64,000 nt of DNA from Candidatus Paraprochloron terpiosi LD05 (GTDB lineage: Bacteria; Cyanobacteriota; Cyanobacteriia; Cyanobacteriales; Prochloraceae). The translations under genes and the position numbers were made by a program. The stretch spans positions 2,527,422-2,591,421 of the forward strand of contig CP073341.1 of the NCBI GenBank assembly GCA_018141785.1, in the 5' to 3' direction. The notes below the pieces were generated by a model, which saw only the letters and a program-made list of their open reading frames with translations, was not told the origin of the DNA and made no database searches. Of this stretch, positions 1 to 64,000 are shown in pieces; within the stretch, counting starts at the first letter, position 1; the number at the start of each line of letters is the position of its first letter.

Positions 1-844
1 GAGTTAAGGTTCCAAAAACGCGACAGAAGCGAGCAACTGCTGATTTTTCATTTAATTCCCCAAACAGAGGCAGTTTGAGTGCCAATCCATCTATGGTTAA
101 ACGTCCCAGGGGAGTTTTATAATACTGTCTGAAGGCAAAAACTAAAGCTATGACAACAACGATGGGAATGATTACCCTTCGGCTTGTCATCAAGTCGCTG
201 ATCCAAAGCATAAACCTAGTTAGAGCTGGTAATTCTACCCCCAGATCTACAAAAATATTAGCAAAGATGGGAATGAGAAATATAGTCATACCAAAAAATA
301 CCACTACTGCCAAGAAACCTACTGCCATAGGGTAAGCCATGGCCGATTTTACTTGGTTTTGCAGTTTAGCCATATCTTCGAGCAATTTAGCCAAGCGGTT
401 GAGAACCTCATCTAGTACCCCCCCCACTTCCCCAGCTTGAACCATATTGACATAGAGTTTGTCAAAGCAGTCTGGATGTTTCACCATTGCCTCAGAAAGG
501 CTGGTTCCTTCTTGAACTTCTTTACGAATAGAGCGAAGGGATGTTTTGAGCTTAGGATTACTAGTCTGGTCTGATAAGATATCCAGGGATCTAACCATTG
601 CTACACCGGCATTATTCATAACAGAAAATTGACGGGAAAAGATAGCTTTATCCTTAACCGTAACTTTGCTTAACATGCTTAATACGCCGGATAAATCCAA
701 ATCCATTCCGGCTTTTTTAATTTTTCCCACTTGAGCATATTTGCTCCTTAAAATACCACGAGCCATTTCTGGAGAAGTGGCTTGAATTTTCTCCTTAGAA
801 ACTTTACCTCTTGCGTCTTTTACATCTACAATATAGGTTGCCAT
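1..844 (-). CDS. pilC: Type IV pilus inner-membrane assembly protein PilC (3' end cut by window edge)
   Basis: The reading frame opens with ATG at 844 and stays open to base 1, giving 281 residues of a family that is usually about 400 long, so the C-terminal third lies outside the window. It is a GspF/PilC-type platform protein of the type IV pilus machine, embedded in the inner (cytoplasmic) membrane, where it couples the PilB and PilT motors to pilin assembly. Visible signs are a soluble N-terminal region, the GspF-like stretch QFSVMNNAGVAMVRSLDIL at about residues 72-90, the conserved AGEVGGVLDEVL segment near 137, a first membrane span near 172-196 and another near 222-242. It lies 58 bases downstream of pilT on the same strand, the usual cyanobacterial pilB-pilT-pilC order. 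Confidence 0.93.
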   Translation of the reverse strand, partial: MATYIVDVKDARGKVSKEKIQATSPEMARGILRSKYAQVGKIKKAGMDLDLSGVLSMLSKVTVKDKAIFSRQFSVMNNAGVAMVRSLDILSDQTSNPKLKTSLRSIRKEVQEGTSLSEAMVKHPDCFDKLYVNMVQAGEVGGVLDEVLNRLAKLLEDMAKLQNQVKSAMAYPMAVGFLAVVVFFGMTIFLIPIFANIFVDLGVELPALTRFMLWISDLMTSRRVIIPIVVVIALVFAFRQYYKTPLGRLTIDGLALKLPLFGELNEKSAVARFCRVFGTLT

Positions 845-902
845 GGATTGCCTCCCAGTTCTCAATTAATCAATTTTATTCCCACTGCTTCTTCTTTATT
901 AC

Positions 903-1985
903 TTAGATAACTATCTTTCCCACTATTCGTTGGAGTTCTTCTGGCTTACTACTCTTAGCAATTGCTTCTTCTATGGTAATTTTACCGCTTTTAACCAGAC
1001 TAGCTAAAGCCTGTTCCAAAGTTTGCATACCCATTTTCATCCCCATTTGAATAGCGGAGTAAATTTGAGGTGTTTTCCCTTCTCGAATCAAATTGGCAAT
1101 AGCCGGCGTTAATACCATCCTTTCCACAACCAAGACTCGTGCAAATTCTCCCGGTTTGGGGTTTTTCCTTTGCGCCAGACATTGGCTCAAAACTGCTAAT
1201 AAAGAAGTAGACAACTGAGAGCGAACTTGTCCTTGTTCGTTTGCGGGAAAAGCGTCCACAATGCGGTCAATAGTACTAGCAGCAGAGTTAGTGTGAAGAG
1301 TTCCCAGTACCAAGTGACCTGTTTCTGCTGCTGAGATGGCCAAACTCATTGTTTCATAGTCTCGCATTTCCCCTACCAAGATTACATCGGGATCTTGTCG
1401 GAGGGATCCCTTGAGAGCACTGGCGAAACTTTTTGTATCTTCACCTCTTTGACGTTGGTGAAACAAGCTCTTAATGTTGGGAAAAACATATTCAATGGGA
1501 TCTTCCACCGTGAGGATATGTTCATGGCGGGTACGATTAATTAAATCTAACATTGCTGCCACGGTGGTGGTTTTACCGGAACCAGTTTGTCCAGTCACCA
1601 GTATCAATCCCCTCGGTCTGGCGATCATCTCCCGGACTATATCCGGCAACCCAATTATATCGAAATTGGGAATTTTAGAAGATAATGCTCTCAAGCAAGC
1701 AGCATAGCAACCTCTTTCTTTGTAAACATTAACTCGGAAGCGAGCCAATCCCCTCACTCCATAGGAGCAATCTAGTTCCCAGTTTTGTTCTAATTCCTTC
1801 CGTTGAGTATTATTCAGTATGCTGAAAATAAGTCTCTGACTCTCCTGGGAGGTGAGAGATTCCTTCCCGATGGGCTCTATGTTACCGTTGACGCGGAAAT
1901 AAATGGGCGCTCCTGCCTGAATGTGCATGTCGGAACCCCCCACTTCCACGAGATTCTCCATCAAGTCTTCAATCATTAATTCCAT
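903..1985 (-). CDS. pilT: Type IV pilus retraction ATPase PilT
   Basis: A 360-residue secretion ATPase that powers pilus retraction, hence twitching motility and natural transformation, as a cytoplasmic hexamer at the pilus base. The sequence shows the Walker A motif GQTGSGKTTT near residue 131, the Asp box TVEDPIEY, the Walker B region DPDVILVGEMRD, the His box HLVLGTLHTN, and the PilT-specific C-terminal AIANLIREGK motif, which separates retraction ATPases from PilB. The ATG start gives the normal PilT N-terminus (IEDLMENLVEVGGSDMH), and length is normal. It sits 27 bases downstream of pilB and 58 upstream of pilC on the same strand, so the three probably form one transcript. Confidence 0.96.
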   Translation of the reverse strand: MELMIEDLMENLVEVGGSDMHIQAGAPIYFRVNGNIEPIGKESLTSQESQRLIFSILNNTQRKELEQNWELDCSYGVRGLARFRVNVYKERGCYAACLRALSSKIPNFDIIGLPDIVREMIARPRGLILVTGQTGSGKTTTVAAMLDLINRTRHEHILTVEDPIEYVFPNIKSLFHQRQRGEDTKSFASALKGSLRQDPDVILVGEMRDYETMSLAISAAETGHLVLGTLHTNSAASTIDRIVDAFPANEQGQVRSQLSTSLLAVLSQCLAQRKNPKPGEFARVLVVERMVLTPAIANLIREGKTPQIYSAIQMGMKMGMQTLEQALASLVKSGKITIEEAIAKSSKPEELQRIVGKIVI

Positions 1986-2012
1986 CAGTTTCTTTCCTCC
2001 CTAGTATTAATC

Positions 2013-4025
2013 CTAGAAACGAGGTGTCATGCAATAGGGGCAATCGATCCACTCTTGCTGTAATGCTGCTTGGCAAGTAATACAGGTGAGAGAACTTTTG
2101 CGTTTTGCTTTTAATTCTGCCTCCAAGCCCGAATCAGTGAATGTAACTCTTTCTACTTCTTCTAAAGTAGTATAACCATTCCGCACCAGATTTAAGCTAT
2201 AAGCGAGCAAAGTTGTCATCCCCTCTTCCACAGCAGCTTCTTTAATTCTGTCCGTAGTGGCTCCTTCATTGATTAAAGATTGAAGTCTCTCGCTAATGGT
2301 CATTACCTCATAAACCCCAACCCGCCCTTTATAGCCTACTCCATTACACTTAGGGCAGAGAGTTTCCTTGGCTTTGGCTTCATTAATTTGCTCACTTGTC
2401 AAGGTGTTAGCTTGATAAAAAGTAACTTGATCCGAGCCAGAAGCGGACAAACCAAATCGAGCTAATTTTTCTTTCTTGGGATGATAGGAGCGACGACATT
2501 CTTCACAAACTCGGCGCATCAACCGTTGAGCCAGTACCCCCAGCAAGGCTCCAGAAATCATAAATGGTTCTACACCCATTTCATCCAGCCTGGCGATGGC
2601 TCCAGCAGCATCGTTGGTGTGGAGAGTGGTTAAGACCAAGTGACCTGTCAAAGCAGCTTCAATGGCTGTTTTCGCCGTTTCTTTATCCCTGGTCTCCCCC
2701 ACCAGAATGATATCTGGATCTTGACGCATTAGAGCACGCAGAATCGAAGCAAAATCCATGCCTTTTTGCCGAATCACCTGTACTTGGGTAATTCCGGGTA
2801 AAGAGTATTCGATGGGATCTTCTGCAGTACTGATATTCACTCCAGGAGTATTCCGTTCTGCCAGGACAGAGTATAAGGAGGTGGATTTTCCCGAGCCTGT
2901 AGGTCCAGTTACCAAAATCAAACCGAAGGGCCGACTGGCAAGTTCTCTTACAGTAGCGAGAGTTTCAGGGTCCGTAATCAATTTATCCAAACCTAGCTGA
3001 GTTGCTGAGTTATCCAAAATCCGCAGGACGACCTTTTCCCCGTAGCGGGAGGGCAAGGAGTTAACCCGGAAGTCCACCTTCCGTCCCTGAAACATCCGCC
3101 TGATTTTCCCATCTTGGGGTAGGCGCTGTTCGGCAATATCCAACTCCGCCATGATTTTGAAACGAGCCGCCACTGCTTTGGTTATTTTCTTTGGTAACTT
3201 GAAAACCTGAGTCAAGACTCCATCTTTACGATAGCGGATGCGCAAAAACTCTTCTTGGGGTTCCAGGTGAATGTCTGAAACACCTTCGTTTAAAGCTTTG
3301 GCTAAAATCTTATTCCCCAGGTTGATGATCGGTGCCCCCTGAGCATCCCTCGTGGAGCCCAGGTCATCCTCTACTACATCCTCTAAGTTTTCTGAGCTCC
3401 CTATACCTTCTAAGTTGGCTATGTCATCAGTAACATCAATAGCTTGCTCGGATTGTTGTTTTTCCTTTTGTTTGTTTGTTTCAGTTAGGCAATCTTCTAG
3501 GAGCTTCTCGTAATCCGACTTGGTAATCACCAACCGCTGAAGTTCCAGTCCTTGATTACTAACGATGCGCTTCAGCTCGTCTCTTGCTGCAAGGTCATCC
3601 GGTTTGACCATTGCTACTACCAGTGAGGGCGGATCCGTTTCTTTCTTGCCTAAGGGCAGGAGTTGGTAGCGCCTTGCTATATCAATGGAAATGATGGATG
3701 GAACTAATTGGCCAATCTCGGCATTCCCAATGGGAGTAATTTCCGGATCGAAGGAATCCACACCGTAAAGAATTTTTCGTTCAAATAGATGATTTTTCTT
3801 GTACTGGCGCTGTAGATCAGGAGCAAGTTCCTGCCCGGTGATTTCTTCTAAGACTTGATTGAGAGGACGAAGGGTTGAGCGGGTTTCTGCTAGCGCCATT
3901 TCCATCTGAGTACGATCAGCATAACCCAACTCGATCAGCTTATTGCCGAAGGGAGAAAAATCATTACGCAGGGCGATTGCTTGCATATTCGCTCTCTTTA
4001 TTGATGGTGATGATGAATTAGTCAT
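2013..4025 (-). CDS. pilB: Type IV pilus extension ATPase PilB
   Basis: A 670-residue GspE/PilB-family motor ATPase that drives pilin polymerisation. An N-terminal GspE-N (MshEN-like) region covers about residues 20-190, followed by an acidic linker, then the ATPase core: SDIHLEPQ near 250, Walker A GPTGSGKSTS near 373, Asp box STAEDPIEY, Walker B DPDIILVGETRD and His box HLVLTTLHTND. Zn-binding cysteine pairs CEEC and CPKC follow the core as in PilB. A further C-terminal tail carries CITC and CPYC, a second zinc-ribbon-like extension. It is first of the pilB-pilT-pilC run and is divergent from grpE across a 226-bp spacer. An internal ATG (about residue 14) is an alternative start. Confidence 0.95.
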   Translation of the reverse strand: MTNSSSPSIKRANMQAIALRNDFSPFGNKLIELGYADRTQMEMALAETRSTLRPLNQVLEEITGQELAPDLQRQYKKNHLFERKILYGVDSFDPEITPIGNAEIGQLVPSIISIDIARRYQLLPLGKKETDPPSLVVAMVKPDDLAARDELKRIVSNQGLELQRLVITKSDYEKLLEDCLTETNKQKEKQQSEQAIDVTDDIANLEGIGSSENLEDVVEDDLGSTRDAQGAPIINLGNKILAKALNEGVSDIHLEPQEEFLRIRYRKDGVLTQVFKLPKKITKAVAARFKIMAELDIAEQRLPQDGKIRRMFQGRKVDFRVNSLPSRYGEKVVLRILDNSATQLGLDKLITDPETLATVRELASRPFGLILVTGPTGSGKSTSLYSVLAERNTPGVNISTAEDPIEYSLPGITQVQVIRQKGMDFASILRALMRQDPDIILVGETRDKETAKTAIEAALTGHLVLTTLHTNDAAGAIARLDEMGVEPFMISGALLGVLAQRLMRRVCEECRRSYHPKKEKLARFGLSASGSDQVTFYQANTLTSEQINEAKAKETLCPKCNGVGYKGRVGVYEVMTISERLQSLINEGATTDRIKEAAVEEGMTTLLAYSLNLVRNGYTTLEEVERVTFTDSGLEAELKAKRKSSLTCITCQAALQQEWIDCPYCMTPRF

Positions 4026-4130
4026 AGAGCATAGCCTGGGGTTGAAACCCCAGGAAGTGAAAATATGTCCTTATAAGATTGATAGTTCTTCAAATTTCAG
4101 GTAGAATGACTAACCTTTGAATGTAGAATC

Positions 4131-4162
4131 TTGACGTAACCATGGGAGAAGGCTGTTATAAT
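4131..4162 (+). promoter_or_regulatory. Candidate sigma70-type promoter for grpE-dnaK
   Basis: TTGACG at 4131-4136 and a perfect TATAAT at 4157-4162 lie about 90 bases before the grpE ATG. The 20-base spacer is longer than the usual 16-18, so the -35 assignment is weak; the -10 alone is good. No CIRCE-type inverted repeat (TTAGCACTC-N9-GAGTGCTAA) was seen in this spacer. Confidence 0.35.
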
Positions 4163-4251
4163 TTGCCTTATTATTATAGTAATAGGTAAATGCCTCTACA
4201 AACCCCAGTGGTCGAAGCAAGGACTCAATTAATTTAGATTATAAGTATACT

Positions 4252-4977
4252 ATGACAGGAGCAGCTCAACAGCCAGAGACCAACAACTCCTCTTCAGAGA
4301 AAGAGAAAATACCAAAACCCACCGAGTCACAATCAGAGGGGGTCAAGGCAGCCAATCAACCTTCTGATGATGGGAAACAACCAGAAGCATCAGTGGCTCC
4401 TGCCGACCATCCTGCCCTTGTTACACTGCAACAAGAAATTGCGTCGCTAAGAACTCAGTTAGAACTGCAAAGCAAACAAGCAGATGCTTTAAAGGCTCAA
4501 TATATAAGGTGCGTGGCGGATTTTGAGAATTTCCGCAAACGGACCGAAAAAACACAAGAAGAACTCCAGCATAGGGTAAAGGGGGAGACAATTACTGAAT
4601 TACTACCAGTGATAGATAATTTCGAGCGAGCACGGGTACAGATTAAGCCGAAGACGGATGAGGAAAGTTCAATTCACAAGAGCTACCAAGGAGTGTACCG
4701 ACAACTGGTAGATGCTCTCAAAAGGATTGGCGTTTCGGCAATGCGTCCCGAAGGTGAACCATTCGACCCCAATTTCCATGAAGCAGTGGTACGAGAACAG
4801 ACTTCGGAATATCCTGAAGGTACGGTAATGGAGCAATTGCAGCGGGGCTATTTACTCGGGTCACGAGTTCTCCGTCATGCTATGGTGAAAGTTGCTACGG
4901 CTCCTGAACCTGTGGTATCTTCAGAGGAAGAGAGCGGGACAGCCACTGATGTAGACTCCTCGCCTCAAGAAAACTAA
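4252..4977 (+). CDS. grpE: GrpE nucleotide exchange factor
   Basis: A 241-residue GrpE, the dimeric cofactor that releases ADP from DnaK in the cytoplasmic Hsp70 cycle. The first ~55 residues are low-complexity and polar, then a long heptad helix ([18 protein letters not shown]) forms the dimer stalk, followed by the family hallmark [11 protein letters not shown] and the C-terminal beta-wing region ending in [16 protein letters not shown] polar tail closes the protein. The gene is 45 bases upstream of dnaK and followed by dnaJ, a standard chaperone operon, so co-expression with its partners is expected. Confidence 0.95.
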
Positions 4978-5022
4978 TCAGTCTGGAAGACTGATAAACA
5001 AGGAAACTGCCAAACGGGGCAA

Positions 5023-6942
5023 ATGGAAAAAGTTATTGGGATAGATCTGGGAACCACCAATAGTTGTGTTGCCGTCCTCGAAGGAGGTAAACCGATTGTT
5101 GTCCCCAACGGGGAAGGGGGACGAACAACTCCCAGTATAGTAGGATTTGGCCAAGAGAATGAGCGTCTAGTAGGTGAGTTAGCTAAACGACAGTCTGTTA
5201 CCAATGCCGAAAATACTGTCTCTAGTATCAAGCGCTTTATCGGGCGTCGCTGGGATGATACAACTCCAGAAAGGTCTCGTGTACCTTATACTTGTGTCCA
5301 AGGTCAAGACAATACTGTTCTTGTTCAGATTCGAGGACGTAATTATACCGCCCAGGAAATCTCCGCTATGATTCTGCAAAAGCTGAAAGCAGATGCAGAA
5401 AACTTCCTTGGTGCATCAGTTACTCAGGCAGTAATTACTGTCCCAGCATACTTTACCGATGCCCAGCGACAAGCTACTAAAGATGCAGGCACCATCGCAG
5501 GTCTTGAAGTTTTACGGATTATTAACGAACCAACTGCTGCTGCACTAGCCTATGGACTAGATAAGCAAAATCTCCAACAATATATCTTGGTGTTTGACTT
5601 TGGCGGCGGGACTTTCGATGTCTCTATCCTCCAACTGGGAGAAGGTGTCTTTGAAGTGAAAGCTACTTCTGGCAACAACCATTTGGGTGGGGATGACTTT
5701 GATAATGTCATCGTGAGCTGGATGTTGCAAAAATTCAAAACTGATGAAGGCATCAACTTGGCAACTGATAAAATGGCACTTCAGCGCTTGCGAGAAGCAG
5801 GGGAAAAAGCAAAAATAGAACTGTCGAGTACTTTAAGCACTTCCATCAATTTACCTTTCATTACTGCTGATGAGACCGGACCTAAACACTTGGAGATGGA
5901 ACTTTCTCGGGCTAAATTCGAGGAATTGTCAACCAGACTGTACCCAGCAACAATAAAGCCAGTAAAACAGGCTCTCCAAGATTGCGAACTTCAACCCGAT
6001 GACATCGACCACATCCTCCTCGTAGGAGGTTCCACTCGTATTCCCGCCGTAAGCGGGGCAATTAAAAAGGTTTTCGGCAATAAAGAACCAGATCGCTCCC
6101 TGAACCCCGATGAAGCAGTGGCATTGGGTGCAGCAATCCAGGGGGGAGTCTTAGGAGGAGAAGTAGAAGATGTTCTCCTCTTGGATGTTACTCCTCTCTC
6201 ATTAGGAATTGAAACCCAAGGGAAAGTTTTTACGAAAGTTATCGAGCGCAATACCACCATTCCTACCAGTAAGTCCCAAACTTTTACCACAGCTACAGAT
6301 GGACAAACATCGGTAGAAGTCCACGTTCTTCAAGGAGAACGAGCCATGGCAAAAGACAATAAAAGTTTGGGCAAATTCCTGTTCACAGGTATTCCCCCTG
6401 CCCCCCGAGGCTTACCTCAAATTGAGGTCAGCTTTGAAATAGATGTGAATGGCATTCTCCAAGTGGGCGCTCAAGATAAAGGAACGGGACTGGAACAGAA
6501 TATCCGCATTACCAATACCGGGGGATTAAACTCTCACGAGCTGGAGCGAATGGGAGCTGATGCGGAAAAATATACAGAACTCGACAGGCTGAAGCTTCAG
6601 GAGGTAGAATTGCAGAATCAAGCAGAAAGCTTCTTCTATAGCTACGAACGGACGATTAAGGAAAATAGGGACTTGATTCCAGAGGATCTGAAGGAAAGAC
6701 TGGAAAAGAAAAAGCAACAACTGGCAGCAACTTTGGAGAATTCCTCGCCTACAATGGAAGAGATAACGTTAGGACGAAGGATACTGGAAGAATTCCAGGA
6801 AATGTTGTTGGCAGTCGGTAGCGATGTTTATAATCAAACGAATAGAGGAGTGGATCCGGAGTTGGAAACTGTCATCGGAATGTCTGAAGAGTTTAACATT
6901 GAGTTTGATGAGGAAGGAACTATAACAGGTAATTATGAATAA
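5023..6942 (+). CDS. dnaK: Hsp70 chaperone DnaK
   Basis: A 639-residue full-length Hsp70. The N-terminal ATPase domain shows the phosphate-1 motif [13 protein letters not shown], phosphate-2 [14 protein letters not shown] and the adenosine motif [12 protein letters not shown]; the substrate-binding domain starts near residue 390 after the linker [15 protein letters not shown]. The tail ends ITGNYE with no EEVD or Gly/Cys-rich extension. It folds client proteins with the DnaJ and GrpE encoded on either side. Cyanobacteria usually carry several dnaK genes; the grpE-dnaK-dnaJ arrangement is the one normally called dnaK2, but copy assignment is inferred from context only. Confidence 0.97.
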
Positions 6943-7019
6943 ATTAATTCAAACATATTTAGCGTCAATAACATAATTTAAGCATATCCGTACAATAGTT
7001 ACGAAAAGAGTAAAGTTTT

Positions 7020-8147
7020 ATGCCAGGCGACTACTATGAAATCCTCGGTGTTTCCCGTGACGCTAGCAAAGAAGATCTAAAACGTGCTTACCGTCGCCTA
7101 GCTCGGAAATATCATCCTGACGTGAATAAGGAACGAGGAGCAGAAGAACGTTTTAAGGAAATTAATCGCGCTTACGAAGTTCTCTCAGAACCAGAAATGC
7201 GGGCGCGATACGATCGCTTTGGTGAAGCTGGGGTCTCTTCCGGTGCAGGGGGGAGTCCTGATTTCGGCGATGTTGGAGGTTTTGCCGATATCTTTGAAAC
7301 CATTTTCAGTGGCTTTGGAGGTATGGGAGGTCAAACTACTTCCCGTCGCCGTAGCGGTCCAACTCAAGGTGACGATCTGCGCCTAGATTTAAAATTAGAA
7401 TTTCGCGAGGCGATTTTTGGCGGGGAAAAAGAAATTCGCATTCCCCATTTAGAAATTTGTCAGGTTTGTAACGGTACTGGTGCGAAGCCGGGAACGGGAG
7501 TGCGGACTTGCCCCACTTGTAACGGTAGCGGTCAAGTGCGCCGTGCTACCCGAACTCCTTTTGGTAGCTTTGCTCAAGTCTCTACTTGTCCTACTTGTAA
7601 TGGAGAGGGACAAATCATTGAAGAGAAGTGCTCCAACTGCGGTGGTGCAGGTCGCAAACAGGAAACGAAAAAGCTGAAAATTACCATTCCCCCTGGAGTA
7701 GATCATGGCACTCGTCTGCGGGTTGCTCGTGAAGGAGATGCGGGAGTTAGAGGTGGTGTCCCTGGGGATTTATATGTTTATTTGTTTGTTGAACCAGACG
7801 AGGAGTTTACCAGGGATGGGATTAACATCCATTCGGAAATTACCATTAGTTACTTGCAGGCAATTCTCGGTTGTCGCTTGAAAGTAAATACTGTGGATGG
7901 GAAGGAGGAATTAACCATTCCTTCGGGATTGCAACCTAATACGGTGCTGAAACTGGAAACGAAAGGGGTTCCTAAGTTAGGCAATGCGGTTAGTCGGGGG
8001 GATCATTTCATTACGGTTAAAGTAGAAATTCCTACTCGGTGTTCGGCTGAGGAACGAGAATTATTGGAGCAACTGGCTAAAATAAAAGGAGAAAGTACAG
8101 GGAAAGGGGGATTGGAAGGGTTTTTAGGAGGTCTGTTTCATAAATGA
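7020..8147 (+). CDS. dnaJ: Type I J-domain co-chaperone DnaJ
   Basis: A 375-residue class I DnaJ that stimulates DnaK ATP hydrolysis and delivers clients. Domains in order: J domain (residues ~4-67) with the HPD loop in KYHPDVNK, a Gly/Phe-rich linker, a zinc-binding cysteine-rich region with four CxxCxGxG-type repeats ([32 protein letters not shown]), then the C-terminal substrate-binding domain with [13 protein letters not shown]. The stop overlaps the next start by four bases (ATGA), so the downstream TusA-like gene is probably translationally coupled. Confidence 0.97.
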
Positions 8148-8383
8148 ACCATCCCGTTGCCCATGATATTTTAGATCTGCGGGGTACCCCTTGCCCCATT
8201 AATTTTGTCCGCATTAAACTGCGTCTGCAACAAATGAGTCCCGGATCTCTGCTGGAGGTGTGGCTGGATCCGGGAGAGCCAATGGAACAAGTGCCTGATA
8301 GTTTAAGGCTAGAAGGTTACGAGTTAGATTCCATTGAAGACCGCAGTGAGTTTTTTGCTCTGAGAGTAAAACGACCTGTCTAA
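8144..8383 (+). CDS. TusA/SirA-family sulfurtransferase-like protein
   Basis: A 79-residue protein with the TusA fold signature: [16 protein letters not shown] near residue 12, with the Cys that carries persulfide sulfur in characterised TusA proteins. The second proline of the usual CPxP is Asn here (CPIN), a common variant in the broader family. Expected role is sulfur relay to tRNA thiolation or cofactor assembly; the exact target is unknown. The start overlaps the dnaJ stop by four bases, so it belongs to the chaperone operon. The sequence after its stop is transposon debris. Confidence 0.82.
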
Positions 8384-8403
8384 AGTTGACTCTCCCCGCG
8401 AAG

Positions 8404-8592
8404 TCAGCGACGGAAATTCATAAGCCGCCCAAAAACGGACTCATACTCGGGCGAAGTCAAAGCGCCTCTACCCAGTTGGCTGAGGTCAAGCCCCAGCTTT
8501 CTGGCTACTTTCTTGAGAATGTTGGCTGCACCATTAGCATCGGCATTAACACGATGCCCCCCAGCAGTTAGGCTGAGTTTTTTCTTTTCATC
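8404..8592 (-). pseudogene. C-terminal scrap of an IS200/IS605-family TnpB
   Basis: On the minus strand the frame closing at 8404-8406 reads GGHRVNADANGAANILKKVA followed by a Leu/Arg-rich tail. HRVNADxNGAxNIL is the end of the TnpB RuvC-like domain, with the final catalytic Asp, found at the C-terminus of many cyanobacterial TnpB proteins. A stop codon upstream in frame at about 8592 limits it to ~62 residues, so everything N-terminal is missing. It is a dead fragment of a transposon-associated RNA-guided nuclease, sitting between the tusA-like gene and a HicB scrap. Confidence 0.8.
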
Positions 8593-8620
8593 ATAAGATT
8601 ATGTTGATAAAATACCATAA

Positions 8621-8731
8621 TTTCCTGGTTGTGTTAGCCAAGGCAAGACAATGGATGAGGCAATTGATAACATTAAGGATGCCATTAGAGGATATCTTCA
8701 TGTTCAAGCAAAGCACCAACCATCATTTTGA
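8621..8731 (+). pseudogene. Fragment of a HicB-family antitoxin
   Basis: A 36-codon open stretch after an in-frame TAA reads FPGCVSQGKTMDEAIDNIKD and continues AIRGYLHVQAKHQ. This is the core of the HicB/UPF0150 partial RNase H fold (typically LPGCVSQGxTxDEAxxNIKEAI). The N-terminal strand and start codon are missing and no HicA toxin is visible nearby. It lies directly beside the TnpB scrap, so insertion or deletion around that element probably removed the rest. Confidence 0.75.
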
Positions 8732-8786
8732 AGGAGTAGAATATGATATGATAAATATGGTATTAGTTTATTAACTCCTAACAAAG

Positions 8787-9494
8787 ATGAAAGTTTTTAT
8801 CGTCCACGCTCACCACGAACCCAAAAGCTTTAATGGGGCATTGACTCGTTGTGCGGAAAAAGTGTTAAAGGAAAATGGCCATGAGGTAATAATCTCAGAC
8901 CTCTACGCTATGAAGTTCGATGCTATTTCAGACCGTCGCAATTTTACTACTCAAAAAGACCCTGATTATCTCAAACAGCAACAAGAAGAAATATATGCCA
9001 CAGAGATAGATAGTTTTGCCGCAGATATTCAAGCAGAAATGGAGAAATTATTTTGGTGCGACAAATTGATTTTTCAATTTCCTCTCTGGTGGTTTTCCCT
9101 TCCAGCAGTTCTCAAAGGTTGGGTAGACCGAGTCTTTGCTATGGGAAAAATATATGGTGGTGGTAAGTGGTACGATAATGGGGTATTTTTAGGAAAAATG
9201 GCAATGCTTTCTCTTACTACGGGAGGACTCCCAACTATGTATAGTGCCACAGGTTTAAATGGAGATATTAATTCCATTCTCTTTCCCATTAATCATGGCA
9301 TTCTTCGCTTTGTTGGTTTTGATGTTTTGCCTCCTTTTATTGCCTGGGCAGTTTCCCGCGTGGGGGACAAAAAACGGGAAGAATATTTGGCACAATATAC
9401 TCAAAGACTGCTGAGTTTAGAAAGTACTGAACCTCTGATTTATCCTAAGTTGAAGGATTTCGATATGACAACTTTCCAGTTGTTGTCAAAATAA
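8787..9494 (+). CDS. NAD(P)H:quinone oxidoreductase (flavodoxin-like fold)
   Basis: A 235-residue protein of the NQO1/MdaB/KefF group, cytoplasmic FAD/FMN enzymes that reduce quinones by two electrons. Seen: the N-terminal flavodoxin-like start MKVFIVHAHHEPKSFNGAL, the hallmark FQFPLWWFSLPAVLKGWVDRV near residue 95, followed by FAMGKIYGGGKWYD and LTTGG. Length is normal for the group. It stands alone between transposon/antitoxin debris and the decarboxylase remnant, with AT-rich upstream sequence. Physiological substrate cannot be read from the sequence. Confidence 0.88.
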   Translation: MKVFIVHAHHEPKSFNGALTRCAEKVLKENGHEVIISDLYAMKFDAISDRRNFTTQKDPDYLKQQQEEIYATEIDSFAADIQAEMEKLFWCDKLIFQFPLWWFSLPAVLKGWVDRVFAMGKIYGGGKWYDNGVFLGKMAMLSLTTGGLPTMYSATGLNGDINSILFPINHGILRFVGFDVLPPFIAWAVSRVGDKKREEYLAQYTQRLLSLESTEPLIYPKLKDFDMTTFQLLSK

Positions 9495-9620
9495 TTCATC
9501 TTTACTTTGGGCGACCTTTGGGTTCGGAAGGATCTGGTCACTATCATTGGGCGACCAGGTTCGCTACAGGACTACCTCAGAGCGATCGCTATTAGTCTCC
9601 TAATTTAAGCAGCCGCAGAA

Positions 9621-10007
9621 ATGGATAATCCGGGTGACCTAGGAGTTTGTTGGGACTCTTTCGAGGAGGAGCCAAACTCTAAGAAACGAAGAGGGCTGAA
9701 GCTGGATGTTTTCGATCCCCAATTGTTTCGGAAGAATGGGGAGATGGTTATTGCCAAATTGGAAAACTATTTAGGTGACTTCTCCATTAGGGGACTTGCC
9801 CTCACCGATCCTTCTGTTCTGTTGCAGACGGCAAAAGACCTGATGACCTCCGAAATTGAGGATGAAGAAAAGCTAGGGGCGATTATTGACTTGTATATTA
9901 GAACCGGGATACAGGTTCACTCGCCGGGGTATATGGGGCGACAATTTTCCGGTGTGATTCCCTTAGCTAGTATTATTGATTTCATGATAGTACTGTCAAT
10001 GAGTTAG
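9621..10007 (+). pseudogene. N-terminal fragment of a PLP-dependent decarboxylase-like protein
   Basis: The 128-codon frame ends in HSPGYMGRQFSGVIPLASII, a segment I recognise from the N-terminal part of cyanobacterial group II pyridoxal-dependent decarboxylase-like proteins, which are normally near 490 residues. After about base 9985 the homology stops, and the last residues (FMIVLSMS) read out of frame through unrelated sequence. The lysine-bearing core and C-terminal domain are absent, so this is a truncated gene. The deletion joins it directly to an unrelated C-terminal fragment (9980-10282). Confidence 0.65.
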
Positions 10008-10282
10008 TTTGGCATTATCTGGGCTATCACTATCACCACCAGACAAAAAATTGGGATAATCGTAACGTTGCCCCAGAGTGGCGCTCCCGGTACCCAGAAC
10101 CGCCAGATTTTATCGCCAATCGTCCCCCCACAGTGCAACTTACTCGTTCGATTCCTAAAGAAAATAAACAACTCTTAAAGGAAAAATTGGGCTTCAAAGG
10201 CTATAAAATCGGGGAATTCGGTCCGCGACAAACTCGTCGGGCTACAATTGCAAATTGGTTGTTGACAAAAATGGAAAAGTGA
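9980..10282 (+). pseudogene. C-terminal fragment of an unrecognised protein
   Basis: A different frame from the decarboxylase fragment is open from 9980 to a TGA at 10280-10282, about 100 codons. It reads like real protein (HDSTVNELVWHYLGYHYHH, then WDNRNVAPEWRSRYPEPPDF, then [20 protein letters not shown]). There is no start codon at its head and it begins exactly where the decarboxylase homology ends, so it is probably the tail of a second gene fused by deletion. I do not recognise the family. It ends a few bases into the upstream leader of bioF. Confidence 0.5.
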
Positions 10283-10317
10283 GTATACAATATAAAACAT
10301 ACCCCATCCCCCTCCCA

Positions 10318-10349
10318 GAAACCCCCCCTATCACCTCAGGGGGGGTTTC
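10318..10349. terminator. Strong 11-bp hairpin ahead of bioF
   Basis: GAAACCCCCCC and GGGGGGGTTTC form a perfect 11-bp stem around a 10-base loop. It follows the truncated gene ending at 10282 and precedes the likely bioF start at 10375. Only three Ts follow the plus-strand stem, so it may be a terminator, an attenuator or a repeat-type palindrome. Confidence 0.5.
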
Positions 10350-10374
10350 CCTTGGAAAGGATCCCTACTCCTGG

Positions 10375-11541
10375 ATGGAAAAATCCCTGGCCACGATTCA
10401 CCGCGCCCACTGGTATCGCTCGGTGCGCACTATTACTGGGTTACCTGGAGCTGTGGTAGAATTAGAAGGACGTCGGCTGATTAATTTTGCCAGCAACGAC
10501 TATTTAGGTTTAGCAGGAGACCCTCGTCTCATCGCTGCTGCCACTGCTGCAACCCAAGAATTGGGAACGGGAAGTACTGGTTCTCGCCTGCTCAGCGGAC
10601 ATCGAAAATTGCATCAGCAGTTAGAAAGGGCGATCGCCTCTCTGAAACAAACAGAAGATGCTCTCGTTTTTAGTTCCGGTTATCTGGCTAATATGGGTAC
10701 TATCGCTGCTGTAGTAGGCGAACGGGATCTCATTCTCGCTGACCAATACAACCACTCCAGTCTCAAAAATGGCGCTAAACTAAGCGGGGCGACGGTTTTA
10801 AATTACCTGCACTGCAACCTAGAAGACCTGCAAACCAAACTAGAAGGACAGCGATCCCAATACCGTCGCTGTCTGATTGTGAGCGATAGTGTCTTTAGTA
10901 TGGATGGGGACTTATGTCCACTGCCAGAATTACTAACTTTGGCTGAGACTTTTGACTCCATGGTGCTGATAGACGAAGCCCACGCTACTGGGGTCATGGG
11001 AGCAACTGGGGCGGGTTGTGTGGAACATTATGGATGTACTAAAAGTAACTTAATTCAAGTTGGTACTCTGAGTAAAGCATTGGGAAGTATGGGTGGGTAT
11101 GTAGCAGGAACCGCTACCTTAATTGATTTTCTCCGCAACCGCGCTCCTACCTGGATTTATACAACTGCTCTCACTCCTGCTGATACGGGGGCTGCTCTTG
11201 AGGCGATTAAAATATTAACCCAAGAACCTCAACTAATAAAGAAGTTAAGAAAGAATTTTGTTTTACTTAAGAAAAGTTTATCTAACTTGGATATCATTCC
11301 ATCAGAATCAGCTATTGTTTGTGTAAGGATGAAAAATGCTTCCGACGCGCTGGCTACAGCCGAGAGACTAAAAACAGCAGTTATTTTTGCCCCTGCTATT
11401 CGTCCCCCTACAGTCCCCACCAGTCGTATTCGCATTTCGGTTATGGCAACTCACTCCCCGGAGCATATTCAGCAATTAGTGGAAGAATTAAACCACAGAG
11501 GCACAGAGGACACAGAGAAAGATAAGAGAGGAATTTCGTAG
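10375..11541 (+). CDS. bioF: 8-amino-7-oxononanoate synthase BioF
   Basis: A PLP-dependent alpha-oxoamine synthase that joins pimeloyl-thioester and alanine in biotin synthesis. Seen: [11 protein letters not shown], the glycine-rich [19 protein letters not shown], the cofactor-contacting [10 protein letters not shown], and the PLP-lysine region [16 protein letters not shown]. The frame is open upstream to a TTG at 10255 and a GTG at 10279; family-like residues DPYSW just before this ATG suggest the original start lay slightly upstream, but the hairpin at 10318-10349 makes a very early start unlikely. The last ~16 residues ([16 protein letters not shown]) are read from a dispersed repeat, so the native C-terminus has been replaced by repeat-encoded residues. 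Confidence 0.92.
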
Positions 11542-11561
11542 GGTGGGCATTGCCCACCTAC
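11538..11561. repeat. Dispersed GTAGGGTGGGCA palindrome
   Basis: GTAGGGTGGGCA is followed at once by its near-complement TGCCCACCTAC, just after the bioF stop. Related palindromes occur at 15922-15947 and, as a half-site, at 57069-57090, so this is a dispersed element that may also act as a transcript-end hairpin. Confidence 0.6.
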
Positions 11562-11591
11562 ACTGGTGTGGTGGACAAGCCCATAAGTGTT

Positions 11592-12728
11592 TCAAAATAG
11601 TACCAGTTGTTGAGTATGGAAGGGAAATTGCTCAGAAGTATCAATGCTTTTGAGAGCCTGGAGTATATTTTCTGCTAGTCTACGGGCAAACTCAACTGGG
11701 ACAGCGTTACCAATCTGTTGGTGAATATCTCTCTTATTGGCACCTAAAAACTTCCAATAATCTGGGAAAGTTTGTAACCGTGCATATTCGCGGTGGGTAA
11801 ATGGACGTAAACGAGATGCACTTATACGCCATAAGGTTACTTTAGCATTGGCATTGCGAATATGCTTCCCATGGACACGATCTTTAGGTTGTCGGTGGGC
11901 TTGCACATTACCCTGTGCCCAACCCCAAACAGTTGCTGTATCAATTGCTGGGAATGGTTCATCATAGCCACGGACAGGATGTCCATCCGATGCAGTGCGA
12001 GAGAAGCGAACGGGATAAACTAACTCATCAAGAGCAAAAGGTAAACCAGTTTCCTGATGAACTGCACTTTGGAACCCCCAAACTGGCTCATGGTTTGGAA
12101 GTGAGGGTATGGATTGATGATTGTTGGCAAGATGGAATAAAAATGGACGAATCGTTGTCACTGAAGAGTCTGGTTGTGGTAGACAGTAACAAGAGGGTGG
12201 TTTATCATAAAAGGCAACGAAGACAATTCTTCGGCGTGTTTGAGGAACCCCAAAATGACACATTTTAAATACGTCATGGAAAACGGTGTAGCCACACTGC
12301 TCCAAATCATTGGTAATTTGTAATGAAAATGACTTGCCAGTTTCAGGAGATTTCATTGTCCGAAGATTGAGGACGTTCTCAATAACAATGACACGAGGTC
12401 TACTTTCTTTCCCTATTCGTACAACCTGTTTATACAATTGATTGCGAGGATCTGCATCTTGTCGATTGCCACCAAGAGAGAACCCTTGACAGGGCACTCC
12501 CGCAAGTAAAACATCTGGTGTATTATTTCTTGTTAATGAAAAATCATGAAGGTCTGCTTGGGAAACTAACCAATCAGGACGATTGTGAGTAAGGGTTTGA
12601 ATCGCCCATGGATTGCTATCCATTGATTGCTGATGACGAAATCCGGCAAGTTCAAAACCCAAGTCAAGACCACCTGCTCCTGAACAAAGACCTATGAAAG
12701 TGAAGTTACGTGCTGTATCTATTTTCAT
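11592..12728 (-). CDS. DNA (cytosine-5) methyltransferase of a type II R-M system
   Basis: A C5-cytosine methyltransferase that protects host DNA from the endonuclease encoded just upstream. Motif I FIGLCSGAGGLDLGFELAGF, motif IV with the catalytic PCQGFSLGG, motif VI IENV, motif VIII QTRRRIVFVAF, motif IX region RLQTFPDYW and motif X QIGNAVPVEFA are all present and in order; the variable target-recognition region lies between VIII and IX. An upstream ATG at 12749 is possible, but the ATG at 12728 sits in a TGATG overlap with the endonuclease stop and begins seven codons closer to motif I, so it is preferred. Target sequence cannot be read from the protein. Confidence 0.93.
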   Translation of the reverse strand: MKIDTARNFTFIGLCSGAGGLDLGFELAGFRHQQSMDSNPWAIQTLTHNRPDWLVSQADLHDFSLTRNNTPDVLLAGVPCQGFSLGGNRQDADPRNQLYKQVVRIGKESRPRVIVIENVLNLRTMKSPETGKSFSLQITNDLEQCGYTVFHDVFKMCHFGVPQTRRRIVFVAFYDKPPSCYCLPQPDSSVTTIRPFLFHLANNHQSIPSLPNHEPVWGFQSAVHQETGLPFALDELVYPVRFSRTASDGHPVRGYDEPFPAIDTATVWGWAQGNVQAHRQPKDRVHGKHIRNANAKVTLWRISASRLRPFTHREYARLQTFPDYWKFLGANKRDIHQQIGNAVPVEFARRLAENILQALKSIDTSEQFPFHTQQLVLF

Positions 12729-13513
12729 CAAGTGCTCAACTCCTTGCAAAGCTTTACCTCTGGACCGACAACATTTTTGGGGCGATAGGCACGAAATCTA
12801 TGTTGAAAACCAGCAGAGGGGTTATCACTGTAAGTTACACTTAATTCATTAGTGGTCAAATCAAATCTGTAGCCAGTCATTAACTGATCTGCCTCAGTGC
12901 GCGTAATCTCACCGACCGTTTCTATGGAATCTGGGACAGACCACTGGACTGGTAAAAGAAGGGTAATTTGTCTCTGGACTCCTTCAAGGAGTCCAAACGG
13001 GGTGGGTGCTACATACATCTTGCGGTCACGAAGTAATATATCACCGTAACTTCCCATGCCGCGAACACTTTTATTTTGATGTACATAGTCATTTTCAGCA
13101 TTTAGAAACGATCCATGACATAAGACCAAATCGTGAACACTGTAACGGTTGGAAGAAGGTTGAGAAGGATAACGTCCAAATACATAAATGATGTTTCGAC
13201 CTCGGTACACCCCATGGGGAATCTGGCTATTGCAATCATAATCATTAACCCGCCCAGGAAAGCCGAGCCCTTTAATTTCATACCCAAGGGGATGATGGAC
13301 TAGGCGAAAATCGGGATAGGTATTACGACCAGGTTCATCAAAGTCAACCCCTTGGGATTCTAACCTCGATTTGAACCAGTTCTGAAATGGGAATTCTTTA
13401 TCTTGGCGGGACTCACGCTCGATCAGCGCACCCTCATGGATTGCTTCGTAACAAGTTATGAGCATTGATGCAACTTCAGTACTGAGGGCTGCAAAGTCTT
13501 GGGCTTCAGGCAT
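12728..13513 (-). CDS. Putative type II restriction endonuclease (PD-(D/E)XK)
   Basis: The gene partner of the adjacent C5 methyltransferase. The protein has a candidate PD-(D/E)XK active site, YPDF followed nine to ten residues later by YEIKG, around residues 90-105, in an otherwise unfamiliar sequence of ~261 residues. No closer family can be named. The stop overlaps the methyltransferase start (TGATG), so the methyltransferase is translated from the same message. I chose ATG 13513 (MPEAQDF) over the upstream ATG at 13534 because the latter overlaps the broken cNMP-binding gene. Function is inferred from context plus the nuclease motif. Confidence 0.72.
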   Translation of the reverse strand: MPEAQDFAALSTEVASMLITCYEAIHEGALIERESRQDKEFPFQNWFKSRLESQGVDFDEPGRNTYPDFRLVHHPLGYEIKGLGFPGRVNDYDCNSQIPHGVYRGRNIIYVFGRYPSQPSSNRYSVHDLVLCHGSFLNAENDYVHQNKSVRGMGSYGDILLRDRKMYVAPTPFGLLEGVQRQITLLLPVQWSVPDSIETVGEITRTEADQLMTGYRFDLTTNELSVTYSDNPSAGFQHRFRAYRPKNVVGPEVKLCKELST

Positions 13514-13779
13514 AAGGGCTATCCACAATAACACTGGTAACTGTTTGGGGTATATTTAACAGTACTCCGATTTCCCCCAAAACAGAATCTTTGCCGCATA
13601 TTGCTAACTGTTGAGCGTCTTTCCCTTTAATTACCTCAGCTTCCCCTTCCAGCAGCAGCAGAAGAGTATCACTTGGGGAGCATTCTTCCAAAAGAATATC
13701 TCCTTGAGCAACCTCTAAGACACTTCCTGCTTCCGAGACTGGTTTCCTTCAAAACTGCTGGTAAATCTTCAATTGCCAT
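13506..13779 (-). pseudogene. Truncated, frameshifted cyclic-nucleotide-binding domain gene
   Basis: The ATG at 13779 opens MAIEDLPAVLKET; the frame then shifts near 13742 and continues as EAGSVLEVAQGDILLEECSP and onward to GKDSVLGEIGVLLNIPQTVT. GEIGVLLN matches the GE-x-A/G-LL core of cNMP-binding domains. The frame ends at 13506 right after VTSVIV, losing the phosphate-binding cassette Arg and the rest of the beta-roll. The end coincides with the start of the R-M endonuclease gene, which suggests that acquisition of the R-M pair truncated this gene. Confidence 0.65.
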
Positions 13780-13788
13780 TCTTTTTTA

Positions 13789-13817
13789 ACCGCAGATGAA
13801 CGCAGATGAACGCAGAT
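13789..13817. repeat. Tandem CGCAGATGAA repeat
   Basis: The unit CGCAGATGAA occurs nearly three times in a row just upstream of the oligopeptidase gene. The same short motif recurs near 51573 and, as its complement, near 36290, so it is a dispersed repeat of this genome. Confidence 0.7.
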
Positions 13818-13857
13818 TTTTGTATGATATCATAGATGAATCTAGGAGTTTGTGTAG

Positions 13858-15918
13858 ATGGAAGCAATTGAATCAAATCCTTTACTAATTGGGAAAGGAT
13901 TACCTCCCTTCGAGAAAATTGAAGCCAAACATGTGGTTCCGGCGTTGGAGCAACTGCTGGGAGAATTAGAAACAGAATTAAGGGACTTGGAATCACGGTA
14001 CAGCTCCACTTGGACTGGTTTAGTGGCACCTTTAACTAAGCTGGAAGAGCGCCTAAATTGGACTTGGGGTATTGTGAGTCATTTAATGGGGGTAAAAAAT
14101 AGTCCACAATTGCGGGAAGCTTACGAAACGGTACAGCCTCAAGTGGTGAAGTTCTACAATAAACTCAGTCAAAGCCAACCCCTTCACCAAGGTTTTATCG
14201 CTTTGCGGGAATCGGAAAGTTGGGGATCTCTCGCTTCGGCACAACAGCGAATCGTAATCGGGGCGATTCGAGATGGGGAATTATCCGGGGTAGGGCTGAC
14301 AGGGAAGAAAAAAGAACGGTTTAACGAAATTCAATTGGAATTGGCAGAGCTTTCCACGAAGTTTTCCAACAACGTTCTCGACGCCACCAAAGCTTTTCAA
14401 TTGAAACTCACGAAGGAGGAAGAAGTAGATGGTTTACCTCCTAGTAGCCTCAGTTTAGCAGCTCAAGCAGCTATTGATGCTGGTTTTGAGAATGCCGCTC
14501 CTGAAACAGGACCTTGGATCATTACCCTAGACTATCCCAGCTATATCCCTTTTATGAAATATAGCACCAACAGTCAATTGCGGGAGCAGCTATATAAAGC
14601 TTTCGTTACCAGAGCTGGTGGCGGAGACTTAGATAATCATCCCCTCATAGACAGGATATTGGAACTGCGTCAGGAAAAAGCCACTATCTTGGGCTTTGAG
14701 AGTTATGCTCAATTGAGTCTGGCTCGGAAAATGGCTCCTAATGTGGAAGCAGTAGAAGAATTGCTGGAAGAATTGCGAGGGGTTAGTTATCATGCTGCTG
14801 AGGCAGAATTAGCCCAATTAAAAGCTTTTGCAGGGAATGAGGATTTAAAACATTGGGATATTAGTTTTTGGGCAGAAAAACAGCGAGAAGCCAAATTTGC
14901 CTTTAATGCGGAGGAGTTACGTCCTTATTTTCCCCTCCCTCAAGTATTGCAGGGGTTGTTTGATTTGGCAAACCAGCTCTTTGGTGTCACTATTACCCCC
15001 GCAGAGCAAAAAGCACCAGTTTGGCACCCCGACGTGAGCTATTTTCAAATCCAAGACGAAACTGACGCTATCATCGCCTATTTCTATCTGGATCCCTACA
15101 GTCGTCCCCAAGAAAAGCGGGGTGGTGCTTGGATGAATGATTGCATTGGACGGGCTAAGTTCCAAGAGGAAGTAAGACTCCCCGTCGCTTATTTAATCTG
15201 TAACCAAACCCCTCCTCTAGGAGATCAACCCAGTTTGATGACTTTCTCAGAAGTTGAAATCCTCTTCCACGAGTTTGGTCACGGTTTACAGCATATGCTC
15301 ACCCAAGTAGACTATCCTGAGGCTGCGGGAATTAATAATATTGAATGGGATGCAGTGGAATTGCCCAGCCAGTTTATGGAAAACTGGTGTTACCATCGCC
15401 CCACCCTCTTCGCTATGGCTAAACATTACGAAACGGGAGAAACTCTACCAGAGCATTACTATGACAAATTATTGGCAGCCAAGAATTATATGAGCGGTTC
15501 TGGGATGTTGCGCCAACTCTATTTTAGCCAAGTGGATCTGGAGTTACACCACCGTTATGAACCTTCAGGAGAAGAAACTCCCAGTGAGGTGAGGGAAAGG
15601 GTAGCAAAAACTACTACAGTCATGGCTCCTTTAGCGGAAGACGCCTTCCTTTGTTCTTTTGGTCATATTTTTGCCGGGGGCTACGCTGCCGGGTATTATA
15701 GTTATAAATGGGCAGAAGTCCTCAGTGCTGATGCTTTTGCTGCTTTTGAGGAAGTTGGGTTGGATTCTGAAGAGGCTATGACATCTACCGGAAGGCGTTT
15801 CCGCGATACAGTCCTCGCTTTAGGGGGTAGTGAGCATCCTATGGAAGTATTTAAAGCCTTCCGAGGAAGGGAACCCCAAACGGAACCTTTACTCAGACAT
15901 AGTGGTTTGGTTCCTTAA
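13858..15918 (+). CDS. M3-family zinc oligopeptidase (oligopeptidase A-like)
   Basis: A 686-residue cytoplasmic metallopeptidase of family M3 that cleaves short peptides, including released signal peptides and protein-turnover products. The zinc site HEFGHGLQHM lies near residue 467 with the downstream Glu region EWDAVELPSQFMENWCY, both typical of the OpdA/PrlC branch; the tail GHIFAGGYAAGYYSYKWAEVL is also diagnostic. The length matches the ~680 residues usual for PrlC. It stands as a single gene between a CGCAGATGAA repeat and a palindromic repeat. No signal peptide is seen. Confidence 0.93.
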   Translation: MEAIESNPLLIGKGLPPFEKIEAKHVVPALEQLLGELETELRDLESRYSSTWTGLVAPLTKLEERLNWTWGIVSHLMGVKNSPQLREAYETVQPQVVKFYNKLSQSQPLHQGFIALRESESWGSLASAQQRIVIGAIRDGELSGVGLTGKKKERFNEIQLELAELSTKFSNNVLDATKAFQLKLTKEEEVDGLPPSSLSLAAQAAIDAGFENAAPETGPWIITLDYPSYIPFMKYSTNSQLREQLYKAFVTRAGGGDLDNHPLIDRILELRQEKATILGFESYAQLSLARKMAPNVEAVEELLEELRGVSYHAAEAELAQLKAFAGNEDLKHWDISFWAEKQREAKFAFNAEELRPYFPLPQVLQGLFDLANQLFGVTITPAEQKAPVWHPDVSYFQIQDETDAIIAYFYLDPYSRPQEKRGGAWMNDCIGRAKFQEEVRLPVAYLICNQTPPLGDQPSLMTFSEVEILFHEFGHGLQHMLTQVDYPEAAGINNIEWDAVELPSQFMENWCYHRPTLFAMAKHYETGETLPEHYYDKLLAAKNYMSGSGMLRQLYFSQVDLELHHRYEPSGEETPSEVRERVAKTTTVMAPLAEDAFLCSFGHIFAGGYAAGYYSYKWAEVLSADAFAAFEEVGLDSEEAMTSTGRRFRDTVLALGGSEHPMEVFKAFRGREPQTEPLLRHSGLVP

Positions 15919-15921
15919 TCT

Positions 15922-15947
15922 GGTAGGGTGGGTATCGCCCACTACCC
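15922..15947. repeat. Dispersed GTAGGGTGGG palindrome, second copy
   Basis: GTAGGGTGGGTATCGCCCAC followed by TACCC begins a few bases after the oligopeptidase stop. It is related to the palindrome after bioF and could fold into a hairpin at the transcript end. Confidence 0.55.
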
Positions 15948-15968
15948 TCTGTATCTCGCCCACCAATA

Positions 15969-16247
15969 TCATTCTGGTTTTTGAGTTGATAATTCATCCA
16001 CCAATGTCCAAAATTCATCAGACTTAAGACCCCCATCTTGATTGAGACTAACTTTAGATTGGGTGATAATATGGTGAAATTTAGTATTATTGGCTAACAT
16101 CATTCTTTCTAGCTCATCTGGGTCTACTATAATATTCACAGCAGCTATTGCTTTTCCCTGGTCTGTAATTAAAATTTGCTCATCAGTAGATTGATGCAAG
16201 TAAGTATCCAAATTATCCTTGATTTCACCCAAAGTTACGAGTTTCAT
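15969..16247 (-). CDS. Phd/YefM-family antitoxin
   Basis: A 92-residue protein opening MKLVTLGEIKDNLDTYLHQS and continuing EQILITDQGKAIAAVNII, the DNA-binding N-terminal fold of Phd/YefM antitoxins, with a C-terminal tail that would wrap the toxin. In working systems it neutralises a RelE/ParE- or PIN-type toxin and represses its own operon. Here the start overlaps by four bases (ATGA) the stop of a toxin gene that is itself frameshifted and truncated, so the antitoxin is now effectively an orphan. Confidence 0.82.
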   Translation of the reverse strand: MKLVTLGEIKDNLDTYLHQSTDEQILITDQGKAIAAVNIIVDPDELERMMLANNTKFHHIITQSKVSLNQDGGLKSDEFWTLVDELSTQKPE

Positions 16248-16455
16248 AGTTCAACTTTCTCTCCTGCTATAAATAACTGGTTCCCTATTTTAATCCCAAT
16301 GGCCAAGATATAAACCTCATAGGTTGCAGAATTAGTCTCATAAAACACTCGAAACTCATTCCTGGCTCCCAGCTGCGAATATGGTCGTAAAGGTTTGCGG
16401 TTGCGAGTTTTGACTTCTGGCTCAACTGGTTCTCTATTTCTGTGCTAATATAAGG
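16244..16455 (-). pseudogene. Broken RelE-like toxin gene upstream of the Phd antitoxin
   Basis: Two frames together give a toxin-like protein: YISTEIENQL in one frame, then EPEVKTRNRKPLRPYSQLG and NEFRVFYETNSATYEVYILA, ending IGNQLFIAGEKVEL, in another. The TRNRKPLRP and FRVFYE motifs match RelE-superfamily toxins. The frame change is near 16421-16432. Upstream the frame runs into a dispersed CGCAAAGG repeat (16462-16492) that has replaced the N-terminus. The TGA at 16244-16246 overlaps the antitoxin ATG, so this was a toxin-first operon. Not expected to be functional. Confidence 0.68.
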
Positions 16456-16461
16456 AAAATA

Positions 16462-16492
16462 TCTCGCGCAAAGGCGCAAAGGCGCAAAGGAC
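16462..16492. repeat. Dispersed TCGCGCAAAGGCGCAAAGG repeat
   Basis: Tandem GGCGCAAA units (TCGCGCAAAGGCGCAAAGG, extended by one more unit). Variants occur at 23550, 25718, 58508, 58979 and 60016. Here it replaces the 5' end of the toxin gene. Confidence 0.75.
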
Positions 16493-16511
16493 AGGTATAT
16501 TATAGCTAATA

Positions 16512-17249
16512 TTAGGTTATTCTATCCATCCATTCTTTTCTCACAGACTCAACTGTTTCTTTGCTGTAAAAGTGATTAAAATATTGAGAATCACACATTT
16601 CATTAATATAGTCTAAGGGAAGTTGGATTTTTTCTTTGAAAAGTTTATAAGTCTCTGCATACTCCTTTTGAGCACCAATATTGGTATTGTTGAGTTTAAA
16701 GTTAATGATTACCAGAAATTTTTCTACCGCTTTAATTTTCTTTTCATCACTTATTTCCGAGCGCATCACTAAAAGTTCAATCTTGCCATTCTTATATGTA
16801 GCTATTCCCGATTCGGGAAAAGGTGTCTCATAAACATCTATCCCAAATACATTCAATATTTTTTGCTCAAACCATGAAGAATGCTTATGGTGGGGATGAT
16901 AGGAGAAAAACTTTTCTATTAGCTCTTCCAAAGAAAAATTGTGTTGTGCATATGGTACTCCTGTGCGGTGCTCAAACATTTGAAAGAAATCAGATATATT
17001 GCGACTGATAGGTTCTCGCGTCAGGGATATAATTTTAAGTGGGAGCTGCTTTTTCTCTAAAGATATCATTTTATAAAGTTGACGAACTCGCCAATCTGGA
17101 TAATCCTCTTCCCACCGATGACAGTGAATCACCACGGGAACGTAGCTTATCAAAGAACAATACAGGGAACAAGAACCGACTTTCCCCATTTGATATATAA
17201 GTACAGGGGTAACATTGGAGCGTAAACTCACCCAGAAACGGTATTTCAT
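16512..17249 (-). CDS. Putative capsular polysaccharide synthesis protein (sulfotransferase-like, NKWYS-type)
   Basis: A 245-residue cytoplasmic protein with LIYQMGKVGSCSLYCSL near residue 18, resembling the 5'-phosphosulfate-binding loop of sulfotransferases, and ISLTREPISRNISDFFQ near residue 94, resembling the 3'-phosphate-binding motif. This pattern fits the putative capsular polysaccharide synthesis family. It may transfer sulfate to a surface glycan, but that is inferred from resemblance. No partner lies in the same operon. The frame is intact and AT-rich compared with neighbours, consistent with horizontal origin. Confidence 0.6.
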   Translation of the reverse strand: MKYRFWVSLRSNVTPVLIYQMGKVGSCSLYCSLISYVPVVIHCHRWEEDYPDWRVRQLYKMISLEKKQLPLKIISLTREPISRNISDFFQMFEHRTGVPYAQHNFSLEELIEKFFSYHPHHKHSSWFEQKILNVFGIDVYETPFPESGIATYKNGKIELLVMRSEISDEKKIKAVEKFLVIINFKLNNTNIGAQKEYAETYKLFKEKIQLPLDYINEMCDSQYFNHFYSKETVESVRKEWMDRIT

Positions 17250-17381
17250 GATGATTTGATTCTTGCGGGAGCGTCAACTCCGCCAAATTTTGCTTTCCCG
17301 TATGGTTAAGGGGATAAATTTCACAGTTTCTCTCCTTTGGGCGATAATATTGACAACAAGAACAAACAACAAGTAACAATT

Positions 17382-17795
17382 ATGGGAGAAGTTAGAGCAA
17401 AAGTCAAGCTAACCAATGCATTGGATGAAATGTTAGCACGTCAAGGAAAATTAGCCCAGGAAGGGGTTCGAGTGTACGAAACGGAAGCTATTGTGGATAC
17501 GGGTGCCGTTTGTTCCGTGTTCCAGGTTCACGTAGTGCAAAGCTTGGGTTTAGAAATCAGAAAACAACGAGTTGCGGGTTACGCAGACGGAAGGAAAGAA
17601 GCTGTAGGGGTAACCGACGCTGTACTAATAGAGTGGGAAGGAAGATCTACTGTGGAAGAAGCCCTGGTTTTGGGGGATGAGGTATTAATTGGACAAACGG
17701 TGTTAGAAAAGTTAGATTTGCTGGTAGACTGTAACAAGGATAGATTGATACCCAATCCCGCTAATCCCAATCAACCTGTTAATATGGTCAGATGA
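17382..17795 (+). CDS. Clan AA (retropepsin-like) aspartic protease family protein
   Basis: A small protein of 137 residues with an [12 protein letters not shown] motif carrying the catalytic DTG near residue 36 and a later hydrophobic [20 protein letters not shown], the pattern of single-domain retropepsin-like proteases common in cyanobacteria. Such proteins are thought to act as dimers; targets are unknown. The ATG at 17382 is chosen over an earlier TTG at 17337 because the motif register matches and the earlier start would overlap the divergent sulfotransferase-like gene's leader. The stop overlaps purE by four bases (ATGA). A paralogue lies at 32482-32934. Confidence 0.75.
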
Positions 17796-18364
17796 GTGAA
17801 AAACAGCCATTAGTTGGTATAATTATGGGTAGCGATTCGGATCTGCCTACAATGGAAGGGGCGATCGCTATTTGCAAGGAATTTGATGTACCTTGGGAGG
17901 TAGCTATTATCTCCGCCCACCGCACTCCCGAAAGAATGGTAATCTACGGCAAAACTGCCCATGAGCGGGGACTAAAAGTAATTATCGCCGGTGCAGGGGG
18001 AGCAGCCCACTTACCCGGAATGGTGGCATCTTTGACTCCTCTGCCGGTTATTGGGGTACCCGTAGCCACCAGACATTTACAAGGTGTGGATTCTCTTTAT
18101 TCTATCGTTCAAATGCCACGAGGTATTCCTGTGGCTACAGTAGCTATTGGCAATGCTCAAAATGCAGGGTTGCTGGCTGTCCAAATTATTGCATCTCATG
18201 ATGGTAAGTTACAAGGTAAAGTGCAACAATATAGGTTAAGTTTAGGGCAGTCTGTGTTAGAAAAGCAAGAGAAATTGGATGAGTTGGGTTATGAGCAATA
18301 TTTAGAAGAAATAGGAACCGCAGAGACGCGGAGGACACAGAGGAAAAAAGATGAGAGAGTTTGA
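17792..18364 (+). CDS. purE: Class I N5-carboxyaminoimidazole ribonucleotide mutase PurE
   Basis: Converts N5-CAIR to CAIR in purine synthesis. Seen: [17 protein letters not shown], the active-site segment [23 protein letters not shown] and [16 protein letters not shown] typical bacterial PurE is 160-175 residues; this one is 190 because the last 15 or so residues ([16 protein letters not shown]) are read from a dispersed CGCAGAGACGCGGAGG repeat that now contributes the stop codon. The ATGA overlap with the aspartic-protease gene points to translational coupling. Confidence 0.95.
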
Positions 18365-18378
18365 ATGGAGAATAAATT

Positions 18379-19041
18379 ATGATTATGAGTGCTGTAATTC
18401 CTATTATCAAACCTATTAGTGAGATGAAATTAGCTCCTGGTAGTGTGGTGAGTATTCCCCATATTAATTGGCAGGAATTTGAGTCTATTTTACAGGAATT
18501 AGGAGAAAGTAGAGCTGCACGGATTGCCTATAGCAACAGGACTTTGTCAATTATGGTTCCTTTACCAGAGCATGAAATACAAAGTGATTTAATCTCAGAT
18601 ATGGTGAAAATACTCCTGAAAGTTTGCGGCATTAAATATCAGCCTTTTGGTTCAACTACTTTGAAAAAAGAAGGTACAGCAGGAGTGGAACCGGATGCTT
18701 GTTTTTAGATTAAGAATTATAGGAGTATGATAGGTCGTCGTAGACTTCAACCTGAGGATCCACCTCCAGATTTAGTGTTAGAAATAGATGTAACCTCCAA
18801 AACATCTTTGGATGCTTATAAAGCGATTAAAGTTCCAGAAATCTGGATTTACGACAGTGGTAAACTAACTATATACTTATGGGAAAATGGCCAATATATC
18901 ACCTCCAACATCAGTCCTACTTTTCCTACACTACCTATTACCAAGTTAATTCCTGCTACAGTAGAGCGAGCTTGGGAAATAGGTTCAGTTGAAGCGTTGG
19001 AAGAGTTTGAGGTTTTGTCTCGCGCTGCATGGTTAGACTAG
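18379..19041 (+). pseudogene. Uma2-family nuclease gene split by an in-frame TAG
   Basis: Two frames in the same register form one Uma2 protein: an N-terminal half with QELGESRAARIAYSNRTLSI and EGTAGVEPDACF, a TAG at 18706-18708, then IKNYRSMIGRRRLQPEDPPP and PDLVLEIDVTSKTSLD. Relatives have Tyr where the stop is (ACFYIxNY), so a single base change (TAT/TAC to TAG) explains it. Uma2 proteins carry a restriction-endonuclease-like PD-(D/E)XK fold; the second half holds the EIDVTSKT active-site strand. Separate translation from ATG 18727 would lack the N-terminal half. The end overlaps the convergent glycosyltransferase gene by four bases. Confidence 0.75.
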
Positions 19042-20168
19042 GGTAAATATTGTTGTAATACTGCTACAGTGGCTGCTCCGGTTTTTGCCCAGCTAAATTG
19101 ACTCGCTCTTTGGAGACTGAGGATACGGAGGTGGGAACGCAAGGTGTCGTCGGTGGCGATCGCTTTCATAGCAGCAGTTATTTCTTGGGTATTATAAGGA
19201 TCAATAAGGAGAGCAGCATTTCCAGCTACTTCTGGTAAAGAAGAGAGGTTAGAGGTAATGACAGGGGTACCGCAAGCCATCGCTTCCAGCACGGGAAGAC
19301 CAAAACCTTCCCAGAGGGAAGGGAAAACGAGGGCGATCGCCTCCCCAATAATTCTCGGTAACTGGTTATAGGGGACATAATCCAGGAATTTTACTCGTTC
19401 CGTCAAACCCAACTCTGCTACTTGGCGCTTGAGTTGGGGAGTATAACGTCTGTCGGGGGATCCTGCTAACCAAAGTTGACAGTCTGAGGAGTTTTGGATT
19501 TTTCCAAAAGCACTTATCAAACGGTGGAGGTTTTTATAGGGATCATGACGCCCAATATAGAGGAAGTAACTCTGTTGAGGGGTTGTGGTGATAGGGTGAA
19601 AGTGCTCCTTATTGTAAGCTAGGGGAATAGGGACAATTTTACGGTCCGAAATACCATAGAAGTCAGTAATATCTCTCTCAGTAGCGGTGGAGTTACAGAT
19701 AATGCATTCTGCTTGTTGGAGTACTTGAGGCAAAATAGAGCGAAAATAAAGAGTGAGGGGAGAACGTAGCTTCGGAAAACGTAACGGAATGAGGTCGTGA
19801 ACCATTACCACCCCACGACATTTACTATATAAAGGCATTTCTGGAACCGGAGAGAACAGGAGACGTGCTCCTAGTTCTTCATATATTCTCGGTAGTTGGA
19901 ACTGAGTCCAAAGGAGGCGGCGTAAATGTCCAATTCGCCCTTGCTCTGGGGTTAAATTCCCCCGAATAGGATAACATTGATAGTTAGGATAATCCTGAGC
20001 TACTAATAAAGTAGGTTCCAGAGATTGAAGATAGGGAAAGAGACTGGTTGCATAAGTACTAATACCAGTAGGTTTAGCAAACACAAAGGAGAGATTAATC
20101 AGTAAAGGACTCCCTTTGCGCCCTTCCCCGGGGCGAGAATCAAAATAATCTTTCGTACTTTTCACCAT
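19038..20168 (-). CDS. GT4-family glycosyltransferase
   Basis: A 376-residue retaining glycosyltransferase of the GT-B fold. Seen: the nucleotide-sugar loop region FLYIGRHDPYKNLHRLISA near residue 200, and the C-terminal EGFGLPVLEAMACGTPVI with SNLSSLPEVAGNAALL, the family's donor-binding E-x7-E motif. It probably adds a hexose to a surface polysaccharide or lipid-linked precursor. An upstream GTG/TTG-rich leader is excluded. It is divergent from the Uma2 gene at 20183 and overlaps the Uma2 remnant at 18379-19041 by four bases. Acceptor and sugar cannot be inferred. Confidence 0.88.
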   Translation of the reverse strand: MVKSTKDYFDSRPGEGRKGSPLLINLSFVFAKPTGISTYATSLFPYLQSLEPTLLVAQDYPNYQCYPIRGNLTPEQGRIGHLRRLLWTQFQLPRIYEELGARLLFSPVPEMPLYSKCRGVVMVHDLIPLRFPKLRSPLTLYFRSILPQVLQQAECIICNSTATERDITDFYGISDRKIVPIPLAYNKEHFHPITTTPQQSYFLYIGRHDPYKNLHRLISAFGKIQNSSDCQLWLAGSPDRRYTPQLKRQVAELGLTERVKFLDYVPYNQLPRIIGEAIALVFPSLWEGFGLPVLEAMACGTPVITSNLSSLPEVAGNAALLIDPYNTQEITAAMKAIATDDTLRSHLRILSLQRASQFSWAKTGAATVAVLQQYLP

Positions 20169-20182
20169 GAGCGTTATTGATT

Positions 20183-20755
20183 ATGATGAGTTTAACCATT
20201 CCTAGAACATTCAGAATAACCCACGAACAGTTTCAAGAATTGGCTAGAGCTAATCGAGATGAGCGTTTAGAGCGCAGTGCAGCAGGAGAATTGATTTTTA
20301 TGCCTCCTACAGGAAGTATTACGAGTAATCGCAATTTAGACATTGAGGGACAGCTCTGGTTGTGGAACCGTCAGACTCGTCTTGGTCAAGCTTTTAATTC
20401 TTCAGGGGGGTTTCATTTACCCAATGGAGCGGATCGGTCTCCCGACGCTGCTTGGGTGAGTCAGGAACGGTGGGATACCCTCACTTCAGAACAGCAGGAG
20501 GGGTTTGCCCCCATATGTCCTGATTTTGTGGTAGAGCTACGTTCTCCTTCCGATAATCTGAAACCCTTGCAGGAGAAAATGGAAGAATATATGAGTAATG
20601 GTAGTAGTTTGGGGTTTTTGATTGACAGGAAAAATAAGACTGTTGCAATTTATCGCCCCCAAGGAGAGGTTGAGGTGTTACATGTTCCCAGCAGTGTATC
20701 AGGAGAACCAGTTTTACCAGGTTTTGTGCTAGATTTAACTTCGGTGTGGCGGTAA
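20183..20755 (+). CDS. Uma2-family endonuclease (copy A of a flanking pair)
   Basis: A 190-residue Uma2 protein, a PD-(D/E)XK restriction-like fold very abundant in cyanobacteria with unknown physiological target. Visible: RLERSAAGELIFMPPTGSI, SPDAAWVSQERWDTL, and the putative active-site run CPDFVVELRSPSDN with LIDRKNKTVAIYRP. It is nearly identical to the copy at 21669-22241; together they bracket an Rpn-type nuclease gene. The ATG at 20183 or 20186 matches the start of copy B. Confidence 0.88.
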   Translation: MMSLTIPRTFRITHEQFQELARANRDERLERSAAGELIFMPPTGSITSNRNLDIEGQLWLWNRQTRLGQAFNSSGGFHLPNGADRSPDAAWVSQERWDTLTSEQQEGFAPICPDFVVELRSPSDNLKPLQEKMEEYMSNGSSLGFLIDRKNKTVAIYRPQGEVEVLHVPSSVSGEPVLPGFVLDLTSVWR

Positions 20756-20793
20756 AATTGTTGCTAAACCAGATAGCAGAAATGGGGTTAAAA

Positions 20794-21672
20794 ATGGAAT
20801 TTATCAATCCCAAAACTGATTTTGCCTTTAAGAAAATATTCGCCAGTCAAGGTAGTGAGCCGATTCTGATTAGTTTTCTCAATGCACTGATTTATGAAGG
20901 GGAATCGGTGATTTCCTCTTTAGAGATTTTGAATCCCTATCTCAATCTCGCAGTAAAAGGGCGCAAGGAAACCTATCTAGATATTAAAGCCAAGCTCAAG
21001 GATGGTTCCTTGGTGCTGATTGAAATGCAAATGATTAATGTAGAAGCCTTTGGGAAGCGAATTGTTTACAACGCCGCCAAATCCTACAGTCTACAACTAG
21101 CCAGAGGTAAGAGTTATTGGACATTAAAGCCTGTTATTGCTTTAACCTTGACTAATTTCATTTTATTTCCCCATACAGATGAAATTATTTCCTCTTTTTC
21201 CTTTCGCGAGGATAAGCTTGGGTTCCCCTATCTACATGATACCATACGGTTAGTGTTTGTGGAGTTATCCAAGTTTCGTAAAGAGTTGGCGGAAATAGAG
21301 AGTTTGGTGGATCGCTGGCTCTATTTTATGAGGGAAGCCCCCCTATTAGACGAAATACCAGAACCCATGGCGGCTGTATCCCAGGTAAAACAGGCGTTTG
21401 AAATTGCGAACCGGGCTAATTTGAGTGTAGAAGAATTAGAAGAGTTGGAACGAGAGGAACTGTTTTTTGCCGACCAAGAGGCAGCGGTGCGATTAGCCTT
21501 GCAGGAAGGTCGTGAAGAGGAGAAGTTGGCGATCTGGGGGTGGGGCACCTTAGTGCCCCACCCGCCAGATCTGTTACCACAGATCGCCCGTCAACTACTA
21601 AATTTAATAGGAACTGAGGAAATTGCCAAAGTTACAGGACTTGATTTGGAAGTGATTGAGGGGTTGCGATGA
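20794..21672 (+). CDS. Rpn-family recombination-promoting nuclease / putative transposase
   Basis: A PD-(D/E)XK protein of the Rpn/DUF4351 group. It starts MEFINPKTDFAFKKIF, the family hallmark, and shows the nuclease residues in ETYLDIKAKL plus LIEMQM near residues 70-85. In E. coli such proteins promote RecA-independent recombination. ATG 20794 is preferred over 20746, which overlaps the preceding Uma2 gene. Near the C-terminus, EEEKLAI and ARQLLNLIGTEEIAK, which are contiguous in relatives, are separated by 16 residues encoded by a palindromic insertion. The stop overlaps copy B of Uma2 by four bases. Confidence 0.85.
   Translation: MEFINPKTDFAFKKIFASQGSEPILISFLNALIYEGESVISSLEILNPYLNLAVKGRKETYLDIKAKLKDGSLVLIEMQMINVEAFGKRIVYNAAKSYSLQLARGKSYWTLKPVIALTLTNFILFPHTDEIISSFSFREDKLGFPYLHDTIRLVFVELSKFRKELAEIESLVDRWLYFMREAPLLDEIPEPMAAVSQVKQAFEIANRANLSVEELEELEREELFFADQEAAVRLALQEGREEEKLAIWGWGTLVPHPPDLLPQIARQLLNLIGTEEIAKVTGLDLEVIEGLR
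21531..21571. repeat. Palindromic element inserted in frame inside the Rpn gene
   Basis: GATCTGGGGGTGGGGCAC, a four-base loop CTTA, then GTGCCCCACCC, one bulged G and CCAGATC form an 18-bp stem. About 48 bases around it add WGWGTLVPHPPDLLPQ to the protein without breaking the frame. The core resembles the intergenic GGGTGGGCA palindromes of this window. Confidence 0.7.
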
Positions 21673-22241
21673 TGAATTTAACCATTCCCAGCACATTCAG
21701 AATAACCCATGAGCAATTTCAAGAATTGGCTAGAGCTAATCGAGATTCCCGTTTGGAGCGTAGTGCAGCAGGAGAATTGATTTTTATGCCTCCCACAGGA
21801 AGTATTACGGGAAATCGCAATTTGGACATTGAAGGACAACTTTGGTTGTGGAACCGTCAGACTCGTCGGGGTTTTGCCTTTAATTCTTCCACCGGTTTTC
21901 ATTTACCCAATGGAGCCACTCGTTCTCCCGACGCTGCTTGGGTAAGTCAGGAACGGTGGGATATCCTCACTTCAGAACAGCAGGAGGGTTTTGCCCCCAT
22001 ATGTCCTGATTTTGTGGTAGAGCTACGTTCTCCTTCCGATAATCTGAAACCCTTGCAGGAGAAGATGAAAGAATATATGAGCAATGGTAGTAGTTTGGGA
22101 TTTTTGATTGACAGGAAAAGTAAGACTGTTGCAATTTATCGCCCTCAAGGAGAGGTTGAGGTGTTAAAGGAACCTAGCAGTGTTTCCGGGGAACCGGTTT
22201 TGCCTGGTTTTGTGTTAGATTTGACGGAGGTGTGGTTATAG
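21669..22241 (+). CDS. Uma2-family endonuclease (copy B)
   Basis: A 190-residue near-duplicate of the Uma2 gene at 20183-20755. It has the same start (MMNLTIPSTFRITHEQFQE), the same SPDAAWVSQERWD and CPDFVVELRSPSDN segments, with a handful of substitutions (RRGFAFNSSTGF versus LGQAFNSSGGF). The start overlaps the Rpn stop by four bases, so Uma2-Rpn-Uma2 forms one compact plus-strand block. The arrangement looks like a duplication with the Rpn gene between the copies. Confidence 0.88.
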   Translation: MMNLTIPSTFRITHEQFQELARANRDSRLERSAAGELIFMPPTGSITGNRNLDIEGQLWLWNRQTRRGFAFNSSTGFHLPNGATRSPDAAWVSQERWDILTSEQQEGFAPICPDFVVELRSPSDNLKPLQEKMKEYMSNGSSLGFLIDRKSKTVAIYRPQGEVEVLKEPSSVSGEPVLPGFVLDLTEVWL

Positions 22242-22257
22242 AGAAGCTACCGAAATT

Positions 22258-23055
22258 TTAATCTTCCGGGTTAATTCCCATTTCTAGTAAACGCTGGGCT
22301 AACTTTTCAGCTCGTTGGCGTTCAGTTTCAGCCCGTTGTTTCCAAGTTTCAGCTCGTTGTTCCCAGGTTTTGATTGTGGGACGCCAAGGGCGGTTGCTTC
22401 GCAATTGTTCTTCTTTAATTAATTCCTCCACTAGGGGAGGATCCAGCAGTTCCTTCACCGATAAAACTAGCTTCTTAAATTGACTGGAAACAATGGACGT
22501 ATCTTCGGTAAAATCTACAAAACCATATCCCTCTTCATTCCTAGGATTATTAAACACCCTCACTCGTTTCTTTTTCGCGTCTACTATCCAATACTCGGCA
22601 ATTTGCGCTATTTCGTATTCATTCCGTTTAATCACATAATCATCCCGGGGATTGCTGCTGACAATTTCTACTACCAGAATCGGCTGTTCATCAAAATCCA
22701 AAACCCCAGCTCCTCGGCGATGACGAACTTGTTCCCAAACAGTTTGGCTAAATACTACCACATCGGGAATTCTCGATGTATTTTCTTCCGTTCGCACACC
22801 GGTTCCTAAAGCGTTCGCCACTAAATCCAAGTTTTGAGCGGCAAAATAGCGCTGAAACTTGTAAACCCAAAACTTGCAAATATTGGTATGTAAGTGAGTA
22901 GAAGCTCCCATGGGTATTAGTTTTCCTCTGACTAATTCATATCGAACATCCGGTTCGCCAACATATTCGAGATATTCTTGGAAGGTTAACAGATGTTCAA
23001 TTTCAGTCGGTTCATTTATAGCCACCTCGTCTGCTGGAATGACAGCTTGAATCAT
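22258..23055 (-). CDS. Uma2-family endonuclease with C-terminal coiled coil
   Basis: A 265-residue Uma2 protein of a different subgroup: LTFQEYLEYVGEPDVRYELV, TSRIPDVVVF, and the active-site strands ILVVEIVSSNPRDDYVIKR with EYWIVDAKKKRV. The last 60 residues hold tandem RAET(W/E)(K/R)QRAE heptads, a coiled coil often appended to this subgroup. Its end faces copy B of the plus-strand Uma2 gene across 16 bases. Cellular role unknown. A relict of a similar coiled-coil tail lies at 45081-45191. Confidence 0.87.
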   Translation of the reverse strand: MIQAVIPADEVAINEPTEIEHLLTFQEYLEYVGEPDVRYELVRGKLIPMGASTHLHTNICKFWVYKFQRYFAAQNLDLVANALGTGVRTEENTSRIPDVVVFSQTVWEQVRHRRGAGVLDFDEQPILVVEIVSSNPRDDYVIKRNEYEIAQIAEYWIVDAKKKRVRVFNNPRNEEGYGFVDFTEDTSIVSSQFKKLVLSVKELLDPPLVEELIKEEQLRSNRPWRPTIKTWEQRAETWKQRAETERQRAEKLAQRLLEMGINPED

Positions 23056-23130
23056 AATTAAACCCCTCTCATGTTCCCTAATTTTACTATTTTATCACCT
23101 ATCAAAGGAAATCTGGTAGTACTGCACTAC

Positions 23131-23475
23131 CTATTTTTTAAATGTATAGTTGTTTTCTCTAGCACAATCTGAACACAAGCCCTGGGGATAAAACTCGTCC
23201 CCATAGTCTGCCACGTGTTCCTTAGGTTGTCCACAATAGAAGCAAATCTTGAATAAGGTGGCTAATGTTCTGTTCTCATCAATTTCTTCGTACTCCGAAA
23301 AGCATTCATTGCTGAGAATTTCCCCTATATTAACGTCAGAGCGATGAGATTTCTCAATCAAGTCTACCACAATCGATTGCTGGTCTTCAAAGCTTAAAGA
23401 CTGGAATACCTTATTTTGTAGGTATAAGTGCCCAATCATTGAATTGATAGTGTAGCTGGTTTGGTGATCCGACAT
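23131..23475 (-). CDS. Hypothetical small zinc-ribbon-like protein
   Basis: A 114-residue protein I do not recognise. The C-terminal half has CFYCGQ and, 20 residues later, LCSDCARENN, giving a CxxC...CxxC pattern able to bind zinc. The N-terminal 70 residues are helical and acidic with no membrane span. It is preceded by a plausible AGGAA ribosome binding site and stands between Uma2 and the repeat-flanked metalloprotease. It may be a small regulatory or nucleic-acid-binding protein; this is only a guess from the zinc motif. Confidence 0.6.
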   Translation of the reverse strand: MSDHQTSYTINSMIGHLYLQNKVFQSLSFEDQQSIVVDLIEKSHRSDVNIGEILSNECFSEYEEIDENRTLATLFKICFYCGQPKEHVADYGDEFYPQGLCSDCARENNYTFKK

Positions 23476-23541
23476 GGTGTTCCTTCCTTATAAAAACGAT
23501 TGACTAGTACTATTATATTACTTTCGAGAGGTGAAGTGTTT

Positions 23542-23639
23542 GGGGAAGTCTCGCGCAAAGCCGCAAAGCCGCAAAGAGAGGGAGAACTGTAGGTTGGGCT
23601 TAGTCAGTCCCAACAGCGCAAACCCATGTTGGGTAACGT
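23542..23639. repeat. Left ~98-bp direct repeat flanking the metalloprotease gene
   Basis: Starts GGGGAAGTCTCGCGCAAAGC and runs through AACTGTAGGTTGGGCTTAGT to CCCATGTTGGGTAACG. A close copy in the same orientation lies at 25710-25807, beyond the metalloprotease gene. The first third is the GGCGCAAA-type dispersed repeat. Confidence 0.8.
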
Positions 23640-23729
23640 TTTGATAATTTTTTTCTTGCACTTACCTAATTATACCAATTCCTTGTTATAATCAGGATCT
23701 AAAAAATAATGATTTAATGAGAAATACCT

Positions 23730-25595
23730 GTGGTAGCTACTTTTCTAAAGGACATACTCTCTCTTAAAAAAAATCCACTTACTGAACTACCAAATTCCAT
23801 CTCCCAACCAAAAACTAAAATTGATATAATAAAAAAATTTTACAATAAAAATGACCCTAAAAATAAAAATAATAAAAACACTACTGCTTCCTCAAAACCC
23901 TCCGAAAAACTCGATCTAAATCTTTTCCATGGCCAAGAATTTCCGGCTCCCGATTCGAGCCTCCCCTTGGTAAGGCTGGAAAACGGCGGCTTAGTGGAGG
24001 AGCTTCATGTGGAAGAACCCCATGGGCTACTTGCACCAGGAAGTGTCATCAGCGAGCCGGAGAATTTTGTAACTAGCGGTTCCAAGTGGTTTCAACCAGG
24101 TGGCTTAGGCAGCCCGGTTACCATTACTTACAGCTATAGTAATCTGCTGGATGGAACCTTAGGTATTTCATCCGCGCAGTTAACCTCCGCTATTGAAGAG
24201 GCTTTAGGATTGTGGGCAAAATATGCACCATTGCACTTTGTTGAGGTTGCTGATATTGGTCCCACCCCATCAGATGCTAAATATAATGCCAATGGTCACC
24301 CGGACATCCGATTCGGCCACCACCATATTGATGGAAGCGGTAAAACATTAGCCCATGCCTATTACCCTTTTTCTACCACAGATGGTTTAGCTGGTGATGT
24401 TCACTTTGACTCCGGCGATTCTTGGAGTATCAATCCAAAGCATGGATTTGATATTCTGGAAGTGGCAGTACATGAAATAGGTCATGCTTTAGGACTTGGA
24501 CATGAGAACACAAACACAGCTATTTTGAACCCCCTCTACGGTCGTCGTTATTCTGGTTTGGGAACTTCATTTCTCTTTCAGGATGACATCAACGGAATAC
24601 GGGCTATCTATGGGGCTGGGACTGGTTCAGTATCACGAAAACAGCTGCTGGCTCTACAACGTTGGGCAACTCAACAAGGAAGCTTTTCGGACACTCAACA
24701 ATGGTTCGTGGGGGACTTCAACGGAGATGGGAAAGACGATGTGGGGAAATCCTTCGATCAGCTCGGCTTAGGCAGCATTGATGTGTATCTTTCCAATGGT
24801 TCTAGCTTGGCCCTACAACGTTGGGGAACTCAACAAGGAGGCTTTTGGGACACTCAACGATGGTTTGTGGGGGACTTCAACGGAGATGGGCGAGATGATG
24901 CGGGGAAAGCCTTTAATCATGACGGCTTAAGCAGCATTGATGTGCATCTTTCCAATGGTTCTAGCTTGGCCCTACAACGTTGGACAACTCAACAAGGAAG
25001 CTTTTCGGACACTCAACAATGGTTTGTGGGGGACTTCAACGGAGATGGGCGAGATGATGTGGGGAAAGCCTTCGATGAGCTCGGCTTGAGCAGCATTGAT
25101 GTGTATCTTTCCAATGGTTCTAGCTTGGCCCTACAACGTTGGGCAACTCAACAAGGAAGCTTTTCGGACACTCAACAATGGTTTGTGGGGGACTTCAACG
25201 GAGATGGGCGAGATGATGTGGGGAAAGCCTTCGATGAGTTCGGCTTGAGCAGCATTGATGTGTATCTTTCCAATGGTTCTAGCTTGGCTCTACAACGTTG
25301 GGCAACTCAACAAGGAAGCTTTTCGGACACTCAACAATGGTTCGTGGGGGACTTCAACGGAGATGGGCGAGATGATGTGGGGAAAGCCTTCGATGAGTTC
25401 GGCTTGAGCAGCATTGATGTGTATCTTTCCAATGGTTCTAGCTTGGCTCTACAACGTTGGGGAACTCGACAGGGAGGCTTCTGGGATGCTCAACAATGGT
25501 TGGCGGGGGACTTCAACGGAGATGGACGAGATGATGCGGGGAAAGCCTTCAATCATGACGGCTTAAGCAGCATTGATGTGCATCTTGCTATTTAG
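23730..25595 (+). CDS. Matrixin-like zinc metalloprotease with VCBS/FG-GAP-type repeats
   Basis: A 621-residue protein starting at GTG 23730. The Lys/Asn-rich first ~70 residues are unlike a Sec signal peptide. The peptidase domain, about residues 105-300, carries the extended zinc motif HEIGHALGLGHEN near residue 248, as in matrixins (M10). The following Met-turn position reads AILNP, with Leu where Met is usual. From residue 307, six 53-residue repeats follow, each with DFNGDGRDDxGK, a calcium-loop motif of VCBS/FG-GAP repeats. It is probably exported, perhaps by a type I system, and cuts extracellular proteins; both are inferences. Confidence 0.85.
   Translation: MVATFLKDILSLKKNPLTELPNSISQPKTKIDIIKKFYNKNDPKNKNNKNTTASSKPSEKLDLNLFHGQEFPAPDSSLPLVRLENGGLVEELHVEEPHGLLAPGSVISEPENFVTSGSKWFQPGGLGSPVTITYSYSNLLDGTLGISSAQLTSAIEEALGLWAKYAPLHFVEVADIGPTPSDAKYNANGHPDIRFGHHHIDGSGKTLAHAYYPFSTTDGLAGDVHFDSGDSWSINPKHGFDILEVAVHEIGHALGLGHENTNTAILNPLYGRRYSGLGTSFLFQDDINGIRAIYGAGTGSVSRKQLLALQRWATQQGSFSDTQQWFVGDFNGDGKDDVGKSFDQLGLGSIDVYLSNGSSLALQRWGTQQGGFWDTQRWFVGDFNGDGRDDAGKAFNHDGLSSIDVHLSNGSSLALQRWTTQQGSFSDTQQWFVGDFNGDGRDDVGKAFDELGLSSIDVYLSNGSSLALQRWATQQGSFSDTQQWFVGDFNGDGRDDVGKAFDEFGLSSIDVYLSNGSSLALQRWATQQGSFSDTQQWFVGDFNGDGRDDVGKAFDEFGLSSIDVYLSNGSSLALQRWGTRQGGFWDAQQWLAGDFNGDGRDDAGKAFNHDGLSSIDVHLAI
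24648..25592 (+). repeat. Six tandem 159-bp coding repeats
   Basis: Units begin at 24648, 24807, 24966, 25125, 25284 and 25443, each encoding LALQRW...DFNGDGxDD...SSIDV. Units 4 and 5 are almost identical at the DNA level, pointing to recent unequal crossing-over. Unit 6 is slightly shorter and ends the protein. Confidence 0.92.
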
Positions 25596-25650
25596 ACTTT
25601 GCTTGTGAAGATTGGCTATTCTTGGTCACCTAGGTCGTCTAGAATACTAA

Positions 25651-25673
25651 AGGGCTGGTAAATAATCAGCCCT
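25651..25673 (+). terminator. Hairpin after the metalloprotease gene
   Basis: AGGGCTG at 25651-25657 pairs with CAGCCCT at 25667-25673 around a 9-base loop, 56 bases past the stop. No T-tract follows, so a terminator role is uncertain. Confidence 0.35.
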
Positions 25674-25709
25674 CCCAGCTGGGTATTGATTGATCGTGAG
25701 TAATGCTTA

Positions 25710-25807
25710 GGGAAGTCTCGCGCCCCCGCCGCAAAGCCGCAAAGAGAGGGAGAACTGTAGGTTGGGCTTAGTCAGTTCTAACAGCACAAACCCATGTTGG
25801 GTAACGC
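25710..25807. repeat. Right ~98-bp direct repeat flanking the metalloprotease gene
   Basis: The copy of 23542-23639 in the same orientation, with a CGCGCCCCCGCC variant near its start and TTCTAACAGCACAAACC where the left copy has TCCCAACAGCGCAAACC. It continues into CTCTACCCAACCTACGG, the complement of the repeat's AGGTTGGG, so this end can also fold back. Confidence 0.8.
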
Positions 25808-25871
25808 TTGCGCTCTACCCAACCTACGGTTATTTTGGTCGGGTTACCGGATATGATGTAACTATTTAGAG

Positions 25872-26742
25872 CTAACCAGTAATTCTACCTTTTAAATAGC
25901 TAAATACCCCAGCTAGTTTACCAAAAGCTACTTGGGGTTTAAAAGGTAAGATTAAAAGGGTATTTAGGCTGAGACGAAGGAATCGAAGGAGAAAAATCAA
26001 TGGATTAGTATATTTTTGCAGAGTTAAGAGATAGCTATAGGTACTGTGTTGCATTTTCTTGGTAATATTGCGGTTAGTAATGGAAGAAGGCTCGTGTATG
26101 ATAGCTAGTTGCCTAGTAATGGCAAGTTCATGTCCCTGACTGACATAGCGGCGACAGAAATCGAAATCTTCGTAGTAGAGAAAATAAGCGGGGTCAAATT
26201 GAGGGCAAAATGAAAAGTGACGGAGGTTAATCAGGAGACTGCAACCGCTGACCCAGTCGCAAGGGATTAATTCTTCTGTTGCTGGATATTCCGAAAGCAA
26301 GTTAGGAGGAGATAAGATAGCACCGAAGTGGTGGATAAAGTGTCCACCAGCAACCCAAATATCCTTATTTGGGGTGTAGATAAGAGTACCCAGGAGAGAA
26401 AGTTGGGGGTGGCGAGCAAAAAACTGGGGAACTTTTTCTAAGGTGTTGGCGGGTAGGTAAGTGTCTGGGTTAAGTAACCAGGTTATCGCCTTCTTATCTC
26501 GGTTGTAAATCCAGTTTAGTCCTAAATTGCAGCCTTCACCAAAACCTAGATTATCCTTAGCTTCGATAATGGTTACTGTATCTCCTTTTAGCTGTTGTAG
26601 AGATAGATCTTTTGGGGAGTTATTGACAATTACAATTTCATAGGCAACCTTTTCTTGAGGAGGAAGAGATTGGATTAAGCGAGTAATTAGAGGGGCACTG
26701 TGGTAGTTGACAGTTAGAAAGTAAATCTAGAAAGTAAATCAC
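25872..26742 (-). pseudogene. GT2-family glycosyltransferase disrupted at its start by a 13-bp duplication
   Basis: From the stop at 25872 one frame is open upstream to about 26727 and reads as a rhamnosyltransferase-like GT2: FLTVNYHSAPLITRLIQSL, IVIVNNSPKD, NLGFGEGCNLGLNW, WLLNPDTYL and YFLYYEDFDFCRRY. No ATG, GTG or TTG occurs in frame until TTG 26300. Removing one copy of the tandem TAGAAAGTAAATC at 26715-26740 puts GTG 26742 in frame and gives the normal start VIYFLTVNYHS. As it stands the reading frame is disconnected from its start. A 142-codon product from TTG 26300 would lack the donor-binding domain. Confidence 0.75.
26715..26740. repeat. Perfect 13-bp tandem duplication
   Basis: TAGAAAGTAAATC occurs twice head to tail (26715-26727 and 26728-26740). 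It lies in the first codons of the glycosyltransferase gene and shifts its frame by one. Confidence 0.9.
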
Positions 26743-26845
26743 TGTATCTCATCCTCAAAGTTATTTAAACGAATTATTAGCAAGACGCCATGGCACTACG
26801 GAGCAAATCTATTGGAGTTCGCTTTTAAGACTTATTCTTGATATC

Positions 26846-27421
26846 TTAAGGCGTAAGGAAATTAAATAAATCCCTGACTGTTAGTTTAAAATCTAGATCC
26901 AGTTCATTGATAAATTGAGGTAAAGCAAGTTCTAGTTCAGGGGTATCGCAGATCTCCAAGGTTTGCTCTGGAGTTAGAACAAGAACCGACTTTTCCAGGG
27001 TATCTATTAACCAGCCTAATTGAGTTCCATTTCTAAGACAATAAAGAATTTTACGAATGACTTTAGTGGAGCTTTGTTGGGGAGAAAGAATCTCTATAGT
27101 CCAGTCTGGATAGATATTGAATCTATCGGCAATTTCCCCATCGTTCTGACGAGGCAATCTTTCCCACTGAAAGACTCCAATATCTGGGACTAGGGAAACT
27201 CCTCCAAAAGTACAACGAATTTCCGGTAAAGCACAGGCAATTTTTAATGGTTTAAGGGATTGATTGATGGCATTACATAGCTCTAATTGCATTAAGCAGT
27301 GTCTTCCTTGTGCTATTGGTTTTTGTAGGATTTTGTGGTCCATGTATTCTGAAGCAGGTTCGGTTTCTTCTAGTTGAAGAAATTCCCCTAGGGTAGTTGA
27401 AGTCGATGGTAGGGTTATCAT
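26846..27421 (-). CDS. Uma2-family endonuclease
   Basis: A 191-residue Uma2 protein: STTLGEFLQLEETEPASEYM, IRCTFGGVSLVPDIGVFQW, and the active-site strand DWTIEILSPQQSS with LGWLIDTLEKSVLVL. The frame is full length with a normal start MITLPSTSTT. It is the fifth Uma2 locus in this window, counting the split one. It lies inside the polysaccharide region between the damaged GT2 gene and the aldolase remnant, with no obvious functional link to them. Confidence 0.85.
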   Translation of the reverse strand: MITLPSTSTTLGEFLQLEETEPASEYMDHKILQKPIAQGRHCLMQLELCNAINQSLKPLKIACALPEIRCTFGGVSLVPDIGVFQWERLPRQNDGEIADRFNIYPDWTIEILSPQQSSTKVIRKILYCLRNGTQLGWLIDTLEKSVLVLTPEQTLEICDTPELELALPQFINELDLDFKLTVRDLFNFLTP

Positions 27422-27596
27422 TTTTTAATTGTATTAAATAAATACCATATGGATGAAAAACTGCCATACTATAGATACTAGGGCGAGTAAACCGCGTTAG
27501 AAAGCGTCCACGATTGGGGGTTTCGTTTTCCCAGGGTGTGGGGGTATGATGGGATTCCAGCGATCGCCAAAAACCTCCCATATTACATCATTTATA

Positions 27597-27658
27597 AGCC
27601 CGCGAATCAATTGCGGGCTCACGTATGAAACCCCCGCCATTAATCAATGCCGGGGGTT
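27597..27658. repeat. Two adjacent stem-loops in a 380-bp gene-free spacer
   Basis: AGCCCGC (27597-27603) pairs with GCGGGCT (27613-27619), and AACCCCCG (27629-27636) pairs with CGGGGGTT (27651-27658). Similar CCCCCG...CGGGGG hairpins lie at the end of the IS200/IS605 remnant near 50200, so this may be the end of a lost IS200/IS605-type element. The rest of 27422-27801 shows no gene I can support. Confidence 0.5.
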
Positions 27659-27801
27659 GAAATATTACCAACTGGTTTTGACCACACCCTCAATCCAAAA
27701 CAGCATTGTAGAAAAGAAATACTGGAGTCTGAGCATTAATTTTAACCACATTTTGCCTCAATGCTTGATGGGTAAAATCACCTAAAGCGTATTTAAAAGG
27801 C

Positions 27802-28455
27802 TCATGAGTTGTTTTTTAAGACTTGCCAGCGACTTTCTAACGTATTCATCCGAGCTTCGTCTTCACGATAAATAACACCATAATACTCTCGCTTATTCAT
27901 GAGCCACAATAGTTCAAAGTGAACTGCATCTAGTAGCCCCTGAGCAATATTCTTCTCATCCAGAGCACTGGCATCAAAAACAACCTTGCGAGTTTCAAAA
28001 CGGGTCAGCATGACATTGCGAATTCGCTTCAGGTTTGGCACAGCATCGATGGCAACGGCACCACCCACCACCAAATCAATCCCTTTTTCTTTACACAGGG
28101 AGCCAACCTCACAAACAGCTTGTACCACATCCTCGTCTTCAACTCTAGCTCTTTCTCTACCCATGGAGCATACATAGTCTCCCCTGCCAAAAACCACTCC
28201 ATCAGTGCCAGATTCTTGGGCTGCCATATTGATAAGCTTATGGCGATGCTGGTATCCTTGATAAGTCTCTAGGTTGAATAAAAATTGTGTATATTGTCGC
28301 TCATACTGGCTGAAAACCTTATTCTTGGCTGCAATATATTTTGATAAAGCGTAGGGGGACTCTACCATGGGAGCGATGACGTAACTGACTCCCAATTGCT
28401 TGGCTTCCAACAAATCACGGATAGCTTCACATCCTCCCACCTTTAAGGCTAGCTT
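27802..28455 (-). pseudogene. HpcH/HpaI aldolase-like protein lacking its N-terminus
   Basis: The frame reads LALKVGGCEAIRDLLEAKQL, VIAPMVESPYALSKYI and DGVVFGRGDYVCSM, resembling HpcH/HpaI aldolase/citrate lyase-family proteins linked to polysaccharide loci. Relatives have 60-80 more residues before the GGCEA segment; here the frame begins inside the truncated end of the methyltransferase gene at about 28455. A GTG at 28440 could start a shortened product of 212 residues lacking the first strands of the barrel. The structure suggests a deletion that joined two genes. Confidence 0.6.
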
Positions 28456-28990
28456 AAAGAGCTTTTTGTGGTTCTAGTAGGTGTTCTATAACCTCTTTAG
28501 CGATAACCACATCAAACTTATTATCCTCAAATTCTAGCCTTGTTGCATCCATTGACATGAATGAAAAATTTTCTTTTTCTCCATATAAGCTATTAGCTTG
28601 AGATATTGCTGCATCTGACAAATCTGTGCCGATAAACTTTTCACAATCAGCAATATAAGCTGCACTTCCACCAATACTACAACCAATTTCCAAGATTGTC
28701 TTTCCCTGAGTAGGAGCAATGCGCTTGATTACCAGCCGATTTATTTCCTCCATTCTCACAATATCCCAGAGAACAGTCAAATTATAAGCGTTGTTTTTTG
28801 CATAACGCTCATCCATTTGCTTTTTAATCTCATCCACAGAAAGAGAGGAATAATCTACATTGTCTTGCTGATTGTCTGCCATTTCTACTTTGGCTAATTT
28901 TCGCTTGTTCAAAGAAGCATTTATCACTCTATATTTTACCAGTTTGCGCAACTTTACTAAACTATTTTTCCACATATTCATTGGTTTCAC
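28454..28990 (-). pseudogene. C-terminally truncated class I SAM methyltransferase
   Basis: 178 codons with a Rossmann methyltransferase core: motif I ILEIGCSIGGSAAYI, motif II region FIGTDLSDAAI, and motif IV DVVIAKEVIEHLLEPQKAL. Relatives continue for 60 or more residues after the EHL motif, but here the stop comes within five codons at the junction with the aldolase fragment. It probably once methylated a sugar or lipid precursor of the polysaccharide. Residual activity is unlikely because the last strands of the fold are missing. Confidence 0.68.
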
Positions 28991-28996
28991 CTTCTC

Positions 28997-29330
28997 TTAA
29001 AAAGCTTGTACATGAACATCACTAGGTGCTTCTACTTCTAAATCTTTATGACTAGAAAATACCACAAACACCTCATTAGCAAAGACTGGGGAGTATTTCC
29101 TGGGGACTTCCTCGACAAAATGCCAAATTAATTGACGACATTCGCCCCTTATGTATGATAAGCCACTGAAAATAATCCTTGTCACTTATCCAACTTGACT
29201 CGTAATCGGAACATTGAGCGAACTGTTCCTTAAACTCCCTTGGAGCAAGCAATTTCTCCCCATGTTTAATATGCTGCTGAGTTTGTTCAGCAGCAGTTAG
29301 CCAAAATTGATCGCCGTTGGGAAATGACAT
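28997..29330 (-). pseudogene. Unrecognised short gene with a +1 frameshift in a T-run
   Basis: From ATG 29330 the frame encodes MSFPNGDQFWLTAAEQTQQH and reaches IIHKGRMSSINLAF, then derails. Dropping one base from the AAAA run at 29117-29120 (TTTT on the coding strand) continues it as VEEVPRKYSPVFANEVFVVF and on to HVQAF at 28997. The restored protein has 110 residues. I do not recognise the family; its position among glycosyltransferases suggests a polysaccharide role. It may be a pseudogene, a phase-variable gene or a sequencing error. Confidence 0.55.
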
Positions 29331-29366
29331 TTCATGAACCTCCTACTTAATTATACCACTATGTTA

Positions 29367-30653
29367 TCACAAAACTTTTTCATATGCTTGAGCAAGCTTA
29401 GTCACATAATTATCCATACTAAATAAGTTAACTCTTTCCCATCCCGCTTCTGCAAGATTACATTGTAAATCACTGTCGTATAGTAACATATTCATCTTCT
29501 CGGCTATATCTTCAACATTATAAGGATCCACATACAAAGCAGCATCTCCACAGACTTCCGGTAAAGAAGCAACATTAGATGTAATTACCGGGCAGCCGCA
29601 ATTCATGGCTTCCAAAACTGGCAAACCAAAACCCTCATAAAGAGAAGGGAAAATAAAACAGCAGGCTCCTTGATATAAGTATTTTAGCTCTCCACTGGGT
29701 ACATAATCTAACCAAATCATTTCGGAATAAGATTCTATTTTTCTTATCTCTCTTTCACACAACCACCCTTTTTTACCCACAATGACTAAAGGAATATAGG
29801 GATTGAGGAGAGTGTAAGCATCTAGGAGACGATTGACATTTTTCTTCGGTTCGATACTTCCTACAAAAAGGAGATAATTTTTATTCGTCAGCTTGTATTT
29901 TCTTAAAAAATCATTGACTTTGCCTTCTGCTGGCAATTTCTTCTCCATAGCTATGGGTTGATAAGTCACCACAATTTTATCGGCATCGCAATTATATATA
30001 GATAAGATATCTTTTTTCGTATTTTCAGATACCGCAATTATAACTTCCGAACTTTTAATGGCATTTTCAATTAAATTATAAAAAAACTGCTTATCATCTA
30101 AGGTAGCATAAGGTAGTTTTAATGGAATCAAATCGTGAATAGTGGTGATTTTTTTCGCCCCTTGAATTTTTATTGGTAGTGGATAAGTTGTATGCCATAT
30201 ATCTACTTTATTTTTTGAGGTTTTAATCTTTAATTCCCAATTAAGTATTTTGAAAATAAGATTGGCTATTTCATAACATCGTGACGCATTTATAACTCCA
30301 CTATACTTGAGTAATTCACTTCTGACAATATCATTTGGTTCTCTTAAAACCATACCAGACATATTTAATCTTCTGGCACTATAGGAATTTAAAGCTACTT
30401 TTAAGCTTAAACTTATCCTAGTTAGCTTGTCTATTAAATCTAGTTCTTGTTTGGCGGCGTAAATATCAAAAAAAGTAGCTTCTGAAACAACAGAATTTTT
30501 ACTAACCAAGTCACTACTAAATAGGATATCTATATTTGAACCTAGGATTTTCAAAGCTTTAATCAAACTAACTCCATAGGTTTTAACCCCCGTTCCTTGA
30601 AGTAGTTCTAAGTTATAAGCATCTACTAAAACATTGATATTAGACAGTTTCAT
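29367..30653 (-). CDS. GT4-family glycosyltransferase
   Basis: About 428 residues from ATG 30653 (MKLSNINVLVDAYNLELLQG), which resembles normal GT4 starts; an upstream frame to 30839 reads through non-coding sequence. Seen: IHDLIPLKLP, IIAVSENTKKDI, YLLFVGSIEPKKNVNRLLDA and the donor-binding EGFGLPVLEAMNCGCPVITS with SLPEVCGDAALYVDP. It is a GT-B retaining transferase likely to extend the exported polysaccharide. It lies in a minus-strand run after the ABC exporter genes at 30843-32485 and is more AT-rich than the flanking housekeeping genes. Confidence 0.9.
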   Translation of the reverse strand: MKLSNINVLVDAYNLELLQGTGVKTYGVSLIKALKILGSNIDILFSSDLVSKNSVVSEATFFDIYAAKQELDLIDKLTRISLSLKVALNSYSARRLNMSGMVLREPNDIVRSELLKYSGVINASRCYEIANLIFKILNWELKIKTSKNKVDIWHTTYPLPIKIQGAKKITTIHDLIPLKLPYATLDDKQFFYNLIENAIKSSEVIIAVSENTKKDILSIYNCDADKIVVTYQPIAMEKKLPAEGKVNDFLRKYKLTNKNYLLFVGSIEPKKNVNRLLDAYTLLNPYIPLVIVGKKGWLCEREIRKIESYSEMIWLDYVPSGELKYLYQGACCFIFPSLYEGFGLPVLEAMNCGCPVITSNVASLPEVCGDAALYVDPYNVEDIAEKMNMLLYDSDLQCNLAEAGWERVNLFSMDNYVTKLAQAYEKVL

Positions 30654-30842
30654 TGAAAGTAGTTTAGTAAAATATAAACGTGTGTCGTAGATTTGATGGT
30701 TGGAACACAACATCGATTTCCCGCGCTCAAGGCGGATTCTGGCCGTAAGAGCGCTTCTAGGTAGTTTTTCACTAACTCGCTGTGTATCTTTCCGGTCATG
30801 TTGCGATCGCTTATCTTTAACTGAGTGAAACCAAATCATAAA

Positions 30843-31583
30843 TTAACTCATAACTCCATTTAAATACAAATTCACAACTTCGTCAACTTTCCCTATCATT
30901 TTGAGCTGCCCTTTCTCCAAGTATATAGCTTGACTGCAAGAATGCTGGATAAAATTTAAGTCATGAGACACCAGCACTATAGTAGCATGAGCTTGCCAAA
31001 ATTTTTCCATTCTTTGCTGGCACTTCTGCTTAAAGCTCTCATCCCCCACGGCGAATACTTCATCCAAGATTAAAATATTTGGTTGCACATCAGTGGCGAT
31101 GGCAAATCCCAACCGCGCTACCATTCCCGATGATAACCCGGTTACTGGTACCAGGGCGTAATCTTCCAACTCGGCAAACTCCAAAATCAACCTGGCTCTT
31201 TCCTTCATTTCCTGGCGCGAGAATCCCAGCATCACCCCGTATAAAACGATATTGTCCATGACGGACAGTTTCCCATCGAATCCTGCCCCTAACTCAATCA
31301 AGGGAGCAATTTCTCCCCGCACTCGCACGAAACCTGCCGTTGGTTGTAAGATACCGCAGATTACCTTCAGTAAAGTTGATTTACCGGAACCATTTGCTCC
31401 TATAATACCCAACTTTTCCCCTTCTTGAACGGCGAGATTAATATGATCCAGAACTAGCTTTTTCAAGGGTTTGCGGTATTTCCCTGACACAAGGGAAAGG
31501 AGAGTCTTCTTGAAATCATAGGATAACTCCTCCTGAGTCCTTCTCAAGAGCGATACTTCCTCTAATCGAATAACTTCCCTCAT
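30843..31583 (-). CDS. Polysaccharide ABC exporter, ATP-binding subunit (KpsT/Wzt-like, no C-terminal domain)
   Basis: A 246-residue ABC ATPase with Walker A GIIGANGSGKST near residue 60, signature LSSGMVARLGFAIA, Walker B ILILDEVFAVGD and the H-loop LVSHDLNF. The IELGAGFDGKLSVMDN segment before the signature is typical of teichoic acid/O-antigen/capsule exporters. It lacks the carbohydrate-binding C-terminal domain of Wzt, unlike the paralogue at 43807. With the permease at 31682-32485 it would move a lipid-linked polysaccharide across the inner membrane. Confidence 0.92.
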   Translation of the reverse strand: MREVIRLEEVSLLRRTQEELSYDFKKTLLSLVSGKYRKPLKKLVLDHINLAVQEGEKLGIIGANGSGKSTLLKVICGILQPTAGFVRVRGEIAPLIELGAGFDGKLSVMDNIVLYGVMLGFSRQEMKERARLILEFAELEDYALVPVTGLSSGMVARLGFAIATDVQPNILILDEVFAVGDESFKQKCQQRMEKFWQAHATIVLVSHDLNFIQHSCSQAIYLEKGQLKMIGKVDEVVNLYLNGVMS

Positions 31584-31681
31584 CTATAGCGCTATGCAGG
31601 GGGAATCGGGCAATGCGCACCCTACCTTTCTGAATAAACTGGTAACTATCATGGTACTTGCTCACTGGTAACTGTTATACA

Positions 31682-32485
31682 CTAGATTAAATCCATAAAT
31701 TGTTCCTGCCATTTGCGAAATAAGATCCAACCGAAAGCTAAAATAAGGGAACTACTGATTCCTGCTTTCCCCATTAAGATTATATCTGGTAACGCTCCTG
31801 AGAGAGAAATCTGACGAACACTTTCGATAATCGGCACCAAAGGATTGAACATTAACAACTTTTCCACTGCTGGCGGTACGATTTCGGCAGGATAGAATAC
31901 AGGAGAACTCATCCACAAGACAAATGTGACCAACTCGTAAAAATAGGGTAAATCCCGAAAGAAGACATAAAGAGCACTGACGAAAAAGCCAATCCCCGTG
32001 CAGGTTAGGGTTAAAGATAGCAAGGGAATTAATAAAGCCGCTACATTGACTAAACTGTGGGACTTGACTAAGGTGACAATGGCTAGCACTGGTAACATCC
32101 CTAAGCAGAATTGAAACACATTTGCTCCTATCATGGATACGGGAAAAATACCCATGGGTAGTCTAATCTTATTTAACAGGACTCCATTTTCCACTACGCT
32201 TACCAAGGCTTGGTTGGTAGAGCTGGAGAAAAAGTGACTCACTACTAAACCAGTAAATGCGGCCAAAATATAGTCTCTAGTAGAGTTGTTGTAGTACGAC
32301 TTGAATGTAGCGCCAAAAATAGCCGTATACAGTGCCGTCATCAATAAAGGATTTAACAGGGACCAATAAACGCCCAATAAGGAACCCCGATAGCGCACTT
32401 TCAAGCTCCGCTCTACTAAAACATAGAACAACTCCCAATAGCGCTGTAGTTCTGACCACTTGTGGTTCGTCTTAATGACCTTCAT
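31682..32485 (-). CDS. Polysaccharide ABC exporter, permease subunit (Wzm/KpsM-like)
   Basis: A 267-residue inner-membrane protein with about six hydrophobic spans. The cytoplasmic N-terminus (LVERSLKVRYRGSLLGVYWS) and LNPLLMTALYTAIFG are the ABC-2 permease signature. It pairs with the ATPase encoded 98 bases downstream. Its start overlaps by four bases (ATGA) the stop of the aspartic-protease-like gene, an unusual operon partner. Length and topology are normal. Confidence 0.92.
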   Translation of the reverse strand: MKVIKTNHKWSELQRYWELFYVLVERSLKVRYRGSLLGVYWSLLNPLLMTALYTAIFGATFKSYYNNSTRDYILAAFTGLVVSHFFSSSTNQALVSVVENGVLLNKIRLPMGIFPVSMIGANVFQFCLGMLPVLAIVTLVKSHSLVNVAALLIPLLSLTLTCTGIGFFVSALYVFFRDLPYFYELVTFVLWMSSPVFYPAEIVPPAVEKLLMFNPLVPIIESVRQISLSGALPDIILMGKAGISSSLILAFGWILFRKWQEQFMDLI

Positions 32486-32934
32486 ATAGTCAGATAAGTA
32501 TCCACCGACTCCGATGGTAGCACTTTTAGTCGTTGATTGCCTACATCTGGTTCTAAACCCAGTGCTTCTAAGGGAATGACTCCCAACAAAGCATCCCTAC
32601 CACCTGGTAATTCCAAACATTCAAAAGTGCCTTCTCTTCCACACAGGGCAATAGTGGCGTCCCGAAAAATTCGCCCCTTACCCATTCCCATAGCAGTGGC
32701 TACTTCCACCTCTTTTAGGAGTTTCAGCCCCAAACGAGTAATGACTTCCGAGGGTAAACAGAGGGTTGTGGCTCCTGTATCCACCAACACATTCTCTAAT
32801 GTAACAGAACGAATCTGCTCCGGAGCAATTGTACCATCTTCGGCCCGAATTTGGTCTGCTCGATTGGTAATAGTCAGACTAGTGTAAACTTTCCCCATAT
32901 TAAGCAAGCTGTCTGTCTCAGTCATCTTATCCAC
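32482..32934 (-). CDS. Clan AA (retropepsin-like) aspartic protease family protein
   Basis: 150 residues with the catalytic motif NVLVDTGATTLCLP near residue 50 and the second family segment GGRDALLGVIPLEALGLEPD, which corresponds to the hydrophobic-hydrophobic-Gly motif after the active site. Single-domain copies are expected to dimerise; substrate unknown. The first ~10 residues may be a leader, because a second ATG is available at MGKVYTSLTI. The stop overlaps the ABC permease start, so expression is tied to the exporter. A decayed duplicate lies just upstream at 32973-33165. Confidence 0.76.
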   Translation of the reverse strand: MDKMTETDSLLNMGKVYTSLTITNRADQIRAEDGTIAPEQIRSVTLENVLVDTGATTLCLPSEVITRLGLKLLKEVEVATAMGMGKGRIFRDATIALCGREGTFECLELPGGRDALLGVIPLEALGLEPDVGNQRLKVLPSESVDTYLTI

Positions 32935-32972
32935 CTTCTCTCAAATGGTAGAGTAACTTATAGAAGGAATAC

Positions 32973-33165
32973 TCAGATTTCTGATGATAGCACTTTCAGC
33001 CATTGATGGCGCAAGGGAGGCTCTAAACCCAGTGCTTCCAAGGGAATGACTCCCAACAAAGGCTCCCTACCACCTGGTAATTCCAAACACTCAAAAGTCC
33101 TACGTCGCGGAGTTTCAGCCCCAAGCAGGTAATGACTTCGGGGGGTAAACAGAGGGCTTGGTAGA
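32973..33165 (-). pseudogene. Decayed duplicate of the aspartic-protease-like gene
   Basis: One frame gives CLPPEVITCLGLKL, a second gives RTFECLELPGGREPLLGVIP and LEALGLEPPL, both close to the intact gene at 32482-32934. About 35 codons between these segments are deleted and the frames no longer agree, so this is a relict of a tandem duplication. Confidence 0.75.
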
Positions 33166-33237
33166 CTTGGCAACTACAGCCTGCACCGCTATATTACCCA
33201 TTGTAACAAATAGATAGGAGTTGAGGTAGGATAAGTC

Positions 33238-33606
33238 ATGGCAAATGCTCGCAATGTTCTCGGTACTGACTTAGAAATTTGCTGCGGATCTCCCATAACT
33301 GGTTGGTACCGCAATGGTAAATGCGAAACAGAACCTAATGACAGGGGTGCTCATGTTATTTGTGCAGAAATGACGGAGGAATTCCTGGAGTTCAGCAAGT
33401 CTAGGGGCAATGATTTGATTACCCCAGCTCCCAGGTTTGGTTTCCCAGGTTTGAAACCAGGCGATCGCTGGTGTCTCTGTGCTAGTCGCTGGAAAGAAGC
33501 CCTAGACGCTGGTGTAGCCCCACCAATAATTCTCCAAGCTACGGAAGAATCGGCTCTGGAATACGTCAGTTTGCATCAACTCAAAGAAAAAGCCTTAAAC
33601 GTTTAG
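33238..33606 (+). CDS. DUF2237-family protein
   Basis: A 122-residue protein matching DUF2237 in layout: NVLGTDLEICCGSPITGWYR at the N-terminus, HVICAEMTEEFLEFSKSRGN in the middle, and GDRWCLCASRWKEALDAG near the C-terminus. Conserved cysteines could bind metal, but no activity is established for the family to my knowledge. It is cytoplasmic by appearance. The gene is followed 17 bases later by a small membrane protein gene on the same strand. Confidence 0.88.
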   Translation: MANARNVLGTDLEICCGSPITGWYRNGKCETEPNDRGAHVICAEMTEEFLEFSKSRGNDLITPAPRFGFPGLKPGDRWCLCASRWKEALDAGVAPPIILQATEESALEYVSLHQLKEKALNV

Positions 33607-33623
33607 TATAAAATAGCATAGCG

Positions 33624-33836
33624 ATGAACAAAAAATTGATTTGGTATATCAAAGCTCAAGTTGGAGTACTGCTTTTTCCAGTAGGATTGTGTTTATTTGG
33701 GGAAGCAGTCTCCAGAAGAATCGAAGGAGAACCGTGGTTTTGGTGGGGAACCTTCAGCTTAATCGCCATTAACGCCGGAGTTGGTTTAATGATTGAAAGC
33801 GGCTTAATTAGCGGTTTTCCCAAATCAAAAGAATAA
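33624..33836 (+). CDS. Hypothetical 70-residue membrane protein
   Basis: Two predicted membrane helices, about residues 8-28 (KAQVGVLLFPVGLCLFGEAV) and 40-60 (WGTFSLIAINAGVGLMIESG), joined by a short basic/acidic loop (RRIEGEPWFWW). The short leader MNKKLIWYI is positively charged, as for an inner-membrane anchor. Probably co-transcribed with the DUF2237 gene. Function unknown. Confidence 0.62.
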   Translation: MNKKLIWYIKAQVGVLLFPVGLCLFGEAVSRRIEGEPWFWWGTFSLIAINAGVGLMIESGLISGFPKSKE

Positions 33837-33941
33837 AAAACCTCTCCTATCTCTTCTCTCCCCTCCCCTCTCTGCGTACTCTGCGTCTCTGCGGTTCATT
33901 CATCATGGGTTTTAGGGCGCAAGCCTTGCGCCCCTACATCC

Positions 33942-34070
33942 TTATGATAATAGTTGTTTATATAGCTCCATGTAACGCTTTGCTTGAAGTTCAAGGGGAT
34001 ATTCTTCTGAAACAATCGCCCTTCCTTTTTTCCCCATAGACTCTCGTAAATTATCATCTGGATTATCTAC
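33942..34070 (-). pseudogene. C-terminal fragment of a GT4 glycosyltransferase
   Basis: The frame ends LRESMGKKGRAIVSEEYPLE followed by LQAKRYMELYKQLLS, the typical last helix of a GT4 protein. It starts where the sulfotransferase gene ends and has no start of its own. The same sequence, with a one-base loss, ends the GT remnant at 42888-43398, so the two loci share this tail. Confidence 0.78.
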
Positions 34071-34941
34071 CTCCTTTTTGGATTTTTGAGATTAAAGAAG
34101 TCCCCTTTTTCAAACCTCGCCTTAGGAATGAAACAGGGCGGGTATTATATAAATAATTGAGCTTTTTCAATCTTGCCGCCTCTTCCCTTATATTTCCTTC
34201 TTCTATTTGTTGCTCAAACCTTTTCTTAACATACTCATACAACTCTAAGTCTAGTTCATGTGTTCTTTCTATTGCTTTGATGACATCTTTAGGATTCTCC
34301 TCCCTAGGTCGCTTTTTGTTCACATTTGTGGATTGATAAAAAGGTATCTTCCAACCTAAATGTTGTTTGAATAACATCAAGCTATCATCAAATTTTTCCG
34401 TAAGTCCTACTACTGAAAAATGTTGCTCTATATTTTTCTTGGCAATTTCCAAATGTTGCCTCTTCAGTAAACCATAGTCAATATTATCACCTATTCCAGA
34501 TATTTGTCTTGTCACTGGATTATCAGGAATGAGATTACTTGTCGCCCAATCTTTACAAGTTAATTTGTTGTTGTTAATAAGGTCACGATAATAGTTATTT
34601 TTTGTCTTACTAAATTTCGAGAAGTAATAAGAAGAGATTATTCTAGACTTTAGATTTCGTAGCATTGAAATATAGGTGAAAGGCTGCTCTAAATACTCAT
34701 GGTATCCATAATTTATATGTCCTATTATTGCTTTAATTGGAGGAATTTGCCTAAACTGATTCCTAGCTATTTTTTCTGGTTCTGGAAGAGGAAATTTAAC
34801 CCATTGCATTCCTATTGCCGATAGTGATTTATACATTTGCCAAGTCTCAGTTTCCTCATACTGCTTTAATATAATGTTAGTCAAAGTTGTTCCAGCAGTT
34901 TTTGGTACATGGATAAAAATTACCGTTTTCTTGTCTTTCAT
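34063..34941 (-). CDS. Sulfotransferase family 2-like protein
   Basis: A 292-residue protein with the PAPS 5'-phosphosulfate loop FIHVPKTAGTTLTNIILKQY at residues 10-29 and a second nucleotide-contact region YISMLRNLKSRIISSYYFSK. It would transfer sulfate from PAPS to a sugar of a surface polysaccharide; substrate is unknown. The C-terminus (KIQKGGR) ends at the junction with the GT fragment, so the last residues may be altered. A paralogue reduced to its first 19 codons lies at 43751-43810 in a similar setting. Confidence 0.78.
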   Translation of the reverse strand: MKDKKTVIFIHVPKTAGTTLTNIILKQYEETETWQMYKSLSAIGMQWVKFPLPEPEKIARNQFRQIPPIKAIIGHINYGYHEYLEQPFTYISMLRNLKSRIISSYYFSKFSKTKNNYYRDLINNNKLTCKDWATSNLIPDNPVTRQISGIGDNIDYGLLKRQHLEIAKKNIEQHFSVVGLTEKFDDSLMLFKQHLGWKIPFYQSTNVNKKRPREENPKDVIKAIERTHELDLELYEYVKKRFEQQIEEGNIREEAARLKKLNYLYNTRPVSFLRRGLKKGTSLISKIQKGGR

Positions 34942-34948
34942 CTTTTAT

Positions 34949-36280
34949 TCATTGAGTTTTTACTGTTAAAACCTGGGGTGGAGTAGCGTCGGGAGGGTAA
35001 ATCAGATCGAAATAAACCAATCTGCGCTCCAGAGGATCCATATTAAGAGTTACCAAGGGTTCTCCCTGTTCACCCCGCTTTTGGACTAAATGGAAATAGC
35101 GAGTGCGAAGCAAATAATTATCATCATTATAACGCACTCTCACAGTGCCGCGAAAAAATACCTGCTGGGGTTGGGCTTCCAAAAACCTCAGCCCCTCCTC
35201 CAGTATATCCTGTTTAATAGGGGTTTCCAGAGCAATAGTAACAGTTTGAGTTTCCACCGTGGGGTTGTGGAGGGGCAAAACCAGACTATACTGCACCCCG
35301 TAATTTCCATGAGCAGCATAGGCGGTATCCTCATAACGGGCTAACATTCTCCCACTTTGAACTTGCTCTGTACCCAAAGTACCCCCCACTAAAGTACTAA
35401 TACCATAGGAAAAAGCCTCTCCAGGGGCAGGAATAGTCAAACTCCCATTATGAGGAGAGTCTACTAAATCTGTTTTCCAGCGAGAACCTTCACTAATCCC
35501 CGCAACCCTACCGTAGACTAGCTGACTAGGAGCACCAGGGGGAGAAGGAGGGCGATCCCTCGGTTCAGAAAGGTTTCCCTGAACCAATAATTCCTCCCAT
35601 TCTCTCAAAGTCGGTGCTCTTTCGTCTTGAGCAAACATCGCCAAACTAGCAGCATATACCGCCCCATCGCTCCACAACCGCATGTAAGTGGAACGTCCGT
35701 TAATTGGTGGGGAAAATTCCCGTACCGGAATGGGTAAATTGAATAACATTCGACTCTCTCCTGGGGGAATTTCCAAGGTTGTTGGGAAGATATTTTGCTG
35801 CAAACCTCGGAGAATATCACTCATGACCCGACTTCCCGGACCTGCATAAATATCCCCCCTGTTATTTTCTACCAAGGAGGGGAGGTCAATAAAAGGAGCG
35901 TCCGGTTGACTTAAATAACTAGCTGCCTCTAAAATATTGATTGTGACTATTTCCTCAGTAGGGTTGTGGAGGAGTAACCCTAGATAAAGGGTGCGTAAAT
36001 CTTCTGGAGTGGGTGCTTTAGCCACATGATGAACAAATAAATCGAAGCGTCCCCGTAAGGAAAAGTTTAAATGAGCAGAGGGAGTACTTTTGTTTGTAGG
36101 AGAGAAAGTAGAAAGTAAAATACCTTCCCTCAAAACTAATTCTGGACTATTGCTATTGAAAACGGGTATTTTATCCAGTTGTCCTGGTAAAGGACGAACT
36201 TCTTGGGGACGAATTATTTCCTGGGGAACCGGAACAGGAATGGGAGTTATTTGAGCGAATAATAAAGGTAACACCATCAA
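34949..36280 (-). CDS. DUF3370-family protein, probably exported
   Basis: A 443-residue protein of a family restricted, as far as I know, to cyanobacteria. Its N-terminus (MMVLPLLFAQITPIPVPVPQ) is a short hydrophobic leader that may be a signal peptide cut near the Ala-Gln. Pro-rich sequence follows, then conserved segments HHVAKAPTPEDLRTLYLGLL, GPGSRVMSDILRG, NGRSTYMRLWSDGAVYAASL and YGVQYSLVLPLHNPT. Function is unknown. The start codon could be slightly upstream if a longer leader exists. Confidence 0.85.
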   Translation of the reverse strand: MMVLPLLFAQITPIPVPVPQEIIRPQEVRPLPGQLDKIPVFNSNSPELVLREGILLSTFSPTNKSTPSAHLNFSLRGRFDLFVHHVAKAPTPEDLRTLYLGLLLHNPTEEIVTINILEAASYLSQPDAPFIDLPSLVENNRGDIYAGPGSRVMSDILRGLQQNIFPTTLEIPPGESRMLFNLPIPVREFSPPINGRSTYMRLWSDGAVYAASLAMFAQDERAPTLREWEELLVQGNLSEPRDRPPSPPGAPSQLVYGRVAGISEGSRWKTDLVDSPHNGSLTIPAPGEAFSYGISTLVGGTLGTEQVQSGRMLARYEDTAYAAHGNYGVQYSLVLPLHNPTVETQTVTIALETPIKQDILEEGLRFLEAQPQQVFFRGTVRVRYNDDNYLLRTRYFHLVQKRGEQGEPLVTLNMDPLERRLVYFDLIYPPDATPPQVLTVKTQ

Positions 36281-36550
36281 TATTTATCTGTGTTTATTTA
36301 TCTGCGTTTATTATCCGACTTATAATCAAAGACATATTTCTTAGAATAGCACTGATATTTGCTGCTGTCAACCAGGGAACGTGGACAAAAATACAAGAGC
36401 TAGTCAAACTAGACTTACCAAGATGACGCAATACATGATAGTATAAACCTTCACAGACAAACTGAACCGCGCCAAGTTCTAAAAGAAGTGAGTAATATTT
36501 TTCCAACCATGGTACAATTATAGAAGATAAAGTCAGGGGAGACAAGATTG

Positions 36551-37180
36551 ATGGCAGAAATAGCTGTTATTGACTATGATATGGGGAACCTCCACTCTGC
36601 TTGCAAGGGTTTAGAGAAAGCAGGTGCCAAACCTAAAATAACCCATCGCGGGGAAGATATGGAAAAAGCAGATGGTATCGTCTTACCTGGGGTTGGTGCT
36701 TTTGATCCTGCGGTGGAGAATTTGCGCCGACGTCACCTGGAAGAACCTATCAAAGAGGCGATCGCTGCTGGAAAACCTTTTTTGGGCATTTGCGTAGGAA
36801 TGCAAATTCTTTTTGACAGTTCTGAGGAAGGGAAGGAACCGGGTTTGGGCATTATTCCTGGGAAAGTGCGCCGTTTCAGTTCCGAACCAAATATAACTAT
36901 TCCCCATATGGGTTGGAATAAATTAGAGTTTACCCAATCAAATCTACCTTTGTGGGAGCAATTATCCCCTTCTCCTTACGTTTATTTCGTCCATAGTTAT
37001 TATGTGGATCCGGCGGAAGAGTCAGTGAAAGCAGCAACTGTAACTCACGGGAGTCAAGAAGTGACAGCTGCTATTGCCCGTGATAACCTCATGGCAGTAC
37101 AATTTCACCCAGAAAAGTCATCTAATAATGGTTTGCAAATCCTCTCTAATTTTGTCAGTTTGGTCCATGGGAAGGAATGA
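36551..37180 (+). CDS. hisH: Imidazole glycerol phosphate synthase glutaminase subunit HisH
   Basis: A class I glutamine amidotransferase that feeds ammonia to HisF in histidine synthesis. Seen: IAVIDYDMGNLHSACKGLEK at the start, the nucleophile elbow PFLGICVGMQILF with the catalytic Cys, and the HPEKSS region with the catalytic His and Glu near the end. About 209 residues, normal length. ATG 36551 is used rather than the ATG one codon earlier; either gives the same protein apart from one Met. It overlaps rsmD by four bases (ATGA). Confidence 0.95.
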   Translation: MAEIAVIDYDMGNLHSACKGLEKAGAKPKITHRGEDMEKADGIVLPGVGAFDPAVENLRRRHLEEPIKEAIAAGKPFLGICVGMQILFDSSEEGKEPGLGIIPGKVRRFSSEPNITIPHMGWNKLEFTQSNLPLWEQLSPSPYVYFVHSYYVDPAEESVKAATVTHGSQEVTAAIARDNLMAVQFHPEKSSNNGLQILSNFVSLVHGKE

Positions 37181-37707
37181 GAATATATGGAAATAGGCAA
37201 ATAAAAACTCTGCCCGGAAAAAAAACTCGACCCACCACTGCAAGAGTCCGCGAAGCATTATTTAATATTTGGCAGAGACGGATAGAAGGGTGTCGTTGGT
37301 TAGATTTGTGTGCGGGGAGTGGTTCTATGGGAGCTGAAGCTTTGTGTCGGGGAGCTGCTGCGGTGACGGGAATTGAAAAAAACCCTCGTGCTTGCGCTAT
37401 TATTAAGGACAATTGGCAACGGGTGGTAGGAGAAGGACAAAGTTTTACCATACTGCGCTCAGATGTAGTTAAGCATTTAATAAGTATGGTAGGACAAGAG
37501 TTTGACCGGATCTATTTCGACCCTCCTTATAATGGTGGCTTGTATGGACCAGTGTTAGAGGCTATATCTGATGCTGGTTTACTCGCTTCGGGGGGAGAAA
37601 TAGCTGTGGAAGGCGGTCGCTCCCTTTGGGTGCCTCTGTCCATTCCTGGATTGGAAATCTGTAGAGAAAAAGTCTATGGGAATACTATACTTACTTTTTA
37701 TTGTTAA
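37177..37707 (+). CDS. rsmD: 16S rRNA (guanine(966)-N(2))-methyltransferase RsmD
   Basis: A 176-residue N2-guanine methyltransferase acting on the assembled 30S subunit. Seen: RPTTARVREALFNIW, motif I WLDLCAGSGSMGAEALCRGA, and the catalytic NPPY-type motif as FDPPYNGGLYGPV. The GTG/ATG start lies in a four-base overlap with the hisH stop, suggesting coupled translation. The end runs convergently into the glycosyltransferase gene at 37691, overlapping by 17 bases. Confidence 0.94.
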   Translation: MRIYGNRQIKTLPGKKTRPTTARVREALFNIWQRRIEGCRWLDLCAGSGSMGAEALCRGAAAVTGIEKNPRACAIIKDNWQRVVGEGQSFTILRSDVVKHLISMVGQEFDRIYFDPPYNGGLYGPVLEAISDAGLLASGGEIAVEGGRSLWVPLSIPGLEICREKVYGNTILTFYC

Positions 37708-39613
37708 TAATATTAAATAGTTGCTGTAACCTACTTTTCCAAGTGTGGTCTCGTAATGCCCTTTGATATCCTGCTTCCCGTAATTTTTCCGCCTCATGAG
37801 GATGATTTAAATAGAATTTAGTTTTATCTACTAACTCTTCCTTGCTCTTATAAGTATCGATTTCCTTTCCCAGTTGGTAAAATTCGCCAATTTCCTCCGT
37901 GTATCCTGTTAGATAGCAAGTGCGGCACATGGGGGCTTCAAAGTCTCTTAACCGCACATGGGGAATCAGTTGTGAATCTGGGCGTCCATCGGCCCAAACA
38001 TTGCTAAAATTGAGGATAACCTCATATTGGGCAAAGGTATCGCTGATGTTTTCGGCAAAACCACATACTGCTGCGGTAAGCAGTGGAGCTAATTTTTTTC
38101 CCTCCTCTCGGTATTTCAATTGATCAATAGTTCTCTTCAAACCCCCAAACACTCCCTGAGTTTTAATGTTTTTCCAGGTTAGATTGGTATAACTCATCAA
38201 ACTACCTGGTGGAGGCCATCGCCTTCCCAAATATACAGACTCTTCCTTCTGGAGGACTTTTTTGGCATTATCATTTGCATCTGGTTTACCCCAACCCTTA
38301 CCGTAAATATCAACAGCAACTTTGCTAGCTATGAGTTTGGTGAGGTAGCGATCGCGATCGCCATAGCGTTGCCCCACAAAACAAGCCTTCCTCTCACGGT
38401 TCTGGTGGAATAGGGGATAATAGATAATGGGATGTGCTCCCATTTGTACCCACACAGGGTTCGCTCCTACTGCCAAATAAAAATCCCGGGCGTTTTTTTC
38501 AGCGTGCCAAGCAAAATTTACCTTAGCAGCAATATCCGAAACAAGGGGAAATTGATAAATACTATTGCAGTAAAAATTCACCGTGGGGATACCCAGACGA
38601 TGAATTTCCTCAAATTCATCGGGGTCAAAATGGGCATTATAGAAGTAGCTGAGAAAGAAGTCTATGGGTTTTTCCTTGTGCTGCTGCCTCACTTCAGCGA
38701 TAATTTGGGCTGTAATTTTGCTTCTTGCTTCTAATTCTTGAGCCGTGAAGTCCCCTGGAATGGACATGAAGCCACTAACAGGCAGTAAATCAACTTGTGA
38801 TTCAATAAAAGAACGAACAGTAACGTTATTTCTTTGCAGGCCATGTTTTTCTATGACAGCCCCCGTTAGTGGGGAGTAAATAATCAAACTACAGCCAAAA
38901 TTTTCTAAAACCGAAGCAAGAGTTGCTAAAGCTGTGATATATCCCTCAGAGTTGAGGGAACCAGCATAGACAAAAACAAGAGAGTCATGGCTGTTTTTTA
39001 GTTTATTCGGGGGTTTTTCCTGAGTTGGAACCTCTTCTCCTCTGGAAGGATACAAGACACTTCCCGTCACACCATAGCGCTTTTGATATTTTTTCATCAT
39101 ATAAGGAGATACACAAAACCGGGACTTTGCCTGTCTATAGATATCGCCAAATCGTTTATTCGCTCTAGCTTTTAACCACGGTAGCACGGCAGTATAAGAT
39201 GGCCAATCATCATGGATAATTAAATGGAGGGGTATTTTGTAACGCTCTGCCAACGCTGCTGCTGCGAGTCAGGAAAAACCATGGGCAACGGTCAAAATTG
39301 CATCGGGCTGGAATTGCTCAAAAATTTGGACCAATTTTCGGGGTATGCTGCTCCCTCTTAAAAAGAGATAGGATGTATAAGCAGAAGTAAAACGAGTGTG
39401 TAGTAATCGCTTTACCCCCACAAAAATGGTTTCATAGGAAACATGAGGTAGTCGGTGGTGAGGGTTGTAGGAAGCGACAAGGTTGCCCTCCACAATTCTG
39501 AGCTGGGAGGGGGGATATTTTCGCAGTAAGCGATACAATGCAGCACCACCTACAGTAGATTGAACTGGCACATCCCCAATATAAAGCAGACGGGGTAAAT
39601 TAGGTGTTTCCAT
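37691..39613 (-). pseudogene. Large glycosyltransferase gene with an in-frame TGA
   Basis: From ATG 39613 (METPNLPRLLYIGDVPVQST) one frame runs to a TGA at 39269-39271 and then on in the same register to 37691, for about 640 codons. Around the stop it reads TVAHGFS-stop-LAAAALAERY followed by KIPLHLIIHDDWPSY; Trp is expected at the stop, so TGG to TGA explains it. The N-terminal third has a GT-B-like fold and the C-terminal half includes GWGKPDANDNAKKV and SNVWADGRPDSQLIPHVRLR with DFEAPMCRTCYL, as in glycosyltransferases with a second transferase-like domain. The part after the stop could restart at TTG 39253 as a 520-residue protein. Confidence 0.72.
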
Positions 39614-39657
39614 TTTCTCTAAGGTATCTCCGCGCCTCTGTGCCTCTGGGTGAAACA

Positions 39658-41683
39658 TCATAAACGTTCTTGCCAACTTTCGTAAATAGCTGCAAAAATG
39701 TCCTCCAAAGATTTGCTAATGCTCCAACAGGGATAATGAGCCTTCATTGTTCGGGTCGAAGGAGTGGTCACCCACCCCAGCTCCCTTTCAGAACCGTGCG
39801 TGAAACTTTCGCCTCACACGGCTCCTATGACCTGTGGATTGAAACCTACCGCAAAAGATAGAAAATCCATTGATTGCCTCTATCTAGTTTGGTTCTAGGG
39901 ATTGTGGCAATCTTCGCCTTAAATACTGTCCAGTCTCAGTTTTGCTGGTTCCTACTCGGATTTAACGGGAGCCTAAAATTCGGATTATATTCCTACTCGG
40001 CGTCATCTTACCCCGACCTAAAATTCGGAACTAGAGTTATCCCTTCTGCTATATGGCGTATATGTGGCATATTTTCAGCCTGTGGGCGTCTCCTAACTGG
40101 TTGGTAATTAGCTCTCGGTCATTGCGGGCAATTGTTTAGCATCGTGGCTTTCGTTCCCGCGTCCTATCCGAATGGCCTCGATAGAAGTATGCCTGCCTTC
40201 CCACTCCGGGTACCACCCCTAGGAGAAAGAACCATCCGTTTTTCCTCGTTCCAAAATCAGAAATTGTTTTGAACCTTTAGGTCTCACCAATTCGCCTATC
40301 GACCCCCCAGAGATGCTCTTGTCGAGGAAAAGACAGAGCGGGATTTGTATGCCGATACGAAAGCCCAACGAGGTTGTGCTTCGGTATATTAGACGCTTTT
40401 TCCGGTGATTCGCTTCACCTATTTCTAGGATACCTGTTAACCATGGATTCTCCCCATTAGCGCCAGTGCGCCTTTCGGCTCTGATTGCGCCCTGTCCCCA
40501 GCTTCACGCCCCGGAGGCTAACCCGGCGAGCCTGCTTGAATTCACAGTCGCGTGTGGGCAGATAGAGATTCGCTTATCCCTTAAGCGGTTGGACTTGGAA
40601 GACTGATTGCTGACCAGCTCCTCACCAACATTCCTGATTTAGTTGTCAAGGTGTAGTGCACCTAGCCTGAGATTATAGTTTTGGCCTATTAAGCCGCGAC
40701 TTTTTCGCTCAGAACGAGTCGCCCTTCCTCAAGTCACTAATATAACAAATGTGATCCCCCTCCCGATTCTTATCTATATATTCCGTCACCATTTTTTTCC
40801 CAGACAGAGCACTAATGCGCTCAAAAGCTTCTAAAATAGAACAACTATTCTTTCTACCTCCCCCCAGATTATATACTTCCCCGGAGCGAGGATTTTCCCA
40901 GAAAGCGGCAATAAATCTCGCCACATCCACGGAATGAATGTTATCCCGAACCTGCTTACCTTTGTAGCCATAAATACGGTAGAGTTTTCCTTGCAGATTA
41001 CATTTAATGAGGTAACTGAGGAAACCGTGCAGCTCCACTCCACTGTGATTAGGACCGGTTAAACAACCCCCGCGCAAACAGCAGGTCTTCATGCCAAAGT
41101 AACGCCCGTATTCCTGTACCATGATATCCGCTGCCACCTTGGAAGCCCCAAAGAGACTGTGTTTACTTTGGTCGATGGGAAAATGTTCTCCAATACCATC
41201 CTCATAAGCAGGATCATCGTAATCCCAACGGAGATCTAACTCCTTCAGGGGGATGGTGTTGGGGCGATCGCCATAGACTTTATTGGTACTCATATGGACG
41301 AAAACGGTTTCGGGAACGTGGTGGCGGGCAGCTTCTAGCAAGTTGAGGGTTCCCACAGCATTCACATCAAAGTCGTCAAAAGGCCGAGACGCTGCCAAGT
41401 CGTGACTGGGTTGGGCGGCGGTGTGGACCACCATATCCGGACGCAAGGCTTCCATGCAGGTGAGAACGTCCTGACGATGGCGAATATCCAGTTCTTGGTG
41501 ATGGAATAGTTTGTGGGTAGCGAGGAGGTTCTGCTGTCGCCAACGAGTATCCCCCCCAGGACCGAAAAAGTCTGCCCGCATGTTATTATCAATGCCATAA
41601 ACTTCCCAACCCTGTTGGCAGAAGTAATCTACCACTTCTGAACCAATTAAACCGGAAGACCCGGTAACTAACAGTTTTTTCAT
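39658..41683 (-). CDS. NAD-dependent sugar epimerase (CDP-paratose 2-epimerase-like), interrupted by a group II intron
   Basis: The 5' exon (41683-40725) begins [20 protein letters not shown], an NAD-binding Rossmann motif, and shows [12 protein letters not shown] and [14 protein letters not shown] as in the CDP-tyvelose/paratose 2-epimerase group of SDR enzymes, ending YISDLRK. The 3' exon (39748-39658) continues [20 protein letters not shown] and ends in ESWQERL. Exon lengths (959 and 91) total 1050 bases, exactly 350 codons. If the intron splices, the product is 349 residues, normal for the family. Without splicing a stop at 40709 removes the last helix. An ATG upstream of 41683 (41722) is less likely. 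Confidence 0.82.
39749..40724 (-). mobile_element. ORF-less group II intron
   Basis: 976 nt inside the epimerase gene. Domain V is at 39791-39824: GAGCCGTGTGAGGCG, AAAGTTTCACGCACGGTTC, 34 nt with the expected stem. A domain VI-like hairpin follows and the 3' end is CCGAAC at 39749, matching the terminal AY rule. The 5' end is GGGCGAC at 40724 (consensus GTGCG), and GGCGACT pairs with AGTCGC just downstream as in domain I. A loop TTTTCCTC at 40331-40324 is EBS1, pairing with the last six exon bases GAGGAA at 40730-40725. No reverse transcriptase gene is present, so splicing would need RNA self-folding or a maturase in trans. Confidence 0.85.
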
Positions 41684-41721
41684 TCGACCTATCCTTATCC
41701 ATAAAATATAATTTGGTGACA

Positions 41722-42054
41722 TTAAGGAAACTTATATTCCTGAATTTGCCTACAACTTTCTGGTCTTTCTGGATTTGGCCGCCATATCCTCTTCCCTGTA
41801 TCACCAGTTGAATGAGCAAATCCTTTGTTGATAGCATGGTATTGCCCCCGATCTGATTCGCTACACCAATAGTAAAGATAGAGGGTATATTTTTTGATAA
41901 TTTCCACACTTCTATCTGTTGAGCCACCATCTATAATGATATATTCAAGATTGGGATAATTTTGGGATAAAACACTCTGAATAGTTGATTCTAAAAATTC
42001 TGCTTGGTTGTAGCAGGGGGTAACTATGGATATTTTGGGTAACTTCTCGCTCAT
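41722..42054 (-). pseudogene. Truncated GT2-family glycosyltransferase
   Basis: The first ~83 residues are a normal GT2 start: ISIVTPCYNQAEFLESTIQS, IIIDGGSTDRSVEIIKKY and GQYHAINKGFAHSTGD. GT2 proteins continue from here into the DxD-bearing strand (usually NSDD), but the frame switches to TGKRIWRPNPERPESCRQIQ and stops at 41722. The donor-binding Asp is missing, so the protein cannot be a functional transferase of this class. The tail may be the C-terminus of the same gene joined by an internal deletion. Confidence 0.7.
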
Positions 42055-42065
42055 TAAATTTATGA

Positions 42066-42891
42066 TTACTTATATTTTTCCTGATGTGGTAGGTTTTGTG
42101 TTGTTGGGTTAAATCGTTCATTTTGCTTCCTCCGTTGCTCTCTAGTGGCATAAAAGTGAGCCTTTCTAAATTGGCTTTTTTCTCTGACAAAAGCAAGATC
42201 CACTTGGGACATTGCTCCATCCAGTGGTCGATATGACAAATCAAACATATCATAACACACAAATCCACGCTCTTTCATGAATTTGACACAATCATAAAAT
42301 TGCGGTCCCCCAGCAAAAAACTGAAAGAAGGAAACCTCCGTAATTACAAATTTCGTCTCTTGAATTACGTTCTCAGCCCCCCTGAGAACATCTAATTCCG
42401 ATCCTTGGGTATCAATTTTAATCAAATATGGACCCTTGGTGCATTTTTCTTGACAAATTTGATCCAGGGTAATGGCGGGAACTGTTCGCTCAAAGCCATT
42501 TACATTAGAGTCTTCGTTTTCGTAAGTAGAGAGAGGAACCCACTGAATCTGGATGGACATTAATAACTACTTCCCCTGGGGTGCTATTAGCAGCAGCGAT
42601 AAAATACTCTGCTTCTTTTAGCTGACTCTTCCAATGCTCCAGATCTGGAATATTCTCGGACAGGGATTCAATTAGCAGATGTTTGGCGTTGGGAAAGGAC
42701 TCATATAAACTGGGAGTTCCCCTTCCAACACCAACATCAATAACGGTTTCTGGCTGAAGTCCAATTTTAATTGCTTGCTGGAGGCACCCTCTCATAGAAG
42801 CTCTAGGAGTTACCTGCTTGCGGCGAATTTCCAGACCGAAGTTATGGAGAAATTTCTGAATTAGCCTTTTAGGAATGGTAGTACTACTCAT
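42066..42891 (-). pseudogene. FkbM-family methyltransferase split by a frameshift
   Basis: The 5' part (42891-42505) has ETVIDVGVGRGTPSLYESFP and HLLIESLSENIPDLEHW, motif I and the acidic loop of FkbM methyltransferases, and reaches NVHPDSVGSSLY. The 3' part (ending 42066) resumes as ENEDSNVNGFERTVPAITLD and shows LIKIDTQGSELDVLRGAENV, the hallmark of the family. The frame break is at 42522-42529 (a CTAC/TTAC doubling on the coding strand). Repaired length would be about 270 residues. The start overlaps the preceding GT remnant by four bases (ATGA). Confidence 0.75.
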
Positions 42892-43398
42892 TTGCTCTGA
42901 TTTAATATTTGACTATACAACTCAATGTAACGCTGAACTTGAAGTTCAAGGGGATATTCTTCTAAAACAATCGCCCTTCCTTTTTTCCCATAGACTCTCG
43001 TAAATTATCATCTTCGAGTAACTCTAGGATACCATGAGAGAAATCTTCAGCATCTTCTGGTTGTGCTAAGTAACCCGTAACCCCAGGACGCACTAAGTCA
43101 CCCACTCCACCAATTTTAAAGGAAACCATGGGGGTACCGCAAGCCAAACTTTCTAGCAGCACTAGGGGAAAGTTATCAGCACGGGTAGGAAAAAGGAATA
43201 AATCAGCAGCAGAATAGGCAAGTGATTTGAGGCGGGATCGCTACTAATATACCCCAGATTCACAGTTACCATTTCAGTTGCTTTCTCAATTTCTTCTCCT
43301 CCCTCTCCCATCGTCAGCAACACTGTCTCCCTTTTTAGGGATACCGATATCCGATCGCTGTCAATTTTAAATCTTCCAACTAACAACCGAGAGCCCAC
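42888..43398 (-). pseudogene. Remnant of a GT4 glycosyltransferase (middle and C-terminus)
   Basis: Three frames spell a GT4 protein: LVGRFKIDSDRISVSLKRET to YISSD, then RLKSLAYSAADLFLFPTRAD with LLESLACGTPMVSFKIGG, then, after a one-base loss in the CCC run at 42987-42989, the tail VLEEYPLELQVQRYIELYSQ. The N-terminal half is missing where the IS200 remnant lies. The tail is nearly identical to the fragment at 33942-34070. Confidence 0.75.
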
Positions 43399-43401
43399 CC
43401 C

Positions 43402-43734
43402 CTAATTTAGTAACCCTTCATGCTGGCGATAGGCTGCTATCCCCGCTCCACCTATCATATCGTCATGATTGAACGAATGCGCGGCAGTCCTCACCCCGCT
43501 TCGCTGAGGGTGGGGAGGGGCGTCTTGAGACGCTAAATACTGTCGTAGTTTCTTTATGGGTGCACCGCCAGTAGAAGCTACGTAGTAGGAACCTGACCAA
43601 AAGGGAACATCGGACCAGTAAAATTCTTTGAGTTCTTTTTTATATTCCCGCTTCATAGTTCTGCTTGTGGCAGCTTTCAGAGAGCCAACGACCCGAACAA
43701 ACCTAGGTAGGCGTAGCGACTCGGCGTAGTTCAT
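43402..43734 (-). pseudogene. IS200/IS605-family Y1 transposase (TnpA), N-terminally truncated
   Basis: Reads VVGSLKAATSRTMKREYKKE, FYWSDVPFWSGSYYVASTGG and KKLRQYLASQ, the C-terminal half of an IS200-type HUH transposase including the catalytic Tyr helix. The N-terminal HUH motif is absent. The 3' flank carries the hairpin CTCACCCC...GGGTGGGG, as at IS200 ends. The element separates the sulfotransferase scrap from the GT remnant. Confidence 0.82.
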
Positions 43735-43750
43735 ATAATCTTATCTGTGT

Positions 43751-43810
43751 TTAAGTTACTCCAGCCGTTTTTAGTACATGGAGAAAGATTACTGTTTTCT
43801 TGTCTTTCAT
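43751..43810 (-). pseudogene. First 19 codons of a sulfotransferase gene
   Basis: ATG 43810 encodes MKDKKTVIFLHVLKTAGVT then TAA at 43751. The intact gene at 34063-34941 starts MKDKKTVIFIHVPKTAGTT. The ATG overlaps the stop of the ABC ATPase gene (ATGA), so the sulfotransferase once followed the exporter directly. Confidence 0.75.
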
Positions 43811-45069
43811 CTTACACTCTGCGAAGTAGTCCATTCTAGATACGGGGAGATAATTCCGCTGCTTTTCTGTTGGTTATCAATATTTTTTATATTAAAAACT
43901 ATTATATTCTCTATATTAGCTAGGCTTTTTATTCTTGGTATCCCAGCATAAACTGTAATAAAAAAGCTATTTTCATTCAATAAACCACCGGGAATTTTGC
44001 ATTGAGCAACAAAACTCCCCACCTCTTTCTTCTTATCATCGTTGTGATCTAGATTCTCATGAGAACTAAAAACGGTTATTCCTTCTTTTGTGGTAACAAT
44101 TATATGAATCTGACAAGAAGGTAATGGTTCGACAATTTTATACTCAATCTCTATCTTAAATGACTCCCTAGAATCGATTATATTGGTTATATGCCCCCAG
44201 TTATTTCGGATCCGAACAGCTTTAAATTTAAATTCTCTTACCCCAGGGTTGGCGATTCCTTGTTCCCAAATACATTCACCACTGCTTTGTGTGTCATTGG
44301 TTAGATAGAGAGATATAACGTCTTTCCGAGTACCTGCCATTTTTACATTTCCCCGCTCTAACCAGATCACATTATAGCACAATTTATTAATAGCCGCCAT
44401 ATTGTGACTGACAAAGAAAACTGTTCGCCCCTCATTTTCCGCCACATCATTCATTTTCCCCAAACACTTCTTCTGAAAAGCAGCGTCTCCCACCGCCAAA
44501 ACTTCATCCACTATTAAAATCTCCTGTTCCAAATGGGCTGCCACCGCAAATCCCAACCTGACGGACATACCGGAAGAATAGCGTTTCACCGGTGTATCTA
44601 AGAACTTTTCCACCTCCGCAAAAGCGACAATTTCATCAAATTTCTTTTTAATCTCCCCTTTACTCATCCCCAGGATAGCACCATTGAGGAAAATATTCTC
44701 TCTTCCTGTAAGTTCTCCATGAAACCCTGTCCCCACCTCCAACAAACTAGCAACCCGCCCTTTCACATTTACTCTTCCTCTCGTAGGTTCCGTAATGCGG
44801 CTCAAAATCTTTAAGAGGGTAGATTTACCGGCACCATTACGCCCGATAATCCCCACCCGTTCCCCTTGTTTAACCTCAAAAGACACGTCCTGGAGTGCCC
44901 AAAACTCCTCATAGCTTGGTTGTGAATTTTCCTTCCCCCTCAGCTTGGTGGGGATAAACTTGACACGATTAGCTATAACATCCCGCAGAGTTTTATAGGA
45001 TTCCTGCTTCTCGTTAAAAATCATATATTTTTTACTCAGATTTTCCACTTGAATTACGGTATTAGACAT
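43807..45069 (-). CDS. Polysaccharide ABC exporter, ATP-binding subunit with C-terminal Wzt domain
   Basis: A 420-residue ABC ATPase: Walker A GIIGRNGAGKST near residue 82, signature YSSGMSVRLGFAVAAH, Walker B ILIVDEVLAVGD and FVSHNMAAI. After residue 250 a C-terminal beta-sandwich-like region continues for about 160 residues, as in Wzt proteins that recognise the finished polysaccharide's non-reducing end. The domain is rich in Ile/Asn and more AT-rich than the ATPase half. It partners the permease at 45292-46119; the 222-base gap between them holds a Uma2 relict. Confidence 0.92.
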   Translation of the reverse strand: MSNTVIQVENLSKKYMIFNEKQESYKTLRDVIANRVKFIPTKLRGKENSQPSYEEFWALQDVSFEVKQGERVGIIGRNGAGKSTLLKILSRITEPTRGRVNVKGRVASLLEVGTGFHGELTGRENIFLNGAILGMSKGEIKKKFDEIVAFAEVEKFLDTPVKRYSSGMSVRLGFAVAAHLEQEILIVDEVLAVGDAAFQKKCLGKMNDVAENEGRTVFFVSHNMAAINKLCYNVIWLERGNVKMAGTRKDVISLYLTNDTQSSGECIWEQGIANPGVREFKFKAVRIRNNWGHITNIIDSRESFKIEIEYKIVEPLPSCQIHIIVTTKEGITVFSSHENLDHNDDKKKEVGSFVAQCKIPGGLLNENSFFITVYAGIPRIKSLANIENIIVFNIKNIDNQQKSSGIISPYLEWTTSQSVR

Positions 45070-45080
45070 AGTTAATAAAG

Positions 45081-45191
45081 TTAGATTCCTTCCAGATTAA
45101 TTTCCATTTCTCGTAGTCGCGCTGCCAATTTTTCCGCTCGTTGCTCTGCTTCAGTAGCCTTGTGTTCTGCTTTAGTAGCTTTATTAGAGTC
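45081..45191 (-). pseudogene. Coiled-coil tail of a Uma2-family gene
   Basis: The frame ends KATEAEQRAEKLAARLREME followed by INLEGI and TAA, closely resembling the RAETERQRAEKLAQRLLEMG tail of the Uma2 protein at 22258-23055. No catalytic domain remains. It sits between the exporter's ATPase and permease genes. Confidence 0.65.
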
Positions 45192-45291
45192 GAGGGAGAG
45201 AGTTGAGAGAAAGATGATTGGGAGATAAAGTCAGACTTTATTACCCTACTCCCCTAGTCCCGTATTCCCCTCACTGTTCACTGTTCACTGC

Positions 45292-46119
45292 TTAGATGAA
45301 ATCGGCAAAACTTCTTTCTACTTTGCGAAAATACCAAACACCGCTAGCAAATAACAAAAACACCAATACTATAGATAGGATAAATCCCGGTAAATAGAGT
45401 TCAGATTCTCCAACAGAACCCAAAATCGCCCACCGAAAACCATTGATCGCCCCTACCATGGGATTCAAAGAATAGAGTAATCGCCACTTATCTGGTACAA
45501 TACTACTGCTAAAACCCACTGGGGAAATATATAAGCCAAACTGAATGATAAAAGGCACGATATAGCGGAAATCCCGATATTTTACATTCAGGGCTGCTAA
45601 CCACAAACCCGCTCCCATGCTAGCAACAACAACGATCAGGATCCAGAAGGGTAAGGTTAGAATCTGCCAGTTGGGAACGAAGTTATACCAAGCCATCAAC
45701 CCCAACAAAATCATTCCCGAGAGGGCAAAATCCACAAAACTAACTACTACCGCAGAGGTAGGTATAATTAAGCGAGGAAAGTACACTTTAGAAAGTAAAT
45801 TAGCGTTATTAATCAAACTGTTGCTAGAACCCCCAAGAGAATTAGCAAAGAATTGCCAGGGTAACATGGCGGAAAATACCAAAATTGGATAGGGAACACC
45901 TTCTGATGGTAACTTAGCTAACTTACCAAAGATAATCGTAAAAACTATCATAGTAAGAAAGGGTCTAATTAAAGCCCAAGCAACGCCGATGACCGTTTGT
46001 TTGTACCGGATTAAAATGTCCCGCCAAGCTAAAAAATAAAATAATTCCCGGTAGCCCCACAGGTCTAGCCAGTATTGTTTTGAGGTCCTCCCTGCCTCAA
46101 TAACTATTGTCCTTTCCAT
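45292..46119 (-). CDS. Polysaccharide ABC exporter, permease subunit (Wzm-like)
   Basis: 275 residues with about six membrane spans and the ABC-2 permease signature FYFLAWRDILIRYKQTVIGV and LIRPFLTMIVFTIIFG. The sequence GVPYPILVFSAMLPWQFFAN is typical of O-antigen/polysaccharide exporters. It partners the Wzt-type ATPase at 43807-45069. It is a different clade from the permease at 31682, so the window encodes two distinct polysaccharide exporters. Confidence 0.92.
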   Translation of the reverse strand: MERTIVIEAGRTSKQYWLDLWGYRELFYFLAWRDILIRYKQTVIGVAWALIRPFLTMIVFTIIFGKLAKLPSEGVPYPILVFSAMLPWQFFANSLGGSSNSLINNANLLSKVYFPRLIIPTSAVVVSFVDFALSGMILLGLMAWYNFVPNWQILTLPFWILIVVVASMGAGLWLAALNVKYRDFRYIVPFIIQFGLYISPVGFSSSIVPDKWRLLYSLNPMVGAINGFRWAILGSVGESELYLPGFILSIVLVFLLFASGVWYFRKVERSFADFI

Positions 46120-46142
46120 AGAAAAATTGTTATGTTAATAAA

Positions 46143-48338
46143 CTACTTTTTGATCTTCACCCGACCCTTCTTACTATTGCCATTGCTATGGTAGTAAGAG
46201 TAATAATCGGAGGAATAGGAGTAATCTTGATGGGCTTTAGCCACAAGATTGACTACAACTCCCGCTAAATTGCATTTACTCCCTCGCAGGGTTTCCATTG
46301 CATAACGAATCCCGGAGTGAGTCGCTCGCTCCATGGCAGCAACAAACAATATGCTATCCACATCAGTAGCGAAACTCAGGGTATCGGCACTGACGGAAAT
46401 GGGAGGAGTGTCGATGAGTACGTATTTATACTCGTTGCGCCATTCTTGGATCAGTTGCTTCATCCGCTGAGAGCTTAATAGAGTTATTGGATTGGGAGGA
46501 GTGGGCCCTGCGGTGAGTATATCAACTTGATCTCCCTGCTTGTCAATCGACTCACTCCAAGACACATTATCAACGAGCGTCGTACTCAGACCAGTTTCAT
46601 TGTCCTTTTGCGCCAGTTTTTGTATTCTTGGTCGCCGCATATCCCCATCCACCACTAGGGTTTTGTAGCCCATTTCTGCTAGTACTAACCCTAAATTGTA
46701 AGTAACAGTTGTTTTCCCTTCTGAGGGTCTGGTAGAGGTTACAGCTAGCACCTTAGTCTTCTTCCCAGTAGACGTCACCAGATAGCGTAAATTAATTGCT
46801 AGGGAGCTCACGGCTTCCTTAAAAGAGGAACTCTGAGAACTAGCTGGAGCTAATTTAACCAAGGACGGAGGTACTTTTGGTATATTCCCCAGCAGAGGTA
46901 GTCCAGTCAATTCCTTGACCTCTTCTACTTTCTTGACCTTGCTGTCCAGCTTATCTAGCAGCCAAGCTGTTCCTACTCCCAACAGCAATGCTATTATTCC
47001 TGAAATTACCAAACTGCGCTGCACATTAGGGGTGATGGGTCTTTTTGGCAAATAGGGAGGTTCGAGAACTTGCCAAGGAGCCCGTTCTTGGGCTTCGGCA
47101 ATGTTCAATTCTTGCAGCTGTTCCAAAAAGTTATTCACTGTCTTGCTTTTCAACTCTAACTGACCCAAGAGATTGATGTAAACTAGCTGGAGTTGGGGGA
47201 TTCTATCTAGATTCCTGGACACTGACTCTTGCAGTAGCTCAAATTCCGCCAACTCTTGCCTAGCAACAATCATTTCGATTTCCTTGGCCAACATTCTCCG
47301 GGCTAGATCTTGCTTGGTTCGACCAAACCCGGATACTTCCTCCTCAGTTTCTGTGGCCACCACTGCATTTGCCAATAGTTCCTCTTTCCGCTGCTGCAAC
47401 AAGTTTTCGATTTCCTCTTGTCTCAATCTTAAATCTTCCAATAAGGGAAAAGAGTCTTGGAACCGAGTCCTCTCTAGACTGTATTCCGTTGCTATTTTTT
47501 CCCCTTCCTGCTCTAATCTTTGATAAATCCGATCATCAGAGAGTACGGAGTTAACCAGAGCAATAGCAGGCTCCTCCCCAGCAGAGCGCAGTTGGTTTTG
47601 CAACTCCCTATACTGGGTTTCAGTGGCACTGAGAGCTACTTTTAATTGATCAATTTTCTGGAGCAATTCTTGTTTATAGTGACTTACTTGGGTACCGTAG
47701 ACTTTGTAGTCAATGATGCCATGGGTTTGGCGGAAATTAAGCAGTTCCTCTGTTGCTGCTGTCAGTTCTTTTTGTGCTTTAGGCAGTTGTTGGTTAATAA
47801 ATTGAATGGCGTTGGTTACTGGAGATTTCTGTCGCTCCAGGCTATAGTTGACATAGGTTTGACCCAAAACTTCCAGGACAGCTTGGGTTCTTGCGGGATC
47901 CGTATCCTGATAGGATACGATCAGCACGTCGGCGATTCCTGCTTGTGTGATAGACATATTGTTTATCACTTGAGGAATAGAAACCTCAAATTCCCCTATT
48001 AATTTTTTTATTGCACTACCAATCATGGCTTGAGATTGCAAAACCAGAATTTCTGTGGATAAGTCGTTTCTGCGGAATCCCTGGATATTTGTGATGGATA
48101 TGTCGGGAAGATCTGGTCTAGATGAGGAGTTTGTTAGTAAAATCAGAGTTTCGGAGACATATTCGGGGGTTTTGGTGAAGATTATGCCACAGGATACTCC
48201 GAAGACAGCAATAGTTACTGCCAGTGCTGCTTTCCATTGCCGAACCAGACTCTGAGTTAACTGGGCTAAAGATAAGTCTGTTTCTGTACTAGGGATATTT
48301 TGAGAGTAGGATTGGAATGTTTTGCTATTCATTTTCAA
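46143..48338 (-). CDS. Polysaccharide biosynthesis tyrosine autokinase (Wzc/BY-kinase)
   Basis: A 731-residue inner-membrane protein. A Wzz-type N-terminal domain has a first span near residues 38-56, a long periplasmic coiled-coil region with PKAQKELTAATEELLNFRQT and a GNVL-like segment, and a second span near 445-465 (LVISGIIALLLGVGTAWLL) with the Pro-rich PYLPKRPITPNV. The cytoplasmic BY-kinase has Walker A STRPSEGKTTV, A' VVDGDMRRPR and B VLIDTPP. The C-terminus is a Tyr cluster (YSYSSDYYSYYHS), the autophosphorylation tail. It controls polymer length or export. It overlaps the downstream end of the WbuB-like gene by four bases. Confidence 0.93.
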   Translation of the reverse strand: MKMNSKTFQSYSQNIPSTETDLSLAQLTQSLVRQWKAALAVTIAVFGVSCGIIFTKTPEYVSETLILLTNSSSRPDLPDISITNIQGFRRNDLSTEILVLQSQAMIGSAIKKLIGEFEVSIPQVINNMSITQAGIADVLIVSYQDTDPARTQAVLEVLGQTYVNYSLERQKSPVTNAIQFINQQLPKAQKELTAATEELLNFRQTHGIIDYKVYGTQVSHYKQELLQKIDQLKVALSATETQYRELQNQLRSAGEEPAIALVNSVLSDDRIYQRLEQEGEKIATEYSLERTRFQDSFPLLEDLRLRQEEIENLLQQRKEELLANAVVATETEEEVSGFGRTKQDLARRMLAKEIEMIVARQELAEFELLQESVSRNLDRIPQLQLVYINLLGQLELKSKTVNNFLEQLQELNIAEAQERAPWQVLEPPYLPKRPITPNVQRSLVISGIIALLLGVGTAWLLDKLDSKVKKVEEVKELTGLPLLGNIPKVPPSLVKLAPASSQSSSFKEAVSSLAINLRYLVTSTGKKTKVLAVTSTRPSEGKTTVTYNLGLVLAEMGYKTLVVDGDMRRPRIQKLAQKDNETGLSTTLVDNVSWSESIDKQGDQVDILTAGPTPPNPITLLSSQRMKQLIQEWRNEYKYVLIDTPPISVSADTLSFATDVDSILFVAAMERATHSGIRYAMETLRGSKCNLAGVVVNLVAKAHQDYSYSSDYYSYYHSNGNSKKGRVKIKK

Positions 48339-49588
48339 TTCAAGGTATTAATACAATAGTGTAACACTTGGTAATATTCCTGGGCAATTATTTTCGGGGT
48401 AAAGTGGGATTGGAGATAATTGCGGCCTGCCTTACCCATTTGAGCTACTTTTTGCGGGTTTAAGTAAAGTTGGCTAATAAATTCCCCTAGACTTTTTCCA
48501 TCCCCATTATCGAATGCCTCACCGCAGTTGGCATTTTTTAAGAGCTGGCGCAGATAGGAATGGGGTTCGCAGATGGCCGCCACCGGGCGCCCAGCAGCTA
48601 AAATACCATAGATTTTGCTAGGGGCTATTATGCCTTCTAAACCCGGGGCAATGCTAACTAAACCTAAGTCGCAGCTGGTTAGGGAGTAAGGAAGGACTTC
48701 TTTGTCTTGATAGGGCAAAAATAAACAGTTGGATAACTTAGCCTCATTTACCAGTTCCTGACATCTTGGCAACTTAGCTCCAGCACCAATAAACACAAAC
48801 TGAATCGGTTCTTTTTTGAGCAGTTCAGCCGCAGCCATAATTGTATCTAAATCGTGACACCTGCCTAAGTTCCCTGAGTAGAGCACCACAAATTTATCTG
48901 TTAAGCCATATTTCTGAGCAAACCAGTTTTTGTGTTTGTATATAGGTCTAATCACCTGGGGGTTAGCCCAATTATGAATAACGGCAATCTTTTCTTTGAA
49001 TTGGGGGTGGCGCTTGAGAATGCTGTCTTTCATTGTATTACTTATAGCAACAATCGCTTCCGCTTCTTGCCAAACCAAGCGGTTTATGCGGTGCCACAAT
49101 CGTACCAGCCAATGGTTATGAGAGATGACATTGAGTTTTACTGCTACATCAGGATATAAATCGTAGACTAAACAGACATAAGATACGCTGAACAATTTTT
49201 TTGTTAAGTAGCCCACAATACCTAAAAATGGAGGTGCTGTGGTGAGGAGTAAAATATCCCCACGGCAGCAAGGATTGAGTAAATGGAAGGCGGAACGCAG
49301 GCAAAATAACAGGCCATTGATTACTTTGCCTCGAATTCTTTTCGGCCAGAGCAGGGAAAACTGGGAACGTTTGACCCACAAAGAATCGGTCAATTCAACT
49401 GGTATGGCCTTACTCTTATTTTTAGCATATCTTGGCTGACTTGTCAAGATGTGAATTTCGATTCCCTGTTCTTTTAATTGAAGTGCCAGTTCTTCAATTA
49501 ACTGACCGGTAGCTGCATAGTCTGGGGGATAAAACTCGGTTATTAAGCTTAACTTAAATTGAGTATCATACCAATAACTTTTTTTCAA
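48335..49588 (-). CDS. WbuB-like GT4 glycosyltransferase
   Basis: A 417-residue GT-B transferase that opens LSLITEFYPPDYAATGQLIE, a typical WbuB/WcaI-type start, and has VCLVYDLYPDVAVKLNVI, VVLYSGNLGRCHDLDTIMAA and APSKIYGILAAGRPVAAICE in the donor-binding half. It likely adds an early sugar of the polysaccharide repeat. It is the first gene of the minus-strand run that continues with the autokinase and the second ABC exporter, with a 4-base overlap at its end. The upstream flank is IS-derived sequence. Confidence 0.88.
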   Translation of the reverse strand: MKKSYWYDTQFKLSLITEFYPPDYAATGQLIEELALQLKEQGIEIHILTSQPRYAKNKSKAIPVELTDSLWVKRSQFSLLWPKRIRGKVINGLLFCLRSAFHLLNPCCRGDILLLTTAPPFLGIVGYLTKKLFSVSYVCLVYDLYPDVAVKLNVISHNHWLVRLWHRINRLVWQEAEAIVAISNTMKDSILKRHPQFKEKIAVIHNWANPQVIRPIYKHKNWFAQKYGLTDKFVVLYSGNLGRCHDLDTIMAAAELLKKEPIQFVFIGAGAKLPRCQELVNEAKLSNCLFLPYQDKEVLPYSLTSCDLGLVSIAPGLEGIIAPSKIYGILAAGRPVAAICEPHSYLRQLLKNANCGEAFDNGDGKSLGEFISQLYLNPQKVAQMGKAGRNYLQSHFTPKIIAQEYYQVLHYCINTLN

Positions 49589-49749
49589 TGTGTTATCTTG
49601 ATCTATATGGTTGAAAATTTGATTTTTATTTGCACGGAGGCTCGGGATCCCTGAAGCGCAACGGCTGGATATATATATTATATCAAAAACCCGTTCGTTT
49701 TGAATTAGTTGGGGACGGCGAATGAGGTCATCTCTAGCAGCTAAAATCG

Positions 49750-50230
49750 GGGGATTCTTGGGACGCCTTGGGCGGCACCTTCGGTGACAACGACCGGATT
49801 TAACTACGCAGGATTACTCCAACGTAGCCAGAGACCCAGTCTCCCCAAGCGTATGAGTTCGGCGTGCCCCGCCGAACTTAGCCCTTTTTTTAGGATGTTG
49901 ATGGCTGCGTTTACATCTCTATCTGCCACATACCCACAATGGTTGCAAACATTGGTTCTACATGACAGCTATTTCTTGACTGTTTGACCAGAATTAGAAC
50001 AATGTTTATTGCAAGGCAAAAGAGCTTTTTTGTTTTTTGCTTTGAACTCAATTGTAATCATATTTTTACTCTAACATTTTCGGCATCAAATTTTAACCTT
50101 TTCAGATGTGATCTTGGTGACGCCGCACTTGGTTTGCCTTCAGGTTCTTAGGGTCTGAAGGCCCCTAAGGGCAAACCGGTGCACCGCGTCGCCTTATCCC
50201 CCGCATAAATGACGGGGGCTTGCGGCTGCC
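49750..50230 (-). mobile_element. Remnant of an IS200/IS605-group element
   Basis: Holds a decayed tnpB end (49804-50030) and, at the other side, stem-loops CGGTTTGCC-type and CCCCCGC...GCGGGGG near 50140-50215 that resemble the folded ends of this group. No tnpA is present here. The element's right boundary coincides with the truncated 5' end of the dienelactone hydrolase gene. Confidence 0.65.
49804..50030 (-). pseudogene. Decayed TnpB C-terminus
   Basis: The frame reads CNKHCSNSGQTVKK, a TAG at 49969-49971, LSCRTNVCNHCGYVADRDVN and AAINILKKGLSSAGH, then stop at 49804. The CxHCSxxGQ...CxHCG zinc ribbon and the DRDVNAAxNIL catalytic Asp are the TnpB hallmark, but one zinc Cys is Ser and the frame is broken. 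Upstream domains are lost. Confidence 0.8.
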
Positions 50231-50241
50231 CGTATATTATC

Positions 50242-50637
50242 TCGTCAGATCGAGTAGGTTGTATTGATTTTTGCTTTGGTGGTCACGTTGCCTATTTAGC
50301 TGCTAACCTAGATAATATCAAAGCTACAGCTTCCTTCTATGGGGTCGGTATTACCACTTGGTCTCCTGGAGGAGGGAAACCGACAATCAGACGCACCGGA
50401 GCAATTAAAGGGACTCTCTATGGTTTTTTTGGTTTGGAAGATGGTAGTATTCCCGTGACACAGGTAGAGGAAATTGAAGCAGAATTGACTAAATATAACA
50501 TTCCCCACCGGATTTTTACCTATGAGGGTGCGGATCATGGCTTTTTCTGCGATGCTCGTGGGAGTTATAATCCCATAGCAGCAGAAGATGCTTGGAAACA
50601 AGTGCTAGAGTTATTTGCAGCAAAGCTTAAAGATTGA
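50242..50637 (+). pseudogene. 5'-truncated dienelactone hydrolase family gene
   Basis: About 130 codons of a dienelactone hydrolase: RVGCIDFCFGGHVAYLAANL with the nucleophile Cys in FCFGG, GLEDGS with the catalytic Asp and YEGADHGFFCDARGSYNP with the catalytic His. The first ~100 residues of the usual 240 are missing and replaced by IS200/IS605-end sequence. The catalytic triad survives but the N-terminal half of the fold does not. It ends six bases before the ribosomal-protein S1-like gene. Confidence 0.72.
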
Positions 50638-50642
50638 CGACC

Positions 50643-51515
50643 ATGGGACTTTATGACGATTTTGCCAAGGGGCTGGAAGAACATGACTACCAGTTTGAGA
50701 AAGGACAGGTAGTACGGGGGAAGGTGGTGGAACGAGACGCTAAGGGAGTTTATGTGGATATTGGGGCTAAGTCTCCTGGTTTCGTTCCTCTGGAAGAGGT
50801 TTCTTTCCATAAGACGGGTTCTATCTCCGAGTTGTTACCCTTAGAAGAGGAGATAGAATTTCTCATTATCCGGGAACAGAATGAAGATGGTCAAGTAACT
50901 CTTTCCCGTCGTCAGTTGGAAATAAAGTATATTTGGGAAGATTTAGCTGAAATGGCAGCTGAGAGTCGTTCAGTACAAATCAAGGTGACGGGAACTAATA
51001 AGGGGGGTATTGTGGGGGAGGTAGAAGGGCTGAGAGGTTTCATCCCCCGATCTCACCTGGTACAATCCAACAAGCTGGATTCTCTCATCGGCGAAACCCT
51101 GACTGCAAATTTTTTGGAAGTGGATCGGGAACGGAATAAGTTGGTCTTGTCTCAGCGTCAAGCTGTTCGTGCTGCTGCTATGGAAAAATTGGTAGTGGGA
51201 ACTCTAGTTGAGGGTAAGGTGGCGAATATTAAGCCCTATGGGGTGTTTGTGGATTTAGGTCCAGTGACGGGTTTGCTCCATATTCGACAAGTTAGCGGTA
51301 AGAGGGTCGATTCTCTGGAAGCAAATTTTCAAGTGGGACAGGAAATTAAAGTGGTGGTGGCTGAAATAGATGAGTACGAAAATCGCATCTCACTCTCCAC
51401 TAAGGTTTTGGAAAGCTACCCGGGAGAGATTTTAGAGAAAATGGCAGTGGTTATGGCTAATGCTGAAGAAAGGGTAGAACAGTTATCACGTACCACGGAC
51501 GTACCAGGACAGTAA
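50643..51515 (+). CDS. S1 RNA-binding protein (short 30S ribosomal protein S1 type)
   Basis: A 290-residue protein with S1 domains: residues ~22-95 (GQVVRGKVVERDAKGVYVDI), a middle segment VEGLRGFIPRSHLVQ, and a third at ~195-260 (VGTLVEGKVANIKPYGVFVD). The length fits the shorter cyanobacterial S1 homologue often labelled rps1b, not the full-length S1. It would bind mRNA or single-stranded RNA near the ribosome. ATG 50643 is used; a TTG three codons upstream overlaps the hydrolase fragment's stop. The paralogue with full domain set is not in this window. Confidence 0.83.
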   Translation: MGLYDDFAKGLEEHDYQFEKGQVVRGKVVERDAKGVYVDIGAKSPGFVPLEEVSFHKTGSISELLPLEEEIEFLIIREQNEDGQVTLSRRQLEIKYIWEDLAEMAAESRSVQIKVTGTNKGGIVGEVEGLRGFIPRSHLVQSNKLDSLIGETLTANFLEVDRERNKLVLSQRQAVRAAAMEKLVVGTLVEGKVANIKPYGVFVDLGPVTGLLHIRQVSGKRVDSLEANFQVGQEIKVVVAEIDEYENRISLSTKVLESYPGEILEKMAVVMANAEERVEQLSRTTDVPGQ

Positions 51516-51572
51516 CCAGTTTAGCTAGGAGTAGCGTAATTAACTAAGTAATTTTTCATGCTAGCTGTTATA

Positions 51573-51644
51573 AACCGCAGATGAACACAGATATTCGCTG
51601 ATAATCGAACCTCTCTGCGTCTCTGCGCCTCTGCGTGAAACTAT
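51573..51644. repeat. Dispersed CGCAGATGAA and CTCTGCGCCTCTGCG repeats
   Basis: A cgcagatgaaca unit is followed by CCTCTCTGCGTCTCTGCGCC and TCTGCGTGAAAC. Close variants appear at 33868-33898, 39629-39655 and 62345-62370. This 168-bp gap holds nothing else I can identify. Confidence 0.7.
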
Positions 51645-51683
51645 ACTATAATATAGTAATAATATCCCAAAACCAACTCCTCC

Positions 51684-53261
51684 ATGTCCATCGCAATTGA
51701 TTTTGGTACCAGTAACACCGTAATTGCTCGCTGGAACTCAGTTACAGAAGAAGCAGAAATCCTGAATTTGTCGGGAATGTCCCAAAAATTGAACCTGAGT
51801 CCCCCTCTGATACCTAGTTTAGTCTATGTAGAAAATGCTCAGCAGGGAAAAATCCTCTTGGGAGCTGAAGTACGGGAGCAGGGTTTGGACCTGAATAACG
51901 ACCCTCGCTTCTTCAGCAACTTCAAACGAGGTATAGGAGGAAGTTTAGGCTTCTTCCCGGAGTTAGACCAACGTACTGTGACTTTCGAGCAAGTGGGAGA
52001 GTGGTTTCTCCAAGCATTACTTGCTCAAGTAGAGACACCAGAGTCTTTAGTGCTGACAGTTCCTGTAGATAGCTTTGAAGTGTACCGTAATTGGTTGACA
52101 GGAGCTTGTGAAGGTTGGCAGACAAAAAAGGTTCGTATTATCGACGAACCTACAGCAGCTGCTCTAGGCTATGGTACCGCAGAAGGGGACATATTGTTAG
52201 TGGTGGATTTTGGGGGTGGTACTCTGGATCTGTCCCTGGTGCAATTAAATACAGGCATTACTAAGGAACCCCAGGGGTTTATCCTCAAGTGGGGGACGAA
52301 GTTATTGGGGAAAAGTGAGACCCAAAACCAGAGAACTGCTCGGGTCTTAGGTAAAGTGGGGGAAAACCTGGGGGGTTCGGACATAGATAATTGGTTGGTA
52401 AACTATTTCGCCCAAACTCAAAAGTTACCCAAATCCTCTTTAACCACTCGTTTAGCAGAACGATTAAAAATCAACCTATCTACTGCCACTGAAGCTCAGG
52501 AAGTATATTGTGATGATCCAACTGGCAAGACTTATGAGTTAGCATTAGATCGTCAGACTTTCCAGAACATTCTCACAGAGAATAAATTCTTTGAGCGATT
52601 GGATCAATTAATGACCTCAGTCTTGCAACAGGGGAGACGAAGAGGTATTGAAGTGGAGGATATAGACGCGGTTTTGTTAGTGGGGGGAGGGGTACAAATG
52701 CCTGCCTTCAAAAGTTGGGTGGAGGGATATTTTGACCCAGCTAAGATAAAAAGTCATCTTCCCATGACCGCAATTGCTTCTGGAGCGTTACAATTAGCTC
52801 AGGGTTACCAACTCCAGGATTTTCTCTACCACAGTTACGGTATTCGTTATTGGAACCAACAGGAACAGTGTCACAGTTGGCATCCTCTTATTAGAAGGGG
52901 ACAACCCTATCCTATGAAAGAACCCGTAGAGTTGGTTTTGGGTGCTTCTGTGGAAAATCAATCCCAGATAGAGTTAATTATTGGGGAATTGGGGTCTGAT
53001 ATTGGCAGTACAGAAGTTTATTTCTCTGGGGATCGCCTTCTTACTCGAACCATAGAGTCAGAACAAACCGTGGTTAAACCCCTGAATGACAAAAATGGGG
53101 GACAAAACATCGCTCAGTTGAACCCTCCCGGACAACCGGGGAAGGATAGAATTAAAGTTCAGTTCCGGGTGGACGAGGATGGTTTTCTCCGCATGACAGT
53201 GGAAGATTTGCTTTTATTCTCTACTCTATTGGATGATTGTAAAGTAGCTCAGTTGAGTTAG
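51684..53261 (+). CDS. Hsp70-family protein (DnaK-like ATPase, atypical)
   Basis: 525 residues with Hsp70 actin-fold motifs: SIAIDFGTSNTVIARWN at the start, RIIDEPTAAALGYG, LLVVDFGGGTLDLSLVQL and AVLLVGGGVQMPAFKSWV. The C-terminal ~150 residues look like a substrate-binding-domain relative but are too divergent from DnaK to name partners. The length is shorter than DnaK (639 here). Its role may be a specialised chaperone; no DnaJ gene adjoins it. It is preceded by an intergenic repeat. Confidence 0.86.
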   Translation: MSIAIDFGTSNTVIARWNSVTEEAEILNLSGMSQKLNLSPPLIPSLVYVENAQQGKILLGAEVREQGLDLNNDPRFFSNFKRGIGGSLGFFPELDQRTVTFEQVGEWFLQALLAQVETPESLVLTVPVDSFEVYRNWLTGACEGWQTKKVRIIDEPTAAALGYGTAEGDILLVVDFGGGTLDLSLVQLNTGITKEPQGFILKWGTKLLGKSETQNQRTARVLGKVGENLGGSDIDNWLVNYFAQTQKLPKSSLTTRLAERLKINLSTATEAQEVYCDDPTGKTYELALDRQTFQNILTENKFFERLDQLMTSVLQQGRRRGIEVEDIDAVLLVGGGVQMPAFKSWVEGYFDPAKIKSHLPMTAIASGALQLAQGYQLQDFLYHSYGIRYWNQQEQCHSWHPLIRRGQPYPMKEPVELVLGASVENQSQIELIIGELGSDIGSTEVYFSGDRLLTRTIESEQTVVKPLNDKNGGQNIAQLNPPGQPGKDRIKVQFRVDEDGFLRMTVEDLLLFSTLLDDCKVAQLS

Positions 53262-53285
53262 AGGTAGTATTTTTTTTGTTTCACA

Positions 53286-53460
53286 ATGACACAAGCAGAA
53301 CAAATTCAAGCTAAAATCGAGACTCTCTCTCTCTCAGGAAGATTTCATCCGTTTGAGAGAGTGGTTTGCTGAAAAAGACTGGTTGCTCTGGGATAAACAG
53401 CTTGTAGCTGATATCGCCGCAGGAAAGTTAGACTTCTTACTTGAAGAAGCAATGACATAA
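53286..53460 (+). pseudogene. Antitoxin-like gene out of frame at a CT repeat
   Basis: MTQAEQIQAKIETLS is followed, in another frame, by SQEDFIRLREWFAEKDWLLW and ADIAAGKLDFLLEEAMT, the pattern of small RelB/RelE-associated antitoxins (xxLREWFAExDxxxWDxQxxADxxAGKLDxL). The break lies in six CT units at 53323-53334; adding one CT unit or removing two restores the frame. No toxin gene follows. Confidence 0.65.
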
Positions 53461-53494
53461 ATCCCAAGGAAAATTACAGGATATATATTGACTA

Positions 53495-54151
53495 TCAAAG
53501 GACTATATCTTCTTGAAAAGTCTCATTGAAAAAAATCTTCTCGTTCTGGAAACGTCCACCGTATTGTTTCAGGGGTTCCGTTGCATACCCCAGGGGGAGT
53601 AAACAGCAAACATCTACCTCAGGGGGAATCTTAAATGCTTCCTTAACCTGAGCAGTTACAAACCCTTCCATAGGACAACTATCCACTCCCAAACTTTGGG
53701 CTACAATCATAATCTGGGCTACTGCTAGCATAGTATGACGGTTAGTCCAAGCTTCTCTTGACTCAAAGCAAGGATGATGTTGGAATAATTGGGGAATAGC
53801 AGAACGCATATAATTGGCATATTTATCATTCATCGCTCCTGCTTCTTGCCCCAATTGAATCACATCTTCGATATAATCAGGGTTATTCACTCGGCGATCG
53901 CCACAACAAATCAAAACCACAGGTGCTTCTGTAATCTGACGCTGATCAAAAGCACAAACTCTCAGTTTCTGCTTATTCTCTTCTTTCCTTACCACAATAA
54001 AACGCCAAGGTTGTAAGTTAAACCCGGAGGGTGCGAGTACCCCAAGACGGAAAATTTCTGCTAGAATATCCTCAGGAATAGGATCCAAGCTAAAAGAGCG
54101 AGCAGCTCGTCTTTGTTCAATTGCTTCTTTTACCGACAGTTCCTTTATCAT
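53495..54151 (-). CDS. Nitroreductase family protein
   Basis: A 218-residue FMN-dependent oxidoreductase, usually a cytoplasmic homodimer. Seen: the FMN-binding start AIEQRRAARSFSLDPIPED, GVLAPSGFNLQPWRFIVVR and, near the C-terminus, VDSCPMEGFVTAQVKEAF with LPLGYATEP. These match the nitroreductase (NfsA/NfnB/NfsB-like) superfamily; natural substrate unknown. It lies 14 bases downstream of the thioredoxin-like gene on the same strand, so they may be co-transcribed. Confidence 0.87.
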   Translation of the reverse strand: MIKELSVKEAIEQRRAARSFSLDPIPEDILAEIFRLGVLAPSGFNLQPWRFIVVRKEENKQKLRVCAFDQRQITEAPVVLICCGDRRVNNPDYIEDVIQLGQEAGAMNDKYANYMRSAIPQLFQHHPCFESREAWTNRHTMLAVAQIMIVAQSLGVDSCPMEGFVTAQVKEAFKIPPEVDVCCLLPLGYATEPLKQYGGRFQNEKIFFNETFQEDIVL

Positions 54152-54165
54152 CTGCTTTCCTTGTT

Positions 54166-54621
54166 TTATACTTCTGGGATAAGACGTTGTAAATTTTGAA
54201 CGAGCACCCTTTCCGGGACGTTCCCCAACAAAGTCTGTTCCACAGCACCTCCTGGTTGGAGTAAAGTAATTTGGGGTAACCCACTCACCCCATACTGCTG
54301 CACTTGTTCCTGGAATTGGACATCGTCTACATTTATCATAACAAAGTTTATATTACTGTGTTGGTTATGTAATTTATTTAAAGTAGGAGCCATCCATTGA
54401 CAAGCATTACACCAGTCAGCATAGAATTCTAGGAGAGTGGGCTTCCCATTAGTCAAAGCCACTTCATAGGAAACCGACTGTTGCGCCATAGTCCTTAAGG
54501 TTGCCAACCCACTTACCGAACTGCTGGTTATGGGATTAACATCAGTCCGAGTAGTGACAAAAACCCCAGCTACCAAGACTAAAACAATAACTGCTCCTAA
54601 CAAGGATCTAACTTTAGTCAT
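54166..54621 (-). CDS. Membrane-anchored thioredoxin-like protein (TxlA/HCF164-like)
   Basis: 151 residues. The N-terminal membrane anchor LLGAVIVLVLVAGVFVTT (residues 7-24) is followed by a thioredoxin domain with EFYADWCNACQWMAPTLNKL, so the active site is WCNAC (CxxC). The cis-Pro region is SGLPQITLL. Such proteins face the lumen or periplasm and reduce cytochrome assembly factors in cyanobacteria and chloroplasts. It lies between the nitroreductase and globin genes on the same strand. Confidence 0.85.
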   Translation of the reverse strand: MTKVRSLLGAVIVLVLVAGVFVTTRTDVNPITSSSVSGLATLRTMAQQSVSYEVALTNGKPTLLEFYADWCNACQWMAPTLNKLHNQHSNINFVMINVDDVQFQEQVQQYGVSGLPQITLLQPGGAVEQTLLGNVPERVLVQNLQRLIPEV

Positions 54622-54690
54622 TTTTTTTACTCATCCCAATAATTTAGTAACTCTATCATAATCTTACCACACTCTATGAGGTGTGAAATC

Positions 54691-55266
54691 CTATAAAAGA
54701 AGCAAGAGAATGATTATCAACCCCGCTACCCCAAATATACCGCCAAGAATTGGCCCATTAATGTTATCCTTGGCTGGTTCCGCTTTGTGGTCCTGGGTTG
54801 GAGATACTTGAGAGGTTGACCGTTTTTCTCCCGGTGCTTCTAATTTCACTATTTCACCATCATACTCAGCACCTGCTAACATCATAGCGGTAATGTCAGT
54901 GTAAGCACCCACCCAAGCTTGTTTGACCTCCCTAGTCCACTCTTCCCCTAGGTACTGCTCAAAAGTAGTAAAAAGAGCATCGCCTACCAGAGGGTAATGT
55001 TCTCGTAAAGCGCCATATTGGACATGACGGGATCCCAGTTGTTGGAGGGTATCGATTAAGTTTTGTGGATAGTGGAGATTAAAGACTACCAGCATCAACA
55101 TATTCATCAACTTTTCTTGTTGCGCCTTCATATCTGTTTCGGCAAACAGCGGCGCTACTTCAGGGTACGCTTTAAAGAGATTTTGATAGAAACTGGCGGC
55201 AAATTCAGGAGCGCGGGGTTTGACTTTGGCAAAGCTTTCTTCTATCAGTTGGATAGAATCGGACAT
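54691..55266 (-). CDS. Globin-family protein with C-terminal membrane anchor
   Basis: 191 residues. Residues 1-135 form a single-domain globin similar to flavohaemoglobin/Vitreoscilla-type globins: IEESFAKVKPRAPEFAASFY, LFKAYPEVAPLFAETDMKAQ, then the proximal-His segment LGSRHVQYGALREHY. A charged, Pro/Lys-rich linker (GEKRSTSQVSPTQDHKAEPA) follows, and the last 22 residues (GPILGGIFGVAGLIIILLLL) are a membrane span. The combination is unusual, because bacterial single-domain globins are normally soluble. Possible roles are oxygen or NO handling at a membrane; heme binding is inferred from the His. Confidence 0.82.
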   Translation of the reverse strand: MSDSIQLIEESFAKVKPRAPEFAASFYQNLFKAYPEVAPLFAETDMKAQQEKLMNMLMLVVFNLHYPQNLIDTLQQLGSRHVQYGALREHYPLVGDALFTTFEQYLGEEWTREVKQAWVGAYTDITAMMLAGAEYDGEIVKLEAPGEKRSTSQVSPTQDHKAEPAKDNINGPILGGIFGVAGLIIILLLLL

Positions 55267-55320
55267 GATTTACGTTGCACTTGTAAATGATACCATGTAT
55301 TGTAGTTGGAATATAAAATC

Positions 55321-57066
55321 ATGGCAAAATCCCGATTAGCAAAATTAGGAACTTACCTCCGCCCTCACTGGCGGCAAGTTGGACTGGGTATCTTAGCCCT
55401 ATCCTTAGTTAATGGTCTCGTTGTCTACATACCCTTGTTGATTCGGGATATTGTGGATAAACTGGGGGAAGGTTTTACATTACATCAGCTATCCAAATAT
55501 GGATTATTTATCCTCCTTTTAGCTTCCCTAATGTGGGTAATTCGGATGTTATCCCGAATCTTTATCTTTGGAGTAGGACGTCAGGTAGAATTCGACCTGA
55601 AACAAAATATTTTCCAACATCTCCTGACTCTAGAACCATCCTATTTTGCCATCAATACCTCTGGGGACTTAATGAACCGAGCCACCAGTGATGTGGACAA
55701 TATTCGCCGCTTGCTGGGGTTTGCAATTCTGAGCATCATCAATATTATCTTTGCCTATGGCTTTACTATACCATCAATGTTAGCCATAAACGTGCGCCTC
55801 AGCTCTATCGCCCTCATGGTTTACCCCCTAATGCTAATAGTAGTGCAATTATTCGGGGGTAAGTTACGGGACTACCAAAAAGATGTCCAGGAGAAACTCT
55901 CGGATCTGAGCGAGTTGGTGCGGGAAGACGTGAGTGGGATAGCTTTAATTAAAATTTATGCCCAAGAAGAAAACGAAAGGCAGCAGTTTGCCAAAAAAAA
56001 TCGCCAATTGTTGGGAGCTAATTTAAAACTAGCGAAAACCAGATACATTCTTTTTCCCATAGTGGAAGGTTTAGCTAATCTCAGTTTGCCCATTTTACTC
56101 TGGTTAGGTTCAGGAGCCATCGCCCAAGGTGCCATGACCATTGGGGATTTTGTTGCTTTAGTTATCTTAGTGCAAAATTTAGCCTTCCCTACCGCTCTCT
56201 TAGGTTTTACCATTACTGCTTATCAAAGAGGGGAAGTGAGTATTGATCGGACCGAAGCTATTCTCAATGCCGAAGCTAAAGTTAAGAATACCCCAGGGGC
56301 CATATCCTTGCCAGGAAAGATAAAAGGTAACCTGGAAGCGCGGAACCTGAGTTATACCTATCCTGGAGCTTCAAAACCAGCTCTCAACAACCTCAACTTC
56401 ACTATTAAAGCAGGAGAAACGGTGGCTATAGTGGGAACCATTGGTTCCGGGAAGTCCACCCTCGCTAATGCTATCCCTCGTTTGCTGGATCTGGAAGAAG
56501 GACAGTTGTTTTTGGATGATTATGACGTAACCCAACTGCGACTACAAGACTTACGTCAGGCGATCGCCTACGTTCCCCAAGACAGCTTCCTCTTCAGTAC
56601 CACCATTAAAAATAACATCCGCTATGGGGAACCATTAATGGAACAACGGGAGGTAGAACATGCTGCCAAACTAGCCCAAATTCACCCGGAAATTCTCAAT
56701 TTCCCCCAGCAATATGAGACTCTAATAGGGGAAAGAGGGATTACTCTTTCTGGAGGACAGCGTCAGCGCACCTCTTTAGGGAGAGCATTATTAGTAGATT
56801 CTCCTTTGTTGATTCTCGACGACGCTCTTTCCAGTGTAGATAATCAAACAGCTACAGAGATTTTGCGCAATCTTTCTTCTGGAGTGGAAAGTCGGACAGT
56901 GATTTTTATCTCCCACCAAATGTCTGCTGCTTCTACCGCAGACAGGATTTTGGTAATGGATCAGGGTAAAATTGTTCAAAGTGGCACTCATGAGGAATTA
57001 TTGCAAGCACCAGGTTTATATCAATCTCTTTGGCAGCAACATCAGCTAAAAGAGATATTGCCTTAG
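55321..57066 (+). CDS. ABC exporter, fused permease/ATPase (MsbA/MDR-like)
   Basis: 581 residues from ATG 55321 (MAKSRLAKLG). Six membrane spans cover about residues 20-300, followed by an ABC domain: Walker A VGTIGSGKST near residue 380, signature TLSGGQRQRTSLGRALL, Walker B PLLILDDALSSVD and H-loop FISHQMSAAS. The ATG 15 bases upstream (55306) is possible. It is a homodimeric exporter of lipids or drugs by family; substrate unknown. It is divergent from the globin gene across 54 bases. Confidence 0.93.
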   Translation: MAKSRLAKLGTYLRPHWRQVGLGILALSLVNGLVVYIPLLIRDIVDKLGEGFTLHQLSKYGLFILLLASLMWVIRMLSRIFIFGVGRQVEFDLKQNIFQHLLTLEPSYFAINTSGDLMNRATSDVDNIRRLLGFAILSIINIIFAYGFTIPSMLAINVRLSSIALMVYPLMLIVVQLFGGKLRDYQKDVQEKLSDLSELVREDVSGIALIKIYAQEENERQQFAKKNRQLLGANLKLAKTRYILFPIVEGLANLSLPILLWLGSGAIAQGAMTIGDFVALVILVQNLAFPTALLGFTITAYQRGEVSIDRTEAILNAEAKVKNTPGAISLPGKIKGNLEARNLSYTYPGASKPALNNLNFTIKAGETVAIVGTIGSGKSTLANAIPRLLDLEEGQLFLDDYDVTQLRLQDLRQAIAYVPQDSFLFSTTIKNNIRYGEPLMEQREVEHAAKLAQIHPEILNFPQQYETLIGERGITLSGGQRQRTSLGRALLVDSPLLILDDALSSVDNQTATEILRNLSSGVESRTVIFISHQMSAASTADRILVMDQGKIVQSGTHEELLQAPGLYQSLWQQHQLKEILP

Positions 57067-57068
57067 GC

Positions 57069-57090
57069 TGTAGGGTGGGCATTGCCCACA
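57069..57090. repeat. Dispersed GTAGGGTGGGCA half-palindrome
   Basis: TGTAGGGTGGGCATTGCCCA lies three bases after the ABC exporter stop, related to the palindromes at 11538 and 15922. Confidence 0.6.
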
Positions 57091-57202
57091 AACTCAGGTG
57101 TGTCTGGCTCCGGAGCTTACCTCCACTCCTCACTACAAATTTTTCTCAAAATATGTTGTTTATATTATATTATAATAACAATCAAATAATTAGAGAAAAA
57201 CC

Positions 57203-57520
57203 ATGACCCAAGCTTCTAATATTGACCACAGTAGCCAAAGCAGCGAAACAAAAGACCTGCTGGTTAAAATCTTCGATCGCCTCCTTACCATGGAGGGGCA
57301 AATTAAAGAAATACGACAAGAAGTGAAAACTGCTCAACAAGAGACAGAAAAACAAATTAAAGAAGTCAAAACTGCTCAAGAAGAAACCAACAAGAAGGTT
57401 TCAGCTTGGGATGCCCGGTTGTGGGCACTCAGTTTAATCTTAATCGGAGCTGCCATGACTGCTTTCATTACTATTACTCTCTCAGTGGGTAGTTTGGCTT
57501 TTAAAGTTTTGGCTCAATAA
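57203..57520 (+). CDS. Hypothetical coiled-coil protein with C-terminal membrane helix
   Basis: 105 residues with no recognisable domain. Residues ~20-70 are tandem charged heptads (KEIRQEVKTAQQETEKQIKE, KEVKTAQEETNKKV), predicted coiled coil, and residues ~75-100 (LWALSLILIGAAMTAFITIT) form one membrane span with an inner C-terminus. Many cyanobacteria carry similar short coiled-coil/tail-anchor proteins. No functional link to neighbours can be claimed. Confidence 0.6.
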   Translation: MTQASNIDHSSQSSETKDLLVKIFDRLLTMEGQIKEIRQEVKTAQQETEKQIKEVKTAQEETNKKVSAWDARLWALSLILIGAAMTAFITITLSVGSLAFKVLAQ

Positions 57521-57593
57521 GATATGATGGAAGTTTCACCCAGAGGCGCAGAGTAGCCGCTCGAAAGACTCGCTCCAGCGCAGAGAGAAAGAA

Positions 57594-57887
57594 ATGAGAG
57601 TTTCCCTCCAAGACAATATTCTTACCATTCATCAAGAAGATTTGCCCAATTATAAAAAGGGTGGTTCCATAGTGCGCAATAGCTTTTTTTGGGCATTGAA
57701 ATCCATTTCCTGCTATGCTGCTAGGGGCGGAGATTGGGAATTCGATGCCGATGTTTGGGTGGCTTTATCCCGAATGCTCCTGGCTTTTAGGGAATCAGGA
57801 TATCTGAAGTATTCCGAAACTATCTTAGAGTTTCCCCCCCATGTTACCATTCCCGAAGTATTGCGTTCAGTGGCTACCTGGTTATGA
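57594..57887 (+). CDS. Hypothetical 97-residue protein
   Basis: A soluble 97-residue protein (LTIHQEDLPNYKKGGSIVRN, GDWEFDADVWVALSRMLLAF) without motifs I can name. The upstream flank contains the dispersed GAGGCGCAGAG repeat. Its stop overlaps the next start by four bases (ATGA), so it probably shares a transcript and coupling with the membrane protein gene at 57884. Confidence 0.55.
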   Translation: MRVSLQDNILTIHQEDLPNYKKGGSIVRNSFFWALKSISCYAARGGDWEFDADVWVALSRMLLAFRESGYLKYSETILEFPPHVTIPEVLRSVATWL

Positions 57888-58471
57888 ATACTCCTGCTCA
57901 CGTTGTTCTTAATCTCCTCATTTTGGGGGGCAAAAAGCAGTCGGAAAACAATCTGGCTATCCTATTAGGTGCCATATTACCTGATCTACCTATGTTCCTC
58001 TTTTACTTCTGGGAGAAGTTTATCCGAGGGACTTCGGAAAAAGTAATTTGGACTCAGCATTACTTCCATTCGAGTTGGCAAGCGTTTTTTGATATTTTCA
58101 ACTCCCTTCCCCTGATAATTATCGGTGGGGTTGTGAGCTATTATCGGGGTGCTATGGGGTTTGTTGCTTTCTTTGCAAGCATGTTCCTCCACGCTCTAGG
58201 AGACTTACCCTTACACCATGATGACGGCCACCACCACTTTTTTCCTTTTTCCAATTGGCGTTTTGACAGTCCCGTTTCCTATTGGGATCCCCGCCACTAC
58301 GGTAATATTGTGGCTCCTTTGGAGGCGATCGCTGTTCTTGTGGGCTGTTTTATCTTGTTGCGAAGGCACACCTCTATCCCAGCTCGGGTTATAATTGGGA
58401 TTGTAGTTGCTTACTATGTCATTTATTGGGGATATGTTCTGGTAACATGGGGTTATAGCAGTGAGCAGTAA
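57884..58471 (+). CDS. Putative membrane protein with metal-dependent hydrolase-like signature
   Basis: 195 residues with several hydrophobic spans (VLNLLILGG, LAILLGAILPDLPMFLFYFW, LPLIIIGGVVSYY). A His-rich segment, MFLHALGDLPLHHDDGHHHF, lies near residue 105 and DPRHYGNIVAP near 140. The His/Asp pattern and membrane topology resemble the YdjM/LexA-binding inner-membrane hydrolase-like families, but no activity is established. It is coupled to the 97-residue gene by a 4-base overlap. The stop is followed by 500 bases of repeats and debris. Confidence 0.65.
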   Translation: MNTPAHVVLNLLILGGKKQSENNLAILLGAILPDLPMFLFYFWEKFIRGTSEKVIWTQHYFHSSWQAFFDIFNSLPLIIIGGVVSYYRGAMGFVAFFASMFLHALGDLPLHHDDGHHHFFPFSNWRFDSPVSYWDPRHYGNIVAPLEAIAVLVGCFILLRRHTSIPARVIIGIVVAYYVIYWGYVLVTWGYSSEQ

Positions 58472-58985
58472 TAAGTTACCAGCTGCGTTGTGGTACAATT
58501 GTATTGTCTCGCGCAAAATCTCAAAGGCGCAAAGAAGGGTGTTGGTTGAGTTGCAGTTTATGGAGTATCCAAAACCAGGAGAGAAACTGATTTTAGAGAG
58601 TTTAGATGCATTAACGGGAGGACTATCAAATTGAAGAAACCAAGAAACAACAAGATTACGAGGGTTTAACTAAAACGAGAAAGAAAATCACCTACGGTTG
58701 GAATCGGATTAATGCTAATAGGGTATTATCATCCTGTAGTAGTTTGTTTGTAGGAGTCAACTGGGCTGAAAATACCTTTCTCAGCTATTTTTGTAAAAGG
58801 TATAGGGTAAATTAGGATTACTATTTAATTGCTGCTGGTTTTTGTGCCTTTGTCTAGCGAAATTCAAGAACTTTTGGCTGCTCTCATTGCTATATTTACG
58901 GTTTTCTCTATCAGTGTCTTTAAGAGCGCAGTGAGATAAACGGGATTGGCGATCGCTGTAGTCAGTTAATCATCCCCTTTGCGTC
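58472..58985. other. 514-bp gap with repeats and possible gene debris
   Basis: It opens with a GTCTCGCGCAAAATCTC repeat. From ATG 58560 about 24 codons (EYPKPGEKLILESLDALTGG) can be followed, after a frame change near 58625, by about 60 open codons to 58815 (EETKKQQDYEGLTKTRKKIT), perhaps one broken gene. A hydrophobic open stretch at 58845-58940 has no start I trust. I cannot name any of these. The gap ends in the 40-bp repeat at 58974-59013. Confidence 0.35.
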
Positions 58986-59013
58986 TTGGCGGCTTTGCGC
59001 GATTCACTACCAT
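58974..59013. repeat. 40-bp direct repeat, left of the FAD oxidoreductase gene
   Basis: CCCCTTTGCGTCTTGGCGGC followed by TTTGCGCGATTCACTACCAT. A copy with two mismatches lies at 60012-60051, in the same orientation, beyond the oxidoreductase gene. Confidence 0.8.
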
Positions 59014-59054
59014 TGGTTCAAAATGATAAGAGAAAACCAATCTGGAATTACGTG

Positions 59055-60006
59055 ATGAAGCGAAATGTTGTTGTTATCGGTGGTGGACCCGCTGGTTTAT
59101 CCTGCGCTCTATGGTTAAAACACCTGGAGTACAATCCAATAGTCATTGAGAGACAACCCCAACTGGGAGGATTGCAGAAACTTAGCTCATTTATCAACAA
59201 ATGGTACTTAGGAGTCTATGGACAAACAGGGAAAGAACTGGCTCAAACCTTGCGTCACCATGCTGAAAGAGAAGATATCCAGATTCTTTTAGGTTGTAGA
59301 ATAAAACAGATTCTGGGTGGAGAGCATTTCCAGATTTGCACCCCGGATCATGAAATCAGCGCCGACGCCATGGTTATTGCCACGGGGCAGCGAGTTCTGG
59401 GCTTTGAAACCATCGAAATGATTCCAGGTAGTCATGAACTCCTCAACTCAGGACAGGTTTGTTTTAATCCAGGAATCATCCCCACTGCTGAAGAACAGGT
59501 AGTAGGGGTGGTGGGAGGAGGAGACAATGGACTGGGCACAGTCATAATGCTTGCCGAGACAGCGAAACACGTTCACCTATTTGTTCGCTCCCAACTACGA
59601 GGTTTTCCCCACAATCAAAAAAAAATCTTTGACTACAAAGAGGAAGGCACGCTGACTCTACATAAACCAGCAACGCTCCATGGATTCCGTAGGCAGGGAG
59701 AGCAGATTCAGATCACATTTACAGAAGGAAGTCACTCCCAGGAAGAACTCTCAGTTGACCACTTGTATTTTCGGCTGGGGTTTGCTCCCATATACTCAAG
59801 AAATAACTCAACTGCTTCATGAAAGCGGCATTGGAACCCTAAAATTGAACCCTTTTGGTTATATCGAAACCGATGCTTTTCTGCGCACCTCAATTCCAAC
59901 AATTTATGCCGCTGGAGATGTGGTTAATTTTCGGGATCCCTGCGTTGCGACAGCAGTTGCACAGGGAGCCATTGCAGCACGGAGTGTCAGTGAAGATCTG
60001 CAATAA
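59055..60006 (+). pseudogene. FAD/NAD(P)-dependent oxidoreductase with a frameshift in a C-run
   Basis: Opens MKRNVVVIGGGPAGLSCALW, the FAD dinucleotide-binding motif, and has VVGVVGGGDNGLGTVIMLA, the NAD(P) motif, in the thioredoxin-reductase-like fold. The redox CxxC of thioredoxin reductases is not present. The frame ends wrongly at 59822 after GFAPIYSRNN; deleting one C from CCC at 59787-59789 restores LGFAPYTQEITQLLHESGIG and TIYAAGDVVNFRDPCVATAV, the second FAD motif, to a stop at 60004-60006. The restored length of about 316 residues is normal. Confidence 0.75.
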
Positions 60007-60011
60007 CGCTC

Positions 60012-60051
60012 CCCCTTTGCGTCTTGGCGACTTGGCGCGATTCACTACCAT
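60012..60051. repeat. 40-bp direct repeat, right of the FAD oxidoreductase gene
   Basis: CCCCTTTGCGTCTTGGCGAC followed by TTGGCGCGATTCACTACCAT, matching 58974-59013 apart from two bases. It starts five bases after the gene's stop. Confidence 0.8.
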
Positions 60052-60150
60052 GCCTTGACCTTTTGTAGGATATCTGTAATATAGAAATTACCAGCTACCT
60101 CAGTTGAGGTAAGGAAACCCAACAGCCTCGAAGATTTGTGTTGCTCCACC

Positions 60151-61182
60151 CTAGGGACTTTGGGCGATTATTTCTCCCAGTTTCTCCTCTACTTCACCCC
60201 CTGTTAACATTTCTTCCGCTCGCCCAAAACCAGCCCCTAAATCAGCACAAACACCAAAACGCCAGAGATAAAATCCTCCATTGTAAATAGCAGTTTGCAT
60301 TAACTCAGAAGCTTTCCCTTGGATAACTGCCCTAATTTGTGCTAGGAGTTGCTCAATAGATTCTAACGGGACATCTTTTCCTTCAAAGCCATAGTCCCGA
60401 GGACGGAGTAACAAGCGTTCAAAGGAAGAATCCTCATTTTTTATCCCAATAATAGCAGTACGACTGGGAGGAAGGTCGCAACTTCCTTCTAAACCCTTAA
60501 TTGTGGTATACTCTGTTACCCCCCGCAAAGCAAAAGTTTCCCGAAAACGGTCTTCAGTAGGGGGATGAACGAAACCGGAGACGAAATGAACATTACTTCT
60601 ACAGGGAGACCAAATCAATTCTATAGTAGCAAAAGGAGGACGTTTTCCAATTTCATCTCGATAGGTAACTAAGTCTTTAAATGGGGGAAAATGACGGGGG
60701 AGATAGAAAAATCCCATTCCCGTTTTCCCCAGTAACTGTTCTGTTTGCCAGAGAGATAAGGGGGCAAAATCTACCCCTAATCCTTGCCAGATTTGAATCA
60801 GGGGTATACCGTATTTTGTAGCCATAGTATCCCCCCCGTGCATAACTGTGGGTACTCCTGCTGCTGCTAAAATAAGGGCAGTAATGGGGGTAACTGGAGC
60901 AGTGCGATCCCTTCCGTCGTAGGGAGTACCAAAAACAGTAATAGGGTGGGATGTCTCTAATGTAGGTATGAGGCCATCGTAAGCATCCAGCATACCCGCC
61001 AATTCTTCTGCTGTGGGTCGTTTGATGCGATGAGCAATCATAAATGCCCCTATTTGGGCCGGGGTGGCTTCTTTTAAGAGAATCATTCTCGTCGCTGCTT
61101 CTGCTTCAGGGCGAGTCAAATCTTTCCCCGTATGGGCACCGCTACCAACTTTTTTCAATAATTCACGGAATACATTATTCAT
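60151..61182 (-). CDS. TrpD2-like protein (anthranilate phosphoribosyltransferase family)
   Basis: 343 residues. The N-terminus has the family KKVGSGAHTGKDLTRPEAEA and LKEATPAQIGAFMIAHRIKR; the phosphoribosyl-pyrophosphate segment reads VFGTPYDGRDRTAPVTP where TrpD has GTGGD, and HGGDTMATKYG follows. These differences are those of the YbiB/TrpD2 group, which binds nucleic acids or PRPP-like ligands and does not make tryptophan. It lies 26 bases downstream of the LysR gene on the same strand, so the two may be one transcript. Confidence 0.82.
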   Translation of the reverse strand: MNNVFRELLKKVGSGAHTGKDLTRPEAEAATRMILLKEATPAQIGAFMIAHRIKRPTAEELAGMLDAYDGLIPTLETSHPITVFGTPYDGRDRTAPVTPITALILAAAGVPTVMHGGDTMATKYGIPLIQIWQGLGVDFAPLSLWQTEQLLGKTGMGFFYLPRHFPPFKDLVTYRDEIGKRPPFATIELIWSPCRSNVHFVSGFVHPPTEDRFRETFALRGVTEYTTIKGLEGSCDLPPSRTAIIGIKNEDSSFERLLLRPRDYGFEGKDVPLESIEQLLAQIRAVIQGKASELMQTAIYNGGFYLWRFGVCADLGAGFGRAEEMLTGGEVEEKLGEIIAQSP

Positions 61183-61208
61183 ACCATGGTTAGGTTAAGC
61201 TTTATATA

Positions 61209-62195
61209 TTATATTGTTATTAGTTGATTATTGTCAAGAGTCAATTCTCCATAAACCTTTAACTTTTCTTGGTTTAAACCAGCCATTTGACGCACTAAAT
61301 GGCAAAAATGAGCAATGGGGGGAATTTGCAGGCGATCCTTTGTTGTTACCAAGACTACTTCCCGATTTAAACCCCCCCTTGCCTTTTCCTTTGGGATATT
61401 GGGGGGATAAGCTATCCCTCTAACCGCCAAAGTTGGATCGCTCCATGCTGCTAACAAAGCTCCTTGGGGTAAGAGAGCAACCATTTCCCCAGCACCCACT
61501 ACCCCCCTAAAAGCATCCAGAGTATTCAACTCCATGGCGGTTTTCATGGTAACATGGTGTTCCTCAAACCACTGCTGCACTAAACGTTGCATTCCGTAAC
61601 CATCTTTAAATACCACTTGAGGATATTTCACTAATTCTGAGAAAGGTACTTCTTTATACTCCCTCAAAGGATGGTTTGCAGCCATTAAAATTTCAATGGT
61701 CTCAGAATAAAGAACCCATCTTACCATTTCCCCACTACCAGTATAGCCGGTATTATTCATCACCACTGCTATATCTACCAAACCATCTTGCAGTACTTTC
61801 AAAGCGCGATCGCTCCCCAATGCAGTCACTCGTAACTGGACTTCTGGATAATCTTGACAAAATTGCTGCAATATTGAGGGTAAATAATGAGCGCAGACTG
61901 AATGAATTGCTGCTACGCAGAGTTCCGGTTGTTTTCCTGCCAGTAAATCGGCGCATTCTGAGGTGGCAATTTCCCACTCCCGACAAATTTTCCGAGCACG
62001 AGGTATTAATTTTTTTCCCCCTATGGTTAACTTGGTTTGGGCAGTGCGATGAAATAAGGGTAAACCCAAGTCATTTTCTAGGGACTGAATTTGGCGGCTA
62101 ACAGTAGATTGGGTGACGCCGCATTTTCGCGCCGCTTGTCCAAAGTTCCCTGTTTCGGCTACTGCTAGGAATGCTTGTAACTGTTCGATCCGCAC
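61209..62195 (-). CDS. LysR-type transcriptional regulator (NtcB-like candidate)
   Basis: 328 residues with the LysR N-terminal helix-turn-helix MRIEQLQAFLAVAETGNFGQ and KCGVTQSTVSRQIQSLENDL, then the inducer-binding domain, ending with a conserved-looking region LNTLDAFRGVVGAGEMVALL. In cyanobacteria this N-terminus resembles NtcB, which activates nitrate/nitrite assimilation genes, but other LysR families share much of it, so the name is a suggestion only. It is probably co-transcribed with the TrpD2-like gene. The gap upstream (62196-62401) holds a dispersed repeat. Confidence 0.82.
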   Translation of the reverse strand: MRIEQLQAFLAVAETGNFGQAARKCGVTQSTVSRQIQSLENDLGLPLFHRTAQTKLTIGGKKLIPRARKICREWEIATSECADLLAGKQPELCVAAIHSVCAHYLPSILQQFCQDYPEVQLRVTALGSDRALKVLQDGLVDIAVVMNNTGYTGSGEMVRWVLYSETIEILMAANHPLREYKEVPFSELVKYPQVVFKDGYGMQRLVQQWFEEHHVTMKTAMELNTLDAFRGVVGAGEMVALLPQGALLAAWSDPTLAVRGIAYPPNIPKEKARGGLNREVVLVTTKDRLQIPPIAHFCHLVRQMAGLNQEKLKVYGELTLDNNQLITI

Positions 62196-62261
62196 GCTCT
62201 ACTTCCTTTCCATTATATTTCTTCATCGGGCGTTGCTGAATCAAGATATGAAATAATAATA

Positions 62262-62370
62262 AACCGCAGAGGCGCTCTTGACACAGAGGAAAAAGAGAGA
62301 GTTACTTCCATGTCTCAATTATGCAACGCCGTATATTTTAATACAACCTCTCCGCGCCTCTGGGCCTCTG
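62262..62370. repeat. Dispersed CGCAGAGGCGC and CCTCTCCGCGCCTCTGGG repeats
   Basis: AACCGCAGAGGCGCTC at 62262 is followed within 100 bases by its near complement CCTCTCCGCGCCTCTGGGCC at about 62346. Both are variants of the short GCGCCTCTGCG family. The pair faces each other, so a hairpin is possible in the gap. Confidence 0.6.
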
Positions 62371-62401
62371 AGAAACTGACCTATTAAACCCTTCCAAATC
62401 A

Positions 62402-64000
62402 TTAGAACCTAAAGGTAGTTCTCAATGCACCAATAAAGGCACCATCATCGTTATTTGGATTTTGGTTAATGGACGTCAACCAAATCAAGCCGGGAGTCAG
62501 AGAGATATTATCGGTAATTTGATATCTGTAGAAAGCTTCTATATGCAGTGGAACGCCGTTGTCAAAGGAAACAGTACCAGGAACATCCAATCCTGTCAAA
62601 TAAGGTTCTGCACCTACCACTATAGCTCCCAAGTTGCCTTCCTTACCCAAGTCGGGGAAAGCGAACACGAGGGCGTAGTTCCAAATTTCTGCATCCCCTA
62701 AACCAATAAACGTGGCATCGGTAAAACCGCCCCAAGCGCGAATGCTAAATTTAGGACTAATATCGTATTGAGCTTCTATCCCATAGCTATTACTGGAAAC
62801 TGGGCTGGTGAAATCTGAGGTGGTGAAAACATTATTCAAGTTCCCAAAACCTGTTCCTGTACCGCCAAAAGCAAAGGCGTTGTTAGAAACATGATAGCTA
62901 TTTGAGTAGGTAAATCCGAATTTCAGAGTATCCGTAGGCTTAAACACCAACTGCCCCAAAGCGGAGTAGCTCCCGTTAAACAAACCATTTTCAGCGGCTG
63001 GGTTGCTACCATTAGGAGCCAGATAGCCCGCTGAGAGTTCCCATTGGGGAGCGAATTTGTAGCGGATACCCACCCCAGTAGTCAAGCGACTGATACCCAA
63101 ACGATAGATGGGGTTCCGTTCCGCAAACCGGGAGAGGGCATTATTGGCACCGCCACCTGCTTCCAGTCCCGAATTAAAAGTGTCGGCGTAGAAGTGATGC
63201 CCTCCCAAACCAGCCATAGCAACAATTCTCAATTTGTCCCCCACAGGGAAGTTGTAATGGAGGCGATCGATGACAACATTGTTGCCTTCAGGACCGTCAA
63301 AAGCAAACCGCCCTTGGTTAGTACCGATTTCATCCGCAAATGAGTTGCCAATATTGCCAGCAGTGAGACGGGTGAAGAGCTTATCCTTCCCCGTAAAGCT
63401 AGTGACAAACTGGAGACGAACCTTATCGCTAAAGGCTACTTGGGAGTCTACCTCGTCTCCAAAAGCTTGAGCGAGAGTAAAAGCCACCTCCCCCACCAAC
63501 TTAGTGGTGGTAGAGAATTGATGATCTTCCAAGAAATCTGTCCTTTCTTCCGTGTCATCCACCCGAGCTGTCAGAATTGCTAATTCAGCACCAAACTCTT
63601 CGATTAAACGTTGGATCCTGCTTGAGTCGGCGCTAGTAATGATGGGAGTACCGACACCTCCACTCTCCCTGGCAGCAATCAGACGTTCGATAGTTTGCAA
63701 ACAATCGTTCAAAGTTGCGGCAAATTCATAGCGATTTACGGGATTGTTCCCCCGAAAGGTGCGGTCTGGATAACCGCTCATGCAGCGATAGCGTTCCACT
63801 AGTTGTTTTACTGCTTCATAAGCCCAGTGTCCCGGAGCAACATCCCGCAACTCGGAAACGCTATTTACTTGGCCCAGTGGTTCTTCTGTATAATCATCTA
63901 GAGAGGTATAGCCCAAGTTTTGAGCTATGGCTTTGGGGGTTTGCAAAAGGGCTGAACTCAGAATGCAGGTTAGCCCTGCAATAATGCTAATTTTAGATTT
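62402..64000 (-). CDS. SLH/OprB-type porin (5' end cut by window edge)
   Basis: An outer-membrane porin of the cyanobacterial SomA/iron-uptake porin type. The N-terminal region includes an SLH domain near VSELRDVAPGHWAYEAVKQL and CMSGYPDRTFRGNNPVNRYE, which anchors to peptidoglycan-linked polymers, a coiled-coil stretch, and then an OprB-like beta-barrel with many aromatic/Gly strands ending in TLRTTFRF, a C-terminal Phe as expected of outer-membrane barrels. Upstream of TTG 63946 the frame stays open to the edge and reads ISIIAGLTCILSSALL, a signal peptide, so the true start lies beyond base 64000. Confidence 0.9.
   Translation of the reverse strand, partial: KSKISIIAGLTCILSSALLQTPKAIAQNLGYTSLDDYTEEPLGQVNSVSELRDVAPGHWAYEAVKQLVERYRCMSGYPDRTFRGNNPVNRYEFAATLNDCLQTIERLIAARESGGVGTPIITSADSSRIQRLIEEFGAELAILTARVDDTEERTDFLEDHQFSTTTKLVGEVAFTLAQAFGDEVDSQVAFSDKVRLQFVTSFTGKDKLFTRLTAGNIGNSFADEIGTNQGRFAFDGPEGNNVVIDRLHYNFPVGDKLRIVAMAGLGGHHFYADTFNSGLEAGGGANNALSRFAERNPIYRLGISRLTTGVGIRYKFAPQWELSAGYLAPNGSNPAAENGLFNGSYSALGQLVFKPTDTLKFGFTYSNSYHVSNNAFAFGGTGTGFGNLNNVFTTSDFTSPVSSNSYGIEAQYDISPKFSIRAWGGFTDATFIGLGDAEIWNYALVFAFPDLGKEGNLGAIVVGAEPYLTGLDVPGTVSFDNGVPLHIEAFYRYQITDNISLTPGLIWLTSINQNPNNDDGAFIGALRTTFRF

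Follow-up and report, generated by a model that had tools for sequence, protein, structure and literature searches.

The window, a stretch of 64,000 nucleotides from Candidatus Paraprochloron terpiosi LD05, carries on its reverse strand a globin gene followed by genes for a membrane thioredoxin and a nitroreductase-family protein, with an ABC transporter gene diverging from them. The features at this locus are as follows.

54691..55266, minus strand: globin gene with a predicted tail anchor, 3-over-3 fold, 191 aa (Pfam, PDB search, AlphaFold2, Foldseek)
54865..55266, minus strand: globin core, residues 1-134 (Pfam, solved relatives, pocket residues)
54763..54864, minus strand: charged, probably disordered linker, residues 135-168 (sequence, model, dN/dS of 0.86 against the locus L002)
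54694..54762, minus strand: Gly-rich hydrophobic tail anchor, residues 169-191 (hydropathy, related tails)
54622..54690, no strand: 69-bp junction, at which relatives have pentaheme, hexaheme, Tll0287 and b-type cytochrome genes (locus comparison)
54166..54621, minus strand: membrane thioredoxin of the cluster type, with an N-terminal anchor and a WCNAC site (Pfam, tree)
53495..54151, minus strand: nitroreductase-family protein (profile match; a neighbour in the window and L002 only)
55306..57066, plus strand: divergent ABC transporter, a syntenic anchor common to L002 and contig C50 of the genome G386 (locus comparison)

The gap between the globin and thioredoxin genes is 69 bp, and that between the thioredoxin and nitroreductase genes is 14 bp. 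The initial annotation had placed the latter two downstream of the globin on the same strand, and both were found there, at 54166-54621 and 53495-54151.

The globin ORF (54691-55266, minus strand) starts with ATG and encodes 191 residues, and residues 25-129 matched Pfam Globin (PF00042) with 59 bits at a cut-off of 22. A PF00042 search of the window genome (G000; 3,839,796 bases in a single contig) returned this globin as its one match, truncated globins belonging to a different Pfam family outside the search. The closest solved relative by sequence was Hell's Gate globin I (3s1i, E 2.8e-27), and HGbRL (3wfw) and Vitreoscilla hemoglobin (VHb; 1vhb, E 8e-14) were also recovered. The single-sequence AlphaFold2 model reached a modest mean pLDDT of 66.3, with the globin helices present, low confidence at residues 134-177 and a helix at residues 178-190, and Foldseek ranked 3s1i first for this model (E 3.0e-7). 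The pocket residues are Y27 (B10), F41 (CD1), Q49 (E7), L53 (E11) and H81 (F8), the helix labels being partly our own assumption; this pocket and the fold are common to Hell's Gate globin I, HGbRL and VHb. A failure to bind heme, which the initial annotation named as one way in which its reading could fall, is not what the intact pocket residues suggest. By every sequence test made, the protein belongs to a known family and is a single-domain 3-over-3 globin of the flavohemoglobin/VHb lineage. It has a globin domain related to that of the flavohemoglobin Hmp, an NO dioxygenase (NF009805, 71.9 bits), but unlike Hmp it carries no FAD/NAD reductase domain; the match covers positions 6-137 of the 399 in the profile, whose cut-off is 432.

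The C-terminal membrane anchor proposed by the initial annotation was borne out by sequence and hydropathy. The core is followed by a charged linker and a single hydrophobic segment at the extreme C-terminus, without an N-terminal signal, which predicts a tail anchor. The final 19 residues have a mean Kyte-Doolittle value of 2.96, and no residue follows the segment. For comparison we took the mechanical ORFs of the window and eight other loci that span 150 codons or more, and required a 19-mer of at least 2.0 no more than two residues from the end. Seven of 168 ORFs ended in a comparable segment; three of these were globins, and three were b-type cytochromes of the gene cluster treated later. 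Gly-rich tails similar to that of the window globin are also present on related globins. Together, the 168-ORF comparison and the similar tails on relatives rule out chance as the origin of the tail, as well as the degraded reading frame against which the initial annotation had cautioned.

The same place was then compared within the genus. At L002, also from Candidatus Paraprochloron terpiosi, the divergent ABC transporter, globin, thioredoxin and nitroreductase genes are arranged as in the window; L002 appears to be identical to contig C57 of the 71% complete genome G387, with equal coordinates. In the congener genome G386 (5.7 Mb), contig C50 encodes the ABC transporter and an anchored globin of 211 residues and breaks off within the start of a second globin. 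Contig C51 opens with a globin end bearing its own tail (read by eye); next come the pentaheme, hexaheme, Tll0287-type and b-type cytochrome genes, and after them the thioredoxin gene. We infer that C50 and C51 are linked from their consecutive numbering and matching globin ends. The window globin groups with the G386 globin on the tree with split support (99 bootstrap, 52 SH-aLRT), and its nearest relatives are cluster-head globins at the same genomic place, the ABC flank being common with G386. The nitroreductase gene was seen only in the window and L002 and was not found on C51, which holds the cluster thioredoxin.

None of the four G386 cytochrome genes had a tblastn match (E <= 0.1) in the window, in L002 or in L168 and L169, two further stretches of the window genome. 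The genome-wide search, made with the pentaheme query, gave no match in the window genome at E <= 0.1, whereas G386 matched at 5.4e-109. The sole Tll0287-family match in the window genome was missed by the cluster query at 1e-5, and by this criterion the protein is not of the cluster type. These comparisons suggest that the genes between the globin and the thioredoxin have probably gone from the window lineage, and that the two genes are adjacent because the genes between them are missing. Since the pentaheme gene is absent from the locus and unmatched in the genome, the window globin would be a remnant rather than a working member of a cluster.

In its full form, the cluster runs from a gene for a globin or polyglobin, often anchored, through genes for a pentaheme c protein, a hexaheme c protein, a Tll0287-type c-heme protein and a b-type membrane cytochrome, often to a thioredoxin gene. 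The pentaheme query matched 41 of 388 genomes of the order (39 strongly) and 4 of 386 genomes across the phylum (three strongly); matches near 1e-3 in G187 and G407 were counted as chance. With the addition of G170 there were 40 cluster loci from ten families, nine of the order and one of another order in the class, and all 40 were examined. Two of them begin inside the pentaheme gene, and upstream DNA is visible in the other 38. Where the contig includes the upstream ORF (37 loci), a globin gene always lay directly before the pentaheme gene; counting the globin C-terminus at the G386 contig start (read by eye), this makes 38 of 38. The gap between the two genes was at most 41 nt in 31 of the 37 and never more than 359 nt.

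The 37 complete head globins contained one domain (21 proteins), two (13), three, four or five (one protein each). A C-terminal hydrophobic segment followed by 0-1 residue was present on 26 of them (27 of 38 with G386), including all 16 multi-domain heads. The remaining 11, all single-domain, had no tail, indicating that globins can associate with the cluster without an anchor. The view that bacterial single-domain globins are usually soluble, put forward in the initial annotation, is fair in general, but on the head globins here an anchor is common. A tree was built from 101 globin domains that belong to 72 proteins and span 115 aa or more, leaving out L002 (stop codon), the duplicates L001, L003, L004, L011 and L015, and the broken L030 and L031. 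Domains from one protein often grouped together, so domain number seems to change repeatedly. The pocket was conserved across these 101 domains, with Tyr B10, Gln E7, Leu E11 and His F8 each in 100 and Phe CD1 in 101.

Of the 40 pentaheme ORFs, 37 carried four CXXCH motifs and one CX4CH motif and three were cut by contig ends; all 39 hexaheme ORFs had six CXXCH motifs, and all 39 Tll0287-type ORFs had one. The Tll0287-type copy in G360 matched PF11845 at 67.3 bits, and in this domain and its one CXXCH motif it resembles stand-alone Tll0287 or sCache_heme proteins. A preprint (PMC12889525), in which the word globin does not appear, describes such stand-alone proteins as isolated proteins with redox roles and reserves NO sensing for those fused to signalling modules. 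Four His residues of the b-type ORFs reached 95% conservation or more across 38 rows. They form two HX13H pairs (in the alignment of 7 of 10 rows tried), which we take to be the pattern of diheme membrane b cytochromes. Pfam matches of the b-type proteins were weak and below cut-off (DUF4405 in 6 of 7, best E 7.8e-4; Ni_hydr_CYTB in 5 of 7, best E 0.017), and PDB searches with the pentaheme and b-type profiles gave no usable match. For the hexaheme protein there were weak leads to an HAO-like protein (6h5l, E 6.6e-8 over part of the chain) and to eight-heme nitrite reductases (about 2e-4), and the decaheme families DmsE and GSU2203 matched under their cut-offs, also as weak leads. One of seven b-type members, that of G386 (L119 2720-3631, plus strand), has an N-terminal extension of about 100 residues with weak winged-helix matches (MarR_2, Penicillinase_R).

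Genes of System II cytochrome c maturation (ResB/Ccs1, CcsB/CcsA and a ResA/HCF164/TxlA-type thioredoxin) have counterparts near the clusters. ResB was found at 22 of the 40 loci and a CcsB-like gene at 19, along with Rieske (11) and pentapeptide-repeat (26) genes, many regions ending early; at 23 of 38 loci a same-strand thioredoxin gene came no more than 3 kb after the b-type gene, some contigs here too ending early. Unlike the usual System II genes, this set is divergent, paralogous and tied to the globin-cytochrome cluster, and the cluster CcsB-like protein scored 149.8 bits, under the cut-off of 187.6. The window thioredoxin matched PF00085 at 68.7 bits, has a CxxC site (WCNAC) and a hydrophobic N-terminus that predicts a membrane anchor, and groups with the G386 cluster thioredoxin (97/97), outside the clade formed by the usual TxlA rows (100/100). 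G000, G386 and G387 yielded no TxlA of the usual type. Both the usual and the cluster type of CcsB occur in G360, G213 and G170, only the usual type in G131, G005 and G229, and only the cluster type in G000 and G386; neither was found in G387, which is 71% complete. ResB, CcsB and Rieske genes are kept together elsewhere in the window genome.

On this sequence evidence, the most likely role of the window thioredoxin is in cytochrome c maturation, as an apocytochrome c thiol reductant acting with ResB-CcsB, and the protein probably lies on the side of the membrane opposite the globin. A TxlA-like protein is lumen-labelled in Synechococcus 7002 (PMC7880944). Neither the usual TxlA nor the usual CcsA seems to be present in the Paraprochloron genus, and the cluster maturation set has probably become its only one. 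The thioredoxin would have been retained when the cytochromes went because the usual TxlA and CcsA are not found in the genus. As a direct partner of the window globin, the thioredoxin was rejected on the cluster gene order and the thioredoxin tree.

We consider it reasonably probable (about 0.6) that the window gene is the tail-anchored head-type globin of a cytochrome cluster whose cytochromes have since been lost, and that complete clusters wire the globin as an O2/NO-reactive site. By established topology rules, a C-terminal anchor without a signal peptide implies a cytosolic domain, and c-type hemes are attached outside the cytoplasm. The globin would be cytosolic because it has such an anchor and no signal peptide, and its tail would hold the globin heme or hemes at the cytosolic face of the membrane. 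The b cytochrome would bridge the membrane, passing electrons between the globins and the multiheme chain on its extracytoplasmic, periplasmic or lumenal side, so that the globin would form a wired, re-reducible O2/NO-reactive site kept ferrous by the heme chain. It would most likely act as an NO dioxygenase (O2-dependent NO removal) or as an O2/NO scavenger. We infer the direction of electron flow, the membrane side of the globin, its contact with the partner and the NO or O2 substrate from topology and gene order. The globin of the window lineage would have lost this wiring, and the thioredoxin would have been kept with ResB-CcsB for cytochrome c maturation. The initial annotation is borne out in its membrane anchor and redox setting, the more so as related anchored globins head a multiheme cluster, and is not supported in its trio of globin, thioredoxin and nitroreductase.

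An extended version of this reading can be offered only tentatively. In it, one to five globins on one tail anchor would be reduced via a diheme b cytochrome by a 12-heme chain (5 + 6 + 1), with a maturation set and Rieske protein of their own, together forming a heme-wired transmembrane hemoglobin machine whose task at the membrane would be NO dioxygenation or the scavenging of O2/NO. The window would be its stripped end state, with the maturation set turned to housekeeping.

Whether the window globin still functions bears directly on its place in this scheme, and it could well be a decaying remnant without remaining function, at somewhat less than even odds. Between the window and L002, dN/dS was 0.53 for the globin, above its neighbours (thioredoxin 0.40, nitroreductase 0.24, ABC transporter 0.11); codon 91 of the L002 globin is TAA, and the window branch on the globin tree is long (0.66 vs 0.41 for G386). 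Against this, the window ORF is intact with all heme-pocket residues present, and the L002 stop may be an error of the MAG. By part, dN/dS was 0.37 in the core, below 1, 0.86 in the linker and 1.82 in the tail, the last on only six nucleotide differences, and the tail is still hydrophobic. These values suggest that the window globin is under relaxed constraint, possibly in early decay, and it may be vestigial.

For the complete clusters, a regulatory or sensing globin, which would bind O2 or NO at the cytosolic face and gate the cytochrome chain by contact rather than accept electrons, seems unlikely. Sensory use does exist among related globins, since some sit at the C-terminal end of cyclase-type signalling proteins and others are fused to pentapeptide-repeat membrane proteins. 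However, cluster-head globins carry no output domain, one to five globin domains per anchor fit capacity better than gating, and the Tyr B10/Gln E7 pocket (labels as qualified above) resembles those of NO-dioxygenating and of O2-binding globins. We regard as quite improbable a role in membrane O2 storage or delivery like that of VHb, with the cytochrome genes merely co-regulated under low O2. The homology to VHb and Hell's Gate globin I and the gain in O2 capacity from concatenated domains agree with it, as does lipid binding by HGb-I, reported in PMC11203436, yet it leaves unexplained both why a globin lies directly 5' of the pentaheme gene at all 38 loci and why a diheme-pattern membrane cytochrome belongs to the same cluster. 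A single membrane redox unit made up of the globin, the membrane thioredoxin and the nitroreductase, as their common strand, short gaps and repeated order in L002 had suggested, is very improbable, given the four cytochrome genes between globin and thioredoxin in relatives, the G386 contig with the cluster thioredoxin and no nitroreductase, the thioredoxins near ResB/CcsB and the lumen-labelled TxlA-like homologue in another cyanobacterium.

The wired-globin reading takes as its working idea a globin with an electron supply, as in Hmp; unlike in Hmp, the reductase proposed for the cluster globins is a membrane heme chain in trans, not a flavin domain. Hell's Gate globin I, HGbRL and VHb differ from the window globin, which is tail-anchored and whose relatives have one to five tandem domains and head a multiheme cluster. 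Membrane-bound globins are reportedly also found in animals, namely the N-myristoylated globin of C. elegans and globin X of fish, both acylated (PMC3520999, PMC3176823). These are likewise held at the membrane, but they are lipid-modified rather than tail-anchored and have no cytochrome cluster. Among open-licence PMC papers, we found no description of the globin tail anchor, the concatenation or the fixed place before a multiheme relay, and no named counterpart of the whole globin-cytochrome cluster. The cluster may explain how simple bacterial hemoglobins are supplied with electrons, and the multiheme relay behind anchored, concatenated globins is a concrete candidate donor that is open to knockout and reconstitution. 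The genus offers a natural experiment: the relay is apparently retained in one species but lost from others, and a specialised set of genes for cytochrome c maturation seems to have taken the place of the usual set.

Several other globins were seen in the survey. Pentapeptide-repeat globins (L005, L007, L008, L009, L013, L014, L016, L017, L019, L020 and L022) are proteins of about 470-680 residues with one or two globin domains and hydrophobic segments, mostly from one or two families and outside the cytochrome cluster. The window globin was rejected as one of these, their rows falling outside its set on the tree, where deep forks are weakly supported. In L027, L028 and L029, the globin domain is C-terminal on cyclase-type signalling proteins. 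A second globin type of about 176-184 aa, with a C-terminal motif near GELTFYEWLDLYGES, follows the b-type gene at five loci (L038 5830-6360, minus strand; L124; L128; L134; L140); in the L038 copy, B10 is His and E7 is Met. At L153 (4901-5512, minus strand), the first 60 or so globin residues are in frame with a Rieske protein, either as a globin remnant or as a fusion within the cluster. Finally, about 6 kb beyond the window (L169 5963-8213, on G000 contig C1), a sensor-like ORF of the Tll0287 family stops beside an opposite-strand ORF that resembles a group II intron reverse transcriptase, and the sensor may be interrupted.
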